From assembly GCF_016907515.1 (NCBI RefSeq), contig NZ_JAFBBY010000001.1, forward strand, positions 3,038,001-3,102,000: DNA of 64,000 nucleotides, read 5' to 3'. The notes below the pieces were generated by a model, which was not told the DNA's origin, did no database searches, and worked only from the letters and a program-made list of their open reading frames with translations. The translations under genes and the position numbers were made by a program. The stretch comes from Nocardioides nitrophenolicus (GTDB lineage: Bacteria > Actinomycetota > Actinomycetes > Propionibacteriales > Nocardioidaceae). Shown in pieces: positions 1 to 64,000 of the stretch (positions within the stretch are counted from its first letter, which is position 1; each line of letters starts with the position of its first letter).

Positions 1-372
1 ACCAACTCCTGGATCCCGACCGCCGACAACGAGGGCACCCGGGCGTTCGTCGAGGCCTACCGGGACGAGAACGGCGTGGCGCCGACGGAGAACATCGGCA
101 ACGGCTATCTCGGCATGCAGGCGATCTTCGCGGCCGTCGAGAAGGCGGGCAGCGTGGTGCCGGCCGACGTGGCGAAGGCGCTGGAGGGACTGACCTTCGA
201 CTCCATCCAGGGTGAGGTCACGCTGCGGGCCGAGGACCACCAGATCGAGGCACCGACCTACGTCGGCACCGTCGAGAAGACCGACGACGGCTCCCTCCAG
301 CTGGTCGCCACGGAGGCGATCCCGGCCTCGGAGAACAACCCGGAGCCCAACCCGGCCTGCAGCCTGGGCTGA
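1..372 (+). CDS. ABC importer solute-binding protein, C-terminal part (5' end outside window)
   Basis: The frame is open from base 1 and ends at the TGA before 373, so only the last 123 residues are visible. They resemble the final lobe of a LivK/amide-type extracytoplasmic solute-binding protein (Peripla_BP_6 class): a helix TRAFVEAYRDENG, then GYLGMQAIFAAVEKAG, then a strand-rich end around FDSIQGEVTLRAEDHQ, where this family usually closes its second lobe. Signal peptide and ligand-binding residues lie upstream and cannot be judged. The FadR-type regulator starts 34 bp downstream on the same strand, and a catabolic island follows. Uptake of the acid substrate, or of a related amino acid or amide, is therefore plausible but inferred. 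Confidence 0.75.
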   Translation, partial: TNSWIPTADNEGTRAFVEAYRDENGVAPTENIGNGYLGMQAIFAAVEKAGSVVPADVAKALEGLTFDSIQGEVTLRAEDHQIEAPTYVGTVEKTDDGSLQLVATEAIPASENNPEPNPACSLG

Positions 373-406
373 CGGCGCCGGTGACGAGAGGGCGGGGGTG
401 GCGCGG

Positions 407-1177
407 ATGACCAAGGTCGTGGGCCCACCCCCGTCCGCCACGGATCGGACCACGCTCGGGCTGCTGCACGTGCCGAAGGCGAGCGACGTGCTGGCCGAGG
501 ACCTGGCCGCGCGGATCAGCAGCGGCGAGCTGGCCGAGGGGGACCTGCTGCCTCCGGAGCGCAGCCTGGTCGCGCAGACCGGGCTGAGCCGCACCTCGGT
601 GCGCGAGGCGCTGCGGGTGCTGGAGGTGCGCGGCTTCCTGGAGATCCGGGCGGGGCGCGGCGGCGGCGCCGTCGTACGCCGGCCGACGGGGCACCTGCTC
701 GCGGACTCGGTCCGGCTCGTCGTCCGGGGCTCCCAGGTGTCGCTGGCGGCGCTGCTGCAGACCCGGGCGACGGTCGAGCCGCCGTGCGCCGGCCTCGCCG
801 CGCTGCGGCGTACGCCGGCGGGACTGCGGCAGCTCGAGGAGAGCAACCGGCTGATGTCGGCGACCAGCGAGGTCAGCGGCTTCCTGCGGGCCAATGTGGA
901 CTGGCACATGACGGTCGCGCGGGAGTCCGGCAACGAGCTGCTCTCCGGCCTGATGGAGGCGCTGGCCGAGCTGATCTACGACTCCACCGGCGTGGTCGGC
1001 CAGGTCGACGCGCGGGTGCGCACCGAGACCTGCCGTGCGCACCAGGCGATCACCGCCGCCGTCCGCTCGGGCGACCGGGCGCTGGCGCGGCACCGGATGG
1101 CGCGCCACGTCGAGGCCTACGTGGCCGGGATCGGCGACGGGGCCCTGCTCGACTGGACCGGGTCCGACGCGCCTTGA
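407..1177 (+). CDS. FadR/GntR-family transcriptional regulator (FCD domain)
   Basis: This 256-residue protein has an N-terminal GntR winged helix (PPERSLVAQTGLSRTSVREA, then VLEVRGFLEIRAGRGGG) and an all-helical FCD effector domain. In the FCD part the metal/ligand positions are visible as D165 and H167 (NVDWHMTVA), a later histidine in CRAHQAI and the C-terminal HRMARH helix. FCD regulators usually respond to carboxylic acids or acyl-CoAs and bind TGGTnnnACCA-like palindromes. The ATG at 407 gives a normal family length; an in-frame GTG at 398 is possible, while the longer upstream frame reads through the ABC gene and is not credible. It heads the island and is my first candidate for reading the TTGGCCTGACCATT-type boxes found before several operons. 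Confidence 0.88.
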   Translation: MTKVVGPPPSATDRTTLGLLHVPKASDVLAEDLAARISSGELAEGDLLPPERSLVAQTGLSRTSVREALRVLEVRGFLEIRAGRGGGAVVRRPTGHLLADSVRLVVRGSQVSLAALLQTRATVEPPCAGLAALRRTPAGLRQLEESNRLMSATSEVSGFLRANVDWHMTVARESGNELLSGLMEALAELIYDSTGVVGQVDARVRTETCRAHQAITAAVRSGDRALARHRMARHVEAYVAGIGDGALLDWTGSDAP

Positions 1178-1227
1178 CCGGTGGGCCTCGCGCGGGCGGC
1201 CGGGCCGGGGCTGGTTGCATGTGCTCC

Positions 1228-2085
1228 ATGGCCGACGCACTGGTACTGCCGAGCCAGCGGGGGGAGCAGCCCCTGCTGCCGCCCCCGAGCGCGCGCTCGC
1301 TGCTGCTGACGCTCGCCGGCGAGATGCTCCCGGACCGGCCCGAGGGGGCGTGGACGACCGCGCTGCTGCAGGTCCTCGGCGGGCTGGGGATCGAGGACCA
1401 CGCCGGCCGGCAGGTGCTCGCCCGCTCGGCCGCCGCCGGCTGGCTGGACCGCGAGCGGGTCGGCCGCTCGGTCCGCTGGCAGCTCGCCGCGCACGGCCGG
1501 GAGCTGGTGGCCGAGGGCGTACGCCGCTCGGAGACCTATCTCGCGGCCGACGATTCCTGGGACGGGCGCTGGCTGTTCCTGTTCGTGAGCGTGCCGCAGC
1601 AGCAGCGCACCACCCGCAAGCGGCTGTACGGCGGCCTGGACTGGCTCGGCATGGGCAACCCGACACCCGGGCTGTGGGTCAGTCCCCACAACGAGCGGGT
1701 GCCGGAGCTGCAGCGACTGGTCGCCGACCTCGGTCTCGAGGACACCGCGGTGGCCGTGGCCGGACCCACGGTCGGCGTGGGGCTCACCGAGGCCGAGCTG
1801 GTCGAGCGGTCCTGGGACCTGCGTGAGCTGGCGGAGCAGTACCGCCGCTTCATCGACCAGGTCTCCGCCGCGCCCGAGCCCGCCGGCGCGGACGCGATCC
1901 TGCTCAGCTATCTCGACCTGCTCAACCTGCAGCAGCGCTTCATGCGGCGCGACCCGCAGCTGCCCTCGGCGCTGCTGCCGGAGTGGGTCGGCCGCGAGGC
2001 CGCGGCCCTGCTGCGCGAGCGCCGCCGGAGCTGGGCCCGCAAGGCCCATGCCCGGTTCTGGCAGATCGTCGACGAGTCCGCCTGA
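1228..2085 (+). CDS. PaaX-family transcriptional regulator
   Basis: This 285-residue protein matches PaaX along its length: an N-terminal winged helix (SARSLLLTLAGEMLP, WTTALLQVLGGLGI, then the wing around GRSVRWQLAAHGRELV), a central ferredoxin-like segment with DDSWDGRWLFLFVSVP, and a C-terminal helical domain (LDLLNLQQRFMRRDPQLP, ending WARKAHARFWQIVDES). PaaX proteins repress phenylacetate-type pathways and are released by aryl-CoA thioesters. ATG 1228 is used; another in-frame ATG at 1219 adds three residues. It follows the FadR-type gene by about 50 bp on the same strand, so the island has two CoA-ester-class regulators at its head. No paaABC ring oxygenase genes are seen here, so the effector is probably another aryl or alicyclic CoA. 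Confidence 0.88.
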   Translation: MADALVLPSQRGEQPLLPPPSARSLLLTLAGEMLPDRPEGAWTTALLQVLGGLGIEDHAGRQVLARSAAAGWLDRERVGRSVRWQLAAHGRELVAEGVRRSETYLAADDSWDGRWLFLFVSVPQQQRTTRKRLYGGLDWLGMGNPTPGLWVSPHNERVPELQRLVADLGLEDTAVAVAGPTVGVGLTEAELVERSWDLRELAEQYRRFIDQVSAAPEPAGADAILLSYLDLLNLQQRFMRRDPQLPSALLPEWVGREAAALLRERRRSWARKAHARFWQIVDESA

Positions 2086-2106
2086 TGCAGGTCGAGCCCG
2101 CCGCCC

Positions 2107-2895
2107 TCACACGATGGAGACACCGCCGTTGACGCTGATCGCCTGACCGGTGACCCGGGCCGCCGCCGGACCGCACAGGAAGACGGCCATCGCGGCCAGG
2201 TCGGCGGGCTCGGCGACGCCGAGGTGCGCCTGGCTGGCGGCCTTCTCGAAGAGCTTCTTGCTGAAGCCGTCACTCAGCACGTTGGCGGCCGTCGCGGTGC
2301 CGGCGATCAACGACGGGGTCAACACGTTGACCCGGACGCCGTTGCGCTTCGCCTCGAGCGCCGCGACCCGGCTGTAGACGACGATCGCGGCCATCGCCGC
2401 GCCGAGCGCGGCCTCGCCGGGCGTCGGGACCTTCGCGGCGTCCGAGGCGATGGCGACGACGCTGCCGCCGCCCTGCTCCTGCAGGTAGGGCAGCACGGTC
2501 CGGGTCAGCAGCATCGGCGGCAGCGCCTGGCCGACCAGGATCCGCTCGATGTCGGCGGGGTCGGTGCGGTGCAGCAGCTCGGGGCGGTACGCCGTCGTGG
2601 TCGAGCAGACCAGCGCGTCCAGCCCGTCGAGCCGCTCGTGGGCGGTTCCCACGGCGTCGACGACCTGGCTCAGCTCGCCGGCGTCGCAGGCGAGGAACTC
2701 GACGCGCGCGTCGGGGCAGCGCTCGGCGACCCGCTCGCGGGCCGCGGCGCCGCGGCCCGGGTCGCGGCCGAGCAGGGCGATCCGGCGGACCCCCGCGTCG
2801 GCGAAGGCCTCCGCGGTCGCCAGGCCGACGCCGGAGGTGCCGCCGGCGACGAGAACGGCCGAGTCGGCGTACGAGCGGACGAGCGGGACGGTCAT
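2107..2895 (-). CDS. SDR-fold protein lacking the catalytic Tyr/Lys pair
   Basis: The 262-residue protein has the SDR Rossmann start (VLVAGGTSGVGLA, about residues 14-26), and the late GVRVN and CGPAAARVTGQAISVNGG segments align with classical SDRs. The catalytic YxxxK motif is replaced by L164-G-A-A-M168. The conserved serine (S151 in IASDAA) is retained, and the usual NAG motif reads VCSTTTAY. The cofactor loop is intact, so a dehydrogenase with altered chemistry, a lyase/isomerase-like role, or a regulatory NAD-binding protein are all possible. Start ATG 2895 lies on the edge of a region with the palindrome at 2925-2939 and the operator-like box at 2956, divergent from the CoA ligase at 3032. 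Confidence 0.8.
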   Translation of the reverse strand: MTVPLVRSYADSAVLVAGGTSGVGLATAEAFADAGVRRIALLGRDPGRGAAARERVAERCPDARVEFLACDAGELSQVVDAVGTAHERLDGLDALVCSTTTAYRPELLHRTDPADIERILVGQALPPMLLTRTVLPYLQEQGGGSVVAIASDAAKVPTPGEAALGAAMAAIVVYSRVAALEAKRNGVRVNVLTPSLIAGTATAANVLSDGFSKKLFEKAASQAHLGVAEPADLAAMAVFLCGPAAARVTGQAISVNGGVSIV

Positions 2896-2924
2896 GCGGG
2901 CCTCCTGTTGATTTCTACAAGTAT

Positions 2925-2939
2925 GGGCACTGAGTGCCC
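2925..2939. promoter_or_regulatory. Perfect 7-1-7 palindrome in divergent promoter region
   Basis: GGGCACTGAGTGCCC is a perfect inverted repeat with a one-base centre. It lies 30 bp upstream of the SDR start at 2895 and about 95 bp upstream of the CoA-ligase start at 3032. Its position suggests an operator for a dimeric repressor; which protein binds it is unknown. Confidence 0.4.
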
Positions 2940-2955
2940 TTGATTGTCGAGCGTT

Positions 2956-2967
2956 ATGGTCTTACCT
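2956..2967 (+). promoter_or_regulatory. FadR-type operator-like box A
   Basis: ATGGTCTTACCT has GGTC and TACC halves around a central T, the same register as boxes at 13420, 19239 and 22116. It sits 65 bp upstream of the CoA ligase start. It is the weakest of the clear matches, but the left half TGGTC is exact. Confidence 0.4.
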
Positions 2968-3031
2968 TTTGGGTGATGCGGGTCACAAGATGGTGTTCCC
3001 GCGACCCGATGACGACCCACAGGAGCGGACC

Positions 3032-4654
3032 ATGCTGAAGACCTCCCACTGGCCGGCCGAGCCGGGCGACGTGCGCGCGGTCACCGTGTGCGAGGTGCTG
3101 CGCCACGCGGCCGAGACGGTCCCGGACCGGCTCGCCCTGGTCGACTGCGTCGCCGAGCCGGAGCGTCGCCGGAGCTGGACCTACGCCGACCTGGTCGCCG
3201 ACGCCGAGCGGGCCGCGCGGGCGCTGCTCCAGCGCTACCGCCGCGGCGACCGGATCGCGGTGTGGGCGCCCAACAGCGCCGACTGGATCGTGCTCCAGCA
3301 CGGCGTCGCCATGGCCGGCATGGTCCTGGTGGCGCTCAACCCGGCGTACCGGACCCGCGAGATGGCCTTCGTGCTGCGCCAGTCCGGGGCGGTCGCGGTG
3401 TTCTGCGTCGACGAGTACCGCGGCTTCGAGATGCGCGCGCTGGTCGAGGGCATCCGCGACGAGCTCCCCGACCTCCACGACGTGCACTCCTTCGGCGAGT
3501 GGTCGGCCTTCCTCGACAGCGCGGACCCGGCGACGAGCCTGCCGGCGATCGATCCCGAGGACATGATCCAGGTCCAGTACACCTCGGGCACGACCGGCTT
3601 CCCCAAGGGCGCGATGCTGCACCACATGGGCCTGGTCAACGAGGCCACCTTCGTGGCCGAGCGCGCGGACTTCGCCGACGGCGACGTCTACGTCAACGCG
3701 ATGCCGATGTACCACATCGGCGGCGGTGCGGTGACCTCCTTCGGCGCCTGGGCCAAGCGCGGCACCTTCGTCCTGCTGCCCGGGTTCGACCCCGCGCACC
3801 TGCTCGAGGCGATCGAGACCTACCGCGGCACGCACTCGCTCGTCGTACCGACGATGCTGATCGCGATGCTCGACCACCCCGACGCCGCGACCCGCGACCT
3901 CGGCTCCTTCAAGACGGTCCTCAGTGGCGCCGCCTCGGTGCCGGCGGCGCTGGTGCGGCGCACGATCAGCCAGCTGGGCTGCCAGTTCACCATCCTGTTC
4001 GGGCAGACCGAGACGCACGGCGTGATCAGCCAGACCCGGGTGACCGACTCGCCCGAGGACCAGGCCGACACGGTCGGCCAGCCGCTGCCGCGGCTCGAGG
4101 TCAAGATCGCCGACCCGGCGTCGGGGGAGCCGCTGCCGACCGGCGTCGCCGGCGAGATCTGCGTGCGCGGCTACCAGAACATGCGCGGCTACTACGACCT
4201 GCCCGGCGAGACCGCGATGACCATCGACGCCGACGGCTGGCTGCACATGGGCGACATCGGCTCCATGGACGAGCGCGGCTTCCTGCGCGTGACCGGGCGG
4301 GCCAAGGACATGATCGTCCGCGGCGGGATGAACCTCTACCCCGCGGAGATCGAGGCGGTCCTGCTCGACCATCCCGCGATCGAGACCGCCGCCGTGATCG
4401 GCGTTCCCGACGAGAAGTGGGGCGAGCAGGTCGGGGCGGTGCTGTGCGTCCGGGCCGGGCACGACCGGCCGACCGTCGCCGAGCTGACCGCCTTCGTCCG
4501 CGAGCAGATCGCGCCCCACAAGGCGCCGACGTACTGGTCCTTCGTCGAGGAGCTGCCGATGACGCCGACCGGGAAGATCCAGAAGTTCGTGCTGCGCGAC
4601 CGGATCGACGCCGGGTCGCTCACCTTCGACGAGGTTCGGCAGGCGACGATCTGA
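3032..4654 (+). CDS. Acyl/acid-CoA ligase (AMP-forming, FadD-like)
   Basis: This 540-residue protein is of the ANL superfamily and forms a CoA thioester from a carboxylic acid through an acyl-adenylate. The P-loop-like motif YTSGTTGFPKG starts at residue 183. The adenine motif is around FGQTETHG, the hinge region reads GDIGSMDERGFLRVTGRAKD, and the C-terminal catalytic lysine in PTGKIQKF is K515. Start ATG 3032 is chosen because AGGAG lies six bases before it; a longer frame from 2969 has no such site. It is divergent from the SDR at 2107 and converges with the AraC gene, overlapping it by 35 bp. The substrate is unknown; the surroundings favour a cyclic or branched acid. It is the first of three ligases in the island. 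Confidence 0.9.
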   Translation: MLKTSHWPAEPGDVRAVTVCEVLRHAAETVPDRLALVDCVAEPERRRSWTYADLVADAERAARALLQRYRRGDRIAVWAPNSADWIVLQHGVAMAGMVLVALNPAYRTREMAFVLRQSGAVAVFCVDEYRGFEMRALVEGIRDELPDLHDVHSFGEWSAFLDSADPATSLPAIDPEDMIQVQYTSGTTGFPKGAMLHHMGLVNEATFVAERADFADGDVYVNAMPMYHIGGGAVTSFGAWAKRGTFVLLPGFDPAHLLEAIETYRGTHSLVVPTMLIAMLDHPDAATRDLGSFKTVLSGAASVPAALVRRTISQLGCQFTILFGQTETHGVISQTRVTDSPEDQADTVGQPLPRLEVKIADPASGEPLPTGVAGEICVRGYQNMRGYYDLPGETAMTIDADGWLHMGDIGSMDERGFLRVTGRAKDMIVRGGMNLYPAEIEAVLLDHPAIETAAVIGVPDEKWGEQVGAVLCVRAGHDRPTVAELTAFVREQIAPHKAPTYWSFVEELPMTPTGKIQKFVLRDRIDAGSLTFDEVRQATI

Positions 4655-5648
4655 CCAGCCCCCGGAGGGCGTCCGGAGTGGTGCCGGTCCAGGTCTTGAA
4701 GGATCGATAGAAGGAGTTGGTGTCGGCGTAGCCGAGCAGGTACGCCACGTCGGACGTGCGCAGGTCGGGGCGAGCGAGGTAGTGACGCGCCAGGTCCTCG
4801 CGCGTCCGGGCGAGGACGGACTGGAACGAGGTGCCCTCGGCGTTGAGCCGGCGTTGGAGGGTGCGAGCGCTGACGTTCAGTCGCGAGGTGACGGCCGCGA
4901 TGGAGGGGTCGCCGGCCGGCAGTGCTTCGTGCAGGGCCGCACGAACGCGGTCGGCCACCGTCGCGCCCGCCTCGAGATCGAAGAGCCGGCGGCGCAGCTC
5001 CGGCGCGAACACGCGCCACATGGTCTCGTTCTCCGTCAGGAACGGCCGCGCGGCGTCGAGGCCGCTGAAGGTGATGGAAGGCAGCTCGGCGACGGTGGGC
5101 CGGACGCCCAGGAACTCGGTGAGGCTCGGGCTGCGCTCGATCCACCGGGGGAGGGTGGCCGCGACCGGTCCGACCTTCTCGCGGGTCCCGATGCGTGCCA
5201 GCGCCATCCAGAAGACCAGCTCCGCGGTGGCCAGAAGCGGCGGCGGGTCCTCTCCGAGGGGCCAGCGGTAGGTGATGGTGAGACGACCGGACGCGTCGGT
5301 CTCGACGTCGGTCCGCAACGGGCCGATGAGGGGCTTGTGCGCGGCCAGGCGGGTGGCGGCGGTGGCGAGGTCGCCGCTGCACAGCGCAGCGAAGATCGGG
5401 GGCGAGAACAGGTCGACCGAGATGGCGTTGCCGATCGCGACCGCTGTGTCCGTGCGACCGGCCGACGCGGCTTCGTCGTCGATGGCGCGCCAGAAGGCGT
5501 AGTACTCGGCGACCGTGAGCTCGATCGGTCGCTCCGCGAACAGCTGCCCGGGGAGACGCGCACGCTTCAGTACCCGCGGCACCGACAGGTCGAGGTCGCG
5601 CAGGAGTGCCCTCATCATGGGGTCCACGTCGAACCGTTCTCCGGCCAT
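4620..5648 (-). CDS. AraC-family regulator with AraC_N-like (OruR/FeaR-type) domain
   Basis: The 342-residue protein ends with a two-helix-turn-helix AraC domain: DPSIAAVTSRLNVSARTLQR as the first unit and LRTSDVAYLLGYADTNSFYR, with SFKTWTGTTPDALR, as the second. The N-terminal 220 residues resemble the arabinose-binding-like domain of the GliR/OruR group, with FWMALARIG. I use ATG 5648; an upstream in-frame ATG at 5705 would add 19 arginine-rich residues. Its 3' end overlaps the CoA-ligase end, so the two are convergent. It shares a 197-bp promoter region, including a 17-bp palindrome at 5664, with the SDR at 5846, which is the likely target. Confidence 0.85.
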   Translation of the reverse strand: MAGERFDVDPMMRALLRDLDLSVPRVLKRARLPGQLFAERPIELTVAEYYAFWRAIDDEAASAGRTDTAVAIGNAISVDLFSPPIFAALCSGDLATAATRLAAHKPLIGPLRTDVETDASGRLTITYRWPLGEDPPPLLATAELVFWMALARIGTREKVGPVAATLPRWIERSPSLTEFLGVRPTVAELPSITFSGLDAARPFLTENETMWRVFAPELRRRLFDLEAGATVADRVRAALHEALPAGDPSIAAVTSRLNVSARTLQRRLNAEGTSFQSVLARTREDLARHYLARPDLRTSDVAYLLGYADTNSFYRSFKTWTGTTPDALRGLVRSSPAEPRRR

Positions 5649-5663
5649 GGGCCTGAGGCTACG

Positions 5664-5680
5664 CCTCGCGGCTCGCGAGG
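5664..5680. promoter_or_regulatory. 7-3-7 palindrome between divergent araC-type and SDR genes
   Basis: CCTCGCGGCTCGCGAGG is a perfect inverted repeat with a GCT centre, 16 bp upstream of the regulator start. It could be an operator or a 5'-leader hairpin of the regulator mRNA. Confidence 0.3.
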
Positions 5681-5845
5681 TGACCTGCGTCAAGCGCCTG
5701 CTCACTCGCAGATCACGACACCGGCGGCGTTGGCGCGAGATGCGGGTCGACTGGCGCTTACCGCTAGAGACCCGTCGCCGGGACGGACCTAGGTTCGAGG
5801 TGCCGGCCGACCGGGCCCGACAGATCGAAGAAGGAAGAGAGCGCC

Positions 5846-6703
5846 ATGAGCACCAGGAACAAGTCAGCCGCCCCTGCCGAGGTCGCCCTGGTGACAGGCG
5901 CCTCGTCCGGCATCGGCGAGGCCACGGCGCTCGAGCTCGCGGGCGCCGGCTTCACGGTGTACGCCGCCGCCCGGCGCGTCGATCGCATGGAGCACCTGCG
6001 GGCCGCGGGAATCCGCCCCATCGCGATGGACGTCACCGACGAGAGCTCGATGCTGGCCGGCGTGGAGCAGGTCGTCTCCGAGAGCGGACGCATCGACGTC
6101 CTCGTCAACAATGCCGGCTACGGCTCCTACGGCGCGCTCGAGGACGTCCCGATGGCGGAGGCCAGGCGCCAGTTCGAGGTCAACGTCTTCGGCGCGGCCC
6201 GCCTCACCCAGCTGGTCCTGCCCCACATGCGGGCCCAGCGCTCCGGCACGATCGTCAACGTGACCTCCATGGGCGGCAGGATCCACACCCCGCTCGGTGC
6301 GTGGTACCACGCCACCAAGTTCGCCCTGGAGGCGATCAGCGACTGCCTGCGCCTCGAGGTCAAGCCGTTCGGCATCGACGTCGTCATCATCGAGCCCGGC
6401 GGCATCAAGACCGAATGGTCCGGCATCGCCGCCGAGAAGGTCCGCGAGGTCTCCGGCACCGGCCCTTACGCGCCGCAGGGGAATGCCGTCGCCGACTCCC
6501 TGGCCTCGGAGACCAATGCCAACCGGTCCTCCGAGCCCACGCTCATCGCCCGCACCATCGCCAGGGCCGTCCGGGCTCGGAAGCCGAGGACGCGCTACGC
6601 CGTCGGCTTCGGCGCGAAGCCGATGATCTTCCTGCACAACGTGCTTCCCGACCGCGCCTTCGACTCGATGATGCGTCGGGTCACCGGCGTTCCCTCCGTC
6701 TGA
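5846..6703 (+). CDS. Classical SDR oxidoreductase
   Basis: This 285-residue classical SDR has the cofactor motif TGASSGIGEATALELA (residues 17-32), the NNAGYGSYGAL motif, the catalytic serine in NVTSMGG, and the active-site YHATK with the lysine in place. The AARRVD loop after the second strand favours NADP(H). It ends with a PGGIKTEW segment and a C-terminal helix pair typical of the YSR-K oxidoreductase/DltE-like group. AAGGAAGAG precedes the ATG. It is divergently transcribed from the AraC gene. Within the island it could oxidise a hydroxyacyl or hydroxy-ring intermediate (BadH-like role); the substrate is inferred from context only. Confidence 0.88.
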   Translation: MSTRNKSAAPAEVALVTGASSGIGEATALELAGAGFTVYAAARRVDRMEHLRAAGIRPIAMDVTDESSMLAGVEQVVSESGRIDVLVNNAGYGSYGALEDVPMAEARRQFEVNVFGAARLTQLVLPHMRAQRSGTIVNVTSMGGRIHTPLGAWYHATKFALEAISDCLRLEVKPFGIDVVIIEPGGIKTEWSGIAAEKVREVSGTGPYAPQGNAVADSLASETNANRSSEPTLIARTIARAVRARKPRTRYAVGFGAKPMIFLHNVLPDRAFDSMMRRVTGVPSV

Positions 6704-6710
6704 CGGAGCA

Positions 6711-6725
6711 GGCGGCTCAGCCGCC
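6711..6725. terminator. Hairpin between convergent genes
   Basis: GGCGGCTCAGCCGCC forms a 7-bp perfect stem with a one-base centre, just after the SDR stop at 6703 and over the last codons of the convergent activase gene. There is no U-tract, as is common in GC-rich actinobacteria. A bidirectional terminator is the simplest reading. Confidence 0.4.
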
Positions 6726-7655
6726 GAGCCGCACCGGCAGGCCGAGGTCGACCGCGTGGGCGGCGCCGGTGTCGATGGTGCCGTCGCAGCTGCCGCAGGA
6801 GTGCGGCTCGCTCGGACGGGGGAAGAGCCGGTCCGCGCCGGCCACGTCGTCGGCGACCGGCCGGCCACGCCGGTCGGCGTCGCGGGCGAGCAGCGCGGCG
6901 CCGTACGCGCCGGTGATCTGCGGGTGCGCGGGAACGAGCACCTCGGTGTCGAGTGCCCGCGCGAGGAAGGCGACCGCGGCCGGGTTCTGCGCCACCCCGC
7001 CGGTGAGTACGACGGGTGTGTGCCGCCCGACCTGTGCCACCAGGGCGAGGGTCCGGGCGGCGATGGCGCGGTGCACCGAGGACGCGATGTCGGCGACCGG
7101 GGCGTCCTGCGCGAGCAGTGAGACGATCTCGGTCTCGGCGAAGGTCGCGCACATGGTGGAGATCTCCAGGTCGGTGCTGCCCTTCAGAGCGAGCGCGCCG
7201 AGCTCCTCGATCGGCACCTCGACCGCCGTGGCCAGCACCTCGTAGAACCGGCCGGTGCCGCTGGCGCAGCGGTCGTTCATGGCGAACTCCTGGACCAGGC
7301 CGTCGTCGTCGACGGTGATCGCCTTGGAGTCCTGGCCGCCGATGTCGATGACGAGCCGGCACCCGGGCACCATCGCGGAGGTCCCGCGGGCGTGGCAGGT
7401 GATCTCGGTGAAGGTGCGCTGCGCCCCGGGGACCAGGCGCCGGCCGTAGCCGGTCGAGACGGTGCCGTCCAGGTCCTCGGCCGTGAGGCCGGCGTCGGCC
7501 AGTGCCGCGTCGACCGCGCGCTGCATGCCGGCGCGGGACACGGCGCCCATCGCGATCGTGCTCGACGACACGATCGCGCCGTCCTGGTCGACCACGACCG
7601 CCTTCGCCGTGGTGGAGCCGAGGTCGACGCCGAGGTAGCGGCGCTCGCCGGTCAC
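6717..7655 (-). CDS. ATP-dependent [4Fe-4S] activase of the BcrAD/HgdC family
   Basis: The 312-residue protein belongs to the ASKHA-fold activases that inject a low-potential electron into benzoyl-CoA reductases or 2-hydroxyacyl-CoA dehydratases at the cost of ATP. Visible motifs: GVDLGSTTAKAVV (phosphate 1, residues 9-21), the GGQDSKAI segment near 106, the two cluster cysteines C130 (NDRCASGTGRF) and C169 (STMCATFAETE) that would join one [4Fe-4S] across a homodimer, and the adenosine motif LTGGVAQN. The C-terminus runs about 50 residues past the core and carries a CGSC pair (C287, C290). It overlaps the upstream large-subunit gene by 4 bp (ATGA), so translation is coupled. A single activase gene means a homodimer, as in HgdC, rather than the BcrA/BcrD heterodimer. 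No ferredoxin gene is visible in the window. Confidence 0.9.
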   Translation of the reverse strand: MTGERRYLGVDLGSTTAKAVVVDQDGAIVSSSTIAMGAVSRAGMQRAVDAALADAGLTAEDLDGTVSTGYGRRLVPGAQRTFTEITCHARGTSAMVPGCRLVIDIGGQDSKAITVDDDGLVQEFAMNDRCASGTGRFYEVLATAVEVPIEELGALALKGSTDLEISTMCATFAETEIVSLLAQDAPVADIASSVHRAIAARTLALVAQVGRHTPVVLTGGVAQNPAAVAFLARALDTEVLVPAHPQITGAYGAALLARDADRRGRPVADDVAGADRLFPRPSEPHSCGSCDGTIDTGAAHAVDLGLPVRLGG

Positions 7656-8998
7656 GACGCCTGCGCCCGCTTCACGTCGATCGCCTCCAGCATCGCCGCC
7701 AGCCGGCTCTCCAGGATCTCCTCCTTGTAGAAGGAGGCGTCGGCGACGTCGCCCTCGAAGAAGATCGACGGGATGCCGAGGTTGTTCTGGGCCGAGCGGG
7801 CCAGCAGCCGCTGGGGGCCGGTGAACGCGCGGCAGGTGCGGGTCGAGTGGAAGACGATGCCGTCGACGTCGTACTCCTCGCAGTCGCGCAGGGTGAGGTA
7901 GTCGAGGGTCCGGGTGCCGTGGTTGGTCGGGCAGAGCAGGTAGTGCTGGGCCATGCCGAGCAGCGGGTCGTCGGTGTCGATCAGCTGCGGCTCCTGCCAG
8001 AAGGCGTTGGTGATGTAGCGCCCCGCCATCACGGCCACGCCGTGCTCGGCGAACTTGCGCGAGAGGAAGCCGAGCTTGTTCCAGTTCATGATGCCGTCGA
8101 AGTAGAGCCGGTAGCGCTCGTTCTCGATGCCGGTGATGCCGTGGTCGATCCGGTGCTGGATCTCGTCGCGCACGGACGCGAAGTAGTCGACGAGCTCCTG
8201 GTTTCCCGGCAGGAAGTTGATCGGGGCGATCGCGGAGATCCAGTCCCAGAAGGTCGCGGGCGCCGGCTTGGCCTTGCAGAGCTCGAGGCCCTCACGGCGC
8301 AGCTCGGCGGCGCGCTTGATGTAGGTCATCGACTCGCGCAGCAGGTCCCAGTCGAACTTGTTGCCCGATCGCTCCTCCAGCCAGGCGATGAGGTCGACCA
8401 GCTGGTCGCGGACGTAGCGCGACGCCGACTCCCACTCCTCACCCTGGAGGTACCCGGCGTCGGCCTTGTTGCCCCACAGGAAGGGGTGGGAGATGTTGAA
8501 GATCGGCACCTCCTTGTCGAAGACCCGGTAGGAGATCTCGTCCCACTGCTGGCCGGTGCTGCAGCCGGCGTAGTTGTTGACGAAGAAGTCCGGCGCGGGC
8601 AGCCGGGCCGCCAGCTCGGCCTGGTCGTGCGCGCCGACGACGCCGGTCTGGGCGCCCTCGTCGCCCTGCACGGTGAGGACGGCGCAGCCCAGGTGGGTGC
8701 GGGAGTACGAGCACAGCTCGGCGTTGTAGCCGTACTCCGCCCCGGCGAGCTGGGCCGGGCCCTCGAGCTGTTGGGCCGCGAGGCGGGCGGCGAACGCCTC
8801 ACCGTGGCACCAGGCCAGGCCGGCGGCCTGGAAGATCGGGTTCAGCGCGCCGCCGTTGTACCAGACGATCTGCTGGCCACGCTCGCGCGCGGTGAACAGG
8901 TCGTCCCAGTACTGCGCGACCATCCGGTTGCCGTGGCGGGTGGCGGCGAGGCGGTTGGTGCGGTCCGGGGTGGCGAGCGGGGGCATCGTGGCGGTCAT
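7652..8998 (-). CDS. Benzoyl-CoA reductase / 2-hydroxyacyl-CoA dehydratase large subunit (BcrB/HgdA type)
   Basis: The 448-residue protein matches the HGD-D family. From memory of BcrB, several landmarks align: C96 in AELCSYSR, C146 in YAGCSTGQQW, the ENERYRLYFDG segment followed by NW and a VAVMAGRY strand (296-328), DTDDPLLGMAQHYLLCPTNH with C356, and C389 in HSTRTCRAFTG. These cysteines are the expected cluster ligands and active-site shell. Family members dehydrate 2-hydroxyacyl-CoAs through ketyl radicals or reduce the benzoyl-CoA ring two electrons at a time. The YRLYFDG and C389 regions look closer to BcrB than to HgdA. ATG 8998 is preceded by GAGGAG; the longer frame to 9388 only overlaps the small-subunit gene. 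Middle gene of a three-gene operon. Confidence 0.9.
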   Translation of the reverse strand: MTATMPPLATPDRTNRLAATRHGNRMVAQYWDDLFTARERGQQIVWYNGGALNPIFQAAGLAWCHGEAFAARLAAQQLEGPAQLAGAEYGYNAELCSYSRTHLGCAVLTVQGDEGAQTGVVGAHDQAELAARLPAPDFFVNNYAGCSTGQQWDEISYRVFDKEVPIFNISHPFLWGNKADAGYLQGEEWESASRYVRDQLVDLIAWLEERSGNKFDWDLLRESMTYIKRAAELRREGLELCKAKPAPATFWDWISAIAPINFLPGNQELVDYFASVRDEIQHRIDHGITGIENERYRLYFDGIMNWNKLGFLSRKFAEHGVAVMAGRYITNAFWQEPQLIDTDDPLLGMAQHYLLCPTNHGTRTLDYLTLRDCEEYDVDGIVFHSTRTCRAFTGPQRLLARSAQNNLGIPSIFFEGDVADASFYKEEILESRLAAMLEAIDVKRAQAS

Positions 8999-9015
8999 GG
9001 GTGGCTCCTCGTCGG

Positions 9016-10194
9016 TCAGGCGTAGGCGGGACGGTTGCGGTGGCTGCGCTCGATCAGCGCTTCGAGCCGGGTGCGGAAGGACTCCAGCGGGATGCCCTCG
9101 TGCTCGGTCTCGATGAGCAGCTGGGGGATCCCGGCGGCCTCGAGGGCACGGCGCAGCTCGGGGTAATAGAGCATGTGCGGCTCGCAGAACTTCGGCATCA
9201 GGTGGACGACGGCCTCGGCGCCGCTGCGCTCCGCGGCGGCCAGCAGCCACTGGTCCCAGTCGACGTCGTGCTGCACCCGGGTCGGGCACGGCAGCGCGAC
9301 GTTCCGGCCGGCGTACCACTCGGCGACGGCGGTCATCGGCGGCAGTGACTCGTCCAGGTCGGTCTGCAGGTAGCGGCGCCCGGTCCACAGGTCGTCGTCG
9401 ACCACGACGGCGCCGGCCTCCTCGATCACCTCGAGCAGCTCGCGGCGCGGGGCATGGCAGAGGTGGCCCGAGAGGTGGACCCGGATCCGGTCGTCGCGGG
9501 TGCGCGGCGCTCGGCCCGCGACCACCGCGGACAGCAGCGCGTGGTGCTCGTCGGGGTCCATCACCTGCGCCGAGGCGACGATGTCCTGCAGCTCGACCGG
9601 GCCGAACGCGCAGTCGCCCGCGGCGCGCGCGTCGAAGAGCCGCCGGATCAGCGAGCGGTCGCGGTTGAACGCCCGGATGCTGGCGGCCAGTGCCGCGTCG
9701 GTGACCTCGGTGCCCGCGAAGGCCTCGACCTCGGCCCGGAGGGTCGCGACCATCTCGGCGATCTTGGCACCGGCCCCGCGGTCGCTGAGCGAGCTGATCA
9801 GCTGGCCCAGGAACACCGGCGCACGCGGCTCGAGCTCGCGCACGATGTCGGTCGCGCCGAGGAGCTGAATGCAGTGGTCGGCGACGAAGAGCCCGTCGTA
9901 GAGGTCGAACCGCCCGGTCGCGGCCTGGTCGGCGAGGTTGCGGGTGAAGCCGCAGTAGAACTCCGGCAGGAAGGCCCGCCCCTCGGTCACCGGCTGCTGG
10001 TCGTCGGGGACGATCACCGGCAGTACGCCGGCGGCGTGCGCCAGCTCCCGCGGGAAGTTCATCGGCAGCACGCCGAGGACCTTGCGGTCGGGATGCTCCT
10101 CCCGCCAGCGCTGTACGTAGGAACGCGGGTCGCGGGCGATCGAGCGCAGGGCGGCGAGCGGGTCCGCGGCGTCGGCGGTGTCCGGCCTGTCCAT
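9016..10194 (-). CDS. Benzoyl-CoA reductase / 2-hydroxyacyl-CoA dehydratase small subunit (BcrC/HgdB type)
   Basis: The 392-residue protein is the second HGD-D subunit. It opens with the domain start KVLGVLPMNFPRELAHAAG, followed by the candidate cluster cysteines C81 (FYCGFTR), C108 (VADHCIQ) and C337 (MPKFCEPH), with a central LSGHLCHAPRRELLEVIEE module and the LIETEHEGIP end typical of the family. It would form a heterodimer with the 448-residue subunit, each carrying a [4Fe-4S] cluster, and act on a CoA thioester. ATG 10194 is chosen with GGAAG five bases upstream; a GTG at 10206 lies too close to its Shine-Dalgarno sequence. It is the first gene of the operon (17-bp gap to the next) and is divergent from the flavoprotein gene at 10264. 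Confidence 0.88.
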   Translation of the reverse strand: MDRPDTADAADPLAALRSIARDPRSYVQRWREEHPDRKVLGVLPMNFPRELAHAAGVLPVIVPDDQQPVTEGRAFLPEFYCGFTRNLADQAATGRFDLYDGLFVADHCIQLLGATDIVRELEPRAPVFLGQLISSLSDRGAGAKIAEMVATLRAEVEAFAGTEVTDAALAASIRAFNRDRSLIRRLFDARAAGDCAFGPVELQDIVASAQVMDPDEHHALLSAVVAGRAPRTRDDRIRVHLSGHLCHAPRRELLEVIEEAGAVVVDDDLWTGRRYLQTDLDESLPPMTAVAEWYAGRNVALPCPTRVQHDVDWDQWLLAAAERSGAEAVVHLMPKFCEPHMLYYPELRRALEAAGIPQLLIETEHEGIPLESFRTRLEALIERSHRNRPAYA

Positions 10195-10227
10195 GGCGGC
10201 TTCCACCCTTCTAAAGTTTGACGGATC

Positions 10228-10237
10228 TGGTCATTCA
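10228..10237. promoter_or_regulatory. Possible half-conserved box E
   Basis: TGGTCATTCA retains the TGGTCA half of the box seen at 22118 (TGGTCAGGCCA) but not the other half. It coincides with the -35 position for the flavoprotein promoter. It is weak evidence that the divergent region belongs to the same regulon. Confidence 0.25.
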
Positions 10238-10256
10238 GACATCTAGACTGTATAAC
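10228..10256 (+). promoter_or_regulatory. Promoter for a leaderless flavoprotein mRNA
   Basis: A TATAAC -10 element at 10251-10256 lies only 7 bases before the ATG at 10264, so the mRNA should start at or next to the start codon. No Shine-Dalgarno sequence is present. A TGGTCA 17 bases upstream of the -10 is the best -35 candidate. Confidence 0.45.
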
Positions 10257-10263
10257 ATCGAGC

Positions 10264-11385
10264 ATGAACAGTGAAGCCCTGGGAAGTGCGGGAGCGAGCC
10301 TCGACGCCGCCCCGATCAGCAACCGGTGGACCCGCCTGGTCGGCGTACGCCACCCGATCGTGCAGGAGGGCCTCGGGCCCTTCCGGACGCCGCGGCTGGC
10401 CGCGGCGGTCTCCAACGCCGGCGGGCTCGGGACCGTGTCCATGCCCGGCATGCCCGAGGACATCGAGAGCGGCGCCCGGACCTTCCGCGAGCACATCGAG
10501 GAGTGCGCCGCGCTGACCGACCGGCCCTTCGCCGTCAACATCCCCGTCGGCGTCGACGCCGCCGGCCGGGTGCTCCCCTTCACCGACGTCTACATCCGGA
10601 TGGTGCTCGACCTGCGCCGCACCGACAGCGAGATCGCCCGCCGGCTCACCGTCATGACGACCTCGGCAGGCTTCCCCGGCGACTACGTCGCCATGGTCAA
10701 GGACGCCGGCATGGTCCACCAGCACAAGGTCGGCGCCACCCGCCAGGCGGTGAAGGCGGCCGAGGCCGGCGTCGACGTCGTGCTCGCGGCGGGCTTCGAG
10801 ATGGGCGGCCACGCACCGGCGGCGAAGGTGCACACCTACGTGCTGGTGCCGAGCGTGACCGAGGCGGTCGACGTACCGGTGCTGCTGACCGGCGGCGCCC
10901 GCGACGGCCGCGGCCTCGCGGCGGCGCTGGCGATGGGCGCCGACGGCGTGGCCATGGGCACCCGGTTCATCACCAGTCGCGACAACTCCGACTGGCACCC
11001 GGCGTACGTGCAGGCCCTGCTCGCCGCGACCGAGGGCGACGATGTCGCCTTCGACGGCGTCTACGGACCCTGCCGCGGCCTGCGCAACGCGGCCTCGGAG
11101 CAGCTCCTCGCCCATGGCGCGTCCGGGCTGCCGGCCGACCCGGTGGAGCTGGTGCGCTGGAAGATCGAGTCGATGCAGCGCGCGCAGACGACCGGCGACA
11201 CGACCGGCAGCCTGGTGATGACCGGCCAGGTCGCCTCGGCCATCCACGACCTGATCGACGTCGCGGAGTTCGTGGCCCGGATGGCGCAGGAGGCGGCCGA
11301 CGTACTGCGGTCGCTGGCGCGGCAGCTCGACGGAGTGGCCGGTGCCCCGCGTCGTACCGGACGAAATGGCGGTGATTCAGGTTGA
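10264..11385 (+). CDS. Nitronate-monooxygenase-type FMN flavoprotein (IpdC-like)
   Basis: The 373-residue TIM-barrel flavoprotein is of the 2-nitropropane dioxygenase/NMO family. The start of the barrel reads IVQEGLGPFRTPRLAAAVSNAGGLG, the conserved histidine region is AAGFEMGGHAP, the FMN phosphate site is LLTGGARDGRGLAAAL, and the segment MGTRFITSRD follows. In steroid-degrading actinobacteria a member of this family (IpdC, Rv3553 group) acts on CoA thioesters of ring-derived acids rather than on nitronates. The CoA-rich neighbourhood favours such a reductase/oxidase role. It is divergent from the dearomatase-like operon, sharing a 69-bp promoter region, and ends just before the convergent acyl-CoA dehydrogenase. 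Assignment to the family is firm; the reaction is inferred. Confidence 0.85.
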   Translation: MNSEALGSAGASLDAAPISNRWTRLVGVRHPIVQEGLGPFRTPRLAAAVSNAGGLGTVSMPGMPEDIESGARTFREHIEECAALTDRPFAVNIPVGVDAAGRVLPFTDVYIRMVLDLRRTDSEIARRLTVMTTSAGFPGDYVAMVKDAGMVHQHKVGATRQAVKAAEAGVDVVLAAGFEMGGHAPAAKVHTYVLVPSVTEAVDVPVLLTGGARDGRGLAAALAMGADGVAMGTRFITSRDNSDWHPAYVQALLAATEGDDVAFDGVYGPCRGLRNAASEQLLAHGASGLPADPVELVRWKIESMQRAQTTGDTTGSLVMTGQVASAIHDLIDVAEFVARMAQEAADVLRSLARQLDGVAGAPRRTGRNGGDSG

Positions 11386-11417
11386 TCCACGACCATCTCG
11401 TCGGGTACGACGGGCGG

Positions 11418-12554
11418 TCAGAAGAGCGACTTGGCGATGATCTCGCGCTGGATCTCGTTGGTGCCGCCGAAGATCGGCGGCGCCAACGCCCGGCGTACCT
11501 GGAACTCCATGCCGTACTCCCGTGCGTAGCCGGCACCGCCCATCAGCTGCATCGCCTCGAGCGCGGTCCGCTTGGCGACCTCGGTGGCGCGCATCTTGGC
11601 CATCGCGGACTCCCGGGCCAGGTGGTCCTCGCGGCCCTCGTCGATCGCCTGGGCGACGTCGTACACGAACGAGCGGGTGACGGCGATGTCGGTGGCGAGG
11701 TCGGCGACCCGGTGGCGCAGGGCCTGGAAGCCGCTGATCGACTGCCCGAACGCGTCGCGCTGGCGCATGTAGGCGATCGCGTCCTCCAGCGACCGGCGGG
11801 CCGCGCCGATGCTGAAGGCGGCGATGATCATCCGCTCCACGCTGAGCCCGCGCATCAGCTGCTTCCAGCCCTGTCCGGCCTCGCCGACCACGGCCGACGC
11901 CGGCACCCTGGCCTGGGTGAAGAAGACGTCATTGCAGGTGCGCGCCTCCATGGTGCGGACCTCGCGCATCTCGATGCCGGGGGTGTCGGTCGGCACCATC
12001 AGCAGGGTCAGACCCTGGTGCTTGGGGCCGGAGGCGTCCTCGCGCACCAGGACGAGCATGTGCTCGGCGATGTGGGCCACCGAGATCCACGTCTTCTGGC
12101 CGTCGATGACGTAGGCGTCGCCGTCGCGGATGCCGCGGGTCCGCACCGCCCCGAGGTCGGAGCCGGTGCCCGGCTCGGAGAGGGCGATCGCCTCGGTGCG
12201 CCCGGCCACGAGGTTGGAGACGATGGTCTTCTTCTGCTCCTCGGTGCCCCACTTGAGGTAGGTCTGCGCCGCGGTGAGGCCGGTCGTGTACGCCAGGATG
12301 CCCGGCGTCAGGCCGCGGTGCGCCTCCTCGATGAACACGCACTCGTCGACGAAGCCGGCCCCGCCGCCGCCGTACTCCTCGGGCAGCGAGACGCCGAGCC
12401 AGCCGAGGTCCGCCATCTTGTCGAGGATCACCTGGCTGGTGGCGACGGTGTCGTTCTCGGTGAGCGCGTCCCACTGGGCGGAGGTGCCGTACTCCCGCGC
12501 GCAGAAGGCCTCGATCGCGGCGGCGAACTCGAGCCGCTCGGCGTCCAGCTGCAT
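11418..12554 (-). CDS. Acyl-CoA dehydrogenase
   Basis: The 378-residue protein shows all three ACAD domains: an N-terminal helical part with LGWLGVSLPEEYGGGGAGF, the middle beta part with ALSEPGTGSDLGAVRTRG and TWISVAHIAEHMLVLV, and the C-terminal four-helix part with RDAFGQSISGFQALRHRVADL and QLMGGAGYAREYGME. The base position next to the GT loop is glycine (IFGGTNEIQR), so the catalytic glutamate is probably in the helix containing LSVERMIIA, as in isovaleryl- and long-chain-type ACADs. A cyclic, branched or CoA-linked ring substrate fits. The gap to the upstream BadI-like gene is 9 bp, so the two form one operon (dehydrogenation plus ring hydrolysis). Confidence 0.9.
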   Translation of the reverse strand: MQLDAERLEFAAAIEAFCAREYGTSAQWDALTENDTVATSQVILDKMADLGWLGVSLPEEYGGGGAGFVDECVFIEEAHRGLTPGILAYTTGLTAAQTYLKWGTEEQKKTIVSNLVAGRTEAIALSEPGTGSDLGAVRTRGIRDGDAYVIDGQKTWISVAHIAEHMLVLVREDASGPKHQGLTLLMVPTDTPGIEMREVRTMEARTCNDVFFTQARVPASAVVGEAGQGWKQLMRGLSVERMIIAAFSIGAARRSLEDAIAYMRQRDAFGQSISGFQALRHRVADLATDIAVTRSFVYDVAQAIDEGREDHLARESAMAKMRATEVAKRTALEAMQLMGGAGYAREYGMEFQVRRALAPPIFGGTNEIQREIIAKSLF

Positions 12555-12563
12555 CGGGTGCCC

Positions 12564-13358
12564 TCAGTTCCCGCGGTACTGCGAGAAGTCGGGCTGCCGC
12601 TTCTCGTTGAACGCGGTGATGCCCTCCTGCGCCTCCGGCATCTCGCCGAACAGCTTGAGGGTGGTGATCGCCATGTTGCCGATCGCGACGAAGTGCTCGG
12701 TGTCGCTGTTGAAGGACTGCTTGAGCACCTTGAGCGCGGTGGGGGAGTACGAGTTCATGGTCTCGGCCCAGGCGCGGACCTCGTCCTTGAGGTCGGCCGC
12801 CGGGACGACCTTGTTGACCAGGCCCCAGTCCAGCGCCTCCTCGGCGCTGAGCCGGCGCAGCATGAACCAGATCTCGCGGGCGCGCTTCTCACCGATGACA
12901 CGGGCCAGGTAGCCCGAGCCGAGACCGGCGTCGAAGCTGCCGACGCGGGGCCCGTTCTGGCCGAAGCTCGCGGTGTCGGCGGCGATGGTCAGGTCCGCGA
13001 GCACGTGCAGCACGTGGCCGCCACCGATGGCGAGCCCGTTGACGGCCGCGATCACGGGCTTCGGTACGTCGCGCATCACCCGGTGCAGCGCCTCGACCTC
13101 GAACAGCCCGCTCTGGGAGGGGCCGTAGTCGCCGGTCTCCATCCGCTGCTTCTGGTCGCCGCCCGCGCAGAACGCCTTGTCGCCGGCGCCGGTGAGGCAG
13201 ATGGTCCCGACCTCGGCGCTCGCCCAGGCGCGCTTGAAGGCCAGCACCAGCTCGTCGACCGTCTGGGCGCGGAAGGCGTTGAAGCGCTCCGGCCGGTTGA
13301 TGGTGATCCAGGCGAGGCCGTTCTCGACCTCGTAGGTGATGTCGGTGAAGTTGTCCAT
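12564..13358 (-). CDS. BadI-like 2-ketocyclohexanecarboxyl-CoA hydrolase (crotonase superfamily, MenB branch)
   Basis: This 264-residue crotonase is closest in my memory to BadI, which hydrolytically opens the ring of 2-ketocyclohexane-1-carboxyl-CoA to pimeloyl-CoA. Family-typical pieces are RFNAFRAQTVDELV, ICLTGAGDKAFCAGGDQ, MRDVPKPVIAAVNGLAIGGG, FGQNGPRVGSFDAGLGSGYL, ARVIGEKRAREIWFMLRR, SPTALKVLKQSFN and the end FNEKRQPDFSQYR. MenB (naphthoate synthase) shares the GPRVGSFDAG core, but no menaquinone genes are nearby. AGAAGGA lies before ATG 13358. It leads a two-gene operon with the acyl-CoA dehydrogenase and faces the divergent hotdog thioesterase across two operator-like sequences. This is the best evidence that the island processes an alicyclic or reduced aromatic CoA ester. 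Confidence 0.82.
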   Translation of the reverse strand: MDNFTDITYEVENGLAWITINRPERFNAFRAQTVDELVLAFKRAWASAEVGTICLTGAGDKAFCAGGDQKQRMETGDYGPSQSGLFEVEALHRVMRDVPKPVIAAVNGLAIGGGHVLHVLADLTIAADTASFGQNGPRVGSFDAGLGSGYLARVIGEKRAREIWFMLRRLSAEEALDWGLVNKVVPAADLKDEVRAWAETMNSYSPTALKVLKQSFNSDTEHFVAIGNMAITTLKLFGEMPEAQEGITAFNEKRQPDFSQYRGN

Positions 13359-13419
13359 GGTCGCTGTCCTTCTCGTGCCTTCTCGTGTGTTCGTGGGCCG
13401 CGTCCGATGCGCGTGACGT

Positions 13420-13433
13420 TTGGCCTGACCATT
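13420..13433. promoter_or_regulatory. FadR-type operator-like box B
   Basis: TTGGCCTGACCATT occurs here 62 bp upstream of the BadI-like start. The identical 14-mer occurs in reverse orientation at 22116-22129. The core TGGCCTGACCA differs by one base from the FadR-type palindrome TGGTCnGACCA. Confidence 0.55.
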
Positions 13434-13447
13434 TGCAACAATAGGCG

Positions 13448-13465
13448 TGTAAACGATCGTTCACA
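13448..13465. promoter_or_regulatory. 18-bp near-perfect palindrome, TetR-type operator candidate
   Basis: TGTAAACGATCGTTCACA has the perfect core AACGATCGTT and only one mismatched pair in the outer arms. It lies 18 bp upstream of the GTG at 13483 and close to box B, so this divergent region may answer to two regulators. The spacing (four bases between AAC and GTT) excludes a KstR-type box. Confidence 0.45.
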
Positions 13466-13482
13466 ACCCCTCTGGAGGACAC

Positions 13483-14247
13483 GTGCAGCAGCTTCGCTTC
13501 CTGGGCAGCGGGCCCGAGGACCTGTTCGAGGTCTCCGGACTGCGCCAGTGCTCCGACGGTGTCGGCGGGCTGATGACGCTGGGGGCCTGGGGCCGGGGTG
13601 CGGACGGGCGCCTGGCGGTCGGTGCGCTCGGCGTCCTGGCCGACGAGGTGCTGGGATACGCGCTGATGGCGTCGCTGCCGCAGGACGAGTGGTCGATCAG
13701 CACCGAGATCTGGCTCGACGTCGTCAGTGAGCTGCCCGGGCCCGGCGTCGACCTCGTCGGCCACGCCACCCCGGTGCAGACCGGCGCCTTCTCCACCGGA
13801 GAGATCCGCGACGGCCGCGGGCGGCTGCTGGTGAGCTGTCGTCAGCGCGGCCGGTCGGTGTCGCGGCCCGACGAGGATGCCGTGGCCGCGGCTCCGAGCG
13901 TGGCGCCGGCGGCCGCGGACGGCATCGAGGCGGTGCTCGGACTCCGGGCCGCCGCCGACGGCTGGGTGCTGGACGCCCGCCCCGAGCTGGCCAACCCGAA
14001 GGGCATGCTGCACGGCGGCATCTCCCTGGCCGCCTCCGAGGCGGTCGCGACCCGGGCCCGCGTGGACCGCGGCTCGTCCCTCCGGACGACGTCGGTCCAC
14101 ATCGTGCACACCCGCGGCATCCCCGCCGGCGCGTCGGTCGTCTTCGACGTCGAGCACCGGCACGCCGGGCGCACCCTGTGGGTCACCCATGTCGTCGGCC
14201 GGGTCGACGGGAAGGTCGGCACGGTCGCGACGATCACCGCCGGCTGA
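13483..14247 (+). CDS. Double-hotdog acyl-CoA thioesterase-like protein
   Basis: The 254-residue protein reads as two hotdog folds. The first half contains ALGVLADEVLGYALMASLP and WSISTEIWLDVVSELPG; the second half contains ANPKGMLHGGISLAASEAVA and TTSVHIVHTRGIPAG, the PaaI/4HBT-like signature with the HGG loop. Such proteins hydrolyse acyl- or aryl-CoAs, either recycling CoA from dead-end thioesters or releasing products. GTG 13483 has a strong GGAGG three to seven bases upstream. It is divergent from the BadI-like operon and on the same strand as the CoA ligase starting at 14339. Which thioester it cleaves cannot be told. Confidence 0.75.
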   Translation: MQQLRFLGSGPEDLFEVSGLRQCSDGVGGLMTLGAWGRGADGRLAVGALGVLADEVLGYALMASLPQDEWSISTEIWLDVVSELPGPGVDLVGHATPVQTGAFSTGEIRDGRGRLLVSCRQRGRSVSRPDEDAVAAAPSVAPAAADGIEAVLGLRAAADGWVLDARPELANPKGMLHGGISLAASEAVATRARVDRGSSLRTTSVHIVHTRGIPAGASVVFDVEHRHAGRTLWVTHVVGRVDGKVGTVATITAG

Positions 14248-14338
14248 CCGGCACGGTGAGGGACCCGACTGTCGGAGTCCACAGTCGCCCGTACGACGAC
14301 CCTGGGGCCCGGCCCGCACGGTCAGCACACTCGACCGG

Positions 14339-16024
14339 GTGACGGAGCACGAGTTCGACGTGGAGACGCTGCGCGGCCGCCGGGCGGACCAGCGCTGGAA
14401 CCGGATGTCCGTTGGCGACGTGTTCGAGCGCGTCACCTGGGCGACCCCCGACAAGGTGGCGCTGGTCGGCTGGGAGGGCGCCTACTCCGCGCCCCGGTTC
14501 GAGCGGATGACCTATCTCGAGGCGGACCGGGCCGCCAACCAGGTCGCCCATGCCCTGCTCGCGGCGGGGCGGCAGCCCGGTGACCGGATCCTGCTCTACT
14601 GCGACAACTCGGTCGAGGCCGTCGTCACCATGGTCGGCATCGCCAAGGCGGGGATGGTCGTGGTCCCGGTCAACTCCCTGCTCGCGCCCGACGTGCTGGC
14701 CTGGGCCGTCGAGCACGTCGGCGCCTCCTTCGTGATCGCCGACGCCGCCCTGTTGCCCCGCGGGGCCGGGGTCCTCGCCGCCGCTGGGCTCGAGCCCGAC
14801 GTCGTGATCGAGCTCGGCGGTACGACGACCGGGCCGGCGGTCGCCTTCCCCGACTGGATCGCGTCGATGCCGACCGGTGAGGTCGACGTACGGATCCACG
14901 GGGACGACATCTGGGCGCTGCTGTTCACCTCCGGCACCACGTCGATGCCGAAGGCCTCGATGACGGCGCACTCGTACTCGTACCTCAGCGGCTACACGTA
15001 CGCGATGTCGTTCACTCGCGGGCTGGCGTACGAGACCGACCTGGTAGTGGGGACCTTCCTGCCGATCATCTACCACTGCGGCCACAACGCGACCGTGCTG
15101 CCGGCGGCGCTCAGCGGCGGCACCTGCGTGATCGGTCGTCGTCCCGACGACGTGGCCCTCGCCGAGGCGATCACCCGTGAGCGGATCACCACGGTCTGGG
15201 CGGGCTCTCCGCTGTGGGTGCGCAAGCTGGTCGAGGTCGCCGAGGCCCGCCCCGACGACATCGACCTGACCTCGGTCACGGTCGCGCTGTTCTCGTGGGG
15301 CGCGCTCACGCCCGACCTGTTCCCGCGGCTGCGCGCGGTCACCGGTGACGCGGTGCAGCCGGTCGAGGTCTTCGGGCAGACCGAGTCGCAGTGCTGCTTC
15401 CGGTTCTGGCCCGACGCCCACTCCGAGCGGGCCGAGGAGTCCTATCGCGGCGTCAACCACGTCGGCCTGCCGGTGCCTCTGCTGGCCGCCGACATCCACG
15501 CACCCGACGGCACCAGCCTGGCCGGCACCGTGGGCCAGGCCGGTGAGGCGGTCTACCGCAGCCCGGTCGTTACCCAGGGCTACTACCGCAACCCCGAGGC
15601 GACGGCCGAGGCCTTCCGCGACGGGTGGTTCCACTCCGGCGACAGCTGCGCGTACGTCGGCGGCCCGGACCGGTCGCAGATCATGCTGGACCGGCTCAAG
15701 GACGTGGTGAAGACCGGCGGTGAGAACGTCTCCAGCGTCCGGGTCGAGGCGGTTCTCGCCACCCACCCGGCCGTCGAGAAGGTCGCGGTCGTCGGCCTGC
15801 CGGACGAGACCTGGGGCGAGCTGGTGACCGCGGTCGTCGTACCCGTGGCGGGGCGGGAGGTCGACACCGGCGAGCTGATCGCCTGGGCGCGCGAGCGGCT
15901 CGCCGGCTTCGAGACGCCGAAGCGGGTGGTCGTCGTCGACGCGCTGCCCGAGACGGTCGGTGGGAAGGTGCGCAAGCACCAGCTCCGCGCCGCCCTCGCC
16001 GACCCGGCAGAAACTGGCTCCTGA
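14339..16024 (+). CDS. AMP-dependent acid-CoA ligase
   Basis: This 561-residue ANL ligase starts its adenylation motif at F196 with FTSGTTSMPKAS. Here the usual GxPKG is altered to SMPKA but the lysine stays. The adenine motif lies in FGQTESQCCF, the hinge region contains GDSCAYVGGPDR and LDRLKDVVKTGGENV, and the C-terminal lysine is in ETVGGKVRKHQL. Start GTG 14339 is the first plausible codon; ATG 14405 is an alternative and no clear Shine-Dalgarno decides between them. The last residues (DPAETGS) are encoded by the first unit of the GACCCGGCAGAAA repeat array, which suggests the repeat has replaced the native C-terminus. It is the second of three ligases in the island. Confidence 0.85.
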   Translation: MTEHEFDVETLRGRRADQRWNRMSVGDVFERVTWATPDKVALVGWEGAYSAPRFERMTYLEADRAANQVAHALLAAGRQPGDRILLYCDNSVEAVVTMVGIAKAGMVVVPVNSLLAPDVLAWAVEHVGASFVIADAALLPRGAGVLAAAGLEPDVVIELGGTTTGPAVAFPDWIASMPTGEVDVRIHGDDIWALLFTSGTTSMPKASMTAHSYSYLSGYTYAMSFTRGLAYETDLVVGTFLPIIYHCGHNATVLPAALSGGTCVIGRRPDDVALAEAITRERITTVWAGSPLWVRKLVEVAEARPDDIDLTSVTVALFSWGALTPDLFPRLRAVTGDAVQPVEVFGQTESQCCFRFWPDAHSERAEESYRGVNHVGLPVPLLAADIHAPDGTSLAGTVGQAGEAVYRSPVVTQGYYRNPEATAEAFRDGWFHSGDSCAYVGGPDRSQIMLDRLKDVVKTGGENVSSVRVEAVLATHPAVEKVAVVGLPDETWGELVTAVVVPVAGREVDTGELIAWARERLAGFETPKRVVVVDALPETVGGKVRKHQLRAALADPAETGS

Positions 16025-16207
16025 TCACCGCCGACCCGGCAGAAAGTGGCGTCGGAATGTCGCCGACCCGGCAGAAAGTGGCGCCGCGCGGATGTCACTC
16101 TCTGCCGGGTCGGCGCGTTTGCGGGACTAGTTTCTGCCGGGTCAGCGAGATTCAGGAGCCAGTTTCTGCCGGGTGGCGAGATTCAGGAGCCAGTTTCTGC
16201 CGGGTCA
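15998..16207. repeat. Array of GACCCGGCAGAAA repeats, copy 1 (three direct, four inverted units)
   Basis: Three direct units of about 21-23 bp (15998, 16030, 16062), each containing CCGACCCGGCAGAAA followed by CTGGC or GTGGC, are followed by four inverted units (about 16094, 16125, 16156, 16187). The array fills the gap between two convergent genes. Its first unit encodes the last residues of the ligase, and its last unit carries the stop codon of the thioesterase. Paired halves could fold into a long hairpin, so a bidirectional terminator or a REP-like element is likely. A second copy lies at 45379-45588. Confidence 0.75.
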
Positions 16208-16711
16208 GCGCCGGATCCCCATCGCGCCGGAGAGGGGGAGCGGCCAGGGCAGGGCCCGGGCCGCGGCGACCCACTCGTCCAGGCCGGCCGCGACGTCGGC
16301 GGGGAACTCGGCGGGGCGGCGGGTGTCCATGTCGACGCCGACCAGGATGATCTCGACCGTGCACGCGAGCCGCTCGCTCGCGCGGTCCAGGATGAAGGAC
16401 AGCAGGTGGCCGGCCCGGCCGGAGCGGTCGACGACCACGGTGTGCACCGAGAACTTCTCGCCCAGGTGCATCTCGGAGAAGTAGCGGATGTGGTGCTCGG
16501 CGGTGAAGACCCCGAGCCGCCGGGTCGCCCGGTAGTCGTCGTCGATGCCGATCCGGCGGCAGACCTGGTCCGCGCCCTGGGCGCCGGCGTCGAGGTAGTG
16601 CCGGATGTTCATGTGGCCGTTGACGTCGATGAAGTCGGCGACCACCTCGCCCTCCAGCAGTGGGGGCAGCTCCCCGACCTGTTCGTACGACGGCAGCGCG
16701 GTTCCGCTCAT
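16205..16711 (-). CDS. Acyl-CoA thioesterase, 4HBT/FadM-like hotdog
   Basis: The 168-residue single hotdog protein has the 4-hydroxybenzoyl-CoA-thioesterase type start FIDVNGHMNIRHYLDAG, where the N-G-H-M-N signature marks the active-site loop. Strands LGVFTAEHHIRYFSEMHLGE and VHTVVVDRSGRAGHLLSFIL follow. It would hydrolyse an acyl- or aryl-CoA in the cytoplasm. It is transcribed towards the repeat array, and its stop codon (16205-16207) lies in the last repeat unit. The divergent MaoC gene starts 146 bp upstream. Substrate is unknown; thioester release or CoA recycling fits the island. Confidence 0.78.
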   Translation of the reverse strand: MSGTALPSYEQVGELPPLLEGEVVADFIDVNGHMNIRHYLDAGAQGADQVCRRIGIDDDYRATRRLGVFTAEHHIRYFSEMHLGEKFSVHTVVVDRSGRAGHLLSFILDRASERLACTVEIILVGVDMDTRRPAEFPADVAAGLDEWVAAARALPWPLPLSGAMGIRR

Positions 16712-16821
16712 GACCGGAACCTAGGCGGTCCCGGGCTCCGGCGGCACGGCGGGTGGCCCTGATCACTGTGGGCCGCGACAGTCGGCGCCCTCGGCCGCGT
16801 TGACCCGCGCCGCCCGGTCCG

Positions 16822-16847
16822 CGACGGTGGTGCCCCCACCACCGTCG
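16822..16847 (+). promoter_or_regulatory. 11-bp stem hairpin directly before the maoC-like Shine-Dalgarno
   Basis: CGACGGTGGTG and CACCACCGTCG pair perfectly around a CCCC loop, ending one base before AGGAGAG (16848-16854) of the gene at 16858. In RNA it would abut the ribosome-binding site; in DNA it is a 26-bp palindrome that could be an operator. Confidence 0.4.
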
Positions 16848-16857
16848 AGGAGAGTCG

Positions 16858-17319
16858 ATGACCCTGCAGATCACCGTTGCCGAGCTGGCCGAGGCCCGTG
16901 ACCTCGACCTCGGGTCGTCCCCCTGGCAGCGCGTGGAGCAGGCCCGGATCGACACCTTCGCCGACGCCACCGACGACCACCAGTGGATCCACGTCGACCC
17001 CGAGCGTGCGGCTGACGGGCCGTTCGGCCGCACCATCGCCCACGGCTACCTGACCCTCTCCCTGGTCCCGTCGATGCTCAAGCAGCTGATGGTCATCACC
17101 GACCACGGGCGAGGCACCAACTACGGCCTCGAGAAGGTCCGGTTCACCGCGCCGGTGCCGGTGGACGCCGAGATCCGGCTGAGCGCGTCCGTCCCCGAAG
17201 GCGTACGACGGGACGACGGCGGCGTGCAGTACCGGGTCGCGCTGCGGGTGGACGTTCGGGGCCAGGAGCGGCCCGCCATGGTGGGCGAGTCGATCTACCT
17301 GACCTACCCGGCGGCCTGA
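16858..17319 (+). CDS. MaoC-like (R)-specific enoyl-CoA hydratase
   Basis: The 153-residue protein is a single-hotdog hydratase 2. The catalytic pair lies in FADATDDHQWIHVDPERA (aspartate and histidine), followed by GRTIAHGYLTLSLVPSML and a closing strand region FTAPVPVDAEIRL. It hydrates trans-2-enoyl-CoA to (R)-3-hydroxyacyl-CoA. Length is normal for the family. It starts at ATG 16858 after AGGAGAG, with the hairpin described above. It is divergent from the thioesterase and converges on the SDR at 17365. The C-terminal codons run into a short duplicated GCGGCCTGAGCCCG sequence. In the island it would serve side-chain or post-ring-opening beta-oxidation. Confidence 0.88.
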   Translation: MTLQITVAELAEARDLDLGSSPWQRVEQARIDTFADATDDHQWIHVDPERAADGPFGRTIAHGYLTLSLVPSMLKQLMVITDHGRGTNYGLEKVRFTAPVPVDAEIRLSASVPEGVRRDDGGVQYRVALRVDVRGQERPAMVGESIYLTYPAA

Positions 17320-17364
17320 GCCCGGCGGCCTGAGCCCGGCCGACCAGAGCCCTCGCGCCTCCGG

Positions 17365-18141
17365 TCACACCTGGTCCGTCGGCCGTACGACGACCTCCGC
17401 CAGCGCCACCCGGCGTGGCGCCGTGACGATGGTCGCCACCACGTCGGCCACGTCCTCGGCCCGGAGCCGCTCGACTCCGGCGAACAGCCGGTCGTAGTGC
17501 GCCTGGACCGGCGCCTGCTGGTGCGCGAAGAGCTCGGTGTCGACGACTCCCGGCTCGACGACCGCGACCCGGACGCCGTGCGGGGCGTACTCCTGGCGCC
17601 AGGACTCCGACATCGCGGTGACGCCGAACTTGGTGCCGTTGTAGACGGCGACGTTGCGGTTGGCGAAGCGGCCCGCGATCGAGGAGATGTTGACCAGGTC
17701 GGCCACGCCGCGGGCGCTGGTGGCGGCGGCGGTGACCAGGTGCGGGAGGGCGGCCTTGGCGACGTACATCAGGCCCTTGAGGTTGATGTCGACCATGGCG
17801 TCCCACTCGTCGAGGTGGGCCTCGGCGGTCGGGCCGTTGAGCATGGCGCCGGCGCTGTTGACGACGATGTCGAGGCGCCCCCACCGCTGGACCGGTACGT
17901 CGACGGCGCCCGCCGCCTCGGAACGGGAGGCGAGGTCGGCGGGCACCGCGACGCAGCGCCCGGGACCGAGGGCGTGTCCCAGGCGCTCGACCAGCTCGTC
18001 GAGCCGGTCCGCTCGGCGTCCCACGGCCGCCACCAGGGCGCCGCGGGAGGCGAGGTCGAGCGCGACCGCGCGGCCGATGCCGCTGGTCGCTCCGGTGACC
18101 AGGACGACGCAGTCGTCGAGATCGCCGGTCGGTCCGCTCAC
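17365..18141 (-). CDS. Classical SDR oxidoreductase
   Basis: The 258-residue classical SDR has TGATSGIGRAVALDLA near residues 17-32, NSAGAMLNGPT, the catalytic serine in LVNISSIAG, and YNGTKFGVTAMSESW with the intact YxxxK. The second-strand end VGRRADRLDEL favours NADP(H). The C-terminus ends RRVALAEVVVRPTDQV, as in the general-stress/YdfG-like SDR group. Its start codon overlaps the stop of the upstream LLM oxidoreductase by 4 bp, so the two are co-translated. Together they could carry out successive redox steps on one hydroxylated or carbonyl intermediate; the substrate is unknown. Confidence 0.87.
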   Translation of the reverse strand: MSGPTGDLDDCVVLVTGATSGIGRAVALDLASRGALVAAVGRRADRLDELVERLGHALGPGRCVAVPADLASRSEAAGAVDVPVQRWGRLDIVVNSAGAMLNGPTAEAHLDEWDAMVDINLKGLMYVAKAALPHLVTAAATSARGVADLVNISSIAGRFANRNVAVYNGTKFGVTAMSESWRQEYAPHGVRVAVVEPGVVDTELFAHQQAPVQAHYDRLFAGVERLRAEDVADVVATIVTAPRRVALAEVVVRPTDQV

Positions 18142-19151
18142 CGGGCGAAGGCCTCGATGATCGCGAAGGTGTTCTCGCTGACCCGCTCGGCGGCCATCGT
18201 GAAGCTGGGGGAGTAGAGCGCGGCGTGGTCGTAGCGCTTCTCGAGCAGCGCCACCCGGTCACGCACCTCGTCGAGGGTGCCGGCGGCGGCCATCTCGTCG
18301 AGCATCCGGTCCGACACGGCGGCGACCATGGCGTCGTGGTCCTTGGCCCGGAAGGCGGCCTGGATCGCGGCCGCCTCCTCGCCGAAGCCGGACGCCTCCA
18401 TCACCGGTCCGTACGCCTTCGGTGCGACGTAGAAGGCGATCTGGGCGGCGGCCTCGCGGCGGGCGACCTCGGGGTCGTCGTGGATCGAGGTGATGATCAC
18501 GCCCTTGAGCCGTACGTCGGACGGGTCGCGGCCGGTCTTGGCGGCACCGCGCTCGATCGCCGGCCGGGCGATCTCCGCGAGATAGCGGTCGGTCAGGGTC
18601 GGGTGGCAGATCAGCCCGTCGGAGACGCGCCCGGCGACCTCGATCATCCGGGCGTTGACGCCGGCGGTGTAGATCGGGATGGCGGGCCGCAGCGGGGGCT
18701 GGATGTCGGCGGTCGGCGTGATGTCGCAGGTGTAGAACCGGCCCTCGTGCTTCACCGGCTCCTCGTGGAGGTGCCAGAGTCGGCGCAGGAGCGGGATCAG
18801 CTCCTCCATCCGGCTGGCCGGGCCGTCGGGGTCGGTGACGCCGTGCCAGCCGACCATCATGCCGCGGGTGCCGGTGCCGAGGCCCAGGGTGAGCCGGCCG
18901 TTGCTCATCTCGTCGAGGAAGCGGGCGTCGTTGGCGAGCACGAGCGGGGAGCGGCCGACGGCGTACGCGATCGCGGTGCCGACGCCGATCCGCTGGGTGG
19001 CCGCGGCCATGGCCGCGACCGAGACCACGGCCGAGCGGTTCAAGAACTCGCCGGACCAGGCGCCGTCGAAGCCGGCGCGGTCGGCTGCCGTGGTGATCTC
19101 GACGGTCTCCGCGAGTCCGCCGGCCAGAACGGTGATTCCTCGTGTGGTCAC
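18138..19151 (-). CDS. LLM-class F420/flavin-dependent oxidoreductase
   Basis: The 337-residue bacterial-luciferase-like TIM barrel has a typical start (VLAGGLAETVEITTAADRAG, DGAWSGEFLNR), the cofactor-side strand IGVGTAIAYAVGRSP, LGLGTGTRGMMVGWHG, a PIYTAGVNARMIEVAG segment that holds the phosphate, and ALYSPSFTMAAER near the end. Actinobacterial members mostly use coenzyme F420, but FMN cannot be excluded. It is the first gene of an operon with the SDR (4-bp overlap). The promoter region upstream is shared with the divergent CoA ligase at 19297 and holds the promoter/operator at 19230-19258. Confidence 0.85.
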   Translation of the reverse strand: MTTRGITVLAGGLAETVEITTAADRAGFDGAWSGEFLNRSAVVSVAAMAAATQRIGVGTAIAYAVGRSPLVLANDARFLDEMSNGRLTLGLGTGTRGMMVGWHGVTDPDGPASRMEELIPLLRRLWHLHEEPVKHEGRFYTCDITPTADIQPPLRPAIPIYTAGVNARMIEVAGRVSDGLICHPTLTDRYLAEIARPAIERGAAKTGRDPSDVRLKGVIITSIHDDPEVARREAAAQIAFYVAPKAYGPVMEASGFGEEAAAIQAAFRAKDHDAMVAAVSDRMLDEMAAAGTLDEVRDRVALLEKRYDHAALYSPSFTMAAERVSENTFAIIEAFAR

Positions 19152-19229
19152 GCCGCCACTGTCGCCGGAGCGGCGGCGCCTCGCAAACGTCTGCCGTCGA
19201 CGGCGCTGGAGGTCTCACCATTGGACCGC

Positions 19230-19258
19230 TTGATAAAAAGGACTGACCATTCTAATCT
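19230..19258 (+). promoter_or_regulatory. Promoter of the third CoA ligase with operator in the spacer
   Basis: TTGATA (19230-19235) and TAATCT (19253-19258) are separated by 17 bases, a good sigma70-type spacing. The spacer contains AGGACTGACCATT, a variant of the island's shared box. A regulator bound there would block RNA polymerase directly. Confidence 0.55.
19239..19251. promoter_or_regulatory. FadR-type operator-like box C
   Basis: AGGACTGACCATT shares the nine bases CTGACCATT and the GG two bases before them with boxes B and D. It lies inside the promoter spacer described above. Confidence 0.5.
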
Positions 19259-19296
19259 CGATGTGAGGTAGGTCGCATCAGGGACAGGAGTGGGCA

Positions 19297-20964
19297 GTGG
19301 TGGAGCAGCTGAAGTCGGTGCGGGATCGGTACTCGGCCGACGAGATCGCGACGTTCTACGAGCAGGGCTACTGGCGGGAGGCCAGCTTCTTCCAGCTGGC
19401 GGCGGACCAGGCGGCGGCCACGCCCGACGCCCCGTTCCTGATCGACGTGGCCACGACGCTCAGCTACGCCGACTTCGCGGACCGGGCGCTCCGGCTGGCC
19501 GCCGGCCTGCACCGCGCCGGACTGCGCCGGGGTGAGCGGATCGCCGTCCAGCTCCCCAACTGGGTGGAGTTCCCCCTCGTCGCCGCGGCCGCCTCACGGA
19601 TCGGCGCGATCCTGGTCCCGATCATGCCGATCTACCGCGACGACGAGGTCGGGTACGTCGTGCAGCACTCCGGCGCCGTCATGGCGATCACCTGCGGCGA
19701 GTTCCGAGGGTTCGACCACGCGGCCATGTTCGCCGGCGTGCGGGCCGACGCCCCCGCCCTGCGCGAGGTCTACGTCGCCCGGGCCGGCGGTACGACGGGC
19801 GCGGGCCCCGCGCTCGACGAGCTGTACGCCGAGGGCGACCCGACGGACCTGGCGGCCGAGATCGGCCCGGACTCCTCGCCCGACGACGGCTTCCTCATCG
19901 TCTACACCTCCGGCACCACCTCGCGGCCCAAGGGCTGCTTCCACACCTTCAACACCCTGCGCGCCAGCGCGGCGGCGATCGCGCGCAGCCTCGACTACAC
20001 CGCCGCCGACGTGCAGTTCGGGCCCTCGCCGATCACCCACAGCACCGGCCTGGTGACCAGCGTGGTGCTGCCCCTCCTGGCCGGCGCCACGTCGTACCTG
20101 ATGGAGGCGTGGGACCCGGCCGAGGGGCTGCGGCTGATCGAGGAGCACCGCTGCACCGCCGCCGTCACGGCGACGCCCTTCCTGCAGATGCTGATGGGCG
20201 CCTACGACCCGGCGAAGCACGACGCCTCCAGCCTGCGGCTGTGGGTCTGCGCCGGCTCGCCGATCCCCGGCTCGGTGGTGGAGCGCTCCCGCGAGCTGTT
20301 CGCGGGCTGCCAGACGCTGTCGCTCTACGGCCGCTCCGAGAACTTCCTGACCACCATGTGCACGGTGCGCGACGACGCCGCGCGCTCGGCGGCGTCCGAC
20401 GGCTCGGCGCTCGACGGCGCCGAGGTCCGCATCGTCGACGCGGCCGGAGCCGAGGTGCCGCGCGGCGAGGAGGGCGACATCGCCTATCGCGGACCCAGCC
20501 ACATGATCGAGTACTTCCGCAACGACGAGGAGACGGCCGCGCTCTTCACCCCCGACGGCTTCTCGCGCTCGGGCGACCTGGGCCGGATGGACGCCGACGG
20601 CTTCGTCCGGGTGACCGGCCGGCTCAAGGACATCGTGATCCGCGGCGGCATGAACATCAGCGCCCGCGAGCTGGAGGAGCACCTGCTCGCCCATCCGGCG
20701 ATCGCGAACGTCGCCGTGGTCGGCATGCCCGACGAGCGGCTCGGCGAGAAGGTCTGCGTGTACGTCGTGCCGGCCGAGCCCGACGGGGAGCTGAGCCTCG
20801 CCGACGTCACCGCCTACCTGCGCGAGCACGGCGTCGCGACCCAGAAGCTCCCGGAGCGGCTGGAGCTCACGGCGGTGCTGCCGATGACCGCGACCGGCAA
20901 GGTGCAGAAGCACCTGCTCCGCGCGGACATCGCGGCCAAGGTCGCGCCGGCCGGCCAGGCGTGA
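19297..20964 (+). CDS. Acid-CoA ligase, possibly cyclohexanecarboxylate-CoA ligase-like
   Basis: The 555-residue ANL ligase has YTSGTTSRPKG from residue 203, an adenine motif around LYGRSENFLTTMC, the hinge region GDLGRMDADGFVRVTGRLKD, and the catalytic K535 in ATGKVQKHLL. Its N-terminus (RYSADEIATFYEQGYWREAS) resembles the AliA-type cyclohexanecarboxylate ligases I remember, which would suit the BadI-like hydrolase. This is an impression, not a search result. GTG 19297 is used with AGGAG seven to eleven bases upstream. Its stop overlaps the start of the hydrolase at 20961 by 4 bp (GTGA). It leads a long same-strand series up to 26064. Confidence 0.85.
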   Translation: MVEQLKSVRDRYSADEIATFYEQGYWREASFFQLAADQAAATPDAPFLIDVATTLSYADFADRALRLAAGLHRAGLRRGERIAVQLPNWVEFPLVAAAASRIGAILVPIMPIYRDDEVGYVVQHSGAVMAITCGEFRGFDHAAMFAGVRADAPALREVYVARAGGTTGAGPALDELYAEGDPTDLAAEIGPDSSPDDGFLIVYTSGTTSRPKGCFHTFNTLRASAAAIARSLDYTAADVQFGPSPITHSTGLVTSVVLPLLAGATSYLMEAWDPAEGLRLIEEHRCTAAVTATPFLQMLMGAYDPAKHDASSLRLWVCAGSPIPGSVVERSRELFAGCQTLSLYGRSENFLTTMCTVRDDAARSAASDGSALDGAEVRIVDAAGAEVPRGEEGDIAYRGPSHMIEYFRNDEETAALFTPDGFSRSGDLGRMDADGFVRVTGRLKDIVIRGGMNISARELEEHLLAHPAIANVAVVGMPDERLGEKVCVYVVPAEPDGELSLADVTAYLREHGVATQKLPERLELTAVLPMTATGKVQKHLLRADIAAKVAPAGQA

Positions 20965-22172
20965 GCACCGGGCCGGCCGCCGAGCCGCGCCCCTTCGTCC
21001 CCCGGATCGACGACGCGGACGTCGCCGACCTGCGGGCCCGCCTGGCCCGCACCCGGTGGCCCGAGGAGGCGACCGAGCCCGGCGACGGCCAGGGCCTGCG
21101 GCTGGAGACCGTGCAGGCGCTGGTCGAGCGCTGGCGCACCACCTACGACTGGTCCCGGCTGGCGACCCGGCTCGCGTCGGTCCCCCAGCTGGTGACCGAG
21201 ATCGACGGGCTCGGCATCCATGCCGTCCACGTCCGCTCGAGCCGGCCCGACGCCGTACCGCTGCTGCTGACGCACGGCTGGCCGAGCACCTGCTTCGAGT
21301 TCCTCGACCTGGTGCCGCTGCTGACCGAGCCCGCGAGCGGGCCGGCCTTCCACCTGGTCGCGCCGTCGCTGCCCGGGTACGGCTGGAGCGAGCGGCCGGC
21401 GAGCGCGGGCTGGGGGATCGAGCGCACGGCCGACGCCTGGGCGGTCCTGATGGCCCGGCTGGGCTACGACCGCTTCCTCGCGCACGGCGGCGACTGGGGC
21501 GCCGTCGTCGGCACTGCGCTCGCGCGGCGCCATCCGGACCGGGTCGCCGGCCTGCACCTGACCCTGCCGATGTCGGCCGCGAGCGCCGAGGACCGCGCCG
21601 GGGCCTCGGCGTCGGAGCGGCGCGGCCTGGACCGGGAGGCGGAGTACCGGCGTACCGGCTCCGGCTATGCGCAGATCCAGCGGACCCGGCCGCAGACGAT
21701 CGGCTACGCCCTCGTCGACTCGCCCGCCGGGCTGTGCGCGTGGCTCGCCGAGAAGCTGCTGGCCTGGTCGGGGCGCGGCCCGGACGGTGGGTCGCTGCTC
21801 TCGGACGACGCCGTGCTCGACGTGGTGTCGGTCTACTGGCTCACCGCCACGGGAGCATCGGCGGCGCGGCTCTACCGCGAGGTCGACTGGCGCGCCCAGG
21901 CCGCGCCGGTGGACGTGCCGACCGGGTGCTCGATCTTCCCCGACGAGATCATCCGGCCGCCGCGCTCCGCCGTCGCCCGTCAGTACCGGCGGCTGTGCTC
22001 GTGGCGCGAGCTGGACCGGGGCGGTCACTTCCCGGCGGTGGAGGTGCCGGACCTGCTCGCCGCGGAGCTGCGGGCGTTCGGGGGCACGGTCGCGGCATTG
22101 GAGGGATCTCCAGTTAATGGTCAGGCCAATTCTTGTGAGGAGGGCGTCCGGTGGCGGAGCATCGTGCGGTGA
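20961..22172 (+). CDS. Epoxide-hydrolase-type alpha/beta hydrolase
   Basis: The 403-residue protein has the EHN-type N-terminal lid region (PFVPRIDDADVADLRARLAR, TRWPE, then the TTYDWSRLATRL helix) and an alpha/beta-hydrolase core: the oxyanion motif HGWPST, nucleophile aspartate in HGGDWGAVVG, and the histidine in DRGGHFPAVEVPD. Such enzymes open epoxides, or occasionally hydrolyse other ring or ester substrates. The last 20 or so residues after the family end (from about GTVAALEG) are unusual, because that DNA also contains box D and the Shine-Dalgarno of the next gene, which overlaps by 22 bp. Start GTG overlaps the ligase stop. An epoxide or lactone intermediate in the pathway is possible. 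Confidence 0.83.
   Translation: MSTGPAAEPRPFVPRIDDADVADLRARLARTRWPEEATEPGDGQGLRLETVQALVERWRTTYDWSRLATRLASVPQLVTEIDGLGIHAVHVRSSRPDAVPLLLTHGWPSTCFEFLDLVPLLTEPASGPAFHLVAPSLPGYGWSERPASAGWGIERTADAWAVLMARLGYDRFLAHGGDWGAVVGTALARRHPDRVAGLHLTLPMSAASAEDRAGASASERRGLDREAEYRRTGSGYAQIQRTRPQTIGYALVDSPAGLCAWLAEKLLAWSGRGPDGGSLLSDDAVLDVVSVYWLTATGASAARLYREVDWRAQAAPVDVPTGCSIFPDEIIRPPRSAVARQYRRLCSWRELDRGGHFPAVEVPDLLAAELRAFGGTVAALEGSPVNGQANSCEEGVRWRSIVR
22116..22129. promoter_or_regulatory. FadR-type operator-like box D
   Basis: AATGGTCAGGCCAA is the exact reverse complement of box B (TTGGCCTGACCATT). It lies inside the 3' end of the hydrolase gene and 21 bp before the GTG of the LLM gene, suggesting an internal regulated promoter for 22151-26064. 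Confidence 0.55.
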
Positions 22173-23104
22173 CCAGTGAGATCCAGGTGGGCATCGCGCT
22201 CAACGACGACTTCCTCGAGGCCGGTCCGGCCGCCCGCCGGTCCCAGCTCGCCGCGATGGAGGCGGCCGGCCTCGACCACCTCACCGTCGGCGACCACATC
22301 AGCTTCCACGGCGGCAAGGGCTTCGACGGCTTCGTGGCGGCGACCGCGGCGCTGGCCACCAGCGACACCCTCAAGGTGCTGATGGGCGTCTACCTGGTCG
22401 GCCTGCGGCACCCGCTCGCGACGGCGCGCCAGCTCGCCACCCTCAGCCAGCTCGCGCCCGGACGGCTCACCCTCGGGGTCGGCGTCGCCGGCGAGGACCG
22501 CACCGAGGTCGCCAACATGGGCGTCGACCCCGCCACCCGCGGCCGCCGGGTCGACGAGACCCTCGCCGTGCTGCGCCGGCTGGCCTCGGGCGAGGTGGTC
22601 GACCACGACGGCGAGTTCTACCGCTTCGAGGGGAGCCGGATCCTGCCGCCGCCGGACCCGCGGGTCCCGATCGTGATCGGCGGCGGCGGGGACGTCGCCG
22701 TGCGCCGCACGGTGCGGTACGGCGACGGCTGGCTCGGTATGTGGTGCTCGGCGCGGCGCTACGCCCAGACCCACCAGCAGCTCCTCGACGGCTTCGCCGA
22801 GAGCGGCCGCGGCGGCCCGACCTTCGCCGGCCTCAACATCTGGGTCGGGCTCGGCGCGGACGCCGGCCGAGCGCGCACGAGGCTGGGCGAGCGGATGTCC
22901 GCGCTCTACAACCTGCCGCCCGAGAAGTTCCAGCACGTCAGCGCCGCGGGCACGCCCGACGACGTGGCCGACTTCGTGGCGTCGTACGTCGAGGCCGGGG
23001 CCCGCACGATCACCCTGATCCCGGTCGCGGACTCGGCTGACGAGGCGATCGCGCTCTCTGGTGAGGTCCGCACCCGGCTGCGCTCCGTGGCCGCCGGCTC
23101 GTGA
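22151..23104 (+). CDS. LLM-class F420/flavin-dependent oxidoreductase
   Basis: The 317-residue luciferase-like barrel shows MEAAGLDHLTVGDHISFHGG, VLMGVYLVGLRHPLATARQL, LGVGVAGEDRTEV, PRVPIVIGGGGDVAVRRTVR and a C-terminal TITLIPVADSADEAI. It is only distantly like the other LLM genes in the window. GTG 22151 has GAGGAGGG seven bases upstream, clearly better than the GTG at 22169. The start lies inside the hydrolase gene, and its stop overlaps the next gene by 4 bp. It probably reduces or hydroxylates a pathway intermediate; cofactor F420 is likely for this clade but unproven. Confidence 0.85.
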   Translation: MAEHRAVTSEIQVGIALNDDFLEAGPAARRSQLAAMEAAGLDHLTVGDHISFHGGKGFDGFVAATAALATSDTLKVLMGVYLVGLRHPLATARQLATLSQLAPGRLTLGVGVAGEDRTEVANMGVDPATRGRRVDETLAVLRRLASGEVVDHDGEFYRFEGSRILPPPDPRVPIVIGGGGDVAVRRTVRYGDGWLGMWCSARRYAQTHQQLLDGFAESGRGGPTFAGLNIWVGLGADAGRARTRLGERMSALYNLPPEKFQHVSAAGTPDDVADFVASYVEAGARTITLIPVADSADEAIALSGEVRTRLRSVAAGS

Positions 23105-24081
23105 AGGCGGTCGTGCAGGAGGCCTACGGGCCTCCCGAGGTGCTCCGGCTCGGCGACCGACCGGACCCCCACGCACCCCGCGGCTGGACGGTCGTCGAGC
23201 TGCGCGCGGCCGCGCTGAACTGGCACGACGTCCTGGTCCGGCAGGGGAGGTACGGGTCGCCGCTGCCCCACACGCCCGGCGCCGACGGCGCCGGCATCGA
23301 CCTCGCGACCGGCGAGGAGGTCGTGGTGCTGCCCTCGCTGTCCTGGGGCCGCGACGAGTCCGCACCCGGTGCGGGCTGGGAGATCCTGGGCGACCACCGC
23401 CCCGGCACCTATGCCGAGCGGGTGGCCGTGCCGGTCGAGTGCGTCGCCCCGAAGCCGGTCGGACTGACCTGGGCCGAGGCGGCGGCGCTGCCGCTGGTCG
23501 GCCTCACGACCTATCGCGCGCTCTTCTCGCGTGGCCGGCTGCGGGCCGGTGAGTCGCTGCTCGTCCTCGGCGCCGGCGGCGGCGTCGCCAGCTCGGCGGT
23601 CACCCTCGGCGCGGCGGTCGGCGCCCGCGTGGTCGTCACGTCCTCGGCCGACGCCAAGATCGCGCAGGCGACCGCGCTCGGCGCGCTCGGCGGGGTCCGG
23701 TACGACGGCGCCGCGGCCGACTCCTGGCCGGAGGCCGCGCGCGAGCTGGTGGGCGGCGGCTTCGACGTGGTGCTCGACTCGGTCGGCAGCTGGCCCGAGT
23801 CGATCCGGGCGCTGCGGCCGGGTGGCCGGCTGGTGGTGCTCGGCGCCAACCGGTCCGACCAGGCGCTGCTCGACGTGCGGCCGTTCTACTTCGGCCAGTA
23901 CGACCTGCTCGGCACCACCATGGGCAGTCCCGCCGACTTCGCCGGCCTGCTGCGGCTGATGGCCGAGCACGACGTACCGCCCCCGGTCGTCGACCGTTCC
24001 TTCCCCCTCGACCGCGCCGCGGACGCCCACGCCCACCTGGAGTCCGGCGCCGGCTTCGGCAAGGTCGTCCTCGAGATCTGA
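23101..24081 (+). CDS. Zinc-independent MDR/quinone-oxidoreductase-type dehydrogenase
   Basis: The 326-residue medium-chain reductase has the quinone-oxidoreductase layout: MKAVVQEAYGPPEVLRLGD, AAALNWHDVLVRQGRYG, the short PGADGAGIDLATGEEV strand pair, then the Rossmann motif LLVLGAGGGVASSAVTLG (about residues 156-173) and VVLDSVGSWPESIRALRPGG. The cysteine/histidine set of the structural zinc is absent, and the catalytic zinc ligands are not in place. NADPH-dependent reduction of an enoyl or enone is the family's usual job. GTG start overlaps the preceding stop. Could act as an enoyl-CoA reductase during beta-oxidation of the opened ring; inference only. Confidence 0.85.
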   Translation: MKAVVQEAYGPPEVLRLGDRPDPHAPRGWTVVELRAAALNWHDVLVRQGRYGSPLPHTPGADGAGIDLATGEEVVVLPSLSWGRDESAPGAGWEILGDHRPGTYAERVAVPVECVAPKPVGLTWAEAAALPLVGLTTYRALFSRGRLRAGESLLVLGAGGGVASSAVTLGAAVGARVVVTSSADAKIAQATALGALGGVRYDGAAADSWPEAARELVGGGFDVVLDSVGSWPESIRALRPGGRLVVLGANRSDQALLDVRPFYFGQYDLLGTTMGSPADFAGLLRLMAEHDVPPPVVDRSFPLDRAADAHAHLESGAGFGKVVLEI

Positions 24082-24092
24082 GAGGTGCCCCG

Positions 24093-24869
24093 ATGAGCCT
24101 GGTCCGCTACGAGGTGGAGGACGGGGTCGCCTTCGTGACCCTCGACTCGCCCGACACCCGCAACGCGCTGAGCGACGCGCTGCTCGACGAGCTCCTCGAC
24201 CGGCTGCGGGACGCGCAGGGCGACGAGGCGGTCCGCGTGGTCGTCCTCGGCTCGTCCCACGAGCGGGTCTTCTCGGCCGGCGGCGACCTCAAGGCATTCG
24301 CGAGCGACGCCCCGACCGTCGAGAAGTACGCCGGCCTGGACCGCTTCCCGCGGCTCTACGCGCTGCTCGGCGGGCTGGGCAAGCCGGTCGTCTGCGCGGC
24401 GGGTGGGGACGTCCTCGCCGGCGCCTTCGGCCTGGCGCTGGCGTGCGACCTGGTGATCGCGCGGGAGGGGGTGCGCTTCGGGTGTCCCGAGATCAACGTG
24501 GGGGTCTTCCCGTTCATGATCTCGGCGCTGATCTACCGCAACCTGCCGCGGATGCGGGCCAACCAGCTGATGATGCTGGGGGAGCCGATCGACGCCCGCG
24601 AGGCGGAGCGGCTCGACATCGTCAACGTCGTGGTCCCGGCCGAGGAGTTCGACGCGACGGTCCGGGACTGGGCCCGGCGGCTCGCGGACCGGTCGCCGCT
24701 GCTGATGCGGCTGGGCAAGAACGCGATCGACGCGACCCGGGACATGGCGCTGCCGGACGCGCTCTCCGCCCTGCAGGCGCAGCTCGCGCTGGCGTTCACG
24801 ACCGAGGACATCAAGGAGGGCGTCACCGCCTTCCGGGAGAAGCGCGCGCCCGTGTGGCGGATGCGCTGA
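24093..24869 (+). CDS. Enoyl-CoA hydratase/isomerase
   Basis: The 258-residue crotonase carries DSPDTRNALSDALLDELL, the oxyanion loop FSAGGDLKAF, AGGDVLAGAFGLALACDLVIA, and a glutamate in CPEINVGVFPF at the position of the second catalytic acid of hydratases. The first catalytic glutamate position is less clear (AGAFGL in place of the usual acidic residue), so an isomerase or specialised hydratase cannot be excluded. It ends KEGVTAFREKRAPVW as usual. A run of ligase, hydrolase, LLM, MDR, hydratase and thiolase on one strand reads as a complete oxidation module. Confidence 0.87.
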   Translation: MSLVRYEVEDGVAFVTLDSPDTRNALSDALLDELLDRLRDAQGDEAVRVVVLGSSHERVFSAGGDLKAFASDAPTVEKYAGLDRFPRLYALLGGLGKPVVCAAGGDVLAGAFGLALACDLVIAREGVRFGCPEINVGVFPFMISALIYRNLPRMRANQLMMLGEPIDAREAERLDIVNVVVPAEEFDATVRDWARRLADRSPLLMRLGKNAIDATRDMALPDALSALQAQLALAFTTEDIKEGVTAFREKRAPVWRMR

Positions 24870-24885
24870 CGAGGAGGAGCAGGAC

Positions 24886-26064
24886 ATGGCAGACGACAGG
24901 ATCGTGCTGGTCGACGGGGCGCGGACTCCGGTGGGCAGCTTCGGTGGGGTGTTCAAGGACGTCCCGGGTTTCGAGCTGGGTGCGGTCGCGGCGCGGGGTG
25001 CGTTGGCGCGCGCCGGGGTGGATGCGGACGACGTCGAGGAGGTGGTGATGGGCTGCATCGGTCAGGTCGGCCCGGACGCCTACAACGCACGGCGGGTCGC
25101 GCTCGCGGCGGGCTTGCCGATGCGGGTGCCGGCGTACACGGTGAACCGGTTGTGTGGCTCGGGTCTGCAGGCGATCTGGTCGGCGGCGATGCAGATGCGG
25201 TGGAACGGGTTGGACTTCGCGTTGGCGGGTGGGGACGAGTCGATGTCGCGGATGCCGTTCTATGACTTCGGTGCCCGGGCCGGCTACAAGCTGGGGGACC
25301 GGTCGTTGGTGGACGGGACGGTGATGATGTTGACCGACCCGTTCCACGGTTTCCACATGGGGGTGACGGCGGAGCGGGTCGCGGAGAGGTACGGGGTGTC
25401 GCGGGTCGAGCAGGACGAGTTCGCGGCGGAGTCGCAGCGTCGGGCCGCGACCGAGCGGGCGCGGGTGGTGTTCGCTGAGGAGATCGTGCCGGTCGAGGTG
25501 GGTGGTCGGCGGCCGGTCACGGTCACCGAGGACGAGCATCCGAAGCCGGGGACGACGGTGGAGACGTTGGCGGGTCTGCGTCCGGCGTTCCAGCGCGATG
25601 GCACGGTCACGGCGGGCAATGCGTCGGGGATCAATGATGGTGCGGCGGTGGTGGTGTTGGCGCGGGAGTCGGTTGCGGTCGAGCGGGGGCTGCGTCCGTT
25701 GGCGGTGGTGGAGGCGGTGGCGACGGCGGCGATGGAGCCGGAGCTGATGGGCTATGCGCCGGTGCTGGCGTTGAAGGGGTTGTTCGAGAGGACGGGGACG
25801 TCGCCGTCGGACATCGGGACGGTGGAGCTGAACGAGGCGTTCGCGTCGCAGGCGGTGGCGTGCATCCGGGATGCGGGTCTGGACCCGGAGCGGGTCAACC
25901 CCTATGGGGGTGCGATCGCGTTGGGTCATCCGGTGGGGGCGACGGGTGCGATCTTGTCGTTGCGGGTGGCGCGGGATCTGGTGCGGCGGGACCTGGAGCT
26001 GGGTGTGGTGACGATGTGCATCGGTGGGGGCCAGGCGCTGGCCGCCCTATTCCGCCGGGTCTGA
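24886..26064 (+). CDS. Thiolase (acetyl-CoA C-acyltransferase)
   Basis: The 392-residue thiolase has the acylated cysteine in NRLCGSGLQAI (near residue 90), NEAFASQAVA, GHPVGATGA with the catalytic histidine, and the second cysteine in MCIGGGQALAAL. It would cleave a 3-ketoacyl-CoA at the end of the pathway. AGGAG lies upstream of the ATG. Codon use differs from its neighbours: from about 25000 on, TTG and GGT/GGG codons are frequent while the flanking genes almost always use CTG and GGC, which may mark separate ancestry. Its stop codon is part of a 15-bp tandem repeat. Confidence 0.9.
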   Translation: MADDRIVLVDGARTPVGSFGGVFKDVPGFELGAVAARGALARAGVDADDVEEVVMGCIGQVGPDAYNARRVALAAGLPMRVPAYTVNRLCGSGLQAIWSAAMQMRWNGLDFALAGGDESMSRMPFYDFGARAGYKLGDRSLVDGTVMMLTDPFHGFHMGVTAERVAERYGVSRVEQDEFAAESQRRAATERARVVFAEEIVPVEVGGRRPVTVTEDEHPKPGTTVETLAGLRPAFQRDGTVTAGNASGINDGAAVVVLARESVAVERGLRPLAVVEAVATAAMEPELMGYAPVLALKGLFERTGTSPSDIGTVELNEAFASQAVACIRDAGLDPERVNPYGGAIALGHPVGATGAILSLRVARDLVRRDLELGVVTMCIGGGQALAALFRRV

Positions 26065-26108
26065 TTCCGCCGGGTCTGATTCCGTCGGGCCTGATTCCGT
26101 CGGGCCCG
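26049..26108 (+). repeat. Four tandem copies of a 15-bp unit
   Basis: ATTCCGCCGGGTCTG is repeated four times head to tail; copies 3 and 4 read ATTCCGTCGGGCCTG and ATTCCGTCGGGCCCG. The TGA of the thiolase gene lies at the junction of copies 1 and 2. The repeat fills the gap before proC. Confidence 0.8.
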
Positions 26109-26126
26109 GCTGGCAGGATTCGTGGC

Positions 26127-27011
26127 ATGCGCACGAACATCGCCTTCCTCGGCTGCGGCGCCATGAGCGAGGCCATCCTGGCCGGACTGCTGCGCTCCGG
26201 CTTCCCGGCCGAGCAGGTCCGCGCGACCGTGCGCACGCCCGCTCGCGCGGCCTGGCTCGCCGACACCTACGGCGTGACCGCGACGTCGACCGAGGACAGC
26301 CCGGCCAACGCCGAGGCCGCCGCCGACGCGGGCCTGGTCGTGCTCGGCGTGAAGCCCGGGCTGGTCCGCGAGGTGGCGGCGGAGGTGGCGCCCGCGCTGG
26401 CGCCGGACGCGGTGGTGGTGAGCGTCGCGGGCGCCGTGCCCCTGGCGCGCATCGAGGAGGTGCTGCCGGCCGGGCAGCCGGTGGTCCGGGCGATGCCCAA
26501 CACGCCGGCCCGGGTCGGGCACGGCGTGACGGCCCTCGCCGCCGGCGCCCACGCCGGGGCCCAACAGCTCGCGACCGCCCGGGAGCTGTTCGCGACGGTG
26601 GGCCTGGTCGTCGAGGTGACCGAGGACCAGGTCGACGCGGTCGGCGCGATCAGCGGCTCCGGGCCGGCGTACGTCTTCTACCTCGCCGAGGCGATGGCCG
26701 AGGCGGGCGAGCGGCTGGGCCTGCCGGCCGCGCTGTCCCGCAGCCTCGCCGCCCACACCGTCGCCGGGGCGGGTCGGCTGCTCGACGACCCCGCCGCCGA
26801 CCCCGCGGCGCTGCGCCGCGCGGTCAGCAGCCCCCACGGCAGCACCGAGCGCGCGATCGCCGCGTTCGAGGAGCGCGGGCTGCGCGCGACCGTCGCCGCG
26901 GGCACGACAGCCGCCACCGCCCGCGCGGCCGAGATCACCAGGGAGCTGACGGCGGAGGTCGCGACCGGCGTCACCGGTGGCGTCGACGAGCCGGACGCCG
27001 CGAGCCGGTGA
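26127..27011 (+). CDS. proC: Pyrroline-5-carboxylate reductase
   Basis: The 294-residue enzyme reduces pyrroline-5-carboxylate to proline with NADPH. The Rossmann start is IAFLGCGAMSEAILAGLL, followed by LVVLGVKPGLVREV, VSVAGAVPLARIEEVLP, the substrate-binding MPNTPARVGHGVTAL, and the signature GSGPAYVFYLAEAMAEAGERLGL with HTVAGAGRLL and SPHGSTERAIAAFEE. ATG 26127 gives the normal length; the longer frame from 25860 lies inside the thiolase gene. It is the first ordinary biosynthetic gene after the island. The 3' end overlaps a small convergent gene by 41 bp. Confidence 0.93.
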   Translation: MRTNIAFLGCGAMSEAILAGLLRSGFPAEQVRATVRTPARAAWLADTYGVTATSTEDSPANAEAAADAGLVVLGVKPGLVREVAAEVAPALAPDAVVVSVAGAVPLARIEEVLPAGQPVVRAMPNTPARVGHGVTALAAGAHAGAQQLATARELFATVGLVVEVTEDQVDAVGAISGSGPAYVFYLAEAMAEAGERLGLPAALSRSLAAHTVAGAGRLLDDPAADPAALRRAVSSPHGSTERAIAAFEERGLRATVAAGTTAATARAAEITRELTAEVATGVTGGVDEPDAASR

Positions 27012-27201
27012 GCCGACCGGTGAGGTGGCCACCGACGTAGCCCGCGACCGCGGCGCCGACGGCGGTCGTCACGTGGAGCGCCAGCGGCACGATCAGGCCC
27101 CGCCGGCGATGCTCCTCGGCTCGCACCGAGGTCATCGCCCGGGTCCAGTACTCCACGGCCGGGTCGCCGAGACCGGCGCCGGTCGCGGTCGAGGCGTTCA
27201 T
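26971..27201 (-). CDS. Small putative membrane protein, 76 aa
   Basis: The ORF from ATG 27201 encodes DPAVEYWTRAMTSVRAEEHR, then one hydrophobic stretch (GLIVPLALHVTTAVGAAVAG, about residues 36-55), and a basic tail RRPARRRHR. One membrane helix with a positive C-terminus is likely. No strong Shine-Dalgarno is visible, and it overlaps the 3' end of proC by 41 bp, so it may be spurious. I do not recognise a family. Confidence 0.4.
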   Translation of the reverse strand: MNASTATGAGLGDPAVEYWTRAMTSVRAEEHRRRGLIVPLALHVTTAVGAAVAGYVGGHLTGRLTGSRRPARRRHR

Positions 27202-27271
27202 CGGGAGACCGACGGGGGAGCGGGGGAGTTGGTCATGGCCGGGCGGTACCCGCAACGGCCGGCGGGAGACC

Positions 27272-28291
27272 TCAGCCCACGACGAGGACGCCGACGAGGG
27301 AGACCGTGGTGACGATGAGTGTCGACACCGCGCCCAGCGCGAGCGGTCGACCTCCGCCGTGGAGCAGGCCGCCGAGGTGGACGCCCGTCCCGAGGGCGAA
27401 CAGCGCCGCGGCGAGGGTCCCCGCCTGCAGGGTGCCGACCAGGTCGACCACCCCCGCCGGCAGCAGGCCGGCGCTGCGCAGCAGGACGCACGCCACGAAC
27501 CCCAGCACGAACAGCGGCACGACCGGGGGCCGCTGCAGGTCGGGGGCACGGCCGCGGCGCCCCGCGCTCACCACCGCCACGACCGGCGCGAGCAGCAGGA
27601 CCCGGGTCAGCTTGACCACGACCGCGAGTGCGACGGCGGCGCCTCCGGCGGGGCCGGCCGCGGCGACCACCTGGCCGACCTCGTGGACGCTGGCGCCGGC
27701 CCAGATCCCGACCTGGCGGTCGGAGAGCCCGAGCGGCGCTTGCAGCAGGGGGAGCGCGATCATCGCGACGGTGCCGAAGAGCGTCACCAGGGTGATCGCG
27801 GTCGCGACGTCGTCCTCGTCCGCGTCGGCGGTGCGCTCCATGCCGGCGATCGCCGAGGCCCCGCAGATCGAGAATCCGGTCGCGATCAGCAGGCTGCGCG
27901 CCGGGCCGACGTCCATCCGCAGGCCGAGCCACCAGGTCAGGGCCAAGGTGGTGACCAGGGTCAGCACGACGATCGCGATCACCCGCACGCCGAGGCCGGC
28001 GATCGCGGTCAGCGGCAGCGAGCAGCCGAGCAGCACCACGCCGATCCGCAGCAGTCGGCGGACCGCGACCCGCAGGCCCGGCCGGGCCGCGGGAGGGACC
28101 AGGTCCAGGTTCGCGGCCGCGGCGCCGAGCAGCACCGCCCAGGTCAGCACGCCCACCGACGGCAGCAGCCGGTGGCCGGCCGCGGCGAGCGCGACGCCGA
28201 TGCCGGTGAACACGAGACCGGGCAGCGGCGCCGACCCGGGGCCGCGGCGGCGGCCGGTCGTCGTACGGTCCCGGACGGTCGTGGAGGTCAT
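27272..28291 (-). CDS. YeiH-family putative sulfate exporter (UPF0324)
   Basis: The 339-residue integral membrane protein has about ten hydrophobic segments. Conserved family stretches are GLRVAVRRLLRIGVVLLGCS, LLIATGFSICGASAIAGM, the TLFGTVAMIALPLLQ helix, GIWAGASVHEVGQVVAA and VPLFVLGFVACVLLRS. YeiH-type proteins are annotated as putative sulfate or sulfite exporters. ATG 28291 with GAAGGTGG upstream is preferred; GTG 28300 adds three residues but sits too close to that site. The divergent LysR gene starts 71 bp away, an arrangement also seen for the yeiH and yeiE pair of enterobacteria. Confidence 0.87.
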   Translation of the reverse strand: MTSTTVRDRTTTGRRRGPGSAPLPGLVFTGIGVALAAAGHRLLPSVGVLTWAVLLGAAAANLDLVPPAARPGLRVAVRRLLRIGVVLLGCSLPLTAIAGLGVRVIAIVVLTLVTTLALTWWLGLRMDVGPARSLLIATGFSICGASAIAGMERTADADEDDVATAITLVTLFGTVAMIALPLLQAPLGLSDRQVGIWAGASVHEVGQVVAAAGPAGGAAVALAVVVKLTRVLLLAPVVAVVSAGRRGRAPDLQRPPVVPLFVLGFVACVLLRSAGLLPAGVVDLVGTLQAGTLAAALFALGTGVHLGGLLHGGGRPLALGAVSTLIVTTVSLVGVLVVG

Positions 28292-28362
28292 GTCCACCAC
28301 CTTCGAGCGGTGGGGCAGGCTTCGGTAGTGAGCACCTCGGCATCACGTCATACGGAGAGCGC

Positions 28363-29292
28363 ATGAGCACCACCCGTCGACCCGACCTCGACGACCTCGA
28401 GGTGCTCGCCCTCGTGGCGCGGACCGGGAGCATCGGCCAGGCCGCCCAGGAGCTGCGGCTCTCGCAGCCGAGCGTGTCCCGACGGATGCTCGCGCTGGAG
28501 CGACGCCTCGGCGTCACGCTGCTGCACCGCAGCACGCAGGGGACGACGCTGACCGCGCACGGTCGGCTGGTCGTGGACTGGGCGGCCGAGCTGCTCGGTG
28601 CGGCCGACCGGTTCACCCGCTCGGTCGCGACGTTGCGCGCCGAGGGAGAGCTGGTGGTCCGGGCCGCGGTGTCGATGACCATCGCGGAGCACTACGCACC
28701 GGCCTGGCTGGCCCGGCTGCATGCCGGTGCGCCGGACCTCGAGGTCGCGCTCACCGTCGCCAACTCCACCGAGGTCGAGCGGCTGGTCCGCACCGGAGCG
28801 GCCGAGCTCGGGTTCGTCGAGGTCCCGTCCGCGCCCGACGGGATGCGCGGCCGGCAGGTCGGCACCGACGAGCTGATCGTGGCGGTGGCGCCCGGCCATC
28901 CCTGGGCGGAGCGGGCCGCGCGGGCCGAGCGGGTCGGCGCCGCGGAGCTCGCGACCGGGGGCCTGCTGGTGCGTGAGGAGGGGTCGGGTACCCGGGTCAC
29001 CCTCGAGGAGGCGCTGCGCCGTGCCGGCCACGCGTTGCGGCCCGGGCTGGTGATGGCCTCCAACAACGGCCTCACCCACGCGGCGATCGCCGGACTCGGC
29101 CCGGTGGCGCTGTCCGAGCGGGCACTGGAGGCGCAGGTCCGGCTCGGCGAGCTGCGCGCCGTACCGCTCGACGGCGTGCTCCTGCGCCGCCCGCTCACCG
29201 CGATCTGGCCGGCCGGGACGGAACCGTCGGAGGCAGCCGTACGCTTGCTCGCGAGTGCCGAGCAGGCTTTCGCCCGGCCGCATCACATCTGA
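28363..29292 (+). CDS. LysR-family regulator divergent to the yeiH-like gene
   Basis: The 309-residue LTTR has its winged helix at LDDLEVLALVARTGSIGQAA, QELRLSQPSVSRRMLALERR and LGVTLLHRSTQGTTLTAHGR, then a linker helix and a periplasmic-binding-like effector domain (ELVVRAAVSMTIAEHYAPAW, ELGFVEVP, LIVAVAPGHPWA, GLLVREEGSGTRVTLEEAL). The GSGTR motif occurs in the CysB/CbbR/YeiE-like branch. The position next to the YeiH-type exporter suggests it controls that gene. Confidence 0.87.
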   Translation: MSTTRRPDLDDLEVLALVARTGSIGQAAQELRLSQPSVSRRMLALERRLGVTLLHRSTQGTTLTAHGRLVVDWAAELLGAADRFTRSVATLRAEGELVVRAAVSMTIAEHYAPAWLARLHAGAPDLEVALTVANSTEVERLVRTGAAELGFVEVPSAPDGMRGRQVGTDELIVAVAPGHPWAERAARAERVGAAELATGGLLVREEGSGTRVTLEEALRRAGHALRPGLVMASNNGLTHAAIAGLGPVALSERALEAQVRLGELRAVPLDGVLLRRPLTAIWPAGTEPSEAAVRLLASAEQAFARPHHI

Positions 29293-29306
29293 CCCGAGGA
29301 GTCGTC

Positions 29307-30524
29307 GTGCCCGAAGCCGTGATCGTTTCCACCGCCCGCTCGCCCATCGGCCGGGCCGGGAAGGGCTCGCTGAAGGACATGCGGCCCGATGAGCTGGCCG
29401 TGCAGATGGTCCAGGCCGCGCTGGCGAAGGTGCCGGGCCTGGACCCCGCCGAGATCACCGACCTGATCCTGGGCGTGGGGCAGCCGGCCGGTGAGGCCGG
29501 CAACAACCTGGGCCGTGCGGTCGCCGTCCTGTCCGGGATGGACCGGCTGCCGGGGGTGACGGTCAACCGCTACTGCTCGTCGTCGCTGCAGACCACCCGG
29601 ATGGCGTTCCACGCGATCAAGGCCGGCGAGGGCGACGCGTTCATCTCGGCCGGTGTCGAGACGGTGTCGCGCTTCTTCAACGGCTGGTCCGACAACCCCG
29701 AGGGCCAGAACCCGGCCTTCGCCGATGCGCAGGCGCTGACCGAGAAGCGGTCGCAGGGCGGCGCGGAGACGTGGGTCGACCCCCGCGAGGCCGGCAACCT
29801 GCCGGACCTCTACATCGCGATGGGGCAGACCGCGGAGAACGTCGCGCAGGTGTTGGGCATGTCGCGCGAGGAGCAGGACGTCTTCGCGGTGCGCAGCCAG
29901 AACCTCACCGAGCAGCGGATCAGCGAGGGCTTCTGGGCTCGCGAGATCACCCCGGTCACGCTGCCCGACGGCTCGGTCGTGACCGCCGACGACGGCCCGC
30001 GCGCCGGTACGACGCTCGAGGCGGTCTCGGGCCTGAAGCCGGTCTTCCGCCCCGACGGGACGGTCACCGCGGGCAACGCGTGCCCGCTCAACGACGGTGC
30101 GGCGGCGCTGGTGATCATGTCCGACACCCGGGCCAAGGAGCTGGGCCTGACCCCGCTCGCCCGCATCGTGTCGACCGCGGTCACCGGCCTCTCCCCGGAG
30201 ATCATGGGCCTCGGTCCGGTCGAGGCGATCCCGGCCGCGCTGAAGAACGCCGGGATGAGCCTGGGCGACATCGACCTGTTCGAGATCAACGAGGCGTTCG
30301 CGGTGCAGTCGCTGGGCTCGGCGCAGCAGCTCGGGATCGACGTCGACAAGCTCAACGTCAACGGTGGCGCGATCGCGGTCGGTCACCCCTTCGGGATGAC
30401 CGGCGCGCGGATCACCGCGACGCTGATCAACTCGCTGCAGTGGCACGACAAGCAGTTCGGCGTCGAGTCGATGTGCGTGGGCGGCGGCCAGGGCATGGCC
30501 ATGGTCCTCGAGCGGCTGAGCTGA
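29307..30524 (+). CDS. Thiolase (acetyl-CoA acyltransferase)
   Basis: The 405-residue thiolase has the nucleophilic cysteine in NRYCSSSLQTTRMA (near residue 91), NEAFAVQSLG, the catalytic histidine in GHPFGMTGARI, and the second cysteine in MCVGGGQGMAMV. It differs clearly from the thiolase at 24886, with CSSS instead of CGSG after the active cysteine and NGGAIAVGHPFG, as in FadA5/FadA6-like steroid or branched-chain thiolases. GTG 29307 follows a GAGGAG site. It lies 14 bp after the LysR gene. It may serve the island but is separated from it by proC and the YeiH pair. Confidence 0.9.
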   Translation: MPEAVIVSTARSPIGRAGKGSLKDMRPDELAVQMVQAALAKVPGLDPAEITDLILGVGQPAGEAGNNLGRAVAVLSGMDRLPGVTVNRYCSSSLQTTRMAFHAIKAGEGDAFISAGVETVSRFFNGWSDNPEGQNPAFADAQALTEKRSQGGAETWVDPREAGNLPDLYIAMGQTAENVAQVLGMSREEQDVFAVRSQNLTEQRISEGFWAREITPVTLPDGSVVTADDGPRAGTTLEAVSGLKPVFRPDGTVTAGNACPLNDGAAALVIMSDTRAKELGLTPLARIVSTAVTGLSPEIMGLGPVEAIPAALKNAGMSLGDIDLFEINEAFAVQSLGSAQQLGIDVDKLNVNGGAIAVGHPFGMTGARITATLINSLQWHDKQFGVESMCVGGGQGMAMVLERLS

Positions 30525-30535
30525 GGTTCGCCCGC

Positions 30536-30551
30536 CCGCCCTCGGGGGCGG
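30536..30551 (+). terminator. Probable terminator after thiolase
   Basis: CCGCCC, TCGG loop and GGGCGG form a 6-bp GC stem 12 bp after the thiolase stop. It has no U-tract. Confidence 0.4.
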
Positions 30552-30560
30552 CTGGGCCAG

Positions 30561-30621
30561 CGCGCATCTGACGAATGGGCTCTCGCGGAGGCGATTTCGC
30601 AGCCCGTTCGTCAGATGCGCG
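30561..30621. repeat. 61-bp hairpin element, GCGCATCTGACGAA family, copy 1
   Basis: Arms of 21 bp (30561-30581 and 30601-30621) pair with one mismatch around a 19-bp loop. The arm core is GCGCATCTGACGAA, with an inner GGGCT. Copy 2 lies at 58281-58343. The open frame of the beta-propeller fragment begins inside this element. Confidence 0.8.
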
Positions 30622-31474
30622 GGGAAGGACCCGCCCCACGACGAGCGTCGCGGGCCACGTGGTCGCGATCAGCCCCGACAGCCGCTGGGCCTATGTCGTC
30701 GACGAGCCGCCGACGATCAAGATCCCCAACCGGCTCTACGTCCTCGACGTCCGCGGCGGCAACCTGAACCCGGTCAAGGTCCGCACCGGCAAGAAGTTCG
30801 TCGGCAAGGGCGAGGTCGCCGACATCGAGATCTCCCGCAACGGCAAGCTGCTCTACGTCAAGCAGACCAACAAGATCAAGGTCCTCTCCCTCAAGAACCC
30901 GAAGAAGCCCAGGCTGGTCGGCACGGTCAAGGCCAAGGAGGGCGGCGGTGAGCTGTCCATCACCCGCGACGGCAAGCGACTGCTGTCCCTGAGCACCGTC
31001 GGCGACGGCTGGCTGACCGTCTACAAGCTGAAGAAGAAGGGGCTGCCGCGCAAGCTCTCGCGCCAGCCGATCAACGCCGGCGACGTGTTCGCGGTCGCCA
31101 GCAACCGGTCGACCGACCCGGCGTACCTGGTCACCGACTCCAACAGCATCGACGGCCCGACCCAGTACCTCCGCGTCGCCGCCCGCAACGGGCGCGCCGC
31201 CGGCGCCTGGACCATCCCCGACTACGAGGACATCACCGACGCCTCGCTCTCGCCCGACGGCCGCTACCTGTTCGTCGTCAGCCTCGGCGGTACGTCGTCG
31301 CTCAGCGGCGTCGTCGACACCCAGACCATGCAGCCGGTCAGCGACCTCGCCGGCACCTCCTTCGGCCGGGCGGTGGCCTGGTCCACCGCCGGACCGACCG
31401 CCGGACGGGCGTACGTCGTCACGACCGCCACGGCCACCGGCCAGCGGGTGCTGGTCGAGGTCAGCCCGAGCTGA
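30575..31474 (+). pseudogene. 5'-truncated beta-propeller (YVTN/WD40-like) gene fragment
   Basis: The frame encodes propeller-like repeats, for example VAGHVVAISPDSRWAYVVDE, LYVLDVRGGNLNPVKV, ADIEISRNGKLLYVKQ, LSITRDGKRLLSLST and DASLSPDGRYLFVVSL, each with the SPDGR-type turn. No signal peptide or normal start exists: the first 17 codons (from ATG 30575) are the hairpin repeat itself, and propeller sequence begins immediately afterwards. The native 5' end was probably lost when the element arrived or by a deletion beside it. About 280 residues remain. Its 3' end overlaps the SulP gene by 14 bp. If translated it would be cytoplasmic, unlike most of its relatives, which are secreted. Confidence 0.65.
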
Positions 31475-33149
31475 GCGACGCTCCGGGATCGTGCTCGACC
31501 CGCGCGGCGTGCAGCCGGGCGTGCTCGATCGCCTCGGGTGTCGAGGCGAACAGGTGCCGCTCGTGAGCGAGCCGCCGGCGGACGCCGAGGTGCTCCAGGA
31601 CGACGAGGTGCTCGGGTCGGGTGCCCGAGAGCAGGACGGTGACGCCGCGCTGCTCCAGCCGGCCGATGATGTCGGCGAGGACGTGCGCTCCGGTGGCGTC
31701 GACCGTGGTCAGGCGTGACATCCGCAGGACGACGACCCGGACCTGCTTGACCTCGGTGAGCTCGAGCAGGAAGTCGTGGGCCGCGGCGAAGAACAGCGGG
31801 CCGTCGAGGCGGTAGGCGACGATGTGCTCGTCGAGCAGGCGTCGCTCCTCGTCCTGGTGGTCGGAGGCGTCGAGCGGCACCTCCTCCAGCCGGGCGGTCG
31901 TCGCGGCCTGGCGCAGCGCGAAGAAGCCGGCCGCGGCCAGGCCGACGGTCACGGCCAGGACCAGGTCGAGAGCGACCGTCGCGGCGGCGGTCAGGACGAG
32001 GGTGGCCGCGTCGCCCCGGGTGGAGCGCAGCAGCGGGACCAGGCTCGAGACCCGGACCATCTGCACGGCGGTGGCGATCAGTACGCCGGCGAGCGCGGCC
32101 AGCGGGATCTGTCCGACCCAGCGCGCGGCCACGAGCACGACGACCAGGAGCAGGACGGCGTGGGTCAGTGCGGCGAGCCGCGAGCGGGCGCCGGAGCGGA
32201 CGTTGACCGCCGTACGGGCGATGGCCGCGGTAGCGGGGATGCCGCCGAAGAGGGGCGCGGCCAGGTTCGCCAGGCCCTGCCCGAGCAGCTCGCGGTCCGG
32301 GTCGTGGCGCTGTCCAACGCTCATCGCGTCGGCCACCGTGGCGGACAGCAGGCTCTCCAGGGCGCCGAGGGCGGCCACGGCGACGGCGGCGAGCGCCAGG
32401 GTGTCGAGATCGGCCCAGGGAACGGAGGGGAGTCGGGGCGCGGGGAGGCCCGAGGGGATGGTGCCGATGGTGGCGAGCGGGGTCGTCCCGTCCGGATCCG
32501 CGAGCCGTGCGTTGCCGACGGTGGCCACGGCGACGAGGAGGAGGGCCGTCGGGAAGCCGGCGCGGACCCGGGCCGTCGCCACGATGAGGACGGCGATGCC
32601 GACCGCCGTGGACGGAGCGGCCCAGGTCGGCGCGCTGCCCCAGGCCCGGAGCGCGTCGGCGGTGAGGGCCAGGATCTTCTCGGCGTGGACGTCGACGCCG
32701 AGCGCGGCGGGGAGCTGCTGCAGGGCGATGATCACCGCGATGCCCGCCGTGAAGCCCTCGATGACGGGCACCGGGACGTACCTGATCGCGCGGCCGGCGC
32801 CGGTGACCGCGAGCCCGAGCAGCATCAGGCCCGCGAGAAGCCCGACGACGAGGACGCCGTCGGCGCCGTGCGCGGCCACGATGGGGATGAGGACGACGGT
32901 CATCGCGCCGGTCGGTCCACTCACCTGCACGTGGCTGCCGCCGAACACGGCCGCGACGGCGCCGGCGACGACGGCCGTCGTGATCCCGGCGCCGGCTCCG
33001 ACGCCGGAGCTCACCCCGAAGCCGAGCGCCAGGGGGAGGGCGACCAGGGCGACCATGACGCCGGCCGTCAGGTCGTGGCGCAGCTCTGCCGGGCGCCAGT
33101 CGGCGCGGCGCGGCGCCAACCGGCCGACCCGCGCGAGCAGGGGACTCAT
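31461..33149 (-). CDS. SulP-family anion permease with STAS domain
   Basis: The 562-residue transporter starts with RHDLTAGVMVALVALPLALG, the SulP signature, followed by VSGPTGAMTVVLIPIVAAHG, the VIEGFTAGIAVIIALQQLP helix, DRELLGQGLANLAAPLFGG and IPATAAIARTAVNVRSGARS, in ten or more hydrophobic segments. The C-terminal STAS domain carries VVVLRMSRLTTVDATGAHVL and LSGTRPEHLVVLEHLGV. It would move sulfate, bicarbonate or another oxyanion across the membrane. Its ATG overlaps the stop of the ArsR regulator by 4 bp, so the two are translated together. Confidence 0.9.
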   Translation of the reverse strand: MSPLLARVGRLAPRRADWRPAELRHDLTAGVMVALVALPLALGFGVSSGVGAGAGITTAVVAGAVAAVFGGSHVQVSGPTGAMTVVLIPIVAAHGADGVLVVGLLAGLMLLGLAVTGAGRAIRYVPVPVIEGFTAGIAVIIALQQLPAALGVDVHAEKILALTADALRAWGSAPTWAAPSTAVGIAVLIVATARVRAGFPTALLLVAVATVGNARLADPDGTTPLATIGTIPSGLPAPRLPSVPWADLDTLALAAVAVAALGALESLLSATVADAMSVGQRHDPDRELLGQGLANLAAPLFGGIPATAAIARTAVNVRSGARSRLAALTHAVLLLVVVLVAARWVGQIPLAALAGVLIATAVQMVRVSSLVPLLRSTRGDAATLVLTAAATVALDLVLAVTVGLAAAGFFALRQAATTARLEEVPLDASDHQDEERRLLDEHIVAYRLDGPLFFAAAHDFLLELTEVKQVRVVVLRMSRLTTVDATGAHVLADIIGRLEQRGVTVLLSGTRPEHLVVLEHLGVRRRLAHERHLFASTPEAIEHARLHAARVEHDPGASLSSG

Positions 33150-33481
33150 CGAGCGCCGGGGACCATCAGCTCGTCCTCGAAGTCGGTGCGGGTCTCGGCG
33201 AGGCCGACCAGGATCCGGCGGGCCGACAGCAGCAGCTCGCGGACCTCGGGTGCGCTGATCGAGTAGACGACGGCGGTGCCCTCGCGCCGGGACACGACGA
33301 GCGAGGTCCGACGCAGCACGGCGAGCTGCTGGGACAGGTTGCTGGGCTCGATGGAGATCCGCTCGAGCAGCTCGTGGACGGCGTGGTCGCGCTCGGAGAG
33401 CAGCTCGAGGATCCGGATCCGGGCGGGGTGCCCGAGGGTGCGGAAGAACTCGGCCTTGGTCTGGTAGAGCGGCACGCCCAT
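33146..33481 (-). CDS. ArsR/SmtB-family regulator coupled to the SulP permease
   Basis: The 111-residue winged-helix protein has FRTLGHPARIRILELLSERD, LLERISIEPSNLSQQLAVLR as the recognition helix, and the wing LVVSRREGTAVVYSI. No CxC metal-site motif is present, so the effector is not obviously a metal. ATG 33481 with GAGGGAG upstream gives the usual length; the frame continues to 33532 but adds a non-conserved arginine-rich tail. It is first in an operon with the SulP gene and probably autoregulates through the palindrome at 33529-33548. Confidence 0.85.
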   Translation of the reverse strand: MGVPLYQTKAEFFRTLGHPARIRILELLSERDHAVHELLERISIEPSNLSQQLAVLRRTSLVVSRREGTAVVYSISAPEVRELLLSARRILVGLAETRTDFEDELMVPGAR

Positions 33482-33528
33482 CGCGGGTGCTCCCTCGCTT
33501 CGGGGATCGACTCGCCCACGATACATGA

Positions 33529-33548
33529 ACATGAAGAAGTCTTCATGT
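33529..33548. promoter_or_regulatory. 9-2-9 palindrome, likely ArsR operator
   Basis: ACATGAAGA and TCTTCATGT flank a central AG. The site is 48 bp upstream of the ArsR start and includes the stop codon of the upstream aminotransferase gene. Size and symmetry fit an ArsR/SmtB dimer. Confidence 0.5.
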
Positions 33549-34748
33549 CGTGACTTCCGTGACCGCGTCCAGCAGTCGGCGCACCCCCTCGGCCAGCACC
33601 TCCTCCCGCTCCAGCGAGAACGCCAGCCGGAGCTGCTCGGCGCCGCCGCCGTCGGCGTAGAACGCCGACCCGGGCACGAACACCACCCGCCGCTCGATCG
33701 CGGCGTCCAGGACGGCGTGCACGTCGGTGCCGGCCGGCAGCGTCACCCAGGTGAAGAAGCCGCCACGGGGCACCGACCAGGTGACGTCCGGCCCGGCGCC
33801 GGTGGCGAGCGCGTCGAGGACGGCGGTGGCCCGGGCCTGGTAGCGGCCGCGGGCGCCGGCGAGGACGTCGAGCCAGTCGTGGCGCAGCACGTACTCCTCG
33901 ACCACGGCTTGGCTGAGCACCGACGCGCAGATCACGGTGGCCTCGGACGCGAGCTGGAGCGGGCGGCGCAGCGACTCGGGCGCGACCACCCAGCCGACCC
34001 GCAGGCCGGGGGCGACCACCTTGGAGAAGGAGCCGAGGTAGATCACGTTGTCGGGGTCGAGCGAGCGCAGGCTGGGCAGCGTGCCGCCGTCGAAGGAGAG
34101 CAGGCCGTAGGGGTTGTCCTCGATGATGGCGATCCCGGCGTCCCGGCAGATCCGGGCCACCTCCGGACGCCGCTCGGCCGCGAGGGTCACCCCGCTGGGG
34201 TTGTGGAAGTTGGGGATCGTGTACAGCGCCTTGACCCGCCGCCCCGCGGCGCGCACCCGCGCGATCGTCTCGGCCAGCGCCTCGGGGAGCAGCCCGTCGC
34301 CGTCGATCGGGACGTGCGCCACGTCGACCTGCATGCCGACGAACAGCCCGATCGCCCCGACGTACGACGGCCCCTCGGCGAGCACCACGTCGCCCGGGTC
34401 GCACAGCAGCTTGACCACCAGGTCCAGCCCGAGCTGGGAGCCCGCGGTCACCTGCACCAGGTCCGGGTCGACGTCGAGTCCCTCGGCGGCCATGGTCCGG
34501 GCGGCGGCCTCGCGGGCGCCGGGAGCGCCGGTGCCGCCGCCGTACTGCAGCACCTCGAGGCCGCGCTCCCGGATCACCCGGGCCGCGACCTCGCCCAGCG
34601 CGTCGAGCGGCAGCACCGAGAGGTCGGGGTTGCCGCCGGCCAGGGAGATGATCCCCGGCTCCATCGACACCTCCCAGAAGTCGCGCACCGGGGAGGGCCG
34701 GAAGCCGCCCGCGCGGCCGGCGAAGAGGGAGTCCAGGAGATCGGTCAC
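33543..34748 (-). CDS. PLP-dependent aminotransferase (class I/II, LysN/alpha-aminoadipate type)
   Basis: The 401-residue fold-type I aminotransferase has IISLAGGNPDLSVLPLDALG, the QYGGGTGAPGAREAAA region, IPNFHNPSGVTLAAERR, EDNPYGLLSF and the PLP lysine in GSFSKVVAPGLRVGW. The C-terminal RGGFFTWVTLPAG and LRLAFSLE carry the arginine contacts. This group includes 2-aminoadipate and broad-range amino-acid aminotransferases as well as the C-terminal domain of MocR regulators; no winged helix is attached here. It is on the same strand as the ArsR-SulP pair, but the palindrome between them suggests separate control. Confidence 0.87.
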   Translation of the reverse strand: MTDLLDSLFAGRAGGFRPSPVRDFWEVSMEPGIISLAGGNPDLSVLPLDALGEVAARVIRERGLEVLQYGGGTGAPGAREAAARTMAAEGLDVDPDLVQVTAGSQLGLDLVVKLLCDPGDVVLAEGPSYVGAIGLFVGMQVDVAHVPIDGDGLLPEALAETIARVRAAGRRVKALYTIPNFHNPSGVTLAAERRPEVARICRDAGIAIIEDNPYGLLSFDGGTLPSLRSLDPDNVIYLGSFSKVVAPGLRVGWVVAPESLRRPLQLASEATVICASVLSQAVVEEYVLRHDWLDVLAGARGRYQARATAVLDALATGAGPDVTWSVPRGGFFTWVTLPAGTDVHAVLDAAIERRVVFVPGSAFYADGGGAEQLRLAFSLEREEVLAEGVRRLLDAVTEVTT

Positions 34749-34788
34749 CCGGACAGTGTCACCCCGCCGGCCGGCGCGAGCGGGTACC

Positions 34789-35700
34789 TCAGCTGACCAG
34801 CTCCACGTCGACCTGCTGGCTGGTGCGGACGACGCCGAGCAGGTTGGTCTGCACGTAGACCGTCACGGTCTGGCCGGCGGTGACCTCGACCAGGAAGTCC
34901 TGGCTGATCCGCTCGCTGGCGAGCACGTTGTTGTTGACGGTCTTGTTGACCTGGCTGCCGGGCACCACCGGGTCCGTCGGCAGGCCGTTGGCGCCCTTGG
35001 TGGCGAAGGCGTACAGGCTCACCAGCGCGAGCGGCGTCTGCAGATCCATGCCGTAGCTGATCCGATAGGTGCCCGCGCGGGTGAAGGTCAGCCCGTTGGG
35101 GCCGAGGAAGGCCGGTCCGTCGCCGAGCTTGTCGAACGCCAGGCCGCTCACGTTCTGCGGGGTGTTGAGCACCAGGATCGGCACGGCGATCGAGCCCGGC
35201 GCGCTGTACTCGTAGGCCGTGTAGGCACTGCCCGGGGTGCCGTCCGCGCCGTCCGCGCCCTGGGGCCCGGCGGGTCCGACCGGTCCCTGGGGGCCGACCG
35301 GGCCGACCGGGCCGGCGGGGCCCTGGGGGCCGACGGGTCCGACGGGTCCGACGGGTCCGACCGGTCCCTGGGGGCCGACCGCGCCTGCCTGGCCCGGCGC
35401 GCCCTGCTGGCCGGGAGTGCCCGGCTGCCCGTTCGCCCCGGCGGCGCCGGGAGCGCCGGCCGGCAGCTCGCCGGAGGCGAAGTCACGCGCGCGCAGGCTG
35501 CCGTCGAGCACCTTGCCGGAGCCGACCGCGCCCTTGGCGATCTTGCCGCGGGTGACGGCGTGGTGCTGCAGGGCGGCGGTGTCGACGGAGTTCTTGTGGG
35601 CGACGACCGCCGCGTAGGAGCTGCCCGAGACGGCGACGAGGAGGGCGAGGAGGGCGATCACGAGCGCTGCCGGACCGCTGCCCTTGAGGGGGATGCGCAT
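34789..35700 (-). CDS. Collagen-like triple-helix protein with C-terminal jelly-roll-like domain
   Basis: The 303-residue protein has an N-terminal hydrophobic segment ([20 protein letters not shown], about residues 7-28) that could be a signal peptide or anchor, an actinobacterial linker ([16 protein letters not shown]), about 27 Gly-X-Y triplets (from [11 protein letters not shown] through repeated GPVGPQGP to [10 protein letters not shown]), and a beta-rich 145-residue tail ([39 protein letters not shown]) like C1q/BclA trimer heads. It is probably an exported trimeric fibre. The GXY DNA is internally repetitive and can vary in length by slippage. Start ATG 35700 is used; GTG 35709 is possible. 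Confidence 0.85.
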
Positions 35701-35774
35701 GCCCGGCACGCTAGTGGTGATCCTTCGCTGAAGGACGTGCTTCGCGGAAGTTCACCCACCGGTTCGCCCGGGGC

Positions 35775-36677
35775 TCAGCCGCCGAGCAGGTCCGCGACCA
35801 GGTCGACCTGGCGCGGGTCGTCGCTGGTCGGGATCAGCTGCACCTCGTCGGCGCCGATCGCCGCGAACCGGTCGAGCAGCGCCCGCAGCTGGTCCAGCGA
35901 GCCGGCGAAGCCCGCGGTCGGCGCGAGCGCGTCGACCAGGGCCGGCGGCAGCCAGTTCATGTAGTGGCGCAGGTGGCGGTGGATCTGCCCGCGCGGGTCG
36001 GGCGAGGTCTCCGCCAGCGCGAACCAGAAGGACGTGGTCAGCCGCGGGGCGGGCCGCCCGTTCTCGGCCCAGGCCGCGCGGGCCACGTCGAACAGCGCGG
36101 CGGTCTCGTCGACGTCGGCGGTGAGCGACATGCCGGCCAGGCCGTCGGCCCACCGCGCGGCGTGCCGGACGATGCGGTGCCCGAGGGTGCCGACCAGCAG
36201 CTCCGGGCCGCCCGGCCGCACCGGCCGCGGCCCGACCGGACGGGTGGCGCCGGTGAGGTTCTCGGCTGCCCAGACCCGGCGCAGCACCCCGGCGCGCTCA
36301 GCCAGGTCGGCCATGGTCCGGCTGCTCCAGTCGGCGGCGACGGCCGCGTAGTCCTCCTCGCGCCCGCCGACCCCGAGTCCGACGCTCAGCCGGCCGCCGC
36401 TGAGCTGGTCGCCGGTCGCGAGCGCCTTGGCGAGCAGCACCGGATCGTGCAGCTGGGGTACGACGACCGTGGTGGCGATCCGCACCCGGCCGGTCCACGC
36501 CGCGACGGCGCCGAGCAGGGTGAGCGCGTCGGGGTTGTCGAAGGCGATCCGCTCGCCGAAGCACAGCGAGCTGTAGGGACCGGCGTCGATCCGCTCGGCC
36601 CAGTCCCGCAGCATTGCGGGCGCGAGGTCCGGCTCCATCACGGGCAGGGTCATGCCGACGTCCAGCGGGGTGCTCAT
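35775..36677 (-). CDS. LLM-class F420/flavin-dependent oxidoreductase
   Basis: The 300-residue luciferase-like barrel has CFGERIAFDNPDALTLLGAV, VRIATTVVVPQLHDPVLLAK, GGRLSVGLGVGGREEDYAAV and ADEVQLIPTSDDPRQVDLVA. It lies 5 bp after the TetR gene on the same strand, so the two are one unit. The regulator may respond to the same small molecule that the oxidoreductase converts. No more specific assignment can be made. Confidence 0.83.
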   Translation of the reverse strand: MSTPLDVGMTLPVMEPDLAPAMLRDWAERIDAGPYSSLCFGERIAFDNPDALTLLGAVAAWTGRVRIATTVVVPQLHDPVLLAKALATGDQLSGGRLSVGLGVGGREEDYAAVAADWSSRTMADLAERAGVLRRVWAAENLTGATRPVGPRPVRPGGPELLVGTLGHRIVRHAARWADGLAGMSLTADVDETAALFDVARAAWAENGRPAPRLTTSFWFALAETSPDPRGQIHRHLRHYMNWLPPALVDALAPTAGFAGSLDQLRALLDRFAAIGADEVQLIPTSDDPRQVDLVADLLGG

Positions 36678-36682
36678 GCCGC

Positions 36683-37276
36683 TCAGCCTCGCGCCCGCAG
36701 GCCGGTCGCGACCAGGTCGACCAGAGCCTGGTACGCCTGGGCGTCGTCGAGACCGGTCGCCGTACCGATCCGGCCGTCGCCGATCGCGTCCATCACCTCG
36801 GCGACGGCGGCGCCGACGAAGATGGCGTTGACCTGGCGCAGGGTGCCGGCCGCGACGCCCTCGGACACCAGTGCCTGCACCCGGGCGGCGGCCTGGGCGG
36901 TGTTGGCGCGGTAGACCTCGGCGCCGGGCGGGAAGCCGGCCAGGTCGGCGTAGAACCGGGGCGAGGCGGGAGCCAGCTCGTCGGCCACCGCGGTGAGGTA
37001 CGTCGAGAGCCGGTCGGCCGGGTCGGGCGCCGCCGCGACCCGCTCCTCGATCCGCTCGGCGGCCCGCTTGAAGAAGTGCCGCACGGTGGCGGTGATGACC
37101 TGCTCCTTGCTGGGCGCGACCAGGTAGAGGGTGCTGCGCGAGCAGGACAGGCGCTGGGCGAGCTCGCCGATGCCGAACGCGGCGAAGCCCTCGGCGAGGA
37201 ACAGCTCGACGAGCTCGTCGAGCAGCGCGTCCCGACGCTGTCGGGTGCGCGGCGGGAGGCTTCGCTGCTGCTGCAC
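36683..37276 (-). CDS. TetR-family transcriptional regulator
   Basis: The 197-residue protein has a TetR DNA-binding domain (RRDALLDELVELFLAEGFAA, IGELAQRLSCSRSTLYLVAP, SKEQVITATVRHFF) and an alpha-helical ligand domain. It is divergent from the acyl-CoA dehydrogenase at 37356 across a 79-bp region with two palindromes, an arrangement that usually means the regulator represses both genes in response to an acyl-CoA or related lipid ligand. Confidence 0.87.
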   Translation of the reverse strand: MQQQRSLPPRTRQRRDALLDELVELFLAEGFAAFGIGELAQRLSCSRSTLYLVAPSKEQVITATVRHFFKRAAERIEERVAAAPDPADRLSTYLTAVADELAPASPRFYADLAGFPPGAEVYRANTAQAAARVQALVSEGVAAGTLRQVNAIFVGAAVAEVMDAIGDGRIGTATGLDDAQAYQALVDLVATGLRARG

Positions 37277-37300
37277 GGGTCGCAGGTTAGCAACGAAGGG

Positions 37301-37318
37301 GGTACCGTAGTCCGTACC
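37301..37318. promoter_or_regulatory. Inverted repeat, TetR operator candidate 1
   Basis: GGTACCGTAGTCCGTACC carries GGTAC and GTACC arms separated by eight bases. It is 25 bp upstream of the TetR start. Confidence 0.45.
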
Positions 37319-37329
37319 AGAATCACCGA

Positions 37330-37341
37330 TTCAGTACTGAA
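37330..37341. promoter_or_regulatory. Perfect palindrome, operator candidate 2
   Basis: TTCAGTACTGAA is a perfect 12-bp palindrome 15 bp upstream of the acyl-CoA dehydrogenase ATG and just before its GGAGG Shine-Dalgarno. Confidence 0.4.
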
Positions 37342-37355
37342 CACCGGAGGACCCG

Positions 37356-38525
37356 ATGCCCGCACGTCGCCTGATGGCGTCCGACGAGTACGCCGACCTG
37401 CTCCGCCTGGCCCGGCAGCTCGCCACCGAGGAGCTGCTGCCGCGCGCCGCGGAGGCCGAGGCGACGGGGACCTTCCCCCGCGAGGTGTTCCGCCTGCTCG
37501 GCCGGGCCGGCTTCCTCGGTCTGCCCTACCCGGAGGAGGTCGGCGGCGGCGGGCTGCCCTACGAGGTCTACCTGCAGGTCCTCGAGGAGATCGGCTCGGT
37601 CTGGTCCAGTGTCGGCGTCGGCGTCTCCGTCCACGCGCTGAGCTGCTTCGGCCTGGCCACCGCGGGCACCGACGAGCAGCGTGCCGCCTGGCTCCCGGAG
37701 CTGCTCGGCGGCGACCTGCTCGGTGCCTACTGCCTCTCCGAGGCGCACGCCGGCTCCGACCCGGCCGCGATGCGCACCCGGGCCCGCCGCGACGGCGACG
37801 CCTACGTCCTCAACGGCGCCAAGGCGTGGGTCACCCACGGCGGCAAGGCCGACTTCTACAAGGTGATGGCCCGCACCGGCGACGCCCGCGGCGACATCTC
37901 CTGCTTCCTGGTCCGCGCCGGCACCCCCGGCCTGTCCGCCGACGCCCCCGAGGACAAGATGGGTCTGATGGGCTCGACCACCGCGACGGTGCGCTTCGAG
38001 GACGTCCGGGTCCCCGTCGAGCAGCGGCTCGGTGACGAGGGCCAGGGGCTCAAGATCGCGCTCGCCGGCCTCGACGCCGGCCGGCTCGGCATCGCCGCCG
38101 TCGCGACCGGTCTCGCCCAGGGCGCCCTCGACCGCGCGGTCGCCTACGCCCAGCAGCGCGAGGCCTTCGGCCAGCGGATCATCGACCACCAGGGCCTGGC
38201 CTTCGTGCTCGCCGACATGGAGGCCGCGATCCAGTCCGCCCGCGCGACGGTGCTGCACGCCGCCCGGCTCAAGGACCTCGGCCTGCCCTTCTCCCGCGAG
38301 GCCTCGATCGCCAAGCTGGTCGCCACCGACGCCGCCATGAAGGTCACCACCGACGCGGTCCAGGTGCTCGGCGGCGCCGGCTACACCAAGGACTTCCCGG
38401 TCGAGCGCTACATGCGCGAGGCCAAGGTGATGCAGATCTTCGAGGGCACCAACCAGATCCAGCGGATGGTCATCGGCCGCTCGCTCGACCGTGAGGCGGG
38501 CCAGGGCGCCATCGTCACCGCCTGA
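37356..38525 (+). CDS. Acyl-CoA dehydrogenase
   Basis: The 389-residue ACAD shows LLGRAGFLGLPYPEEVGGGG, AYCLSEAHAGSDPAAMRTRA, WVTHGGKADFYKVMARTG, FGQRIIDHQGLAFVLADME, LGGAGYTKDFPVERYMREAK and the catalytic glutamate in IFEGTNQIQRMVIGR, the position used by short/medium-chain enzymes. It dehydrogenates an acyl-CoA using FAD and passes electrons to ETF. GGAGG precedes the ATG. Divergent from the TetR gene, which is the likely repressor. Confidence 0.92.
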   Translation: MPARRLMASDEYADLLRLARQLATEELLPRAAEAEATGTFPREVFRLLGRAGFLGLPYPEEVGGGGLPYEVYLQVLEEIGSVWSSVGVGVSVHALSCFGLATAGTDEQRAAWLPELLGGDLLGAYCLSEAHAGSDPAAMRTRARRDGDAYVLNGAKAWVTHGGKADFYKVMARTGDARGDISCFLVRAGTPGLSADAPEDKMGLMGSTTATVRFEDVRVPVEQRLGDEGQGLKIALAGLDAGRLGIAAVATGLAQGALDRAVAYAQQREAFGQRIIDHQGLAFVLADMEAAIQSARATVLHAARLKDLGLPFSREASIAKLVATDAAMKVTTDAVQVLGGAGYTKDFPVERYMREAKVMQIFEGTNQIQRMVIGRSLDREAGQGAIVTA

Positions 38526-38530
38526 CGGGG

Positions 38531-38544
38531 CGGGCTGCTGCCCG
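38531..38544 (+). terminator. Possible short terminator hairpin
   Basis: CGGGCTGCTGCCCG can form a 5-bp stem with a TGCT loop just after the acyl-CoA dehydrogenase stop. The stem is short, so confidence is low. Confidence 0.25.
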
Positions 38545-38588
38545 GCCCGGCACGAGCCCGTCCGACCCGGGCACCCTAGGGTGGCGCC

Positions 38589-39308
38589 GTGAGCGATGCG
38601 GAGCTGCCGGAGCCGGTCGAGCGCCGGCTGCAGCGACTCTGGGCCGACGCGGCCGAGCGGGGCGGGCCGATGCCGGGCGAGACGGTCCTGGCCTCTGAGC
38701 TGGAGATCAGCCGGCCGGCGGTGCGCGAGGCGCTGGTCCGGCTCGAGGAGCGCGGCTTCATCCACCGCCGCAAGGGCGCGGACACCACGGTCAACAGCTC
38801 GCTGCTCGGCATCCCGGCCCGCTTCGAGCAGCGCCTCGACAGCGCCGAGCTGATCGCCGCGATGGGCCGGACGCCGTCGGTCGAGGTGGTCTCCGCCGAG
38901 GTCGGCGAGGTCAGCCTCCAGGAGGCGGACGCCTACGACGTCTCGCCGCGCCAGGGTGTGTTGCGCACCACCAAGGTGTGGTCCGCCGACGGTGAGCCGG
39001 TGCTGGTCGCGCGCGACGTCGTACCGGTGCTGACGGGGGTGGACCCGGCCACGCTGGAGCCCGCGGCGCCGATGGCCGAGCTGGCCCGTGGGCTGGCCGG
39101 CGAGCAGGTCGGCTGGGAGCTGGTGTGGCCCGGCGCCGACGGCCTGTCGGCCGAGGACGCCGGGCTGACCGGTCGCCCCGAAGGTGAGCCGGCGATGACC
39201 CTGGACGCGACGGGAATCAGCCGCACCGGCACGGTCTGCTACTGGACCCGCGAGGTCCACCTGCGGGGGGCGTTCCGCTACGCGCTGGTGCGGCGCGCGG
39301 ACTGGTAG
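38589..39308 (+). CDS. GntR-family regulator (HutC/UTRA type)
   Basis: The 239-residue protein has a winged helix (PGETVLASELEISRPAVREA, LVRLEERGFIHRRKGAD) followed by a UTRA-like effector domain (VSLQEADAYDVSPRQGVLRT, KVWSADGEPVLVARDVVP, REVHLRGAFRYALVRRADW). Start GTG 38589. Its 3' end overlaps the convergent amidohydrolase gene by 31 bp. It may control the amidohydrolase/OsmC operon, but the palindromes at 41022 and 41046 look more FadR-like than HutC-like. Confidence 0.83.
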   Translation: MSDAELPEPVERRLQRLWADAAERGGPMPGETVLASELEISRPAVREALVRLEERGFIHRRKGADTTVNSSLLGIPARFEQRLDSAELIAAMGRTPSVEVVSAEVGEVSLQEADAYDVSPRQGVLRTTKVWSADGEPVLVARDVVPVLTGVDPATLEPAAPMAELARGLAGEQVGWELVWPGADGLSAEDAGLTGRPEGEPAMTLDATGISRTGTVCYWTREVHLRGAFRYALVRRADW

Positions 39309-40534
39309 CGGGTCGTCGTCTCCGACTCGGCGACCACCCGGCCCTCCCGGATCACCCAGCGGGGGCGGGCGTGCTCGGTGAGCACGTCGCGCAGGCGCTC
39401 GTCGGCGTGCACGCACAGGTTCGCCGGGTTGCCCTCCGCGATCGCGTGGTCCGCGATCCCGAGCACGTCGGCGGCCCGGGTGGTGATCAGCTCGAGCAGC
39501 AGCCGCTGGTCGGCGCCGGTGAGGAAGCGCAGCGTGTGGGCCGCGAGGAAGGCGACCTCCAGCATGCTGTGCCGGCCGAAGGGGTAGTACGCGTCCTCGA
39601 TGTCGTCCTGGCCGAGCGCGACGGGGATGCCGTCGTCGGCGAAGTCCCGCACCGGCAGGTGCAGCGGACCGGTGTGCGGATCCGAGACGAAGCCCAGGCC
39701 GGCCGCGTGGACCAGGTCCATCAGCCGCTGCAGGGTCGGCTGGGGATAGGTCGCCAGCGCCCGCGCGTGGCAGGCCACCCCGCGTCCGCGCAGGTCGTGC
39801 TCGAGCATCGCCTCGGCCAGCATCTGCGTGGTCCGCAGCCCCGGGTCGCCCGCGTCGTCGACCAGCATCGCCACCCGCTTGCCCTGCTCGGCCGCGAGCC
39901 GGCAGGCCCAGGCCACGTGCGCCCGCGCGTCGGCGTCGGTCATCTCGATCCACGGGATCCCGCCGACCACGTCGGCACCCAGCCGCAACGCCTCCTCGCA
40001 CAGCGCGGCCGCCCCCGGGTCGCGCAGCAGCCCGTCCTGCGGGAAGGCCACCACCTGCACGTCGAGCAGGTCGCGGTACTCCTCGCGCACCGCCAGCACC
40101 GCCTCCATCCCCACCAGCCGCGCCGTGGTGTCGACGTCGACGAAGGCCTGGACGTGCAGCACGCCGTGCGCGACCGCGGCGTCGAGCGCCCGGCGTACGT
40201 TGGGCTCGAGCCAGGCCCGGTCGTACTGCCGCTTCACCCCGCTCGCCTCCCGCACGATCGAGCGCAGCGCGGCGCCCATGCTGCCCGAGGTGTACGCCGC
40301 CAGCGCCCCGTCGCCGGCCCGGTCGAGGGTGTGCACCTTCTCCAGGTGCAGGTGCCCGTCGACGAAGGACTCGGTCACCAGCCCGCCGCCCGCGTCGATG
40401 GTCGCGGCCGCGGTGGCGCCGGCCGGGGCCTCCGGGCCGACGTACGCGTAGCGGCCCTCGCGGATCCCCAGGGTGACGGGCGAGCCGTCGGCCAGGTGTG
40501 CGTTCGTGACCAGCAGGTCGAAGGGCGCGCTCAT
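39278..40534 (-). CDS. Amidohydrolase, cytosine-deaminase-like
   Basis: The 418-residue metal-dependent hydrolase has VDGHLHLEKVHTLD with the HxH-type site, VLHVQAFVDVDTTARLVG, VACHARALATYP, SDPHTGPLHLPVRDFADDG and LGQDDIEDAYYPFGRHSMLE with the metal-site aspartate, then LITTRAADVLGIADHAIAEG. This is the CodA/TrzF-type layout, which deaminates cytosine, isoguanine-like or other N-heterocycles. Start ATG 40534 overlaps the OsmC stop by 4 bp; the upstream extension in the same frame lies over OsmC. The C-terminal tail after VIREGRVVAESET is not conserved. Confidence 0.85.
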   Translation of the reverse strand: MSAPFDLLVTNAHLADGSPVTLGIREGRYAYVGPEAPAGATAAATIDAGGGLVTESFVDGHLHLEKVHTLDRAGDGALAAYTSGSMGAALRSIVREASGVKRQYDRAWLEPNVRRALDAAVAHGVLHVQAFVDVDTTARLVGMEAVLAVREEYRDLLDVQVVAFPQDGLLRDPGAAALCEEALRLGADVVGGIPWIEMTDADARAHVAWACRLAAEQGKRVAMLVDDAGDPGLRTTQMLAEAMLEHDLRGRGVACHARALATYPQPTLQRLMDLVHAAGLGFVSDPHTGPLHLPVRDFADDGIPVALGQDDIEDAYYPFGRHSMLEVAFLAAHTLRFLTGADQRLLLELITTRAADVLGIADHAIAEGNPANLCVHADERLRDVLTEHARPRWVIREGRVVAESETTTRYQSARRTSA

Positions 40535-40998
40535 GCCGCCGCCTCGAACGTGACCGACTCCTGCAGAGTGAGCGCGCGACGGAGCGTGTTGCCCACCGGG
40601 CAGGACTCGATACCGTGCCGCAGCGCGTCCTGCTGGTCGGCGGTGAGCTCGCCGTGGACGGTGACGTCCGCGATGATCCGCGAGATCCGCAGCTCCCGCT
40701 CGCCCGGGTCCAGCGGCCCCGACGTCGGCCGGTTGATTCGCAGCGAGAGCCGGATCTCGGCCCGCTCGTAGTCGAAGCCGTGCTGACGTGCGACGCCGCG
40801 CAGGGTGCCGGCCATGCAGCCGCCGAGCGCCGACAACACGAGCCCGAACGGGTTGGGCGCCGTACCGCCTCCTTCGAACTCCCGTGGCTCGTCGATGACG
40901 ACGGTGTGCTCGCCGCCTACGACGGCGAGCGAGGCGAAGTCGGTCAGGCTGTGCACGACGACGTCGCGGTTGGCCGACGCATGGGTCGTTGCGGTCAC
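40531..40998 (-). CDS. OsmC-family peroxiredoxin-like protein
   Basis: The 155-residue protein is an OsmC/Ohr fold with two cysteines in the expected places: ALGGCMAGTLRGVARQHG and GIESCPVGNTLRRAL. It reduces organic hydroperoxides through a thiol pair. The EGGGTAPNPFGLVLSALGGC segment is typical of the YhfA/OsmC-like clade rather than of Ohr. It is the first gene of an operon with the amidohydrolase, behind two GntR-type palindromes. Coupling of a peroxidase-like protein to a cyclic amidohydrolase is unusual. Confidence 0.88.
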   Translation of the reverse strand: MTATTHASANRDVVVHSLTDFASLAVVGGEHTVVIDEPREFEGGGTAPNPFGLVLSALGGCMAGTLRGVARQHGFDYERAEIRLSLRINRPTSGPLDPGERELRISRIIADVTVHGELTADQQDALRHGIESCPVGNTLRRALTLQESVTFEAAA

Positions 40999-41021
40999 GG
41001 GTCCTCCCCGGGGTCAAGGAT

Positions 41022-41032
41022 CTGTCAGACAG
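41022..41032. promoter_or_regulatory. GntR/FCD-type operator candidate 1
   Basis: CTGTCAGACAG is a perfect 5-1-5 palindrome with the FadR-family core TGTnnnACA. It lies 23 bp upstream of the OsmC start. Confidence 0.5.
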
Positions 41033-41045
41033 GACGGTCCCCACC

Positions 41046-41054
41046 TGTCAGACA
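41046..41054. promoter_or_regulatory. GntR/FCD-type operator candidate 2
   Basis: TGTCAGACA repeats the core of the first site 23 bp further upstream, about two helical turns, so two dimers could bind on one face. Confidence 0.5.
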
Positions 41055-41201
41055 TGTGTCAAGACCCTGGGGTGTGCTGCCGGGCCGGCTCGTCAGGTGT
41101 CGACGACGTGCGTCCGGGTTCGGGTGAGGAGTTGCCAGTGCCGTGGGCGGGCGATAGGCGGTCAGTGCACATTCCTCGTCCTTGCTGAAGGGAGCTGACG
41201 C

Positions 41202-42293
41202 ATGAACGCCTTGCTCGGGATCCTGGGAACCCCGCTTTGGTGGTTACTTCAGGGAATCTTCGCCTCGTTGTTCGTGGGTGGTCGGACATTCTCGGCCGCG
41301 CTTCGCGAACGTGTCGGAAAGGAGATCGGCGGGGGTGCCCGTGCGCTCGTGTCCACGGCAGTCGGCCTGAACTGGCTGCTCGCCGTCGTCTTCGCTGCGC
41401 CCGCTCTGCTGAGCTCCATCGGCTGGGCGCTTCCCGAAACCATGCCCGAGCGTGAACTGTGGATCCTTCTCGGTCTCGTCATGGTTGCCGCGGTCCTCGG
41501 GGTCGAAGGCTGGCGACAGCTGTGCCGGCGGAGCATCCAGCGATGGGAGACGCGGTGTGCACGTGATGACTTCCTGGGGCCGCACGGCGACGACGCGCGG
41601 ACCGTGGGGTGGCGCGTGGCGCGCTACCGGTGTCGGTTCGGGGCTGCGGCGGCCGGATCGTCGATCCTGCTGATCCCCGCAATGGCCGTCACCATCCGTG
41701 CGTTCGTCCACGACGACCAGCTCGCGATGGCGGCGGCGTTCGTCCCGCTCCTGCTGTGGCTCGCGGCCCTCGGGGCGACGGAGGTCGTTCTCGTCTACGT
41801 AGATCCGCTCGCAGTGCTGGCGAGTCGGGCTTGGTTCCGGGTGCTCGACCCGGGGCGCCTCGCCGTCGCGCCCACGACTCTCGACCGGATCGTCAGTCCC
41901 TACGGTCTGCGCGGTACGGCGGAGTCCCGAGTGCTGGCCGATCAGCGACATCTCGTCTGGGTCGCGGCGGTGGGGCTCGGTCGGGTCGCGGGGCGGTACC
42001 CGACGGGTATCGACACGACGGGTGGTCGGGAGGATCTCCTGGCACGGCTCGCCGCGCCAGGAGTGAGTGGCCGCGACCTCGGACGCAATGTCCTGGACGT
42101 GCTGGACGTCATGATCCGTGAGGCGATCTCGGGCGCAGTGGCCACGAGCAGGGTCGTGAAGGCGTTGCCCCCTGGTCTCGAGCCGCTTCGTCGATTCGGG
42201 TTGCTCCTTGCGGCCGTCGTGGGAGCTCCGTTCGTCCTGGCGCTGCTTCCGGCGGCGGTCGAGCTGGTGCGGGATCTGCTTGGCGGTCCGTGA
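41202..42293 (+). CDS. Membrane protein of unknown function
   Basis: The 363-residue protein has about five hydrophobic segments: near the N-terminus (LLGILGTPLWWLLQGIFASL), around residues 47-70, LWILLGLVMVAAVLGV, two in the middle (SSILLIPAMAVTIRAFV and AFVPLLLWLAALGATEVVLV), and one at the C-terminus (FGLLLAAVVGAPFVLALLP). Between them lies a soluble part with ARDDFLGPHGDDARTVGW and LADQRHLVWVAAVGLGRVAG. GGGAG precedes the ATG. Codon choice is unlike the neighbours, with TTG, GGA and a TTA leucine codon at 41244, so recent acquisition is likely. It sits beside the hipA remnant. I do not recognise a family. Confidence 0.65.
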   Translation: MNALLGILGTPLWWLLQGIFASLFVGGRTFSAALRERVGKEIGGGARALVSTAVGLNWLLAVVFAAPALLSSIGWALPETMPERELWILLGLVMVAAVLGVEGWRQLCRRSIQRWETRCARDDFLGPHGDDARTVGWRVARYRCRFGAAAAGSSILLIPAMAVTIRAFVHDDQLAMAAAFVPLLLWLAALGATEVVLVYVDPLAVLASRAWFRVLDPGRLAVAPTTLDRIVSPYGLRGTAESRVLADQRHLVWVAAVGLGRVAGRYPTGIDTTGGREDLLARLAAPGVSGRDLGRNVLDVLDVMIREAISGAVATSRVVKALPPGLEPLRRFGLLLAAVVGAPFVLALLPAAVELVRDLLGGP

Positions 42294-42310
42294 GATCGCG
42301 GCTGTCGCGG

Positions 42311-42927
42311 CTACTCGTCGAGTCGGTCGAGGATCTCGGCGCAGTGATCTCGGAGGACGGGCAGGGTCCGCTCGGCCACCTCGGTCGCGCCGGGAGCATC
42401 GCTGACATCGCCGAGCGCCGTCTCGAATGCTGCTGGGAAGTCGGTGGCCAGGGCGGCGACGCGGCGGTGGAGGAGGTCGGGATCGAGGCCGAGGATCGCA
42501 GCGGCCTTCGTCCACTGCTTGGCTCGGATCCTGCTGAAGATCCGTTCGCCGCCGATGGACAGGGCAACGGTGCGTTCGACGGCCTCGGGGTCGTAGGTCA
42601 GTCCCGTTGCGAGGTCGTAGAGCGGAGCGATCCAGCGGCTGCCATCGGGCCGAGGATCAGGGAGATGTTCTTGGCATGACCGTCAGGGGCGCCGGCGACC
42701 AGGTTGACGGCGAGGAAGTCGGCCAGGGCGCGGAGATCGTCCTCGGGCTGTGTCATCTGTTTGCGGACGAGCCCGGCCAGGTCGCGGAGGCCGGGGCCGC
42801 CGGCCGACTCGTACTTCTTCTCCGGCAATCGGCCCAGTGCCTGGCAGAAGTCCTCCTGGTGAAGACGTAGGACCCTGTCGGCGGACGTTGCGCGATCGAA
42901 TCGGTCGGGTATCTCGATGTCAGGCAT
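42311..42927 (-). pseudogene. hipA-like kinase toxin remnant (truncated and frameshifted)
   Basis: From 42927 the frame reads IEIPDRFDRATSADRVLRLH, QEDFCQALGRLPEKKYESAG, GPGLRDLAGLVRKQ and AGAPDGHAKNISLILGP, the C-terminal kinase lobe of HipA with its D-x-H-x-x-N catalytic loop. At about 42646 the frame is lost. One base is missing, and the next frame continues DGSRWIAPLYDLATGLTYDP, ALSIGGERIFSRIRAKQW and ends AEILDRLDE with a TAG at 42311-42313, all HipA-like, including the DLA metal site. The N-terminal half of a normal HipA (about 400 residues) and any hipB antitoxin are absent. Three hip-type operators lie directly upstream. Probably an inactive relic. Confidence 0.8.
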
Positions 42928-42942
42928 CCGGCGCCTCCTGGT

Positions 42943-43012
42943 CGTCCTCGTACGACGACATTCGACGTGTCCTCGTACGAAGACAATTCAGAAATGTCCT
43001 CGTACGACGACA
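42943..43012. promoter_or_regulatory. Three phased copies of a HipB/XRE-type operator
   Basis: Near-identical 18-bp sites begin at 42943, 42968 and 42995: TGTCCTCGTACGAAGACA (copy 2) and TGTCCTCGTACGACGACA (copy 3), with copy 1 differing in the first base. Each is nearly palindromic around TCGTACGA. Spacings of 25 and 27 bp and the place before the hipA remnant fit autoregulatory operators of a lost hipBA operon. Confidence 0.6.
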
Positions 43013-43048
43013 AGCCCGAGACGCGTTCCCTGCGCGGGACGGCGGCGA

Positions 43049-43585
43049 TCAGGGTCCGCCGTCGACCGGTACGACGCCCGCGCGGTGCCGCTGCGCCAGC
43101 TCGGCGTAGTAGACGGCATTGGTCTCGACCCAGAAGTGCGCGCCGGTGCCCTCGATCGGCCGCTTGGTCTCGGCCGGCGCGCCCGCGGCGAGCACGCCCT
43201 CGGGGATCTGGGTGCCGGGCGTGACGACGGCGCCGGCGGCGACGAGGGAGCCGGCGCCGATCGAGGCGTGGTCGAGGACGGTGCTGGCGTTGCCGAGCAG
43301 GGACTTCTCGCCCATGGTGTCGCCGTGGAAGACGCAGCCGTGGGCCACCGTCGCGTTCGGGCCGATGTCGACGACCACGTCGGGGGCGCCGTGGACCACG
43401 GAATTGTCCTGGATGTTCGAGCCCTCGCGCACGATGATCGTGCAGATGTCGGCCCGCAGGACGGCGCCGTACCAGACGCTGGCGCCCTTCTCGACGCGGA
43501 CGTCGCCGATCAGGGTCGCGGTCGGCGCGACGAACGCCTCGGGGTGGACCTGGGGCCGTCGGCCCTCGAACTCGTAGAGGAACAC
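43049..43585 (-). CDS. Gamma-class carbonic-anhydrase-like hexapeptide protein
   Basis: The 178-residue left-handed beta-helix protein has the gamma-CA pattern: FVAPTATLIGDVRVEKGASV, WYGAVLRADICTIIVREGSN, IQDNSVVHGAPD with the first zinc histidine, and NATVAHGCVFHGDTMGEKSL with the other two. It would form a trimer that hydrates CO2 or binds an acyl-CoA. Its start is 16 bp after the HxlR gene on the same strand, so the two may be co-transcribed. Length is normal for the YrdA/PaaY group. Confidence 0.9.
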   Translation of the reverse strand: MFLYEFEGRRPQVHPEAFVAPTATLIGDVRVEKGASVWYGAVLRADICTIIVREGSNIQDNSVVHGAPDVVVDIGPNATVAHGCVFHGDTMGEKSLLGNASTVLDHASIGAGSLVAAGAVVTPGTQIPEGVLAAGAPAETKRPIEGTGAHFWVETNAVYYAELAQRHRAGVVPVDGGP

Positions 43586-43601
43586 GGCCCCACCGTAGGG
43601 G

Positions 43602-44090
43602 TCAGCTGCCGGCGGCGCGCAGCCGGTGCTCCGCGGCGCGCCACGGCTTGACCCAGGTCATGTCCTCGGGCCGCAGCGGCTCGCCGCAGGCGCTGCAGGT
43701 CTCGGCGCGCGTGGTCTCCTGGCCGCAGCTCTCGTGGCGCAGCCCCATGTGCGCGCCGCCCTCGGGGAGCCGGGTGTGCTTCTCGCCCCAGAGTGCGAGC
43801 TGCTGGAGCAGGGGGAGCAGGTCGGCGGCGGCCTCGGTGGCGACGTACCGCTGGCGGGTGCGGCCGTCGCGGACGTAGTCGACGGTGTCGAGCAGGCCGG
43901 CCTCGCGCATCGCCCGCAGGCGCCGGCTGAGCACCGCCTCGGAGATGCCGAGGTTGTCGCGCAGCTGCTCGAAGCGGCCGGTGCCGTGGAGCACGTCGCG
44001 GACGATGAGCAGGAGCCACGGGTCGCCGAGGACGTCGAGCGAGCGGCGGACCGGGCAGAAGTCGGTCGACCAGTCGGAGCGCAGCGCCAT
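43602..44090 (-). CDS. HxlR-family regulator with C-terminal zinc-ribbon-like tail
   Basis: The 162-residue protein has the HxlR winged helix (CPVRRSLDVLGDPWLLLIVR, GRFEQLRDNLGISEAVLSRR, LRAMREAGLLDTVDYVRDGR) with the conserved N-terminal cysteine that often senses redox or aldehydes. It then has an additional tail with C-x-n-C-x-x-C spacing (HESCGQETTRAETCSACGEP) that looks like a small zinc-binding module. ATG 44090 is chosen; the frame upstream is repeat-rich and not coding. The divergent MFS gene begins 45 bp away and is a likely target. Confidence 0.85.
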   Translation of the reverse strand: MALRSDWSTDFCPVRRSLDVLGDPWLLLIVRDVLHGTGRFEQLRDNLGISEAVLSRRLRAMREAGLLDTVDYVRDGRTRQRYVATEAAADLLPLLQQLALWGEKHTRLPEGGAHMGLRHESCGQETTRAETCSACGEPLRPEDMTWVKPWRAAEHRLRAAGS

Positions 44091-44135
44091 GCGTGCTAGC
44101 GTACCGGTCTGACTTCGCTCAAGAAAGCCTGCTCG

Positions 44136-45404
44136 ATGACGATCTCCTCCCCGCCGCTCACCCGTCGCGGTCTCCACCCGGCCTGGGTCGTGGCGGCGGT
44201 CGCCTTCCTCGCGCTCGTCGGGGCGGCCGGCTTCCGGGCGGCGCCCGGCGCGCTGATGGTGCCGCTGCACGACGAGTTCGGCTGGTCGACGAGCGTCATG
44301 TCGCTCGCGGTGAGCATCAACCTGGTCCTGTTCGGGCTGACCGCACCGTTCGCGGCCGCGCTGATGGACCGCTTCGGCGTACGACGGGTGGTCGCCGCCG
44401 CGCTCACCCTGGTCGCGCTCGGCTCGGGCGGCAGCGTCCTGATGACCGCGTCCTGGCAGCTGCTCGTGTGCTGGGGCGTGCTGATCGGGCTCGGCACCGG
44501 CTCGATGGCGCTCGTCTTCGCCGCCACGGTCGCCAACCGCTGGTTCGAACAGCGGCGCGGCCTGGTCATGGGCATCCTCACCGCCGGGTCCGCGGCCGGA
44601 CAGCTGGTCTTCCTCCCCGTCGTGGCTGCGCTCGCCGAGGGGGCGGGCTGGCGGCCGGCGTCCCTCGTGATCGCGGCGGCGGCCCTGGCCGTCGTACCCG
44701 TGGTGTGGTGGGTAGTCCGCGACCATCCCGAGGACCGCGGCGTCACGCCGTACGGCGCCGCTCCGGGTTGGACGCCCCCGCCGCGCGCCACCGGAGGGGC
44801 CACCCGGCGGGCGATCGAGGGCCTGACGTACGCCGCCCGCACCCGCGCCTTCTGGGCGCTCGCCGGCGCGTTCGCGATCTGCGGCGCGACCACCAACGGC
44901 CTGATCGGGATCCACTTCATCCCGTCGGCCCACGACCACGGCATGTCCACGACCACCGCCGCCGGCCTGCTCGCCGTGGTCGGCGTCTTCGACATCGTCG
45001 GCACCATCGCCTCCGGCTGGCTCACCGACCGGTTCGACCCGCGCGCGCTGCTCGTCGCCTACTACCTGTTCCGCGGCCTGGGCCTGCTGCTGCTCCCGAG
45101 CCTGCTCGCGGACGCCGTCCACCCGAGCATGGTGCTGTTCATCGTCATCTACGGCCTCGACTGGGTCGCCACCGTCCCGCCCACCGCGGCGCTGTGTCGT
45201 GAGGCGTTCGGTGAGCGCGGCACCATCGTCTTCGGCTGGGTGTTCGCCTCCCACCAGCTCGGCGCCGCCGCCGCGGCCCTCGCCGCGGGCGTCATCCGCG
45301 ACCAGCTCGGCGCCTACACCTGGGCCTGGTGGGGCGGCGCGGCCCTCTGCGCCCTCGCCGCGGTGCTGTCCCTCGTCCGCCGACCCGGCAGAAACTGGCT
45401 CTGA
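44136..45404 (+). CDS. Major facilitator superfamily transporter
   Basis: The 422-residue protein has twelve hydrophobic segments and MFS landmarks: the loop after TM2 with ALMDRFGVRRVVAAALTL, the GILTAGSAAGQLVFLPVV helix in the first half, SGWLTDRFDPRALLVAYYLF as the matching loop in the second half, and FGWVFASHQLGAAAAALAAG near the end. It resembles the monocarboxylate/oxalate-formate-type (OFA) antiporters. Its last residues RPGRNWL are encoded by the GACCCGGCAGAAA repeat. It is probably controlled by the divergent HxlR regulator. Confidence 0.87.
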   Translation: MTISSPPLTRRGLHPAWVVAAVAFLALVGAAGFRAAPGALMVPLHDEFGWSTSVMSLAVSINLVLFGLTAPFAAALMDRFGVRRVVAAALTLVALGSGGSVLMTASWQLLVCWGVLIGLGTGSMALVFAATVANRWFEQRRGLVMGILTAGSAAGQLVFLPVVAALAEGAGWRPASLVIAAAALAVVPVVWWVVRDHPEDRGVTPYGAAPGWTPPPRATGGATRRAIEGLTYAARTRAFWALAGAFAICGATTNGLIGIHFIPSAHDHGMSTTTAAGLLAVVGVFDIVGTIASGWLTDRFDPRALLVAYYLFRGLGLLLLPSLLADAVHPSMVLFIVIYGLDWVATVPPTAALCREAFGERGTIVFGWVFASHQLGAAAAALAAGVIRDQLGAYTWAWWGGAALCALAAVLSLVRRPGRNWL

Positions 45405-45588
45405 TTTTGGGCCGACCCGGCAGAAACTGGCTCCGGAAATGCGCCGACCCGGCAGAAAGTGGCTCCGGAAATGCGCCGACCCGGCAGAAAGTGGCATCTA
45501 GGCGAGCCACTTTCTGCCGGGTCGGCGTCGTACTGAGGCTAGTTTCTGCCGGGTCGGCGCAAAACCAGAGCCACTTCGAGACGGGTCA
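45379..45588. repeat. Array of GACCCGGCAGAAA repeats, copy 2 (four direct, three inverted units)
   Basis: Direct units start at 45379, 45411, 45443 and 45475. Inverted units follow at about 45504, 45537 and a degenerate one at 45568. As in copy 1, the array lies between convergent genes, encodes the C-terminus of the plus-strand gene and carries the stop codon (45586-45588) of the minus-strand gene. The unit spacing is a constant 32 bp. Confidence 0.75.
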
Positions 45589-47364
45589 GTCCTTGATCTC
45601 GCAGACGACCTCGCCGTTGCCGATGGTGGCGCCGACCTCGGCGGTCAGGCCGGTGATGGTGCCGGCCTTGTGGGCCTTGAGGGGCTGCTCCATCTTCATC
45701 GCCTCGAGTACGACGACCACGTCGCCCTCCTCGACCGCCTGGCCCTCCTCGACGGCGACCTTGACGATGGTGCCCTGCATGGGGGAGGTGACCGAGTCGC
45801 CCGAGGCGGCGGCGCCGGCCTTCTTGCCGCCCGCGCGCTTCGGCTTCTTCGCGCCGCCGGCGGCCGCGCCCCCACCGAGACCACCCAGGCCGGCGGGGAG
45901 GACGACCTCGATCCGCTTGCCGCCGACCTCGACGACGACCTTCTGCTTCTCGCCGGGATCCGCCGCTTCACCGGCCGCGCCGCCGTAGGGCGTGATCTGG
46001 TTGTCGAAGTCGGTCTCGATCCACGTGGTGTAGACGTCGAAGGAGCCCTCGCCCGACGGGTTGGAGGCGCCGACCCAGGCCGGGTCGTTGACGATGACCT
46101 CGTGGAAGGTGATCGCGGTCGGCATGCCGTCGACCTCGAACTCCGCGAGCGCCCGGCGCGAGCGCTCGATCGCCTGCGTCCGCGAGGAGCCGGTGATGAT
46201 CAGCTTGGCGATCAGCGAGTCGAAGGCGCCGGGAACGGTCTCGCCGACCTCGTAGCCCCCGTCGACGCGTACGCCGGGGCCCTGCGGAGGGTTCCAGGCG
46301 GTGAGGGTGCCGGGGGCGGGCATGAAGTTGTTGCCGCCGTCCTCGGCGTTGATCCGGTACTCGATCGAGTGGCCGCGGATCTCCGGGTCGTCGTAGCCGA
46401 GCTCCTCGCCGGCCGCGATGCGGAACATCTCGCGGACCAGGTCGATGCCGGTGACCTCCTCGGACACGCAGTGCTCGACCTGGAGGCGGGTGTTGACCTC
46501 GAGGAAGGAGATGGTGCCGTCGGCGGCGACGAGGAACTCGCAGGTGCCGGCGCCGACGTAGTTGGCCTCCTTGAGGATCGCCTTGGACGACGAGTACAGC
46601 CGCTCGACCTGCTCGTCGGTGAGGAAGGGCGCGGGCGCCTCCTCGACCAGCTTCTGGTGGCGGCGCTGCAGCGAGCAGTCACGGGTCGAGACGACCACGA
46701 CGTTGCCGTGGGAGTCGGCCAGGCACTGGGTCTCGACGTGGCGCGGCTTGTCGAGGAACTTCTCGACCAGGCACTCGCCGCGGCCGAAGGCGCTGATCGC
46801 CTCGCGGGTGGCGGACTCGAACAGCTCGGGGATCTCCTCGAGGGTGCGGGCGACCTTGAGGCCGCGACCGCCACCGCCGAAGACCGCCTTGATGGCGACC
46901 GGGAGGCCGTGCTCCTTGGCGAAGGCGACGATCTCGTCGGCGTCCTTGACCGGGTCCTTGAGGCCCGGGGCCAGCGGGGCGCCGGCGGCGAGGGCGATCT
47001 GCTTCGCCTTCGCCTTGTCGCCCAGGCCGTCGATCGCCTCGGGGGAGGGGCCGATCCAGATCAGGCCGGCGTCGAGCACGGCCTGCGCGAACGCGGCGTT
47101 CTCGGCGAGGAAGCCGTAGCCCGGGTGGACCGAGTCGGCGCCGGACTGATGGGCGACCTCGATGATCTTGGCGATGTCGAGGTAGGTGTCCGCCGGCGTC
47201 GAGCCGCCCAGTGAGTAGGCCTCGTCGGCCAGGCGCACGAACAGCGCGTTGGCGTCGGGCTCGGCGTACACCGCGACCGACCCGATCCCGGCATCCTTGG
47301 CGGCACGGATGACCCGCACCGCGATCTCGCCGCGGTTGGCGATGAGGACCTTCTTCAACGACAT
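45586..47364 (-). CDS. Acyl-CoA carboxylase alpha subunit (biotin carboxylase plus BCCP)
   Basis: The 592-residue protein joins a biotin carboxylase ([23 protein letters not shown]-grasp [55 protein letters not shown], residues about 1-450), a linker rich in Gly, Ala and Lys, and a C-terminal biotinyl domain with the biotin lysine in EAMKMEQPL. It is the AccA3-type alpha subunit of actinobacteria and makes malonyl-CoA or methylmalonyl-CoA together with a beta subunit. GGAAGG precedes ATG 47364. It is last in the operon beta-epsilon-alpha and ends in the repeat array. Confidence 0.93.
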
Positions 47365-47380
47365 GGTGTGGCCTTCCAGT

Positions 47381-47647
47381 TCAGCGGGGCAGGGCGCTGG
47401 CACGCCAGGCGCCGCGTCCGGGATTCGGGTGGGAGCTGGCGGTACGACGCAGGCGGCGGGCCGGGTTGATCCACTCCGAGCGTGGTGCGTCGGGCGCCGG
47501 GGCGCCACCGCCGACGGCGGAGAGCACGGCGACGATCGCGGCGACCTCCTCCGGCGTGGTGCCCGGGGTGATCACCCGCAGCAGCGGAGCGGCGGGCGCC
47601 GCCGCCACCTGCTCGGTCGCGGGCTCGGTCACGGTCTCGGCGCTCAC
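47381..47647 (-). CDS. Acyl-CoA carboxylase epsilon subunit
   Basis: This small protein (88 residues) has the family pattern [20 protein letters not shown] followed by a Trp/Arg tail ([12 protein letters not shown]). The epsilon subunit joins the alpha and beta subunits of actinobacterial acyl-CoA carboxylases. GTG 47647 overlaps the stop of the beta gene by 4 bp, and the alpha gene follows after 16 bp. The position between beta and alpha is stronger evidence than the sequence alone. Confidence 0.85.
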
Positions 47648-49230
47648 AGCGGGATGTTCCCGTGCTTCTTGGGCGGCAGCACCTCGCGCTTGTTGCGCAG
47701 CAGGCGCAGCGCCTTGACCACCTCGGCGCGGGTCTCCGACGGCTTGATCACGCCGTCGACGTAGCCGCGCTCGGCCGCGATGTAGGGGTTGGCGAGCGTG
47801 GTCTCGTACTCGTCGATCAGCTCGGCGCGCTTGGCCTCGACGTCGCCACCGGCGGCCTCGATCTCGGCGAGCGTCCGCCGGTGCACGATGTTGGCCGCGC
47901 CCTGGGCCCCCATCACGGCGATCTGGCCGGTCGGCCACGACAGGTTGATGTCGGCGCCGAGGTGCTTGGAGCCCATCACGTCGTACGCGCCGCCGTAGGC
48001 CTTGCGGGTGATGATCGTGACCAGCGGGACGGTGGCCTCGGCGTAGGCGTAGATCAGCTTCGCGCCGCGGCGGATGATGCCGAGGTGCTCCTGGTCGACG
48101 CCCGGGAGGAAGCCCGGGACGTCGACGAAGGTCAGCACGGGGATGTTGAAGGCGTCGCAGAAGCGCACGAAGCGGGCGGCCTTCTCGGACGCGTCGATGT
48201 CGAGCGTGCCGGCGAACTGCATCGGCTGGTTGGCGACCACGCCGACCGAGCGGCCCTCGACCCGGCCGTAGCCGACGATGATGTTGGGCGCGAACAGCGG
48301 CTGCACCTCGAGGAAGTCGCCGTCGTCGACGATCGTCGTGATGACGTCGTGCATGTCGTAGGGCTGGTTGGGCGAGTCCGGGATCAGCGTGTCGAGCGCG
48401 AGGTCCTCGGCGGAGGGCTCGAGGTCGGCCGCCTCGTCGTACGACGGCGCCTCGTCGAGGTTGTTCTGGGGCAGGAAGGCGAGCAGCGCCTTGACGTACT
48501 CGAAGGCGTCCTCCTCGTCGGAGGCCATGTAGTGGGCGTTGCCCGACTTGGTGTTGTGGGCCCGGGCGCCGCCGAGCTCCTCCATCGTGACGTCCTCGCC
48601 GGTGACGGTCTTGATCACGTCGGGGCCGGTGATGAACATCGCGGAGGTCTGGTCGACCATGATCGTGAAGTCGGTGACGGCGGGCGAGTAGACGTGGCCG
48701 CCCGCGCAGTTGCCCATGATCATCGAGATCTGGGGGATCACGCCGGAGGCGTGCACGTTGCGCTTGAAGATCTCGCCGTACAGGCCGAGCGAGACCACGC
48801 CCTCCTGGATCCGGGCGCCGGCGCCCTCGTTGATGCCGATGATGGGGCAGCCGGACTTGATCGCCAGGTCCATCACCTTGGTGATCTTCTCACCGTAGAC
48901 CTCGCCGAGCGAGCCGCCGTACACGGTGAAGTCCTGCGAGAACACGCAGACCTGGCGGCCGTCGACGGTGCCGTAGCCGGTGATCACGCCGTCGCCGTAG
49001 GGGCGGTTCTTCTCGAGGCCGAAGGCGGTGGAGCGGTGGCGGGCGAACTCGTCGAGCTCGACGAAGCTGCCCTCGTCGAAGAGCAGCTCGATGCGCTCGC
49101 GGGCGGTCTTGCGTCCCTTGGCGTGCTGCTTCTCCTGCGCCTTGGCGGCGGGAGCGTGCACGGCCTCGTCGGTGCGGCGGTCGAAGTCCGCCAGCTTGCC
49201 CGCCGTCGTGTGCAGGTCGATCTCGGTCAT
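47644..49230 (-). CDS. Acyl-CoA carboxylase beta subunit (carboxyltransferase)
   Basis: The 528-residue carboxyltransferase has both crotonase-like halves: [77 protein letters not shown], then [60 protein letters not shown] and [16 protein letters not shown]. It transfers carboxyl from biotin to acetyl- or propionyl-CoA (AccD5/PccB-like). ATG 49230 is preferred because the promoter at 49239 places the transcription start at or beside it; the frame's earlier ATG at 49245 lies within the promoter. First gene of the operon, divergent from the TetR regulator. Confidence 0.93.
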
Positions 49231-49238
49231 GAAACTGA

Positions 49239-49267
49239 GTATCATCCATTGACACTGGAGTTCTCAA
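49239..49267 (-). promoter_or_regulatory. Promoter for a leaderless carboxylase operon mRNA
   Basis: On the minus strand TTGAGA (49267-49262) and TGATAC (49244-49239) are 17 bases apart. The ATG at 49230 starts 8 bases after the -10 element and lacks a Shine-Dalgarno, so the mRNA should be leaderless. Confidence 0.5.
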
Positions 49268-49279
49268 GGGGGGTGGGGT

Positions 49280-49996
49280 GTGACGCATTCGCAGGACGAG
49301 ACCGTCCGGCGCGGCCCGGCCGCCAAGGGCGCGGCCGGCGCCATCGTCGAGGCCGCCTTCCGGCTGTTCGCCGAGCACGGGTACGACGCCACCAGCGTCG
49401 ACGACATCGCCGCCGCCGCGGGGGTGAGCCGCAGCTCCTTCTTCCGGCTGTTCGGGTCGAAGGAGATGGTGATCTTCCCCGAGCACGACGCGCTCCTCGC
49501 CGCCGTCGAGGAGCGCCTCGCCGCCTCCACCGAGAAGAGCGCCATCCTCGCCGTCTCGGACGCCGTCCGGATCGTGCTCTTCCACTACATCGCCGAGGGA
49601 CCGCTGGCCCGCCGCCGCTACCAGCTGACCTCCACCGTGCCCGCCCTGCGTGAGCGCGAGCTGATCAGTGGCGCCCGCTACCAGCAGCTGTTCCGGCAGT
49701 ACATCAGCGCCTGGGGTGACGGCTCCGAGGAGTCCGAGCGGCGCGGCGAGCTGATGGCCGCCGCCGTCGTCGCCGCCCACAACCGGGTGCTGCGCCGGTG
49801 GCTGCGCGAGGAGTGCGAGGACCCCCACGTCGAGATCGACGAGGCGATGGCGCAGGTCAACGCGCTCTTCGCGCCCGGCGCTGGTGGTGCTGGTGGTGCT
49901 GGTGGTGCCGGGGGCGCCGCGGGGCCGGGGGCGATCGTGGTGGTGCGCACCGACCAGGACCTGGCCGCGGTGGCAGAGCAGCTGCGCGGGCTCTAA
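49280..49996 (+). CDS. TetR-family regulator with Gly-Ala repeat linker
   Basis: The 238-residue protein has a TetR DNA-binding domain (AIVEAAFRLFAEHGYDATSV, DDIAAAAGVSRSSFFRLFGS, KEMVIFPEHDALLAAV) and a C-terminal ligand domain. After residue 200 an APGAGGAGGAGGAGGAAGPG linker is encoded by a GGTGGTGCT-type microsatellite, and a 25-residue tail AIVVVRTDQDLAAVAEQLRG follows. GTG 49280 is the start. The gene is divergent from the carboxylase operon and is a natural candidate for its repressor. Confidence 0.85.
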   Translation: MTHSQDETVRRGPAAKGAAGAIVEAAFRLFAEHGYDATSVDDIAAAAGVSRSSFFRLFGSKEMVIFPEHDALLAAVEERLAASTEKSAILAVSDAVRIVLFHYIAEGPLARRRYQLTSTVPALRERELISGARYQQLFRQYISAWGDGSEESERRGELMAAAVVAAHNRVLRRWLREECEDPHVEIDEAMAQVNALFAPGAGGAGGAGGAGGAAGPGAIVVVRTDQDLAAVAEQLRGL

Positions 49997-50045
49997 GCGG
50001 CGCGGCGCGGCGCGGCGCGGCGTGCCGGGTCTCGGCTGGGAGTGG

Positions 50046-50159
50046 GCTGTAACACGTTGTCCGCCGCTCTCGATGACCCCCGTCGGCTGTACCGGACCCG
50101 TACGACGGGTCCCGCGCGACGTCTCGGGTCTGCTACAGCAGCGGACCGCGTGTTACAGC
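50046..50159. repeat. 114-bp inverted-repeat element, copy 1
   Basis: The ends are GCTGTAACAC and GTGTTACAGC, perfect 10-bp inverted repeats. Inside, GGACCCG and CGGGTCC (50094-50112) make a second hairpin. A second element of exactly the same length is at 50722-50835. No ORF inside encodes a plausible protein. Confidence 0.75.
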
Positions 50160-50248
50160 GCCCGCCGACGGGGACGGGCCACCCGCACGCGGGCCACCCG
50201 CACGCGGACCGCCGGGCTGTGACCGCCCGGCGGGGGTACCGCCCCGCC

Positions 50249-50680
50249 ATGCCGAGCGTCGAGCGCACTGTCCGCGTCCCCCGCCCTCTCGCGAGCGTCT
50301 GGTCCTACCTGACCGACTTCGCCACCACCGAGGAGTGGGACCCGCCCACCGTCACGACGGTGCGGACCTCCGGCGACGGTGGCGTCGGGACGACCTACCG
50401 CAACGTCTCTTCCTTCCTCGGTCACGAGACCGAGGTCGAGTACGAGGTGGTCGCCTTCGTGCCCCATGAGCTGTTCGAGCTCACCGGCTCAGCCTCGGGC
50501 GTCGACCTGCGCGACACGATCCGCTTCGCGGAGGAGGCCGGCGAGACCTCGGTGACGTACCGCTCCGAGATCACGCCCCGCGGCGCGGGCAAGCTCGCTG
50601 CGCCCCTGGTCAAGGGCGGGCTCGAGCTGCTTGCCACCAAGGTCGCCGCCAGCCTCGAGGAGCGGCTGCTGCTGCTCTAG
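50249..50680 (+). CDS. SRPBCC (START-like) family protein
   Basis: The 143-residue protein has the SRPBCC start RTVRVPRPLASVWSYLTDFA, DPPTVTTVRTSGDGGVGTTY, EVEYEVVAFVPHELFELTGS and a long C-terminal helix APLVKGGLELLATKVAASLE, so a hydrophobic-pocket fold of the polyketide-cyclase/START type is likely. The ligand is unknown. ATG 50249 gives the usual length; the frame upstream runs through the 114-bp element. The gene lies precisely between the two 114-bp elements (89 bp after the first, 41 bp before the second). Confidence 0.8.
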   Translation: MPSVERTVRVPRPLASVWSYLTDFATTEEWDPPTVTTVRTSGDGGVGTTYRNVSSFLGHETEVEYEVVAFVPHELFELTGSASGVDLRDTIRFAEEAGETSVTYRSEITPRGAGKLAAPLVKGGLELLATKVAASLEERLLLL

Positions 50681-51039
50681 CGGCTGCGGGTGGCTCGGGT
50701 GCGGTTGCGGGCGGCTCCGGCGCTGTAACACGCAGTCCGCCGGCCTGGCCGACCCGCGTCGTCGCGACACGCAGTCTGTGCGGGTCTGGTACCCACGACA
50801 CGGGTCGGCAAGAGCGGCGATCAGCGTGTTACAGCGGCACCACGCCGACCCCCGGAGCCCCGCCCCGGAGCCCCGCCCCGGACCCGAGCCCGAGCCCGGG
50901 CCCCGACACCGTGGGGGCGTCCCGGACCAGGTCCGGCCGTGGTGAAGTTCGGCCGCTGATCCTCTCGCCAAGACGGCCCCGGACAGGACAGGATGTGGCC
51001 CGGCGCACATCCGCGCCCTCTCTCGGAAAGGGTTGATCC
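50681..51039. other. Intergenic stretch without a gene
   Basis: It holds the second 114-bp element (50722-50835), then a very GC-rich direct-repeat tract (about 50849-50910) built from GGAGCCCCGCCCC and CCCGAGCC units, and then the leader of the subtilase gene with AAAGGG about 9 bases before ATG 51040. I see no coding region, RNA gene or clear promoter in it. Confidence 0.6.
50722..50835. repeat. 114-bp inverted-repeat element, copy 2
   Basis: Termini GCTGTAACACG and CGTGTTACAGC are perfect inverted repeats. The inner sequence shares the GTCCGCCG start with copy 1 but has diverged in the middle. Same length as copy 1; together they flank the SRPBCC gene. Confidence 0.75.
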
Positions 51040-52569
51040 ATGCCTCAGCTCAACCGGCGGTTCCGTGCCGCCGCCCTCACGGTCGCGACCGGCCTCACCT
51101 TGGCCGGCCTGTCCGTGACCGGATCCGGCGCCACCGCCGCACCCGCCGCCGGCGGCGAGCCGGTCTCCACGCCGGTGCCGATCAGCACGCCCGACGGGGT
51201 CGTGTCGGCGTACCTGCTCAACGCCAAGCACGCCAACCCCGGCCAGACCCGCCTGGTGGAGCGGGCGGTCGCCAAGGCGGGCGGCGTGGTCGTGCAGACC
51301 TGGCCGCAGATCGGGGTCGTGGTCGCCCACAGCGACCGGGCCGCCTTCCGTGCCGACGTCCAGGCGTACGCCGGCAACGCGCTCGAGTCCGTCGGCGCGA
51401 CCCGCACGGTGCCGGTCACCGAGGGCACGCCGGCCGGCGTCCAGGCGCCGTGGGGCCCGGGCAAGGGACAGGTCCGCAAGAGCCAGTCCTCGCCGCAGCA
51501 CGACGACACCGAGACCACGCTCGCCGCGGCCGACCCGCGCGAGGCCGAGCAGTGGGACATGCAGATGATCAAGGCCGACCAGGCGCACCAGATCACCGAC
51601 GGCTCCCGTGACGTCGTCGTGGGCGTGCTCGACTCCGGGATCGACCCCGACCACCCGGACCTGGCGGCCAACATCGACGTCGCCGACTCGGTCAACTGCA
51701 GCAACGCGGGGCGTCCCGACACCTCCCCGACCGGCTGGTACCCGACCACGAGCGACCACGGCACCCACGTCGCCGGCACCATCGGCGCCGCGCGCAACGG
51801 CGTCGGCATCGTCGGCGTCGCGCCCAACGTCCGGATGGCGTCGGTCAAGGTGGTGAACGACGACGGGTTCATCTACCCCGAGTACGCCGTCTGCGGGTTC
51901 GTGTGGGCCGGTGCGCACGGCATGGACGTGACCAACAACAGCTACTACGTCGACCCGTTCGAGTTCTACTGCGAGGACCAGCCCGACCAGTACGCCGCCA
52001 AGGAGGCCGTGCGGCGCGCGGTCGCCTGGTCCACCGACCAGGGCGTGGTCCACGCCGCGGCGGCCGGCAACTCCTCGCACGACCTGGCCGACAAGTCCTC
52101 CTTCCTCGACGAGGGCAGCCCCGACGACGGCACCCCCGTCACCCGCACGCTCAACAGCGGCTGCCAGGACATCCCGACCGAGCTCCCGGGCGTGGTGACG
52201 GTGTCCTCGCTCGAGCGGTTCCCGGCGGGCACCCTGGAGAGCCGGCTGTCCGGCTTCAGCAACCGCGGCCTCGGCGTCATCGACGTCGCCGCCCCGGGGT
52301 CGCGGATCCTGTCGACCATCGTCAACGGCAACGGCTACGGCCTGAAGTCCGGCACCTCGATGGCGTCCCCGCACGTCGCCGGCGTGCTCGCCCTGATGAA
52401 GTCGGTGCACCCGGACTGGACGCCGGCCCAGATGGTCGCCAAGCTGCGCGCGCAGGCCGACGACCACGCCTGCGGTACGTCGACCGCCGGCGACCCGTGC
52501 GTCGGCACTGCCACCGACAACAGCTACTACGGAGAGGGCGTGCTCGACGCCCTGGACGCGGTCAGCTGA
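51040..52569 (+). CDS. Secreted subtilisin-like serine protease (S8)
   Basis: The 509-residue preproprotease has a Sec-type signal (basic MPQLNRRFRA, then ALTVATGLTLAGLSV, cleavage likely after ATAAPA), an inhibitor-like propeptide to about residue 165, and a peptidase domain with the catalytic triad D198 (VGVLDSGIDPDHP), H240 (DHGTHVAGT) and S440 (GTSMASPHVAGV). The oxyanion asparagine is in AAAAGNSSH. Four cysteines around C230-C310 and C475-C485 could form disulfides. No C-terminal anchor is present, so the enzyme should be released. It stands alone between the repeat-rich region and the XRE genes. Confidence 0.93.
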   Translation: MPQLNRRFRAAALTVATGLTLAGLSVTGSGATAAPAAGGEPVSTPVPISTPDGVVSAYLLNAKHANPGQTRLVERAVAKAGGVVVQTWPQIGVVVAHSDRAAFRADVQAYAGNALESVGATRTVPVTEGTPAGVQAPWGPGKGQVRKSQSSPQHDDTETTLAAADPREAEQWDMQMIKADQAHQITDGSRDVVVGVLDSGIDPDHPDLAANIDVADSVNCSNAGRPDTSPTGWYPTTSDHGTHVAGTIGAARNGVGIVGVAPNVRMASVKVVNDDGFIYPEYAVCGFVWAGAHGMDVTNNSYYVDPFEFYCEDQPDQYAAKEAVRRAVAWSTDQGVVHAAAAGNSSHDLADKSSFLDEGSPDDGTPVTRTLNSGCQDIPTELPGVVTVSSLERFPAGTLESRLSGFSNRGLGVIDVAAPGSRILSTIVNGNGYGLKSGTSMASPHVAGVLALMKSVHPDWTPAQMVAKLRAQADDHACGTSTAGDPCVGTATDNSYYGEGVLDALDAVS

Positions 52570-52603
52570 CGCAGCTGCGCTGGCGCTGGGACCGGGCCGA
52601 GGC

Positions 52604-53467
52604 TCAGTCCCAGTGCCAGCGGATGCCGAGGGTGCCGGGGCCGAAGGAGGTGACCGTGCGGCTGACGCTGGTCCCGAAGGTCTCCAGCTCGACGACCTCC
52701 TCGCGGCCGTCGACGATGGTGTAGTACTCGCAGCGGGTCGGCATGTCAGCCGGGTCGAAGCGGATCCACAGGCTGATCGAGCGCATCTTGCGCACGGCCC
52801 AGTAGAAGTAGCTGTTGTCCTCGGGGTCGGGCGTGCGGTAGACGACCTCCTGCTCGAGCAGGGTGGTCTCCCCGGGGCCGAGGGGCCGGTCCAGGATCAT
52901 CTCGCCGACCACGATCCCGCGCTCCTCGTCGTGGCTGAACTCGCCGAGTCGGAAGCCGCCCAGCGAGGTGACGGCGGGTGTGAGCGCGCCGGGGCGCACG
53001 CGCAGGATGAAGGCCCGCCGGTCGGCGTTCACCCGGACCGACTCGACGACGACGATGTAGGTCATCCGGACCGGGGAGCGGTCGGGCCCGATCTCGTACT
53101 TGAGGGTGACCTCCTGGTCGATCAGCCGGTCGGACGGCGAGCGGAAGTCGAGCTGGTCGAGGAGCACCTGGATCCGGTCGGCGTCGTCGCTGAGGTCGGA
53201 CAGCAGGTCCGGCGCGACCTGGCGCCGGCGGCCCTCGATCAGCGACTCCAGCGCGCCCGGCTCGAGGCCGAGGACCTCCTCGACCTGGGTGAGCGCGTGC
53301 AGCGAGCGCTCCTGCTCGGGCTCGCGCTGACCGGAGCGCCAGTAGCTGAGGGTCGCCAGGCTCACGCCGGCACCACGCGCGCTCAGCGCGCGGTGCAGCG
53401 CGCTCAAGCTCATCGCCCGGTCCGAGAGCGCCTGGTCGAAGGCCAAAGAGAACGGGCCCCTCCGCAT
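52604..53467 (-). CDS. XRE-type HTH protein with C-terminal beta domain
   Basis: The 287-residue protein opens with an HTH (LAFDQALSDRAMSLSALHRA, ARGAGVSLATLSYWRSGQRE, PEQERSLHALTQVEEVLGLE) and continues in a long beta-rich region (VTLKYEIGPDRSPVRMTYIV, ERGIVVGEMILDRPLGPGET, YFYWAVRKMRSISLWIRFDP) of unknown function that could be a ligand or protein-interaction domain. It lies next to a second XRE gene on the same strand (24-bp gap). Confidence 0.75.
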   Translation of the reverse strand: MRRGPFSLAFDQALSDRAMSLSALHRALSARGAGVSLATLSYWRSGQREPEQERSLHALTQVEEVLGLEPGALESLIEGRRRQVAPDLLSDLSDDADRIQVLLDQLDFRSPSDRLIDQEVTLKYEIGPDRSPVRMTYIVVVESVRVNADRRAFILRVRPGALTPAVTSLGGFRLGEFSHDEERGIVVGEMILDRPLGPGETTLLEQEVVYRTPDPEDNSYFYWAVRKMRSISLWIRFDPADMPTRCEYYTIVDGREEVVELETFGTSVSRTVTSFGPGTLGIRWHWD

Positions 53468-53491
53468 GAGTGGACCCTAACCAACGACCGA

Positions 53492-54166
53492 TCAGGAGGC
53501 GTGGGGGACCACCTCTCGGACCGGACGCACCTGCTGCTCGACCCGCTTGATCCGCAGCATCATCGTGGCCGACGGCACGACGTGCCCGTGCACGTAGCTC
53601 GACAGGCGCGATGCGGAGGTGCCGATCCGGCCGGCGAAGGCGCGCTGGCTGAGCCCGCTCATCGCCACGATCCGGCGCACCTCGGTCGCCACCGCCGCCC
53701 GCTCCCGCTCCGACTCGCGCTGCCGGCAGGCCTGCCGGAACTCCTCGGCCGCCTGCCGCGTGCGGGCGTCGGCGGTGCGCAGTGCGGCGTCGAGGGCGTG
53801 GTCGGCGTCGTGGCACCACGGGTTGTCGGCGACCCGGCCCAGCGCCTGGCGCCAGCCGTGTGCATCGAGCTCGCCACCGGGCGCGATGGTCTCGATCGCG
53901 CCCAGGAGCAGCCAGCCGGCGGGCTGGCAGGCCTCGCCCAGGTGCGCCAGCGCCCCGGCGGTGGCGACCAGCGCGGCCCAGTCCCGCACCCCGGCGGCCG
54001 TCGTACCGACCTGCTGGTGGACCCGGCCCACCTGCTCCTCGCCGACGGTGGCCTGGAGCTCGCGCAGGGTCAGCCGCGCCCCGGTGTCGGGGCGCGTCAG
54101 CAGCCGGTGCAGGTTGGCCAGGATCTCGCGGTCCCGGCCCTGGGTGGCGATGCGCGTGGCTGACAT
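53492..54166 (-). CDS. XRE-type HTH protein with N-terminal helical domain
   Basis: The 224-residue protein has an unusual order. An N-terminal helical region with conserved-looking tryptophans (RDWAALVATAGALAHLGEAC, GWLLLGAIETIAPGGELDAH) precedes a C-terminal HTH (MSGLSQRAFAGRIGTSASRL, SSYVHGHVVPSATMMLRIKR). ATG 54166 has GAGGGAG upstream; the longer frame to 54226 adds a weak leader. An imperfect palindrome at 54216-54254 lies in its promoter region, shared with the divergent alarmone synthetase. Function unknown beyond DNA binding. Confidence 0.72.
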   Translation of the reverse strand: MSATRIATQGRDREILANLHRLLTRPDTGARLTLRELQATVGEEQVGRVHQQVGTTAAGVRDWAALVATAGALAHLGEACQPAGWLLLGAIETIAPGGELDAHGWRQALGRVADNPWCHDADHALDAALRTADARTRQAAEEFRQACRQRESERERAAVATEVRRIVAMSGLSQRAFAGRIGTSASRLSSYVHGHVVPSATMMLRIKRVEQQVRPVREVVPHAS

Positions 54167-54215
54167 GGCGGCTCCCTCTCGGTGTGTCCTCCGCTCCGGG
54201 GAGCACGCTAGGGAG

Positions 54216-54254
54216 CCGGGCTTCACTCGCCGCGAGCGAAGTGTGAAGGCCCGG
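54216..54254. promoter_or_regulatory. Imperfect inverted repeat in a divergent promoter region
   Basis: CCGGGCTTCACTCG on the left and CGAAGTGTGAAGGCCCGG on the right are imperfect inverted repeats around a GC-rich centre. The site is 50 bp from the XRE start and 44 bp from the synthetase start. Confidence 0.35.
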
Positions 54255-54297
54255 ACCGGGACTCGCCCGGGTACCGGCCACCAGGCAGACTCGTGGC

Positions 54298-54927
54298 GTG
54301 AGCGCCATCGTCCCCGAGGAGCAGTCGGCCTTCCTGCGCGACCTGCGGCTGTTCCACCTGAACTACAAGTTCGGGCTCGACGAGATCCTGACCAAGATCA
54401 ACATCCTGCGCGAGGAGATGACCTTCCGCGACGGGGCCAACCCGATCGAGCACGTCAGCTCGCGGATCAAGAGCATCGACAGCCTGCGGCTGAAGGCCGA
54501 GCGGATCGGCTGCCCGTTCGAGCTCGACGCGATCGGCGAGCAGATCCGCGACATCGCCGGGGTGCGGATCGTGTGCAGCTTCATCTCCGACGTCTACCGG
54601 GTGCTCGAGATGCTCACCTCGCAGCCCGACGTCACCGTGTGCGAGGTCGAGGACTACATCGCCGCCCCCAAGCCCAACGGCTACCGCAGCCTGCACGCCA
54701 TCGTGGAGATCCCGATCTTCCTGTCCGACACCACCCGGGCGGTGCCGATCGAGGTCCAGCTGCGCACCGTCGCCATGGACTTCTGGGCCAGCGTGGAGCA
54801 CAAGATCTACTACAAGTACGCCAAGGACGTGCCCGGGGACCTCGTCGACGAGCTCTCCGCGGCCGCGCGGGTCGCCCACGAGCTCGACACCCGGATGGCC
54901 GAGCTGCACCGGATCGTGCACGGGTGA
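54298..54927 (+). CDS. Small alarmone synthetase (RelA/SpoT synthetase domain)
   Basis: The 209-residue protein is a single synthetase domain: FGLDEILTKINILREEMTFR, EHVSSRIKSIDSLRLKAERI, IGEQIRDIAGVRIVCSFISD, the ATP/GTP-binding PKPNGYRSLHAIVEIP and VPIEVQLRTVAMDFWASVEH. Such enzymes (RelP/RelQ-like) make pppGpp or ppGpp from GTP/GDP and ATP without ribosome contact. No hydrolase or TGS domain is present. GTG 54298 is the start, and the stop overlaps the antiporter start by 4 bp. Confidence 0.9.
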   Translation: MSAIVPEEQSAFLRDLRLFHLNYKFGLDEILTKINILREEMTFRDGANPIEHVSSRIKSIDSLRLKAERIGCPFELDAIGEQIRDIAGVRIVCSFISDVYRVLEMLTSQPDVTVCEVEDYIAAPKPNGYRSLHAIVEIPIFLSDTTRAVPIEVQLRTVAMDFWASVEHKIYYKYAKDVPGDLVDELSAAARVAHELDTRMAELHRIVHG

Positions 54928-56642
54928 GTCACGAGCTGGTCCTCATCGCGGCCGCCGGCCTGGCGATCAGCATCGCGGCCGCGGTGTTCGCGCGTCGTAC
55001 CGGTGTCGCGGCGCCGCTGCTCCTGGTCGCCTTCGGCATCGGGGCGAGCCTGCTCCCCGGTACGCCGACCCTCGGCATCGAGCCGGAGCTGATCCTCGCC
55101 GGCGTCCTCCCGCCGCTGCTGTACGCCTCGGCCGTGCAGCTCCCGGTGATCGACCTGCGGCGCAACCTCTCGCTGATCACCTGGCTCTCGGTCGTCATGG
55201 TGATCGTCTCGGCGCTGGTCGTCGGCCTGCTCGTGCATCTGGTCTTCCCCGCCATCCCGCTCGGCCTCGGCATCGCCCTCGGTGCCGTGGTCAGCCCGAC
55301 CGACGCGGTGGCGGCCACGGCCGTCGGCCGCCGGGTCGGCCTGCCGCCGCGGCTGATGACGATCCTCGAGGGCGAGAGCCTGGTCAACGACGCCTCGGCG
55401 CTCGTCGTGCTCCGCACGGCGCTCGCCGCGATCGGCACCGGGTCGGCGTTCAGCCTCGGTGGCACCATCGGCGACTTCGCCTGGGCCGTCGTCGGCGCCG
55501 GCCTGGTCGGCTGGCTGGTGGCCTGGGTGACCGCGCTGGTGCGCCAGCGCCTCGACGACCCGGTGCTCAACACCACCATCTCCTTCATCACCCCGTTCCT
55601 CGCCTACGTGCCGGCCGAGGAGATCCACGCCTCCGGCGTCCTCGCCGTGGTCGTCGCCGGGCTGGTCACCGGTGCCATGGGTGCGCGGCGGTTCAGCGCG
55701 CGCGACCGGCAGACCCAGACCACGACCTGGGCGACGATCAACTTCATCCTCGAGAGCGGTGTCTTCCTGGCCCTCGGCTACGAGCTGCCGGTGCTGGTCG
55801 ACGACGCCCGCGCCGAGACCAGCGTCGGCCAGGTCGTCGGCATGGTCAGCCTGGTCCTGGTCACCCTGGTGGTGCTGCGTGCCGCCGGCCTGGCCTGGCC
55901 GGCCCTCACCGGCCGCTTCGGCCGAGGAGACCGCAATGCGCGGGTCCGCGAGCGCCTCGACCTGATCGAGCAGCGGGTCGAGGGCTGGGAGCCGAAGGAC
56001 GACCGCGAGGAGACCCGGCTGCACTGGGCCCGCCGCCGGATCGACCGGGCCAGCGCCGACATCGCGTTCGAGGAGCGCGAGCCGATCACCGCGCGCGGCC
56101 ACCTGATCCTCGCCTGGGCCGGCATGCGCGGCGTCGTCACCCTCGCCGCCGCCCAGACCATCCCCACCGAGACCGCCCACCGCGACACCGTGGTCCTCGT
56201 CGCCTGCCTGGTCGCCATGGTCTCGCTGGCCCTGTTCGGCCTGACCCTGCCCGCCCTCATCCGCCGCCTGGACCTCCCCAGCGTCGGCCCCGCCCGGCGC
56301 CGCGACGAGGTGCTCACCCTCATGCGCCAGATCGGCGAGGACGCCACCGACGCCCTCGGCCCCCTCGACGCGCAGACCATCGACGGCGAGCCGCTCGACC
56401 CAGCGGTCGTGACCGTGCTCAAGGACCGCTTCCTGCCGATGCTCCTCTCCGGCGTCCGCAGTGGCGTCGCCGCCAAGCCCGGCCAGCGCGAGCAGGCCTT
56501 CATCATCCAGCGCCGCTACCTCGACGCGCTGCGCGAGGGACTGCTGCGGGAGCGCTCGGTCGGCGCGTTCAGCACCGAGACCTACAAGCACGTCGAGGCG
56601 ATCTTGGACCGGGAGGAGCAGCGGCTCGGCTCGCCCGGGTGA
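54924..56642 (+). CDS. CPA1-type Na+/H+ antiporter
   Basis: The 572-residue protein has about twelve membrane segments with the CPA1 landmarks GVLPPLLYASAVQLP, VVSPTDAVAATAVGRRVGLP, LEGESLVNDASALVVL (ion-site ND) and WAGMRGVVTLAAAQTIP, then a cytoplasmic tail with RDEVLTLMRQIGEDATDALG. It exchanges Na+ or K+ for protons. GTG 54924 overlaps the alarmone-synthetase stop (GTGA), so the two are co-translated; the longer frame upstream is a shadow. Coupling an alarmone enzyme to an antiporter suggests a joint stress response. Confidence 0.9.
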   Translation: MSHELVLIAAAGLAISIAAAVFARRTGVAAPLLLVAFGIGASLLPGTPTLGIEPELILAGVLPPLLYASAVQLPVIDLRRNLSLITWLSVVMVIVSALVVGLLVHLVFPAIPLGLGIALGAVVSPTDAVAATAVGRRVGLPPRLMTILEGESLVNDASALVVLRTALAAIGTGSAFSLGGTIGDFAWAVVGAGLVGWLVAWVTALVRQRLDDPVLNTTISFITPFLAYVPAEEIHASGVLAVVVAGLVTGAMGARRFSARDRQTQTTTWATINFILESGVFLALGYELPVLVDDARAETSVGQVVGMVSLVLVTLVVLRAAGLAWPALTGRFGRGDRNARVRERLDLIEQRVEGWEPKDDREETRLHWARRRIDRASADIAFEEREPITARGHLILAWAGMRGVVTLAAAQTIPTETAHRDTVVLVACLVAMVSLALFGLTLPALIRRLDLPSVGPARRRDEVLTLMRQIGEDATDALGPLDAQTIDGEPLDPAVVTVLKDRFLPMLLSGVRSGVAAKPGQREQAFIIQRRYLDALREGLLRERSVGAFSTETYKHVEAILDREEQRLGSPG

Positions 56643-56686
56643 CTTCCGGGGTGACAGTCGCGCCCGGTTCCGGGCTCGTGCAAAAG

Positions 56687-56700
56687 TAGAACAGGTTCTA
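56687..56700. promoter_or_regulatory. KstR-type operator-like box
   Basis: TAGAACAGGTTCTA fits the KstR consensus TnnAACnnGTTnnA exactly and is palindromic outside its central AG. It lies 43 bp upstream of the SDR ATG at 56744. KstR represses cholesterol catabolism genes in mycobacteria and rhodococci. Confidence 0.6.
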
Positions 56701-56743
56701 TGGTGATCCCGGCAGCTCGCCCCGACGTCGACCTGGAGGACCC

Positions 56744-57481
56744 ATGACGGACCAGTCCGCTCCCCGCGCCCAGCGCTTCACCGGACGCCGGGTCCTCGTC
56801 ACCGGCGCCGCCGGCGGTCTCGGCCAGGTCGTGGCCGAGCTGTTCCGGGCCGAGGGGGCGCGCGTGGTCGCGACCGACGTGGTCGCCGCCGACGGCGTGG
56901 TCGCCTGCGACCTGTCCGACGACGCCGCCCGTGACGCCTTCGTGGCCGCGGCGCTCGCCGAGCTCGGCGGGCTCGACGTGCTGTGCAATGTCGCCGGGAT
57001 CCAGAAGTTCGCCGAGGTCGGCACGATCACCGCCGACCTGCTGCGCCGGCACTTCGACGTCAACGCGCTGGCGCCGATCATGCTCGCCCAGGCGTGCGCC
57101 GACGCGCTGGCCGAGAGCAAGGGCAACGTCGTCTCCGTGGCCTCCATCTCGGCCGTGATGGGTCAGCCGTACAACGCGCCGTACTGCTCCTCGAAGGCCG
57201 CGCTCCTGCTCGGGATGCGCGCCCTCGCCGTCGAGCTCGGCACCAAGGGGGTGCGGGTCAACTGCGTGTCCCCGGGTGGCATCGCGACCCCGATGGTCGA
57301 GGCCGCGGCCGCCGGACTGCCCGCCGACGCCAACTGGGACCTGGTCGCCCGCAGCACCTCCGTGATCCCCGGCTTCATGCCGCCCGCCGATGTCGCCGAG
57401 GCGCTGCTCTACCTCGCCTCCGACGCCGCGGCGTCGGTCACCGGCGCCAACCTGGTCGTCGACCGGGGTGTCGTCTGGTGA
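56744..57481 (+). CDS. Classical SDR oxidoreductase behind a KstR-like box
   Basis: The 245-residue SDR has VLVTGAAGGLGQVVAELF (residues 17-34), an ATDV end to the second strand favouring NAD(H), CNVAGIQKFAEV, the catalytic serine in VASISAVMGQ, and YCSSKAALLLGMRALAVEL with YxxxK intact. It ends LYLASDAAASVTGANLVVDR as in hydroxysteroid and 3-oxoacyl reductase-like enzymes. GGAGG precedes the ATG. Its stop overlaps the following SDR by 4 bp. The KstR-like box suggests a steroid or isoprenoid alcohol substrate. Confidence 0.87.
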   Translation: MTDQSAPRAQRFTGRRVLVTGAAGGLGQVVAELFRAEGARVVATDVVAADGVVACDLSDDAARDAFVAAALAELGGLDVLCNVAGIQKFAEVGTITADLLRRHFDVNALAPIMLAQACADALAESKGNVVSVASISAVMGQPYNAPYCSSKAALLLGMRALAVELGTKGVRVNCVSPGGIATPMVEAAAAGLPADANWDLVARSTSVIPGFMPPADVAEALLYLASDAAASVTGANLVVDRGVVW

Positions 57482-58272
57482 CCGCCCGGCGTGCCGTCGT
57501 CACCGGCGCCGGGCCGCGCTCGATCGGCCGCGCGGTCGCGGACGCACTGGTCGCCGAGGGGTGGGACGTCGCCGTCACCCGCCGCGCCGACCTGGACCTC
57601 ACCGACCGGGGCTCGGTCGCCGCCTTCGCCGCGTCGTACGCCGAGCGGGCCGACCACCTCGACCTGCTGGTCAACAGTGCCGGCATCCACCTCGACCTCG
57701 GCTCGCGGTGGACCGAGCCGCGGCTGGTCGACGGTCTCGAGATCCACTGGCGCACCAACTACCTCGGCACCGTCGACCTCACCACCGCGCTGCTGCCGCT
57801 CCTCCTCGCCGCCCCGGCGCCGACCGTGCTGCACGTCGTGTCGCAGCTCCATGAGCGCGGCACCACCGCCCAGCTGCTCGGACAGCCGGTCGCCTACGAC
57901 TCGTGGGCGTCGTACGGCACCTCCAAGCTGGGCCTGGTCCACCACGCCGCCCTCCTCGCCGACAGGTACGCCGACCACGGGCTCCGGGCGCTCGCCGTCC
58001 ACCCCGGCGCGGTGTCGACCAATATCGCCGACCGCGGCCTGGAGACCCGGCCGCTGCTGCGCCGGCTGCGCAACCTGGCGCTGCCGCTGGAGCGACGCAC
58101 CCTGATGTCGCCCGAGGAGTCCGCCGCCCACCTGATCCGGATCGCGACCGACCCGGCGGCGGAGTCGGGCTACTACCGCAAGAGCCGGCGGCTCGACCCG
58201 GCTCCGGCGGCGTGCGACGTCGAGGCGCGGACCGAGCTGGCGCTCGCTACGGAGGCGTGGCTCCGGGGCTAG
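57478..58272 (+). CDS. SDR oxidoreductase
   Basis: The 264-residue SDR starts RRAVVTGAGPRSIGRAVADA, has VNSAGIHLDLGSRW, VLHVVSQLHERG with the catalytic serine, and SYGTSKLGLVHHAALLADRY with an intact YxxxK. The helix after HPGAVSTNIADRGL resembles the retinol-dehydrogenase/protochlorophyllide-like SDRs, which act on bulky hydrophobic alcohols. GTG 57478 overlaps the previous stop. It ends 8 bp before the second hairpin element. Confidence 0.85.
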   Translation: MTARRAVVTGAGPRSIGRAVADALVAEGWDVAVTRRADLDLTDRGSVAAFAASYAERADHLDLLVNSAGIHLDLGSRWTEPRLVDGLEIHWRTNYLGTVDLTTALLPLLLAAPAPTVLHVVSQLHERGTTAQLLGQPVAYDSWASYGTSKLGLVHHAALLADRYADHGLRALAVHPGAVSTNIADRGLETRPLLRRLRNLALPLERRTLMSPEESAAHLIRIATDPAAESGYYRKSRRLDPAPAACDVEARTELALATEAWLRG

Positions 58273-58280
58273 TGTCGGCA

Positions 58281-58343
58281 CCGCGCATCTGACGAACGGG
58301 CTGCGGATCGCGCGATCTCACAGCCCATCCGTCAGATGCGCGG
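58281..58343. repeat. 63-bp hairpin element, GCGCATCTGACGAA family, copy 2
   Basis: Arms 58281-58303 and 58321-58343 pair with two mismatches around a 17-bp loop. It separates the convergent SDR and LLM genes, and its right arm supplies the last residues (RI) and stop codon of the LLM gene. It probably also acts as a terminator. Confidence 0.8.
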
Positions 58344-59189
58344 ACCCCGCAACGCCGCCAGCGCATGCAGCTGCTCGACGTAGTGCTCCGCCGAGTCGGC
58401 TGCGATCCGCACCGACGCCGCGGTCGCGCCGACCTCCGCCAGCCGCCCGAGCGCGTCCGTCGCCGCCCCCGCCGCGCCCGACGGGTCCAGCGGGACGTCG
58501 GGCGTGAGCACCACCTCGAAGCCCTCGGGTACGTCGACCCGGCCCAGCATCGCGGCGAGCTCGGCGGGGGCCAGCCCGAAGGGCACCCAGCCTTCCGCGA
58601 GCTCGACGGCCCGGCGCAGCGAGCAGGACGTGCGACCGCCGATCCAGAACGGGACGTGCGGCTGCACCGCGTGGGGTGACACGACCACGTCGGAGAAGGA
58701 GAAGTGCGGTCCGTCGTACGTCGGCGTGGGACCCGAGAGCGCGGCGCGCAGGGCGCGCAGGGCGTCGTCGGCGACCGCGCCGCGTCCCTCGAAGCGGGCG
58801 CCCAGCAGCCGGAACTCCTCCTCGAGCGACCCGACCCCGAGGCCGAGGACGAGCCGCCCGCCACTCACCAGGTCGAGGGTGCCGTAGCGCTTGGCGATGG
58901 CCAGCGGGTGGTGGTAGCCGAGGACGAGCACCTGGGTGGCCAGCCGGATCCGGGAGGTGCGGGCGGCGAGATGGCCGAAGGTGGCGAGGGGGTCCCAGTA
59001 GGTGCCGCCGCGCTGGGCGGCGACGTCGGCCGGGACCAGGACGTGCTCGCTGCAGGTGAGGAAGTCGAAGCCGAGGGCGTCGGCCGCCTCGGCGATCAGG
59101 CCGAGCTCGGCGATGCCGGCGTCGGCCTCCCAGGGGGAGCAGGCGCCGGGCAGCTGGACCACCACCGGGCTGTTGATGCCGATCTTCAC
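58332..59189 (-). CDS. LLM-class F420/flavin-dependent oxidoreductase
   Basis: The 285-residue luciferase-like barrel has AEAADALGFDFLTCSEHVLV, RIRLATQVLVLGYHHPLAIA, SGGRLVLGLGVGSLEEEFRL and VPFWIGGRTSCSLRRAVELA, the TIGR03619-like F420 group. GTG 59189 with AAAGAGG upstream is preferred; the ATG at 59252 lies over the promoter. It diverges from the unknown protein at 59281 across a KstR2-like box and ends within the hairpin element. Confidence 0.85.
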   Translation of the reverse strand: MKIGINSPVVVQLPGACSPWEADAGIAELGLIAEAADALGFDFLTCSEHVLVPADVAAQRGGTYWDPLATFGHLAARTSRIRLATQVLVLGYHHPLAIAKRYGTLDLVSGGRLVLGLGVGSLEEEFRLLGARFEGRGAVADDALRALRAALSGPTPTYDGPHFSFSDVVVSPHAVQPHVPFWIGGRTSCSLRRAVELAEGWVPFGLAPAELAAMLGRVDVPEGFEVVLTPDVPLDPSGAAGAATDALGRLAEVGATAASVRIAADSAEHYVEQLHALAALRGPRI

Positions 59190-59225
59190 GTGGCGCCTCT
59201 TTCGTCGTCCGTTCGGGTCTGGTAG

Positions 59226-59243
59226 ACCAAGTGCTTGCTTGGT
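59226..59243. promoter_or_regulatory. KstR2-type operator-like box
   Basis: ACCAAGTGCTTGCTTGGT contains ACCAAGTGCTTGCT (59226-59239), a full match to the KstR2 consensus AnCAAGnnCTTGnT, and also has ACCAAG and CTTGGT outer arms. It lies in the 91-bp region between two divergent genes. Confidence 0.6.
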
Positions 59244-59280
59244 TTTCCGCACCCTACCCTCACGCCCGCAGGAGCCCTCC

Positions 59281-60072
59281 GTGACCAGCCCGCTCGACGA
59301 CAGCCCGCTCGCCTTCTTCTCCTTCGTGACCCTCGAGGGGGCCGGGCCCGAGGAGCATCGCGCCTACAACGAGTGGCACCAGCTCGACCACCGTCCGGAG
59401 AACCTCGCGCTCCCGGGTGTCGCGTGGGGCGACCGCTGGGCGCGGCCGGCCGACTACCGGGGCGGCATCGCCGTACCCGAGCACGAGGCGACCGACTACG
59501 TCGCGATGTACTGGTTCAACGACCCCGTCGACCGCGCCCTCCAGGAGTGGTCCGACCTCGGCTCCGACTCGTTCCAGTGGGGCCGGGGTCCGCTGATCCC
59601 GGGCGTGCGGCGCCGGCTGCTGTCGTTCTTCCGCCCGATGAAGGGGTACGCCGCCGCGTCGGCTCTGGTCTCGCCCGAGGTGCTGCCGTACCGTCCCAAC
59701 CGCGGCCTGCATCTCACCCTCTCCCGGCACGCCGAGCCGCACAGCGGCGCCACCCACGAGCACTACGCCTGGCAGGACCGGAGCCTGATCCCCGCCCTGC
59801 TCGACCTCGACGGCGTGGCCGGTGCGTGGACGTTCTCCTTCGTCCGCCACCAGGCGCATCCGTCGCTCCCGCTCGCGACCGACGCGCCGGACGCGCCGGA
59901 GTCGCTGCGGATCCGGCTGGTCTACCTCGACCGCGACCCGCTGCCGACGGCCGCGGCGATCGACGAGACCACGGCGTCGCTGGGCGGGCGGCTGAGCGAG
60001 GAGGCGGCCGCGTCGGAGGAGGTGCTGCTCCGCACGCCCTTGCGCACCATCATCCCCTGGCAGGACTGGTGA
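59281..60072 (+). CDS. Unknown protein, possible double alpha+beta barrel (EthD-like)
   Basis: The 263-residue protein has two similar halves. The first contains FFSFVTLEGAGPEEHRAYNE, WHQLDHRPENLALPGVAWGD; the second contains GLHLTLSRHAEPHSG, EHYAWQDRSLIPALLDLDGV, AGAWTFSFVRHQAH. The pattern 'strand, acidic/helical W..D, short loop with a Gly-Val-Ala-turn' recalls ferredoxin-like dimeric alpha+beta barrels such as EthD or stress-responsive proteins, here fused in tandem. GTG 59281 follows AGGAG. Shared control with the LLM gene through the KstR2-like box hints at a steroid-derived substrate. No catalytic motif is recognisable. Confidence 0.65.
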   Translation: MTSPLDDSPLAFFSFVTLEGAGPEEHRAYNEWHQLDHRPENLALPGVAWGDRWARPADYRGGIAVPEHEATDYVAMYWFNDPVDRALQEWSDLGSDSFQWGRGPLIPGVRRRLLSFFRPMKGYAAASALVSPEVLPYRPNRGLHLTLSRHAEPHSGATHEHYAWQDRSLIPALLDLDGVAGAWTFSFVRHQAHPSLPLATDAPDAPESLRIRLVYLDRDPLPTAAAIDETTASLGGRLSEEAAASEEVLLRTPLRTIIPWQDW

Positions 60073-60079
60073 TCCGGGG

Positions 60080-60784
60080 TCACCGGTCGAGCTGGAGCAG
60101 GAACTCGATCGTGCCGTGGTCGTCGACGGAGATGCCGGCGAACCCGGGCTCCGGGATGTCGTAGTCGGCGAAGGTCACCTCGATCGAGCCGGCGACGTCG
60201 ATCCGGTCGGCGGCGGCCTGGACGTCGAGGTCGACGCTCACGTCGCGGGTCACGCCGCGGACGCTGAGCTGACCGGGCACCGTGACGGTGAACCGCCCGG
60301 ACGTGGCGGGCAGGTCGACCGGTGCGGTCTGGGTGAAGGTCGCGGTGGGATAGGTGTCGGTGTCCATGATCCGGTCGCGATACTGGGCGTCGCGCCTCGC
60401 CTCGTCGGTCGCGACCGACGCCAGGTCCACGGTGACCTCGGTCTTGTCGAGGACGCCGGCCGCCACCTCGGCGCCGCCGTCGACCTGCGACGTCCGGCCC
60501 ACCACGGTCACATCGCGGCCGAAGAGCACCTCGGCCACGCGGTAGCCGGCGGTGGAGTCCCCGCCCACGGACCAGGTGCCGTCGAGGGCGTCCTGGGGTG
60601 CGGACGGGTCCGCCTTCGCGGTGGCGTCGCTCGCCGGGAGGGCGAGCTCGTCGGGCTGGTCGCCGACGACCAGCTTGGCGTAGGCCCACGGCCCCACCGC
60701 CACCCCCACCACCAGGAGGGCGACGAGGACGCCGCCGATCGCGAGGAGCTTGTTCTTCCGAGTCCCGAGCTTCTTGGATGACAT
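60080..60784 (-). CDS. YceI-family lipocalin-like protein with N-terminal anchor
   Basis: The 234-residue protein has a basic N-terminus and one hydrophobic helix (LLAIGGVLVALLVVGVAVGP), then a YceI domain: DGTWSVGGDSTAGYRVAEVL, VVGRTSQVDGGAEVAAGVLD, the YRDRIMDTDTYPTATFTQT motif and ITVEVTFADYDIPEP-like strands near the end. YceI proteins bind isoprenoids or fatty amides in a beta-barrel pocket. It should sit on the outer face of the cytoplasmic membrane. ATG 60784 is preferred over GTG 60793. A 6-3-6 palindrome lies directly upstream. Confidence 0.87.
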   Translation of the reverse strand: MSSKKLGTRKNKLLAIGGVLVALLVVGVAVGPWAYAKLVVGDQPDELALPASDATAKADPSAPQDALDGTWSVGGDSTAGYRVAEVLFGRDVTVVGRTSQVDGGAEVAAGVLDKTEVTVDLASVATDEARRDAQYRDRIMDTDTYPTATFTQTAPVDLPATSGRFTVTVPGQLSVRGVTRDVSVDLDVQAAADRIDVAGSIEVTFADYDIPEPGFAGISVDDHGTIEFLLQLDR

Positions 60785-60788
60785 GGCA

Positions 60789-60803
60789 ACCACCGTAGGT
60801 GGT
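60789..60803. promoter_or_regulatory. 6-3-6 palindrome before the YceI gene
   Basis: ACCACCGTAGGTGGT is a perfect inverted repeat beginning five bases upstream of the ATG at 60784. It may be an operator or a hairpin that masks the ribosome-binding site. Confidence 0.3.
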
Positions 60804-60819
60804 CAAACTGAGGGAACCC

Positions 60820-63648
60820 TTAGTCGCGGCTGAGTCTTGCGGCGAGCAGCTCCGCCAGGTGCACCGGCTCCGCGTCGGGCGCCAGCTCGTCGAGCTGGGT
60901 CCGGCACGAGAAGCCGTCGGCCAGGACGACCCGACCCGCGACGTCCGCCGACGAGCGCAGCGCCGGCAGCAGGTTCGCCTCGGCCACGGCGACGGACACC
61001 TCGTAGTGACCCTGCTCGACGCCGAAGTTGCCGGCCATGCCGCAGCATCCGGGCACCGCCTCGACCGTGGCGCCCGCCCGCTCGAGCAGCGCCTGGTCGG
61101 TCGACCAGCCCATCACGGCGTGGTGGTGGCAGTGCGGCTGCGCGACGATCCGCACCCCGGCCAGGGACGGAGGCGTCCAGCCGGGAGTGCGGGAGAGCAG
61201 CTCGGCCAGGGTGGTGGTCGCGCCGGCGACGGCCGCCGCGTCCGGTCCGGGCACCAGCTCGCGCAGCTCGTGGCGCAGCACGGCGGTGCACGACGGCTCC
61301 AGCCCGACGATCGGTACGCCGGCCAGAGCGTCGGCCTTCAGCGCGTCGACCATGCCGCCGAGGCGCCGGGCGGCGCCGTCGAGCTGGCCGGTGCTGATCC
61401 ACGGCAGCCCGCAGCACTCCTGCTGCCGGGTGATCCGCGGGTCGTAGCCCGCGTCGCGGAGCACCGCGACCGCGGCCTCGGCGACGCGCGGGGCGAAGTG
61501 GTTGGTGAAGGAGTCGACGAAGAGCACGACCGGCGTGCCCGTGCCGACGGAACCCCCGAAAGTACGGCGGAAGGTCCGCCGGGCGAACGCCGGCATCCGC
61601 CGCCGGGTGTCGACGCCGGCGGCCTTGAGCGCCACCTTGCGCAGCGGCGTCACGTCCATCGACCGGTTGGCGAAGCGCGGCATCGCGGAGCCGAGCTTGG
61701 CCCAGCGGGGCAGCCAGCCCACGGAGTAGTGGGAGCGCGGACGCAGCCTGCGCTTGTAGGTCTGGTGCAGCACCTCGGCCTTGTAGGACGCCATGTCGGT
61801 GCCGGTGGGGCAGTCCGACGCGCAGCCCTTGCAGGACAGGCACAGGTCGAGCGCCTCGTGGACCTCGGGCGAGCTCCAGGTCGTCGTACTCGACCCGTTG
61901 ACGATCTCCTGGAGCAGCCGCGCGCGGCCGCGGGTGGAGTGGATCTCCTCCTTGGTGGCCTGGTACGACGGGCACATCACGCCGCCGGAGCCGCTGTTGT
62001 CGGCGCGGCACTTGCCGACGCCGGTGCAGCGGTGCACGGCCTGGCCGAAGTCGCCGCGGTCGGCGGAGTAGGCCAGCGCGAGGCCCTTGGTCAGCCGGGC
62101 GGTCGAGGTGTAGCGCAGGTCGGCGGTGCTGGACGCGGGCTCGACCAGGATGCCCGGGTTGAGCATCCGGGTCGGGTCGAAGACGTCCTTCACGGCGGCC
62201 ATCAGGGACAGCGCGGCGGGGGAGTACATCCGCGGCAGCAGGTCGCTGCGCGCCCGCCCGTCGCCGTGCTCGCCGGACAGCGAGCCGCCGAGCGAGGTGA
62301 CCAGGTCGGCGGCGTCCTCGAGGAAGGCGCGGAACCGGTCGGCCCCGTCGGGCCGCTCGAACGGGAAGTCCATCCGCACGTGCAGGCAGCCCTCGCCGAA
62401 GTGCCCGAAGGGCATCGCGCTCAGCTCGTGCCGGGCGAGCAGCTCCTCGAACGAGGTCAGGTAGGTGCCGAGCCGCTCCGGCGGCACGGCGGCGTCCTCC
62501 CACCCGGCCCACGCGGGCTTGCCCGAGGGCGCGCGGCCCGCGAGCCCGGCGCCGTCGGCGCGGATCTTCCACAGCCGGTCGGCGGTCCGCGGGTCGTCGA
62601 TCACCTGCGCCGACACGCCGAGCCCCGCGGCGGCCAGCAGGTCCGCCCGGCGGCGGACGTCGTCGGGGTCCTCGCCCGACAGCTCGACGAACACCCACGC
62701 GTCGCCGGGCGGCAGGTCGGGGACGGCGTTCGGCCCGCGCCGCTCACGGATCACGTCGACGATGCGGCGGTCCAGGCCCTCGCACGCGGACGGCTCGAAC
62801 GCGAGCACCTCGGGGGTCGCGAAGCCGGCGGTCGGGAAGTCGGGGAAGCCCAGCACCACCATGACCGCGGCCTTCGGGGCCCGGACCAGGCGGACGGTCG
62901 CCTCGGTCACCACGGCGAGGGTGCCCTCGGAGCCGACCAGGGTGCGGGTCAGGTCGAAGCCGCGCTCGGGCGCGAGATGGTCGAGCGCGATGCCGGACAC
63001 GTGGCGACCGAAGGTGCCGAACTCGGTCCGCACGGTCGCCAGGTCACCCGCGACGACGGACCGCAGCCGGTCCAGCACGTCGGAGCCCTCGGCGGTGGCG
63101 ACCGGCCTGCCGTCGGCGTCGTAGCCCGTGCTCAGGCTCGACCCGTCGGCGAGCAGCCCGCGCACGCCGCGCACGTTGTGGGAGGTCCGCCCGAACGCGA
63201 GCGAGCGCGCCCCGCAGGCGTCGTTGCCGATCATCCCGCCGATGGTGCATCGGGTGCTGGTCGACGGGTCCGGGCCGAACCTCAGCCCGTGGGGCGCCGC
63301 GGCCTGCTGCAGCACGGCCTGGACGACGCCGGGCTGCACCACCGCCGTCCCGGCCTCGGGGTCGACGGCGAGGACCTGGTTGAGATGGCGGCTGAAGTCG
63401 ACGATCACGCCCGGCCCGATCGCGTTGCCGGCGACCGACGTACCGGCTCCCCGCGCCGTGACGGTGAGCCCCTCGGCGCGGGCCGCCGCCAGGATCGCCG
63501 CCACCTCGTCGACCGAGCGCGGGAAGGCGACGGCGACGGGCGGGACGCGGTACAGCGAGGCGTCGGAGGAGTAGGCGCCCAGGACCGCGGCGTCGTCGCT
63601 GACGTCGCCCGCTCCGTGGCGCTGGAGCTGGAGAGCGATGCCGGACAC
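60820..63648 (-). CDS. FAD/[4Fe-4S] D-2-hydroxyacid dehydrogenase (D-2-hydroxyglutarate dehydrogenase, YdiJ/D-lactate type)
   Basis: This 942-residue fusion begins with a PCMH-type FAD domain (VAFPRSVDEVAAILAAARAE, TARGAGTSVAGNAIGPGVIV, FGPDPSTSTRCTIGGMIGND) and an FAD-linked oxidase C-domain (PFGHFGEGCLHVRMDFPFER, GGSLSGEHGDGRARSDLLPR, MLNPG). Then come a ferredoxin-like Fe-S module (CTGVGKCRADNSGSGGVMCP; CLSCKGCASDCPTGTDMASY) and a C-terminal CCG/heterodisulfide-reductase-like domain (ECCGLPWIS, EPSCTAVLR, QPHCHHH, GCCGMAGNFG). It oxidises a D-2-hydroxyacid and passes electrons to quinone or another carrier. GTG 63648 is the start. The divergent PucR-type gene may control it. Confidence 0.9.
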   Translation of the reverse strand: MSGIALQLQRHGAGDVSDDAAVLGAYSSDASLYRVPPVAVAFPRSVDEVAAILAAARAEGLTVTARGAGTSVAGNAIGPGVIVDFSRHLNQVLAVDPEAGTAVVQPGVVQAVLQQAAAPHGLRFGPDPSTSTRCTIGGMIGNDACGARSLAFGRTSHNVRGVRGLLADGSSLSTGYDADGRPVATAEGSDVLDRLRSVVAGDLATVRTEFGTFGRHVSGIALDHLAPERGFDLTRTLVGSEGTLAVVTEATVRLVRAPKAAVMVVLGFPDFPTAGFATPEVLAFEPSACEGLDRRIVDVIRERRGPNAVPDLPPGDAWVFVELSGEDPDDVRRRADLLAAAGLGVSAQVIDDPRTADRLWKIRADGAGLAGRAPSGKPAWAGWEDAAVPPERLGTYLTSFEELLARHELSAMPFGHFGEGCLHVRMDFPFERPDGADRFRAFLEDAADLVTSLGGSLSGEHGDGRARSDLLPRMYSPAALSLMAAVKDVFDPTRMLNPGILVEPASSTADLRYTSTARLTKGLALAYSADRGDFGQAVHRCTGVGKCRADNSGSGGVMCPSYQATKEEIHSTRGRARLLQEIVNGSSTTTWSSPEVHEALDLCLSCKGCASDCPTGTDMASYKAEVLHQTYKRRLRPRSHYSVGWLPRWAKLGSAMPRFANRSMDVTPLRKVALKAAGVDTRRRMPAFARRTFRRTFGGSVGTGTPVVLFVDSFTNHFAPRVAEAAVAVLRDAGYDPRITRQQECCGLPWISTGQLDGAARRLGGMVDALKADALAGVPIVGLEPSCTAVLRHELRELVPGPDAAAVAGATTTLAELLSRTPGWTPPSLAGVRIVAQPHCHHHAVMGWSTDQALLERAGATVEAVPGCCGMAGNFGVEQGHYEVSVAVAEANLLPALRSSADVAGRVVLADGFSCRTQLDELAPDAEPVHLAELLAARLSRD

Positions 63649-63758
63649 GGCTGCAATCTATCGGGCGTGGCGACCGGCGCTCCCGGTGCCTCCGTCGCGC
63701 CCCCGGGCCGCGCACGCCGTACGCTCGGCGGGTGCCACCGGGTGTCGACTCGCTCCTG

Positions 63759-64000
63759 ATGTCCGAGAGCCTGCAGGAGCTCGTGGACGCCCTCGCCGAG
63801 CGCCTCCGGCGATCGGTCGCCCTCGACGACCCGGCGCTGCACCTGATCGCGGCGAGCCGCCACTTCGGCGACGAGGACGCGGTGCGGGTGCAGTCCGTCC
63901 TCGGCCGAGGGGTCGACCCCGAGCTCCAGGAGTGGGTGCTGTCGCTGGGCATCGCCGAGCTCGACGGTCCGCACCGCATCGACGTCCCCGAACACATCGG
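63759..64000 (+). CDS. PucR/CdaR-type regulator, N-terminal part (continues beyond window)
   Basis: The frame runs to the window end. The visible 80 residues read SLQELVDALAERLRRSVALD, DPALHLIAASRHFGDEDAVR, VQSVLGRGVDPELQEWVLSL, GIAELDGPHRIDVPEHIG, the N-terminal sensory region of actinobacterial PucR-like regulators with a C-terminal HTH still to come. ATG 63759 is used; GTG 63732 is an in-frame alternative and no Shine-Dalgarno decides. It is divergent from the D-2-hydroxyacid dehydrogenase, its likely target. Confidence 0.75.
   Translation, partial: MSESLQELVDALAERLRRSVALDDPALHLIAASRHFGDEDAVRVQSVLGRGVDPELQEWVLSLGIAELDGPHRIDVPEHI

Follow-up and report, generated by a model that had tools for sequence, protein, structure and literature searches.

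An Operon of the Benzoyl-CoA Reductase/2-Hydroxyacyl-CoA Dehydratase Family in a Soil Actinobacterium Suggests a Distinct, Mostly Aerobe-Borne Clade with a Possible Role in Alicyclic Acid Catabolism

The window, a stretch of 64,000 nucleotides from Nocardioides nitrophenolicus, carries a three-gene operon for a predicted radical enzyme and its activase. The operon and the flanking genes discussed here are as follows.

1..372, plus strand: C-terminal part of a putative ABC-transporter binding protein, Liv type by eye (open frame at the window edge)
1219..2085, plus strand: PaaX-family transcriptional regulator (three PaaX Pfam domains above cut-off)
2107..2895, minus strand: SDR3, a BadH/MrcD-like short-chain dehydrogenase without the catalytic Tyr and Lys (classical SDR fold predicted)
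3032..4654, plus strand: LIG4, an AMP-binding acyl-CoA ligase (Pfam AMP-binding, 308.8 bits)
6717..7655, minus strand: ATP-dependent activase, single gene, C-terminal tail with CxxC (BcrAD_BadFG, TIGR00241)
7652..8998, minus strand: large (catalytic) subunit, PF06050 (HGD-D Pfam match)
9016..10194, minus strand: small (electron-relay) subunit, PF06050 (to 10206 when read from an in-frame GTG)
10264..11385, plus strand: NMO/FabK-like FMN enzyme, transcribed away from the operon (Pfam NMO, 160 bits)
11418..12554, minus strand: acyl-CoA dehydrogenase adjoining the BadI-like gene (cluster ACAD9)
12564..13358, minus strand: BadI/MrcE-like ring-cleaving hydrolase of the crotonase family (model scores, homology)

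The remainder of the putative Liv-type transporter lies left of the window, and the left-arm genes in locus L083 are 81–88% identical to genes of relatives.

Its sequence places the operon in the benzoyl-CoA reductase/2-hydroxyacyl-CoA dehydratase (BCR/HAD) family of radical enzymes. Both subunits matched HGD-D (196.8 and 180.9 bits, Pfam cut-off 28.4), and the activase matched BcrAD_BadFG with 201.9 bits (cut-off 31.5), all far above chance. Re-reading the sequence bore out the gene order, coordinates and strand given in the original prediction, along with the 17-bp gap, the positions of activase C130/C169 and large-subunit C96/C146/C356/C389, and the acyl-CoA dehydrogenase and LLM-type neighbors. 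The overlap of the large-subunit and activase genes has the predicted 4-bp length, but its letters are GTGA, not ATGA. The large subunit showed dN/dS values of 0.081 and 0.130 against its two closest relatives, indicating purifying selection, and values across all three operon genes ranged from 0.08 to 0.25 (two comparisons per gene).

None of the operon proteins reached the NCBIfam cut-off of a named BCR/HAD subgroup. The HadB model gave 134.6 bits (cut-off 750), short of the HAD equivalog score, while BcrB and BzdO gave 110.1 bits (486.6) and 70.7 bits (448.6), short of the class I BCR equivalog scores. The double-cubane cluster protein model NF040772 gave 108 and 45.7 bits (cut-off 350). 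For the small subunit, the nearest models were BcrC, BzdN and HadC with 140.1 bits (cut-off 421.2), 126.6 bits (453.8) and 113.2 bits (700), respectively. Numbered from 10206, small-subunit C85, C112 and C341 align with BzdN C73, C100 and C327, and C307 aligns with BzdN C293 and likewise with a HadC cysteine. These four cysteines (C81/C108/C303/C337 when numbered from 10194) were invariant in 65 of 65 small subunits. The alignment showed no counterpart of BzdN C36 and C263, leaving four of the six double-cubane cysteines, and an extra cysteine is held in common with MbdN. MbdN itself lacks some double-cubane cysteines, so a count of four in six rules out the Bzd subtype and not every BCR.

The activase scored 232.7 bits with TIGR00241, above the cut-off of 125.4, and its nearest PDB chain was HadI (4eht). 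C130 and C169 were invariant (60/60), and 55 of the 60 activases carried a CxxC within the last 60 residues. The genome of the window holds exactly one activase above the Pfam cut-off, and relatives carry one activase of the same type per operon; the two different activase subunits of class I BCRs were thus found neither in this genome nor among the same-type activases of the relatives' operons. Based on the NF040772 and BCR scores, the incomplete ligands and the single activase, we rejected filing the operon as a double-cubane protein or a certified class I BCR. Double-cubane cluster proteins also consist of one homodimeric subunit, whereas two different subunits are encoded here.

In the large subunit, C96, C146 and C389 align with the BzdO cluster ligands Cys95, Cys128 and Cys380 (BzdO ligands: PMC11971306). 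These three cysteines, together with E67, Y98 and Y328, were invariant in all 67 large subunits compared, consistent with the view that the cluster cysteines would be unsubstituted in relatives. C356 was equally invariant (67/67) and had no equivalent among the sampled HadB-like or MbdO-like rows. Y47, H65, Q150, Q151, N305 and R327 were also invariant and specific to the clade; none of the HAD and MBD rows sampled had them. Position 49 is Gly in the clade, and 11 of 11 HAD rows carry Ser there (HadB Ser37). These residues suggested that the chemistry may differ from that of HADs.

Comparison with HadBC/HadI, the (R)-2-hydroxyisocaproyl-CoA dehydratase system of Clostridioides difficile (3o3m, 4eht), showed two PF06050 subunits, three large-subunit cluster cysteines, E67, the Tyr98/Tyr328 equivalents and a single activase in common. 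The predicted large-subunit model (mean pLDDT 88.9) also found its best PDB match in HadB. However, identity to HadB-like rows was only 22–26%, and the operon differs in its own clade, the Gly at position 49, the clade-specific polar residues, the CxxC-tail activase and the alicyclic-acid catabolism neighbors. BzdNOPQ and MbdONPQ (class I BCR) share the family and the large-subunit cluster ligands; the small subunit scores closer to this side and has the extra cysteine in common with MbdN. They differ in having two activases versus one here, in BzdN C36/C263, in His131 of BzdO, which is replaced by Gly here, and in large-subunit placement.

A large-subunit phylogeny, part of what the original prediction had proposed, grouped 68 sequences, the majority actinobacterial and the others proteobacterial, into a clade of their own (support 0.905). 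Neither the HadB-like dehydratases nor the MbdO-like aryl reductases include this clade, and it stands apart from BzdO. The HAD clade, represented by HadB-like references only, had a support of 0.998 without the 68 members, and no placement inside the HadB clade was found. The closest tree neighbor was a Rhizobium large subunit (support 0.999, long branches), whose operon carries two activase genes, the BCR arrangement. The suggestion of a new subgroup holds. Distribution was patchy: the enzyme turned up once among 149 genomes from the family and once among 396 in the phylum sample, each time in the window's own genome. The host is a soil actinobacterium, and many other bacteria that are commonly taken for aerobes carry a sister group of its enzyme.

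A comparison of gene order in relatives of many genera, also proposed earlier, revealed a conserved module around the operon. By sequence comparison, it comprises an acyl-CoA ligase, a PaaX-type regulator and SDR3. Among the 65 loci for which a large subunit was called, SDR3 and the activase were each present in 58, LIG4 in 46, LIG4 or LIG13 in 53 and the PaaX-type regulator in 41 (TIGR02277 124.3 bits, below the cut-off of 264.55). SDR3 carries the motif L/I-G-A-A-M in place of the Y-S-x-x-K of canonical relatives; all 60 copies lacked the catalytic Tyr, and 59 lacked the Lys. No version of the pathway considered below explains this loss.

The hydrolase scored 313.4 bits with BadI (cut-off 467.6), 301.2 with MenB TIGR01929 (342.7) and 332.6 with PRK07396 (380); because the BadI equivalog cut-off was not reached, we name it BadI-like only. 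It is 52% identical to a relative of MrcE from Azoarcus KH32C. Rows with 73–96% identity occurred in 38 of 43 large-subunit genomes, in 30 of them within 60 kb on the same contig. The ACAD9 cluster was present in 14/65 loci, and the NMO/FabK-like enzyme (FabK 179.4 bits, below cut-off) belongs to a cluster found in 14 loci including the window. A P450tol/CYP108-type monooxygenase, closest to P450tol, often lies within 60 kb of the large subunit in relatives; the window's own genome has no CYP108-like P450. Together, the BadI/MrcE-type hydrolases and the relatives' P450s indicate that the operon likely serves a monoterpene-like or alicyclic acid pathway, as judged from sequence context. The mrc genes of Castellaniella defragrans and its Azoarcus KH32C relatives resemble the locus in the BadI/MrcE-like hydrolase and in SDR14, a 2,4-dienoyl-CoA reductase-like gene of 12/65 loci. 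They differ in that Table 1 of the Castellaniella island, several rows of which read "hypothetical protein", names no BCR/HAD subunit (PMC4109377).

Our leading, though tentative, reading is that the operon encodes a functional enzyme from a separate BCR/HAD clade found mostly in aerobes, which would act by a dehydratase mechanism in a CoA-dependent alicyclic (monoterpene-like) acid pathway. The parts, their conservation and their linkage are observed, and the reaction, substrate and direction are proposed. Of the two functions originally predicted, ring reductase or dehydratase, the former is possible yet less favored; dehydratase-type chemistry is preferred because the operon has one activase, two of the six double-cubane cysteines are missing and the predicted structure comes closest to HadB. 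A CoA ligase would form the acyl-CoA. The activase, presumably a homodimer of one gene product with one bridging [4Fe-4S] cluster (C130/C169), would use ATP to pass one low-potential electron to the small-subunit cluster and on to the large-subunit [4Fe-4S] cluster (C96/C146/C389). Bound by Y98 and Y328, and with E67 as acid/base, the thioester carbonyl would turn into a ketyl radical there and most likely expel the alpha-hydroxyl, converting a 2-hydroxyacyl-CoA to the 2-enoyl-CoA. The electron would be recycled as in HADs, so that low-potential electrons would be needed in traces only. The enoyl-CoA could next be hydrated, oxidized and cleaved at the ring by BadI/MrcE-like hydrolases before it enters beta-oxidation. 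Speculatively, the substrate may be of the 1-hydroxycyclohexanecarboxyl-CoA type, or 2-hydroxyisobutyryl-CoA remaining from a terpineol side chain. For such tertiary 2-hydroxy acids, to our knowledge, oxidation to 2-oxo acids is not possible.

Several observations run against the dehydratase reading, including the higher small-subunit score for BcrC than for HadC (140 versus 113 bits) with the MbdN-type cysteine, the nearest relative in Rhizobium with two activases, and the clade's own invariant residues. Operons of the had and fld type have a HadA/FldA-type CoA-transferase as neighbor, and no HadA-type enzyme was identified near this operon. A possible candidate for that role, the CaiB-like gene that adjoins the small-subunit gene in R. 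ruber, is nearest to alpha-methylacyl-CoA racemase (445 bits), and the left-arm homologue of the Nocardioides locus matched type III CoA-transferase models weakly (best 146 bits, cut-off 750). The lack of a CYP108-like P450 in the window's own genome also runs against the leading reading, as does the loss of catalytic residues in the SDR partner. In the published perillyl-CoA route, no step requires a BCR/HAD enzyme, and perillyl-CoA was rejected as the direct substrate on this ground (PMC4109377).

A broader claim, which we consider somewhat unlikely, is that the clade forms a third functional BCR/HAD class, routine in aerobes' catabolism of monoterpene-type alicyclic (or aryl) acids. It would combine new active-site chemistry, a CxxC-tail activase and an obligatory non-dehydrogenase SDR-fold partner, possibly for running or protecting radical chemistry in oxygen.

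Alternatively, though this is unlikely, the operon may encode a reductase of aryl-CoA or dienoyl-CoA, similar to class I enzymes, in an aromatic-hydrocarbon route of the toluene or p-cymene type. The relatives' P450, ADH and ALDH would supply the acid and the ligase the aryl-CoA, followed by ring reduction and opening by hydratase, SDR and BadI-like hydrolase. The small-subunit affinities to BcrC/BzdN and MbdN and the Rhizobium neighbor agree with this route, as do the P450s, since P450tol is reported to hydroxylate toluene at the benzylic position (PMC11219674). The nearby BadI-type hydrolases fit as well, the BCR product of R. palustris passing through cyclohexenecarboxyl-CoA to BadI (PMC9795900). 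However, the single activase, the missed BCR equivalog cut-offs and the incomplete double-cubane ligands oppose it, and ferredoxin-like genes occurred in just 3/66 loci. In R. ruber pmega_1, a ring-hydroxylating dioxygenase adjoins one of the two P450 sets, which would give an aromatic acid a conventional oxygenase route and likewise speaks against the reductase; this set also weakened p-cymene as the sole substrate.

A third ketyl-radical reaction, such as leaving-group elimination further along a ring enoyl-CoA or an isomerization, with the Tyr/Lys-less SDR as obligatory partner, is quite unlikely. The invariant active-site residues unlike those of HAD and MBD rows, the SDR's frequency beside the large subunit, equal to that of the activase, and its nearly universal loss of Tyr and Lys speak for it, but in overall fold and cluster ligands the enzyme matches known members. 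A non-functional or barely used relic gained by transfer would suit the patchy distribution, but is highly improbable given the intact frames, invariant ligands, low dN/dS and a module conserved in many genera.

Ketyl-radical chemistry driven by ATP is considered a feature of anoxic metabolism, and the family is known mainly from anaerobes. BCRs have been placed in anoxic environments and HADs in clostridial amino-acid fermentation (PMC11971306). Among titles and abstract beginnings of the open-access literature, we found nothing on the 68-member clade, and no paper pairing 2-hydroxyacyl-CoA dehydratase with Rhodococcus or 2-hydroxyglutaryl-CoA dehydratase with aerobic Rhodococcus. Anaerobic Coriobacteriia relatives appear to be the subject of PMC9686372. 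If our reading is true, the existence of a conserved clade under selection, tied to ring-cleavage clusters and carried by genera that are normally treated as aerobes, would mean that ketyl-radical chemistry operates, or is protected, inside aerobic cells. It would also close a gap in terpene or alicyclic-acid breakdown.

The operon comprises three genes on the minus strand, in the order small subunit, large subunit and activase, as originally predicted:

9016-10194, minus strand, small subunit, Pfam HGD-D far over cut-off
7652-8998, minus strand, large subunit, Pfam HGD-D far over cut-off
6717-7655, minus strand, activase, Pfam BcrAD_BadFG far over cut-off

The predicted 17 bp gap was correct, but the overlap between the large-subunit and activase genes, given as ATGA, reads GTGA. 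Among NCBIfam equivalogs, the large subunit scored 134.6 for HadB, 110.1 for BcrB and 70.7 for BzdO, and the small subunit 140.1 for BcrC, 126.6 for BzdN and 113.2 for HadC, every one under cut-off. The activase passed only the general model TIGR00241. A genome-wide search of the window's genome returned one PF06050 pair, the operon's own, and one activase over cut-off; neither BcrB nor NarG was found over cut-off in this genome. By the tested features, the enzyme is not a double-cubane cluster protein (DCCP) and is certified neither as a 2-hydroxyacyl-CoA dehydratase (HAD) nor as a class I benzoyl-CoA reductase (BCR). It likely shares their working principle. The proposed new subgroup is better supported than before.

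The operon gene is rare, occurring in 1/149 family genomes and 1/396 genomes of the phylum sample, the sole carrier each time being the window's own genome. Scanning a single genome for each species yielded 66 loci. Actinobacterial hosts included Nocardioides, Amycolatopsis, Pseudonocardia, Rhodococcus, Nocardia, Gordonia, Brevibacterium and Citricoccus, and proteobacterial hosts Zhongshania, Sphingopyxis, Novosphingobium and Paracoccus. Aerobes predominate among these hosts. Two Burkholderiales MAG loci (L046 6107-11323 and L058) carry a tandem small-large-small-large arrangement with no activase called nearby. Several genomes hold two diverged operon copies roughly 7-36 kb apart (L018/L025, L024/L039, L028/L043, L027/L044, L021, L022 and L037), suggesting that they serve two substrates or two steps.

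C96, C146 and C389 of the large subunit were kept in 67/67 relatives, C130 and C169 of the activase in 60/60, and C81, C108, C303 and C337 of the small subunit (numbered from 10194) in 65/65. The large-subunit cysteines align with Cys 95, 128 and 380, the cluster ligands of BzdO (PMC11971306). E67 and Y98, counterparts of BzdO Glu65 and Tyr97, were also kept in all 67. Four of the six BzdN double-cubane cysteines have a small-subunit counterpart; the alignment gave none for C36 and C263. Large-subunit dN/dS was 0.081 against Nocardioides J54 and 0.130 against Root190; the corresponding pairs of values were 0.252 and 0.220 for the small subunit and 0.147 and 0.165 for the activase. A CxxC-bearing tail, present in 55/60 activases, falls outside the part alignable to the shorter HadI, HgdC and MbdQ chains.

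Because there is one activase, a HadB-like fold and large-subunit score, an incomplete double cubane and few loci with ferredoxin-like genes (3/66), we tentatively favor a HAD-like recycled electron and, therefore, dehydration of a 2-hydroxyacyl-CoA as the most likely reaction. 7Fe-type ferredoxin-like genes inside one Amycolatopsis locus (L009 13630-13977) and two Saccharopolyspora loci (L017 7075-7401 and L019 6935-7261) are possible electron donors. The ring reduction originally suggested ranks second to dehydration as a less likely reading, supported by a small subunit that leans to BcrC and has a cysteine in common with MbdN, a ring-cleavage setting, and a Rhizobium neighbor with two activases. 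That neighbor, on a Rhizobium leguminosarum plasmid (L074 5887-11315), is a separate BCR/HAD set that also includes an ABC binding protein; the large subunit of this set clusters with the clade in the tree (support 0.999) on long branches. A third chemistry, for which clade-specific active-site residues and a disabled SDR partner leave room, is a little less likely again. Substrate candidates are speculation from pathway logic.

Where a large subunit was called (65 loci), the small subunit was present in 60, the activase in 58, the BadH/MrcD-like dehydrogenase SDR3 in 58 (window copy 2107-2895), the acyl-CoA ligase LIG4 in 46 (3032-4654), LIG4 or the ligase LIG13 in 53, a PaaX-type regulator in 41 (1219-2085), a CaiB-like gene in 19 and a BadI-like gene in 18. 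SDR3 mostly carries L/I-G-A-A-M in place of the V-Y-S-x-x-K of canonical relatives: by alignment, 0/60 copies have the catalytic Tyr, and Met replaces Lys in 59/60. The Azoarcus KH32C copy shows the same loss; a further R. ruber paralogue retains Lys. The predicted fold is an ordinary SDR, with top structure matches including levodione reductase and isopiperitenol dehydrogenase, many tied within about 1 Z unit. Leftward, the window's genome has two enoyl-CoA hydratases with an adjoining APH-cluster phosphotransferase gene (L083 9774-10823), along with a LIG13-type ligase, another SDR3, a CaiB-like gene and an apparent Liv-type transporter. APH genes occurred in 9/65 loci and perhaps encode an acyl-CoA hydroxyl kinase. 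A DMSO-reductase-family molybdoenzyme adjoins the large subunit in Sphingopyxis (L055 11415-13577), and a similar-looking gene lies close to it in a Rhodobacteraceae locus (L051 12366-14480). Unlinked to the operon, a 942-aa open frame (60820-63648, minus strand) bears a CxxCxxCxxxCP iron-sulfur motif.

The survey for P450 and BadI-like genes covered 43 genomes, which account for 43 of the 66 loci. Close relatives of the P450 in the R. jostii locus L039 occurred in 30/43 (E up to 1e-120), and in 21 genomes this P450 shared a contig with the large subunit, always within 60 kb. It was found in 0/396 phylum-sample genomes, where up to four candidates were scored in each, and is missing from the window's own genome (best match 38% identity). 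The closest PDB entries to the L039 P450 were P450tol (681 bits) and P450terp (464 bits), and we infer that this type belongs to the CYP108N subfamily. In the available text of PMC11279926, CYP108N-type P450s hydroxylate the ring methyl of p-cymene, limonene, p-xylene, alpha-terpineol and terpinen-4-ol. The window BadI-like protein had matches of 73-96% identity in 38/43 genomes, a second, MenB-like paralogue occurred in 37/43, and the BadI-like gene lay within 60 kb of the large subunit on one contig in 30/43. Both the operon and an SDR3 are present on plasmid pAZKH of Azoarcus KH32C; by order and annotation, genes about 25 kb away are those matched in print to Castellaniella monoterpene ring-cleavage proteins (PMC4109377), where the table of the Castellaniella island names no BCR/HAD gene. 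Annotated genes of the cluster on R. ruber plasmid pmega_1 include two P450 sets as well as HMG-CoA lyase, thiolase and acetyl-CoA hydrolase/transferase. The second set (L080 4724-11736), with ferredoxin, reductase, and alcohol and aldehyde dehydrogenases, adjoins a ring-hydroxylating dioxygenase and may form a p-cymene/p-cumate route close to the alicyclic genes.
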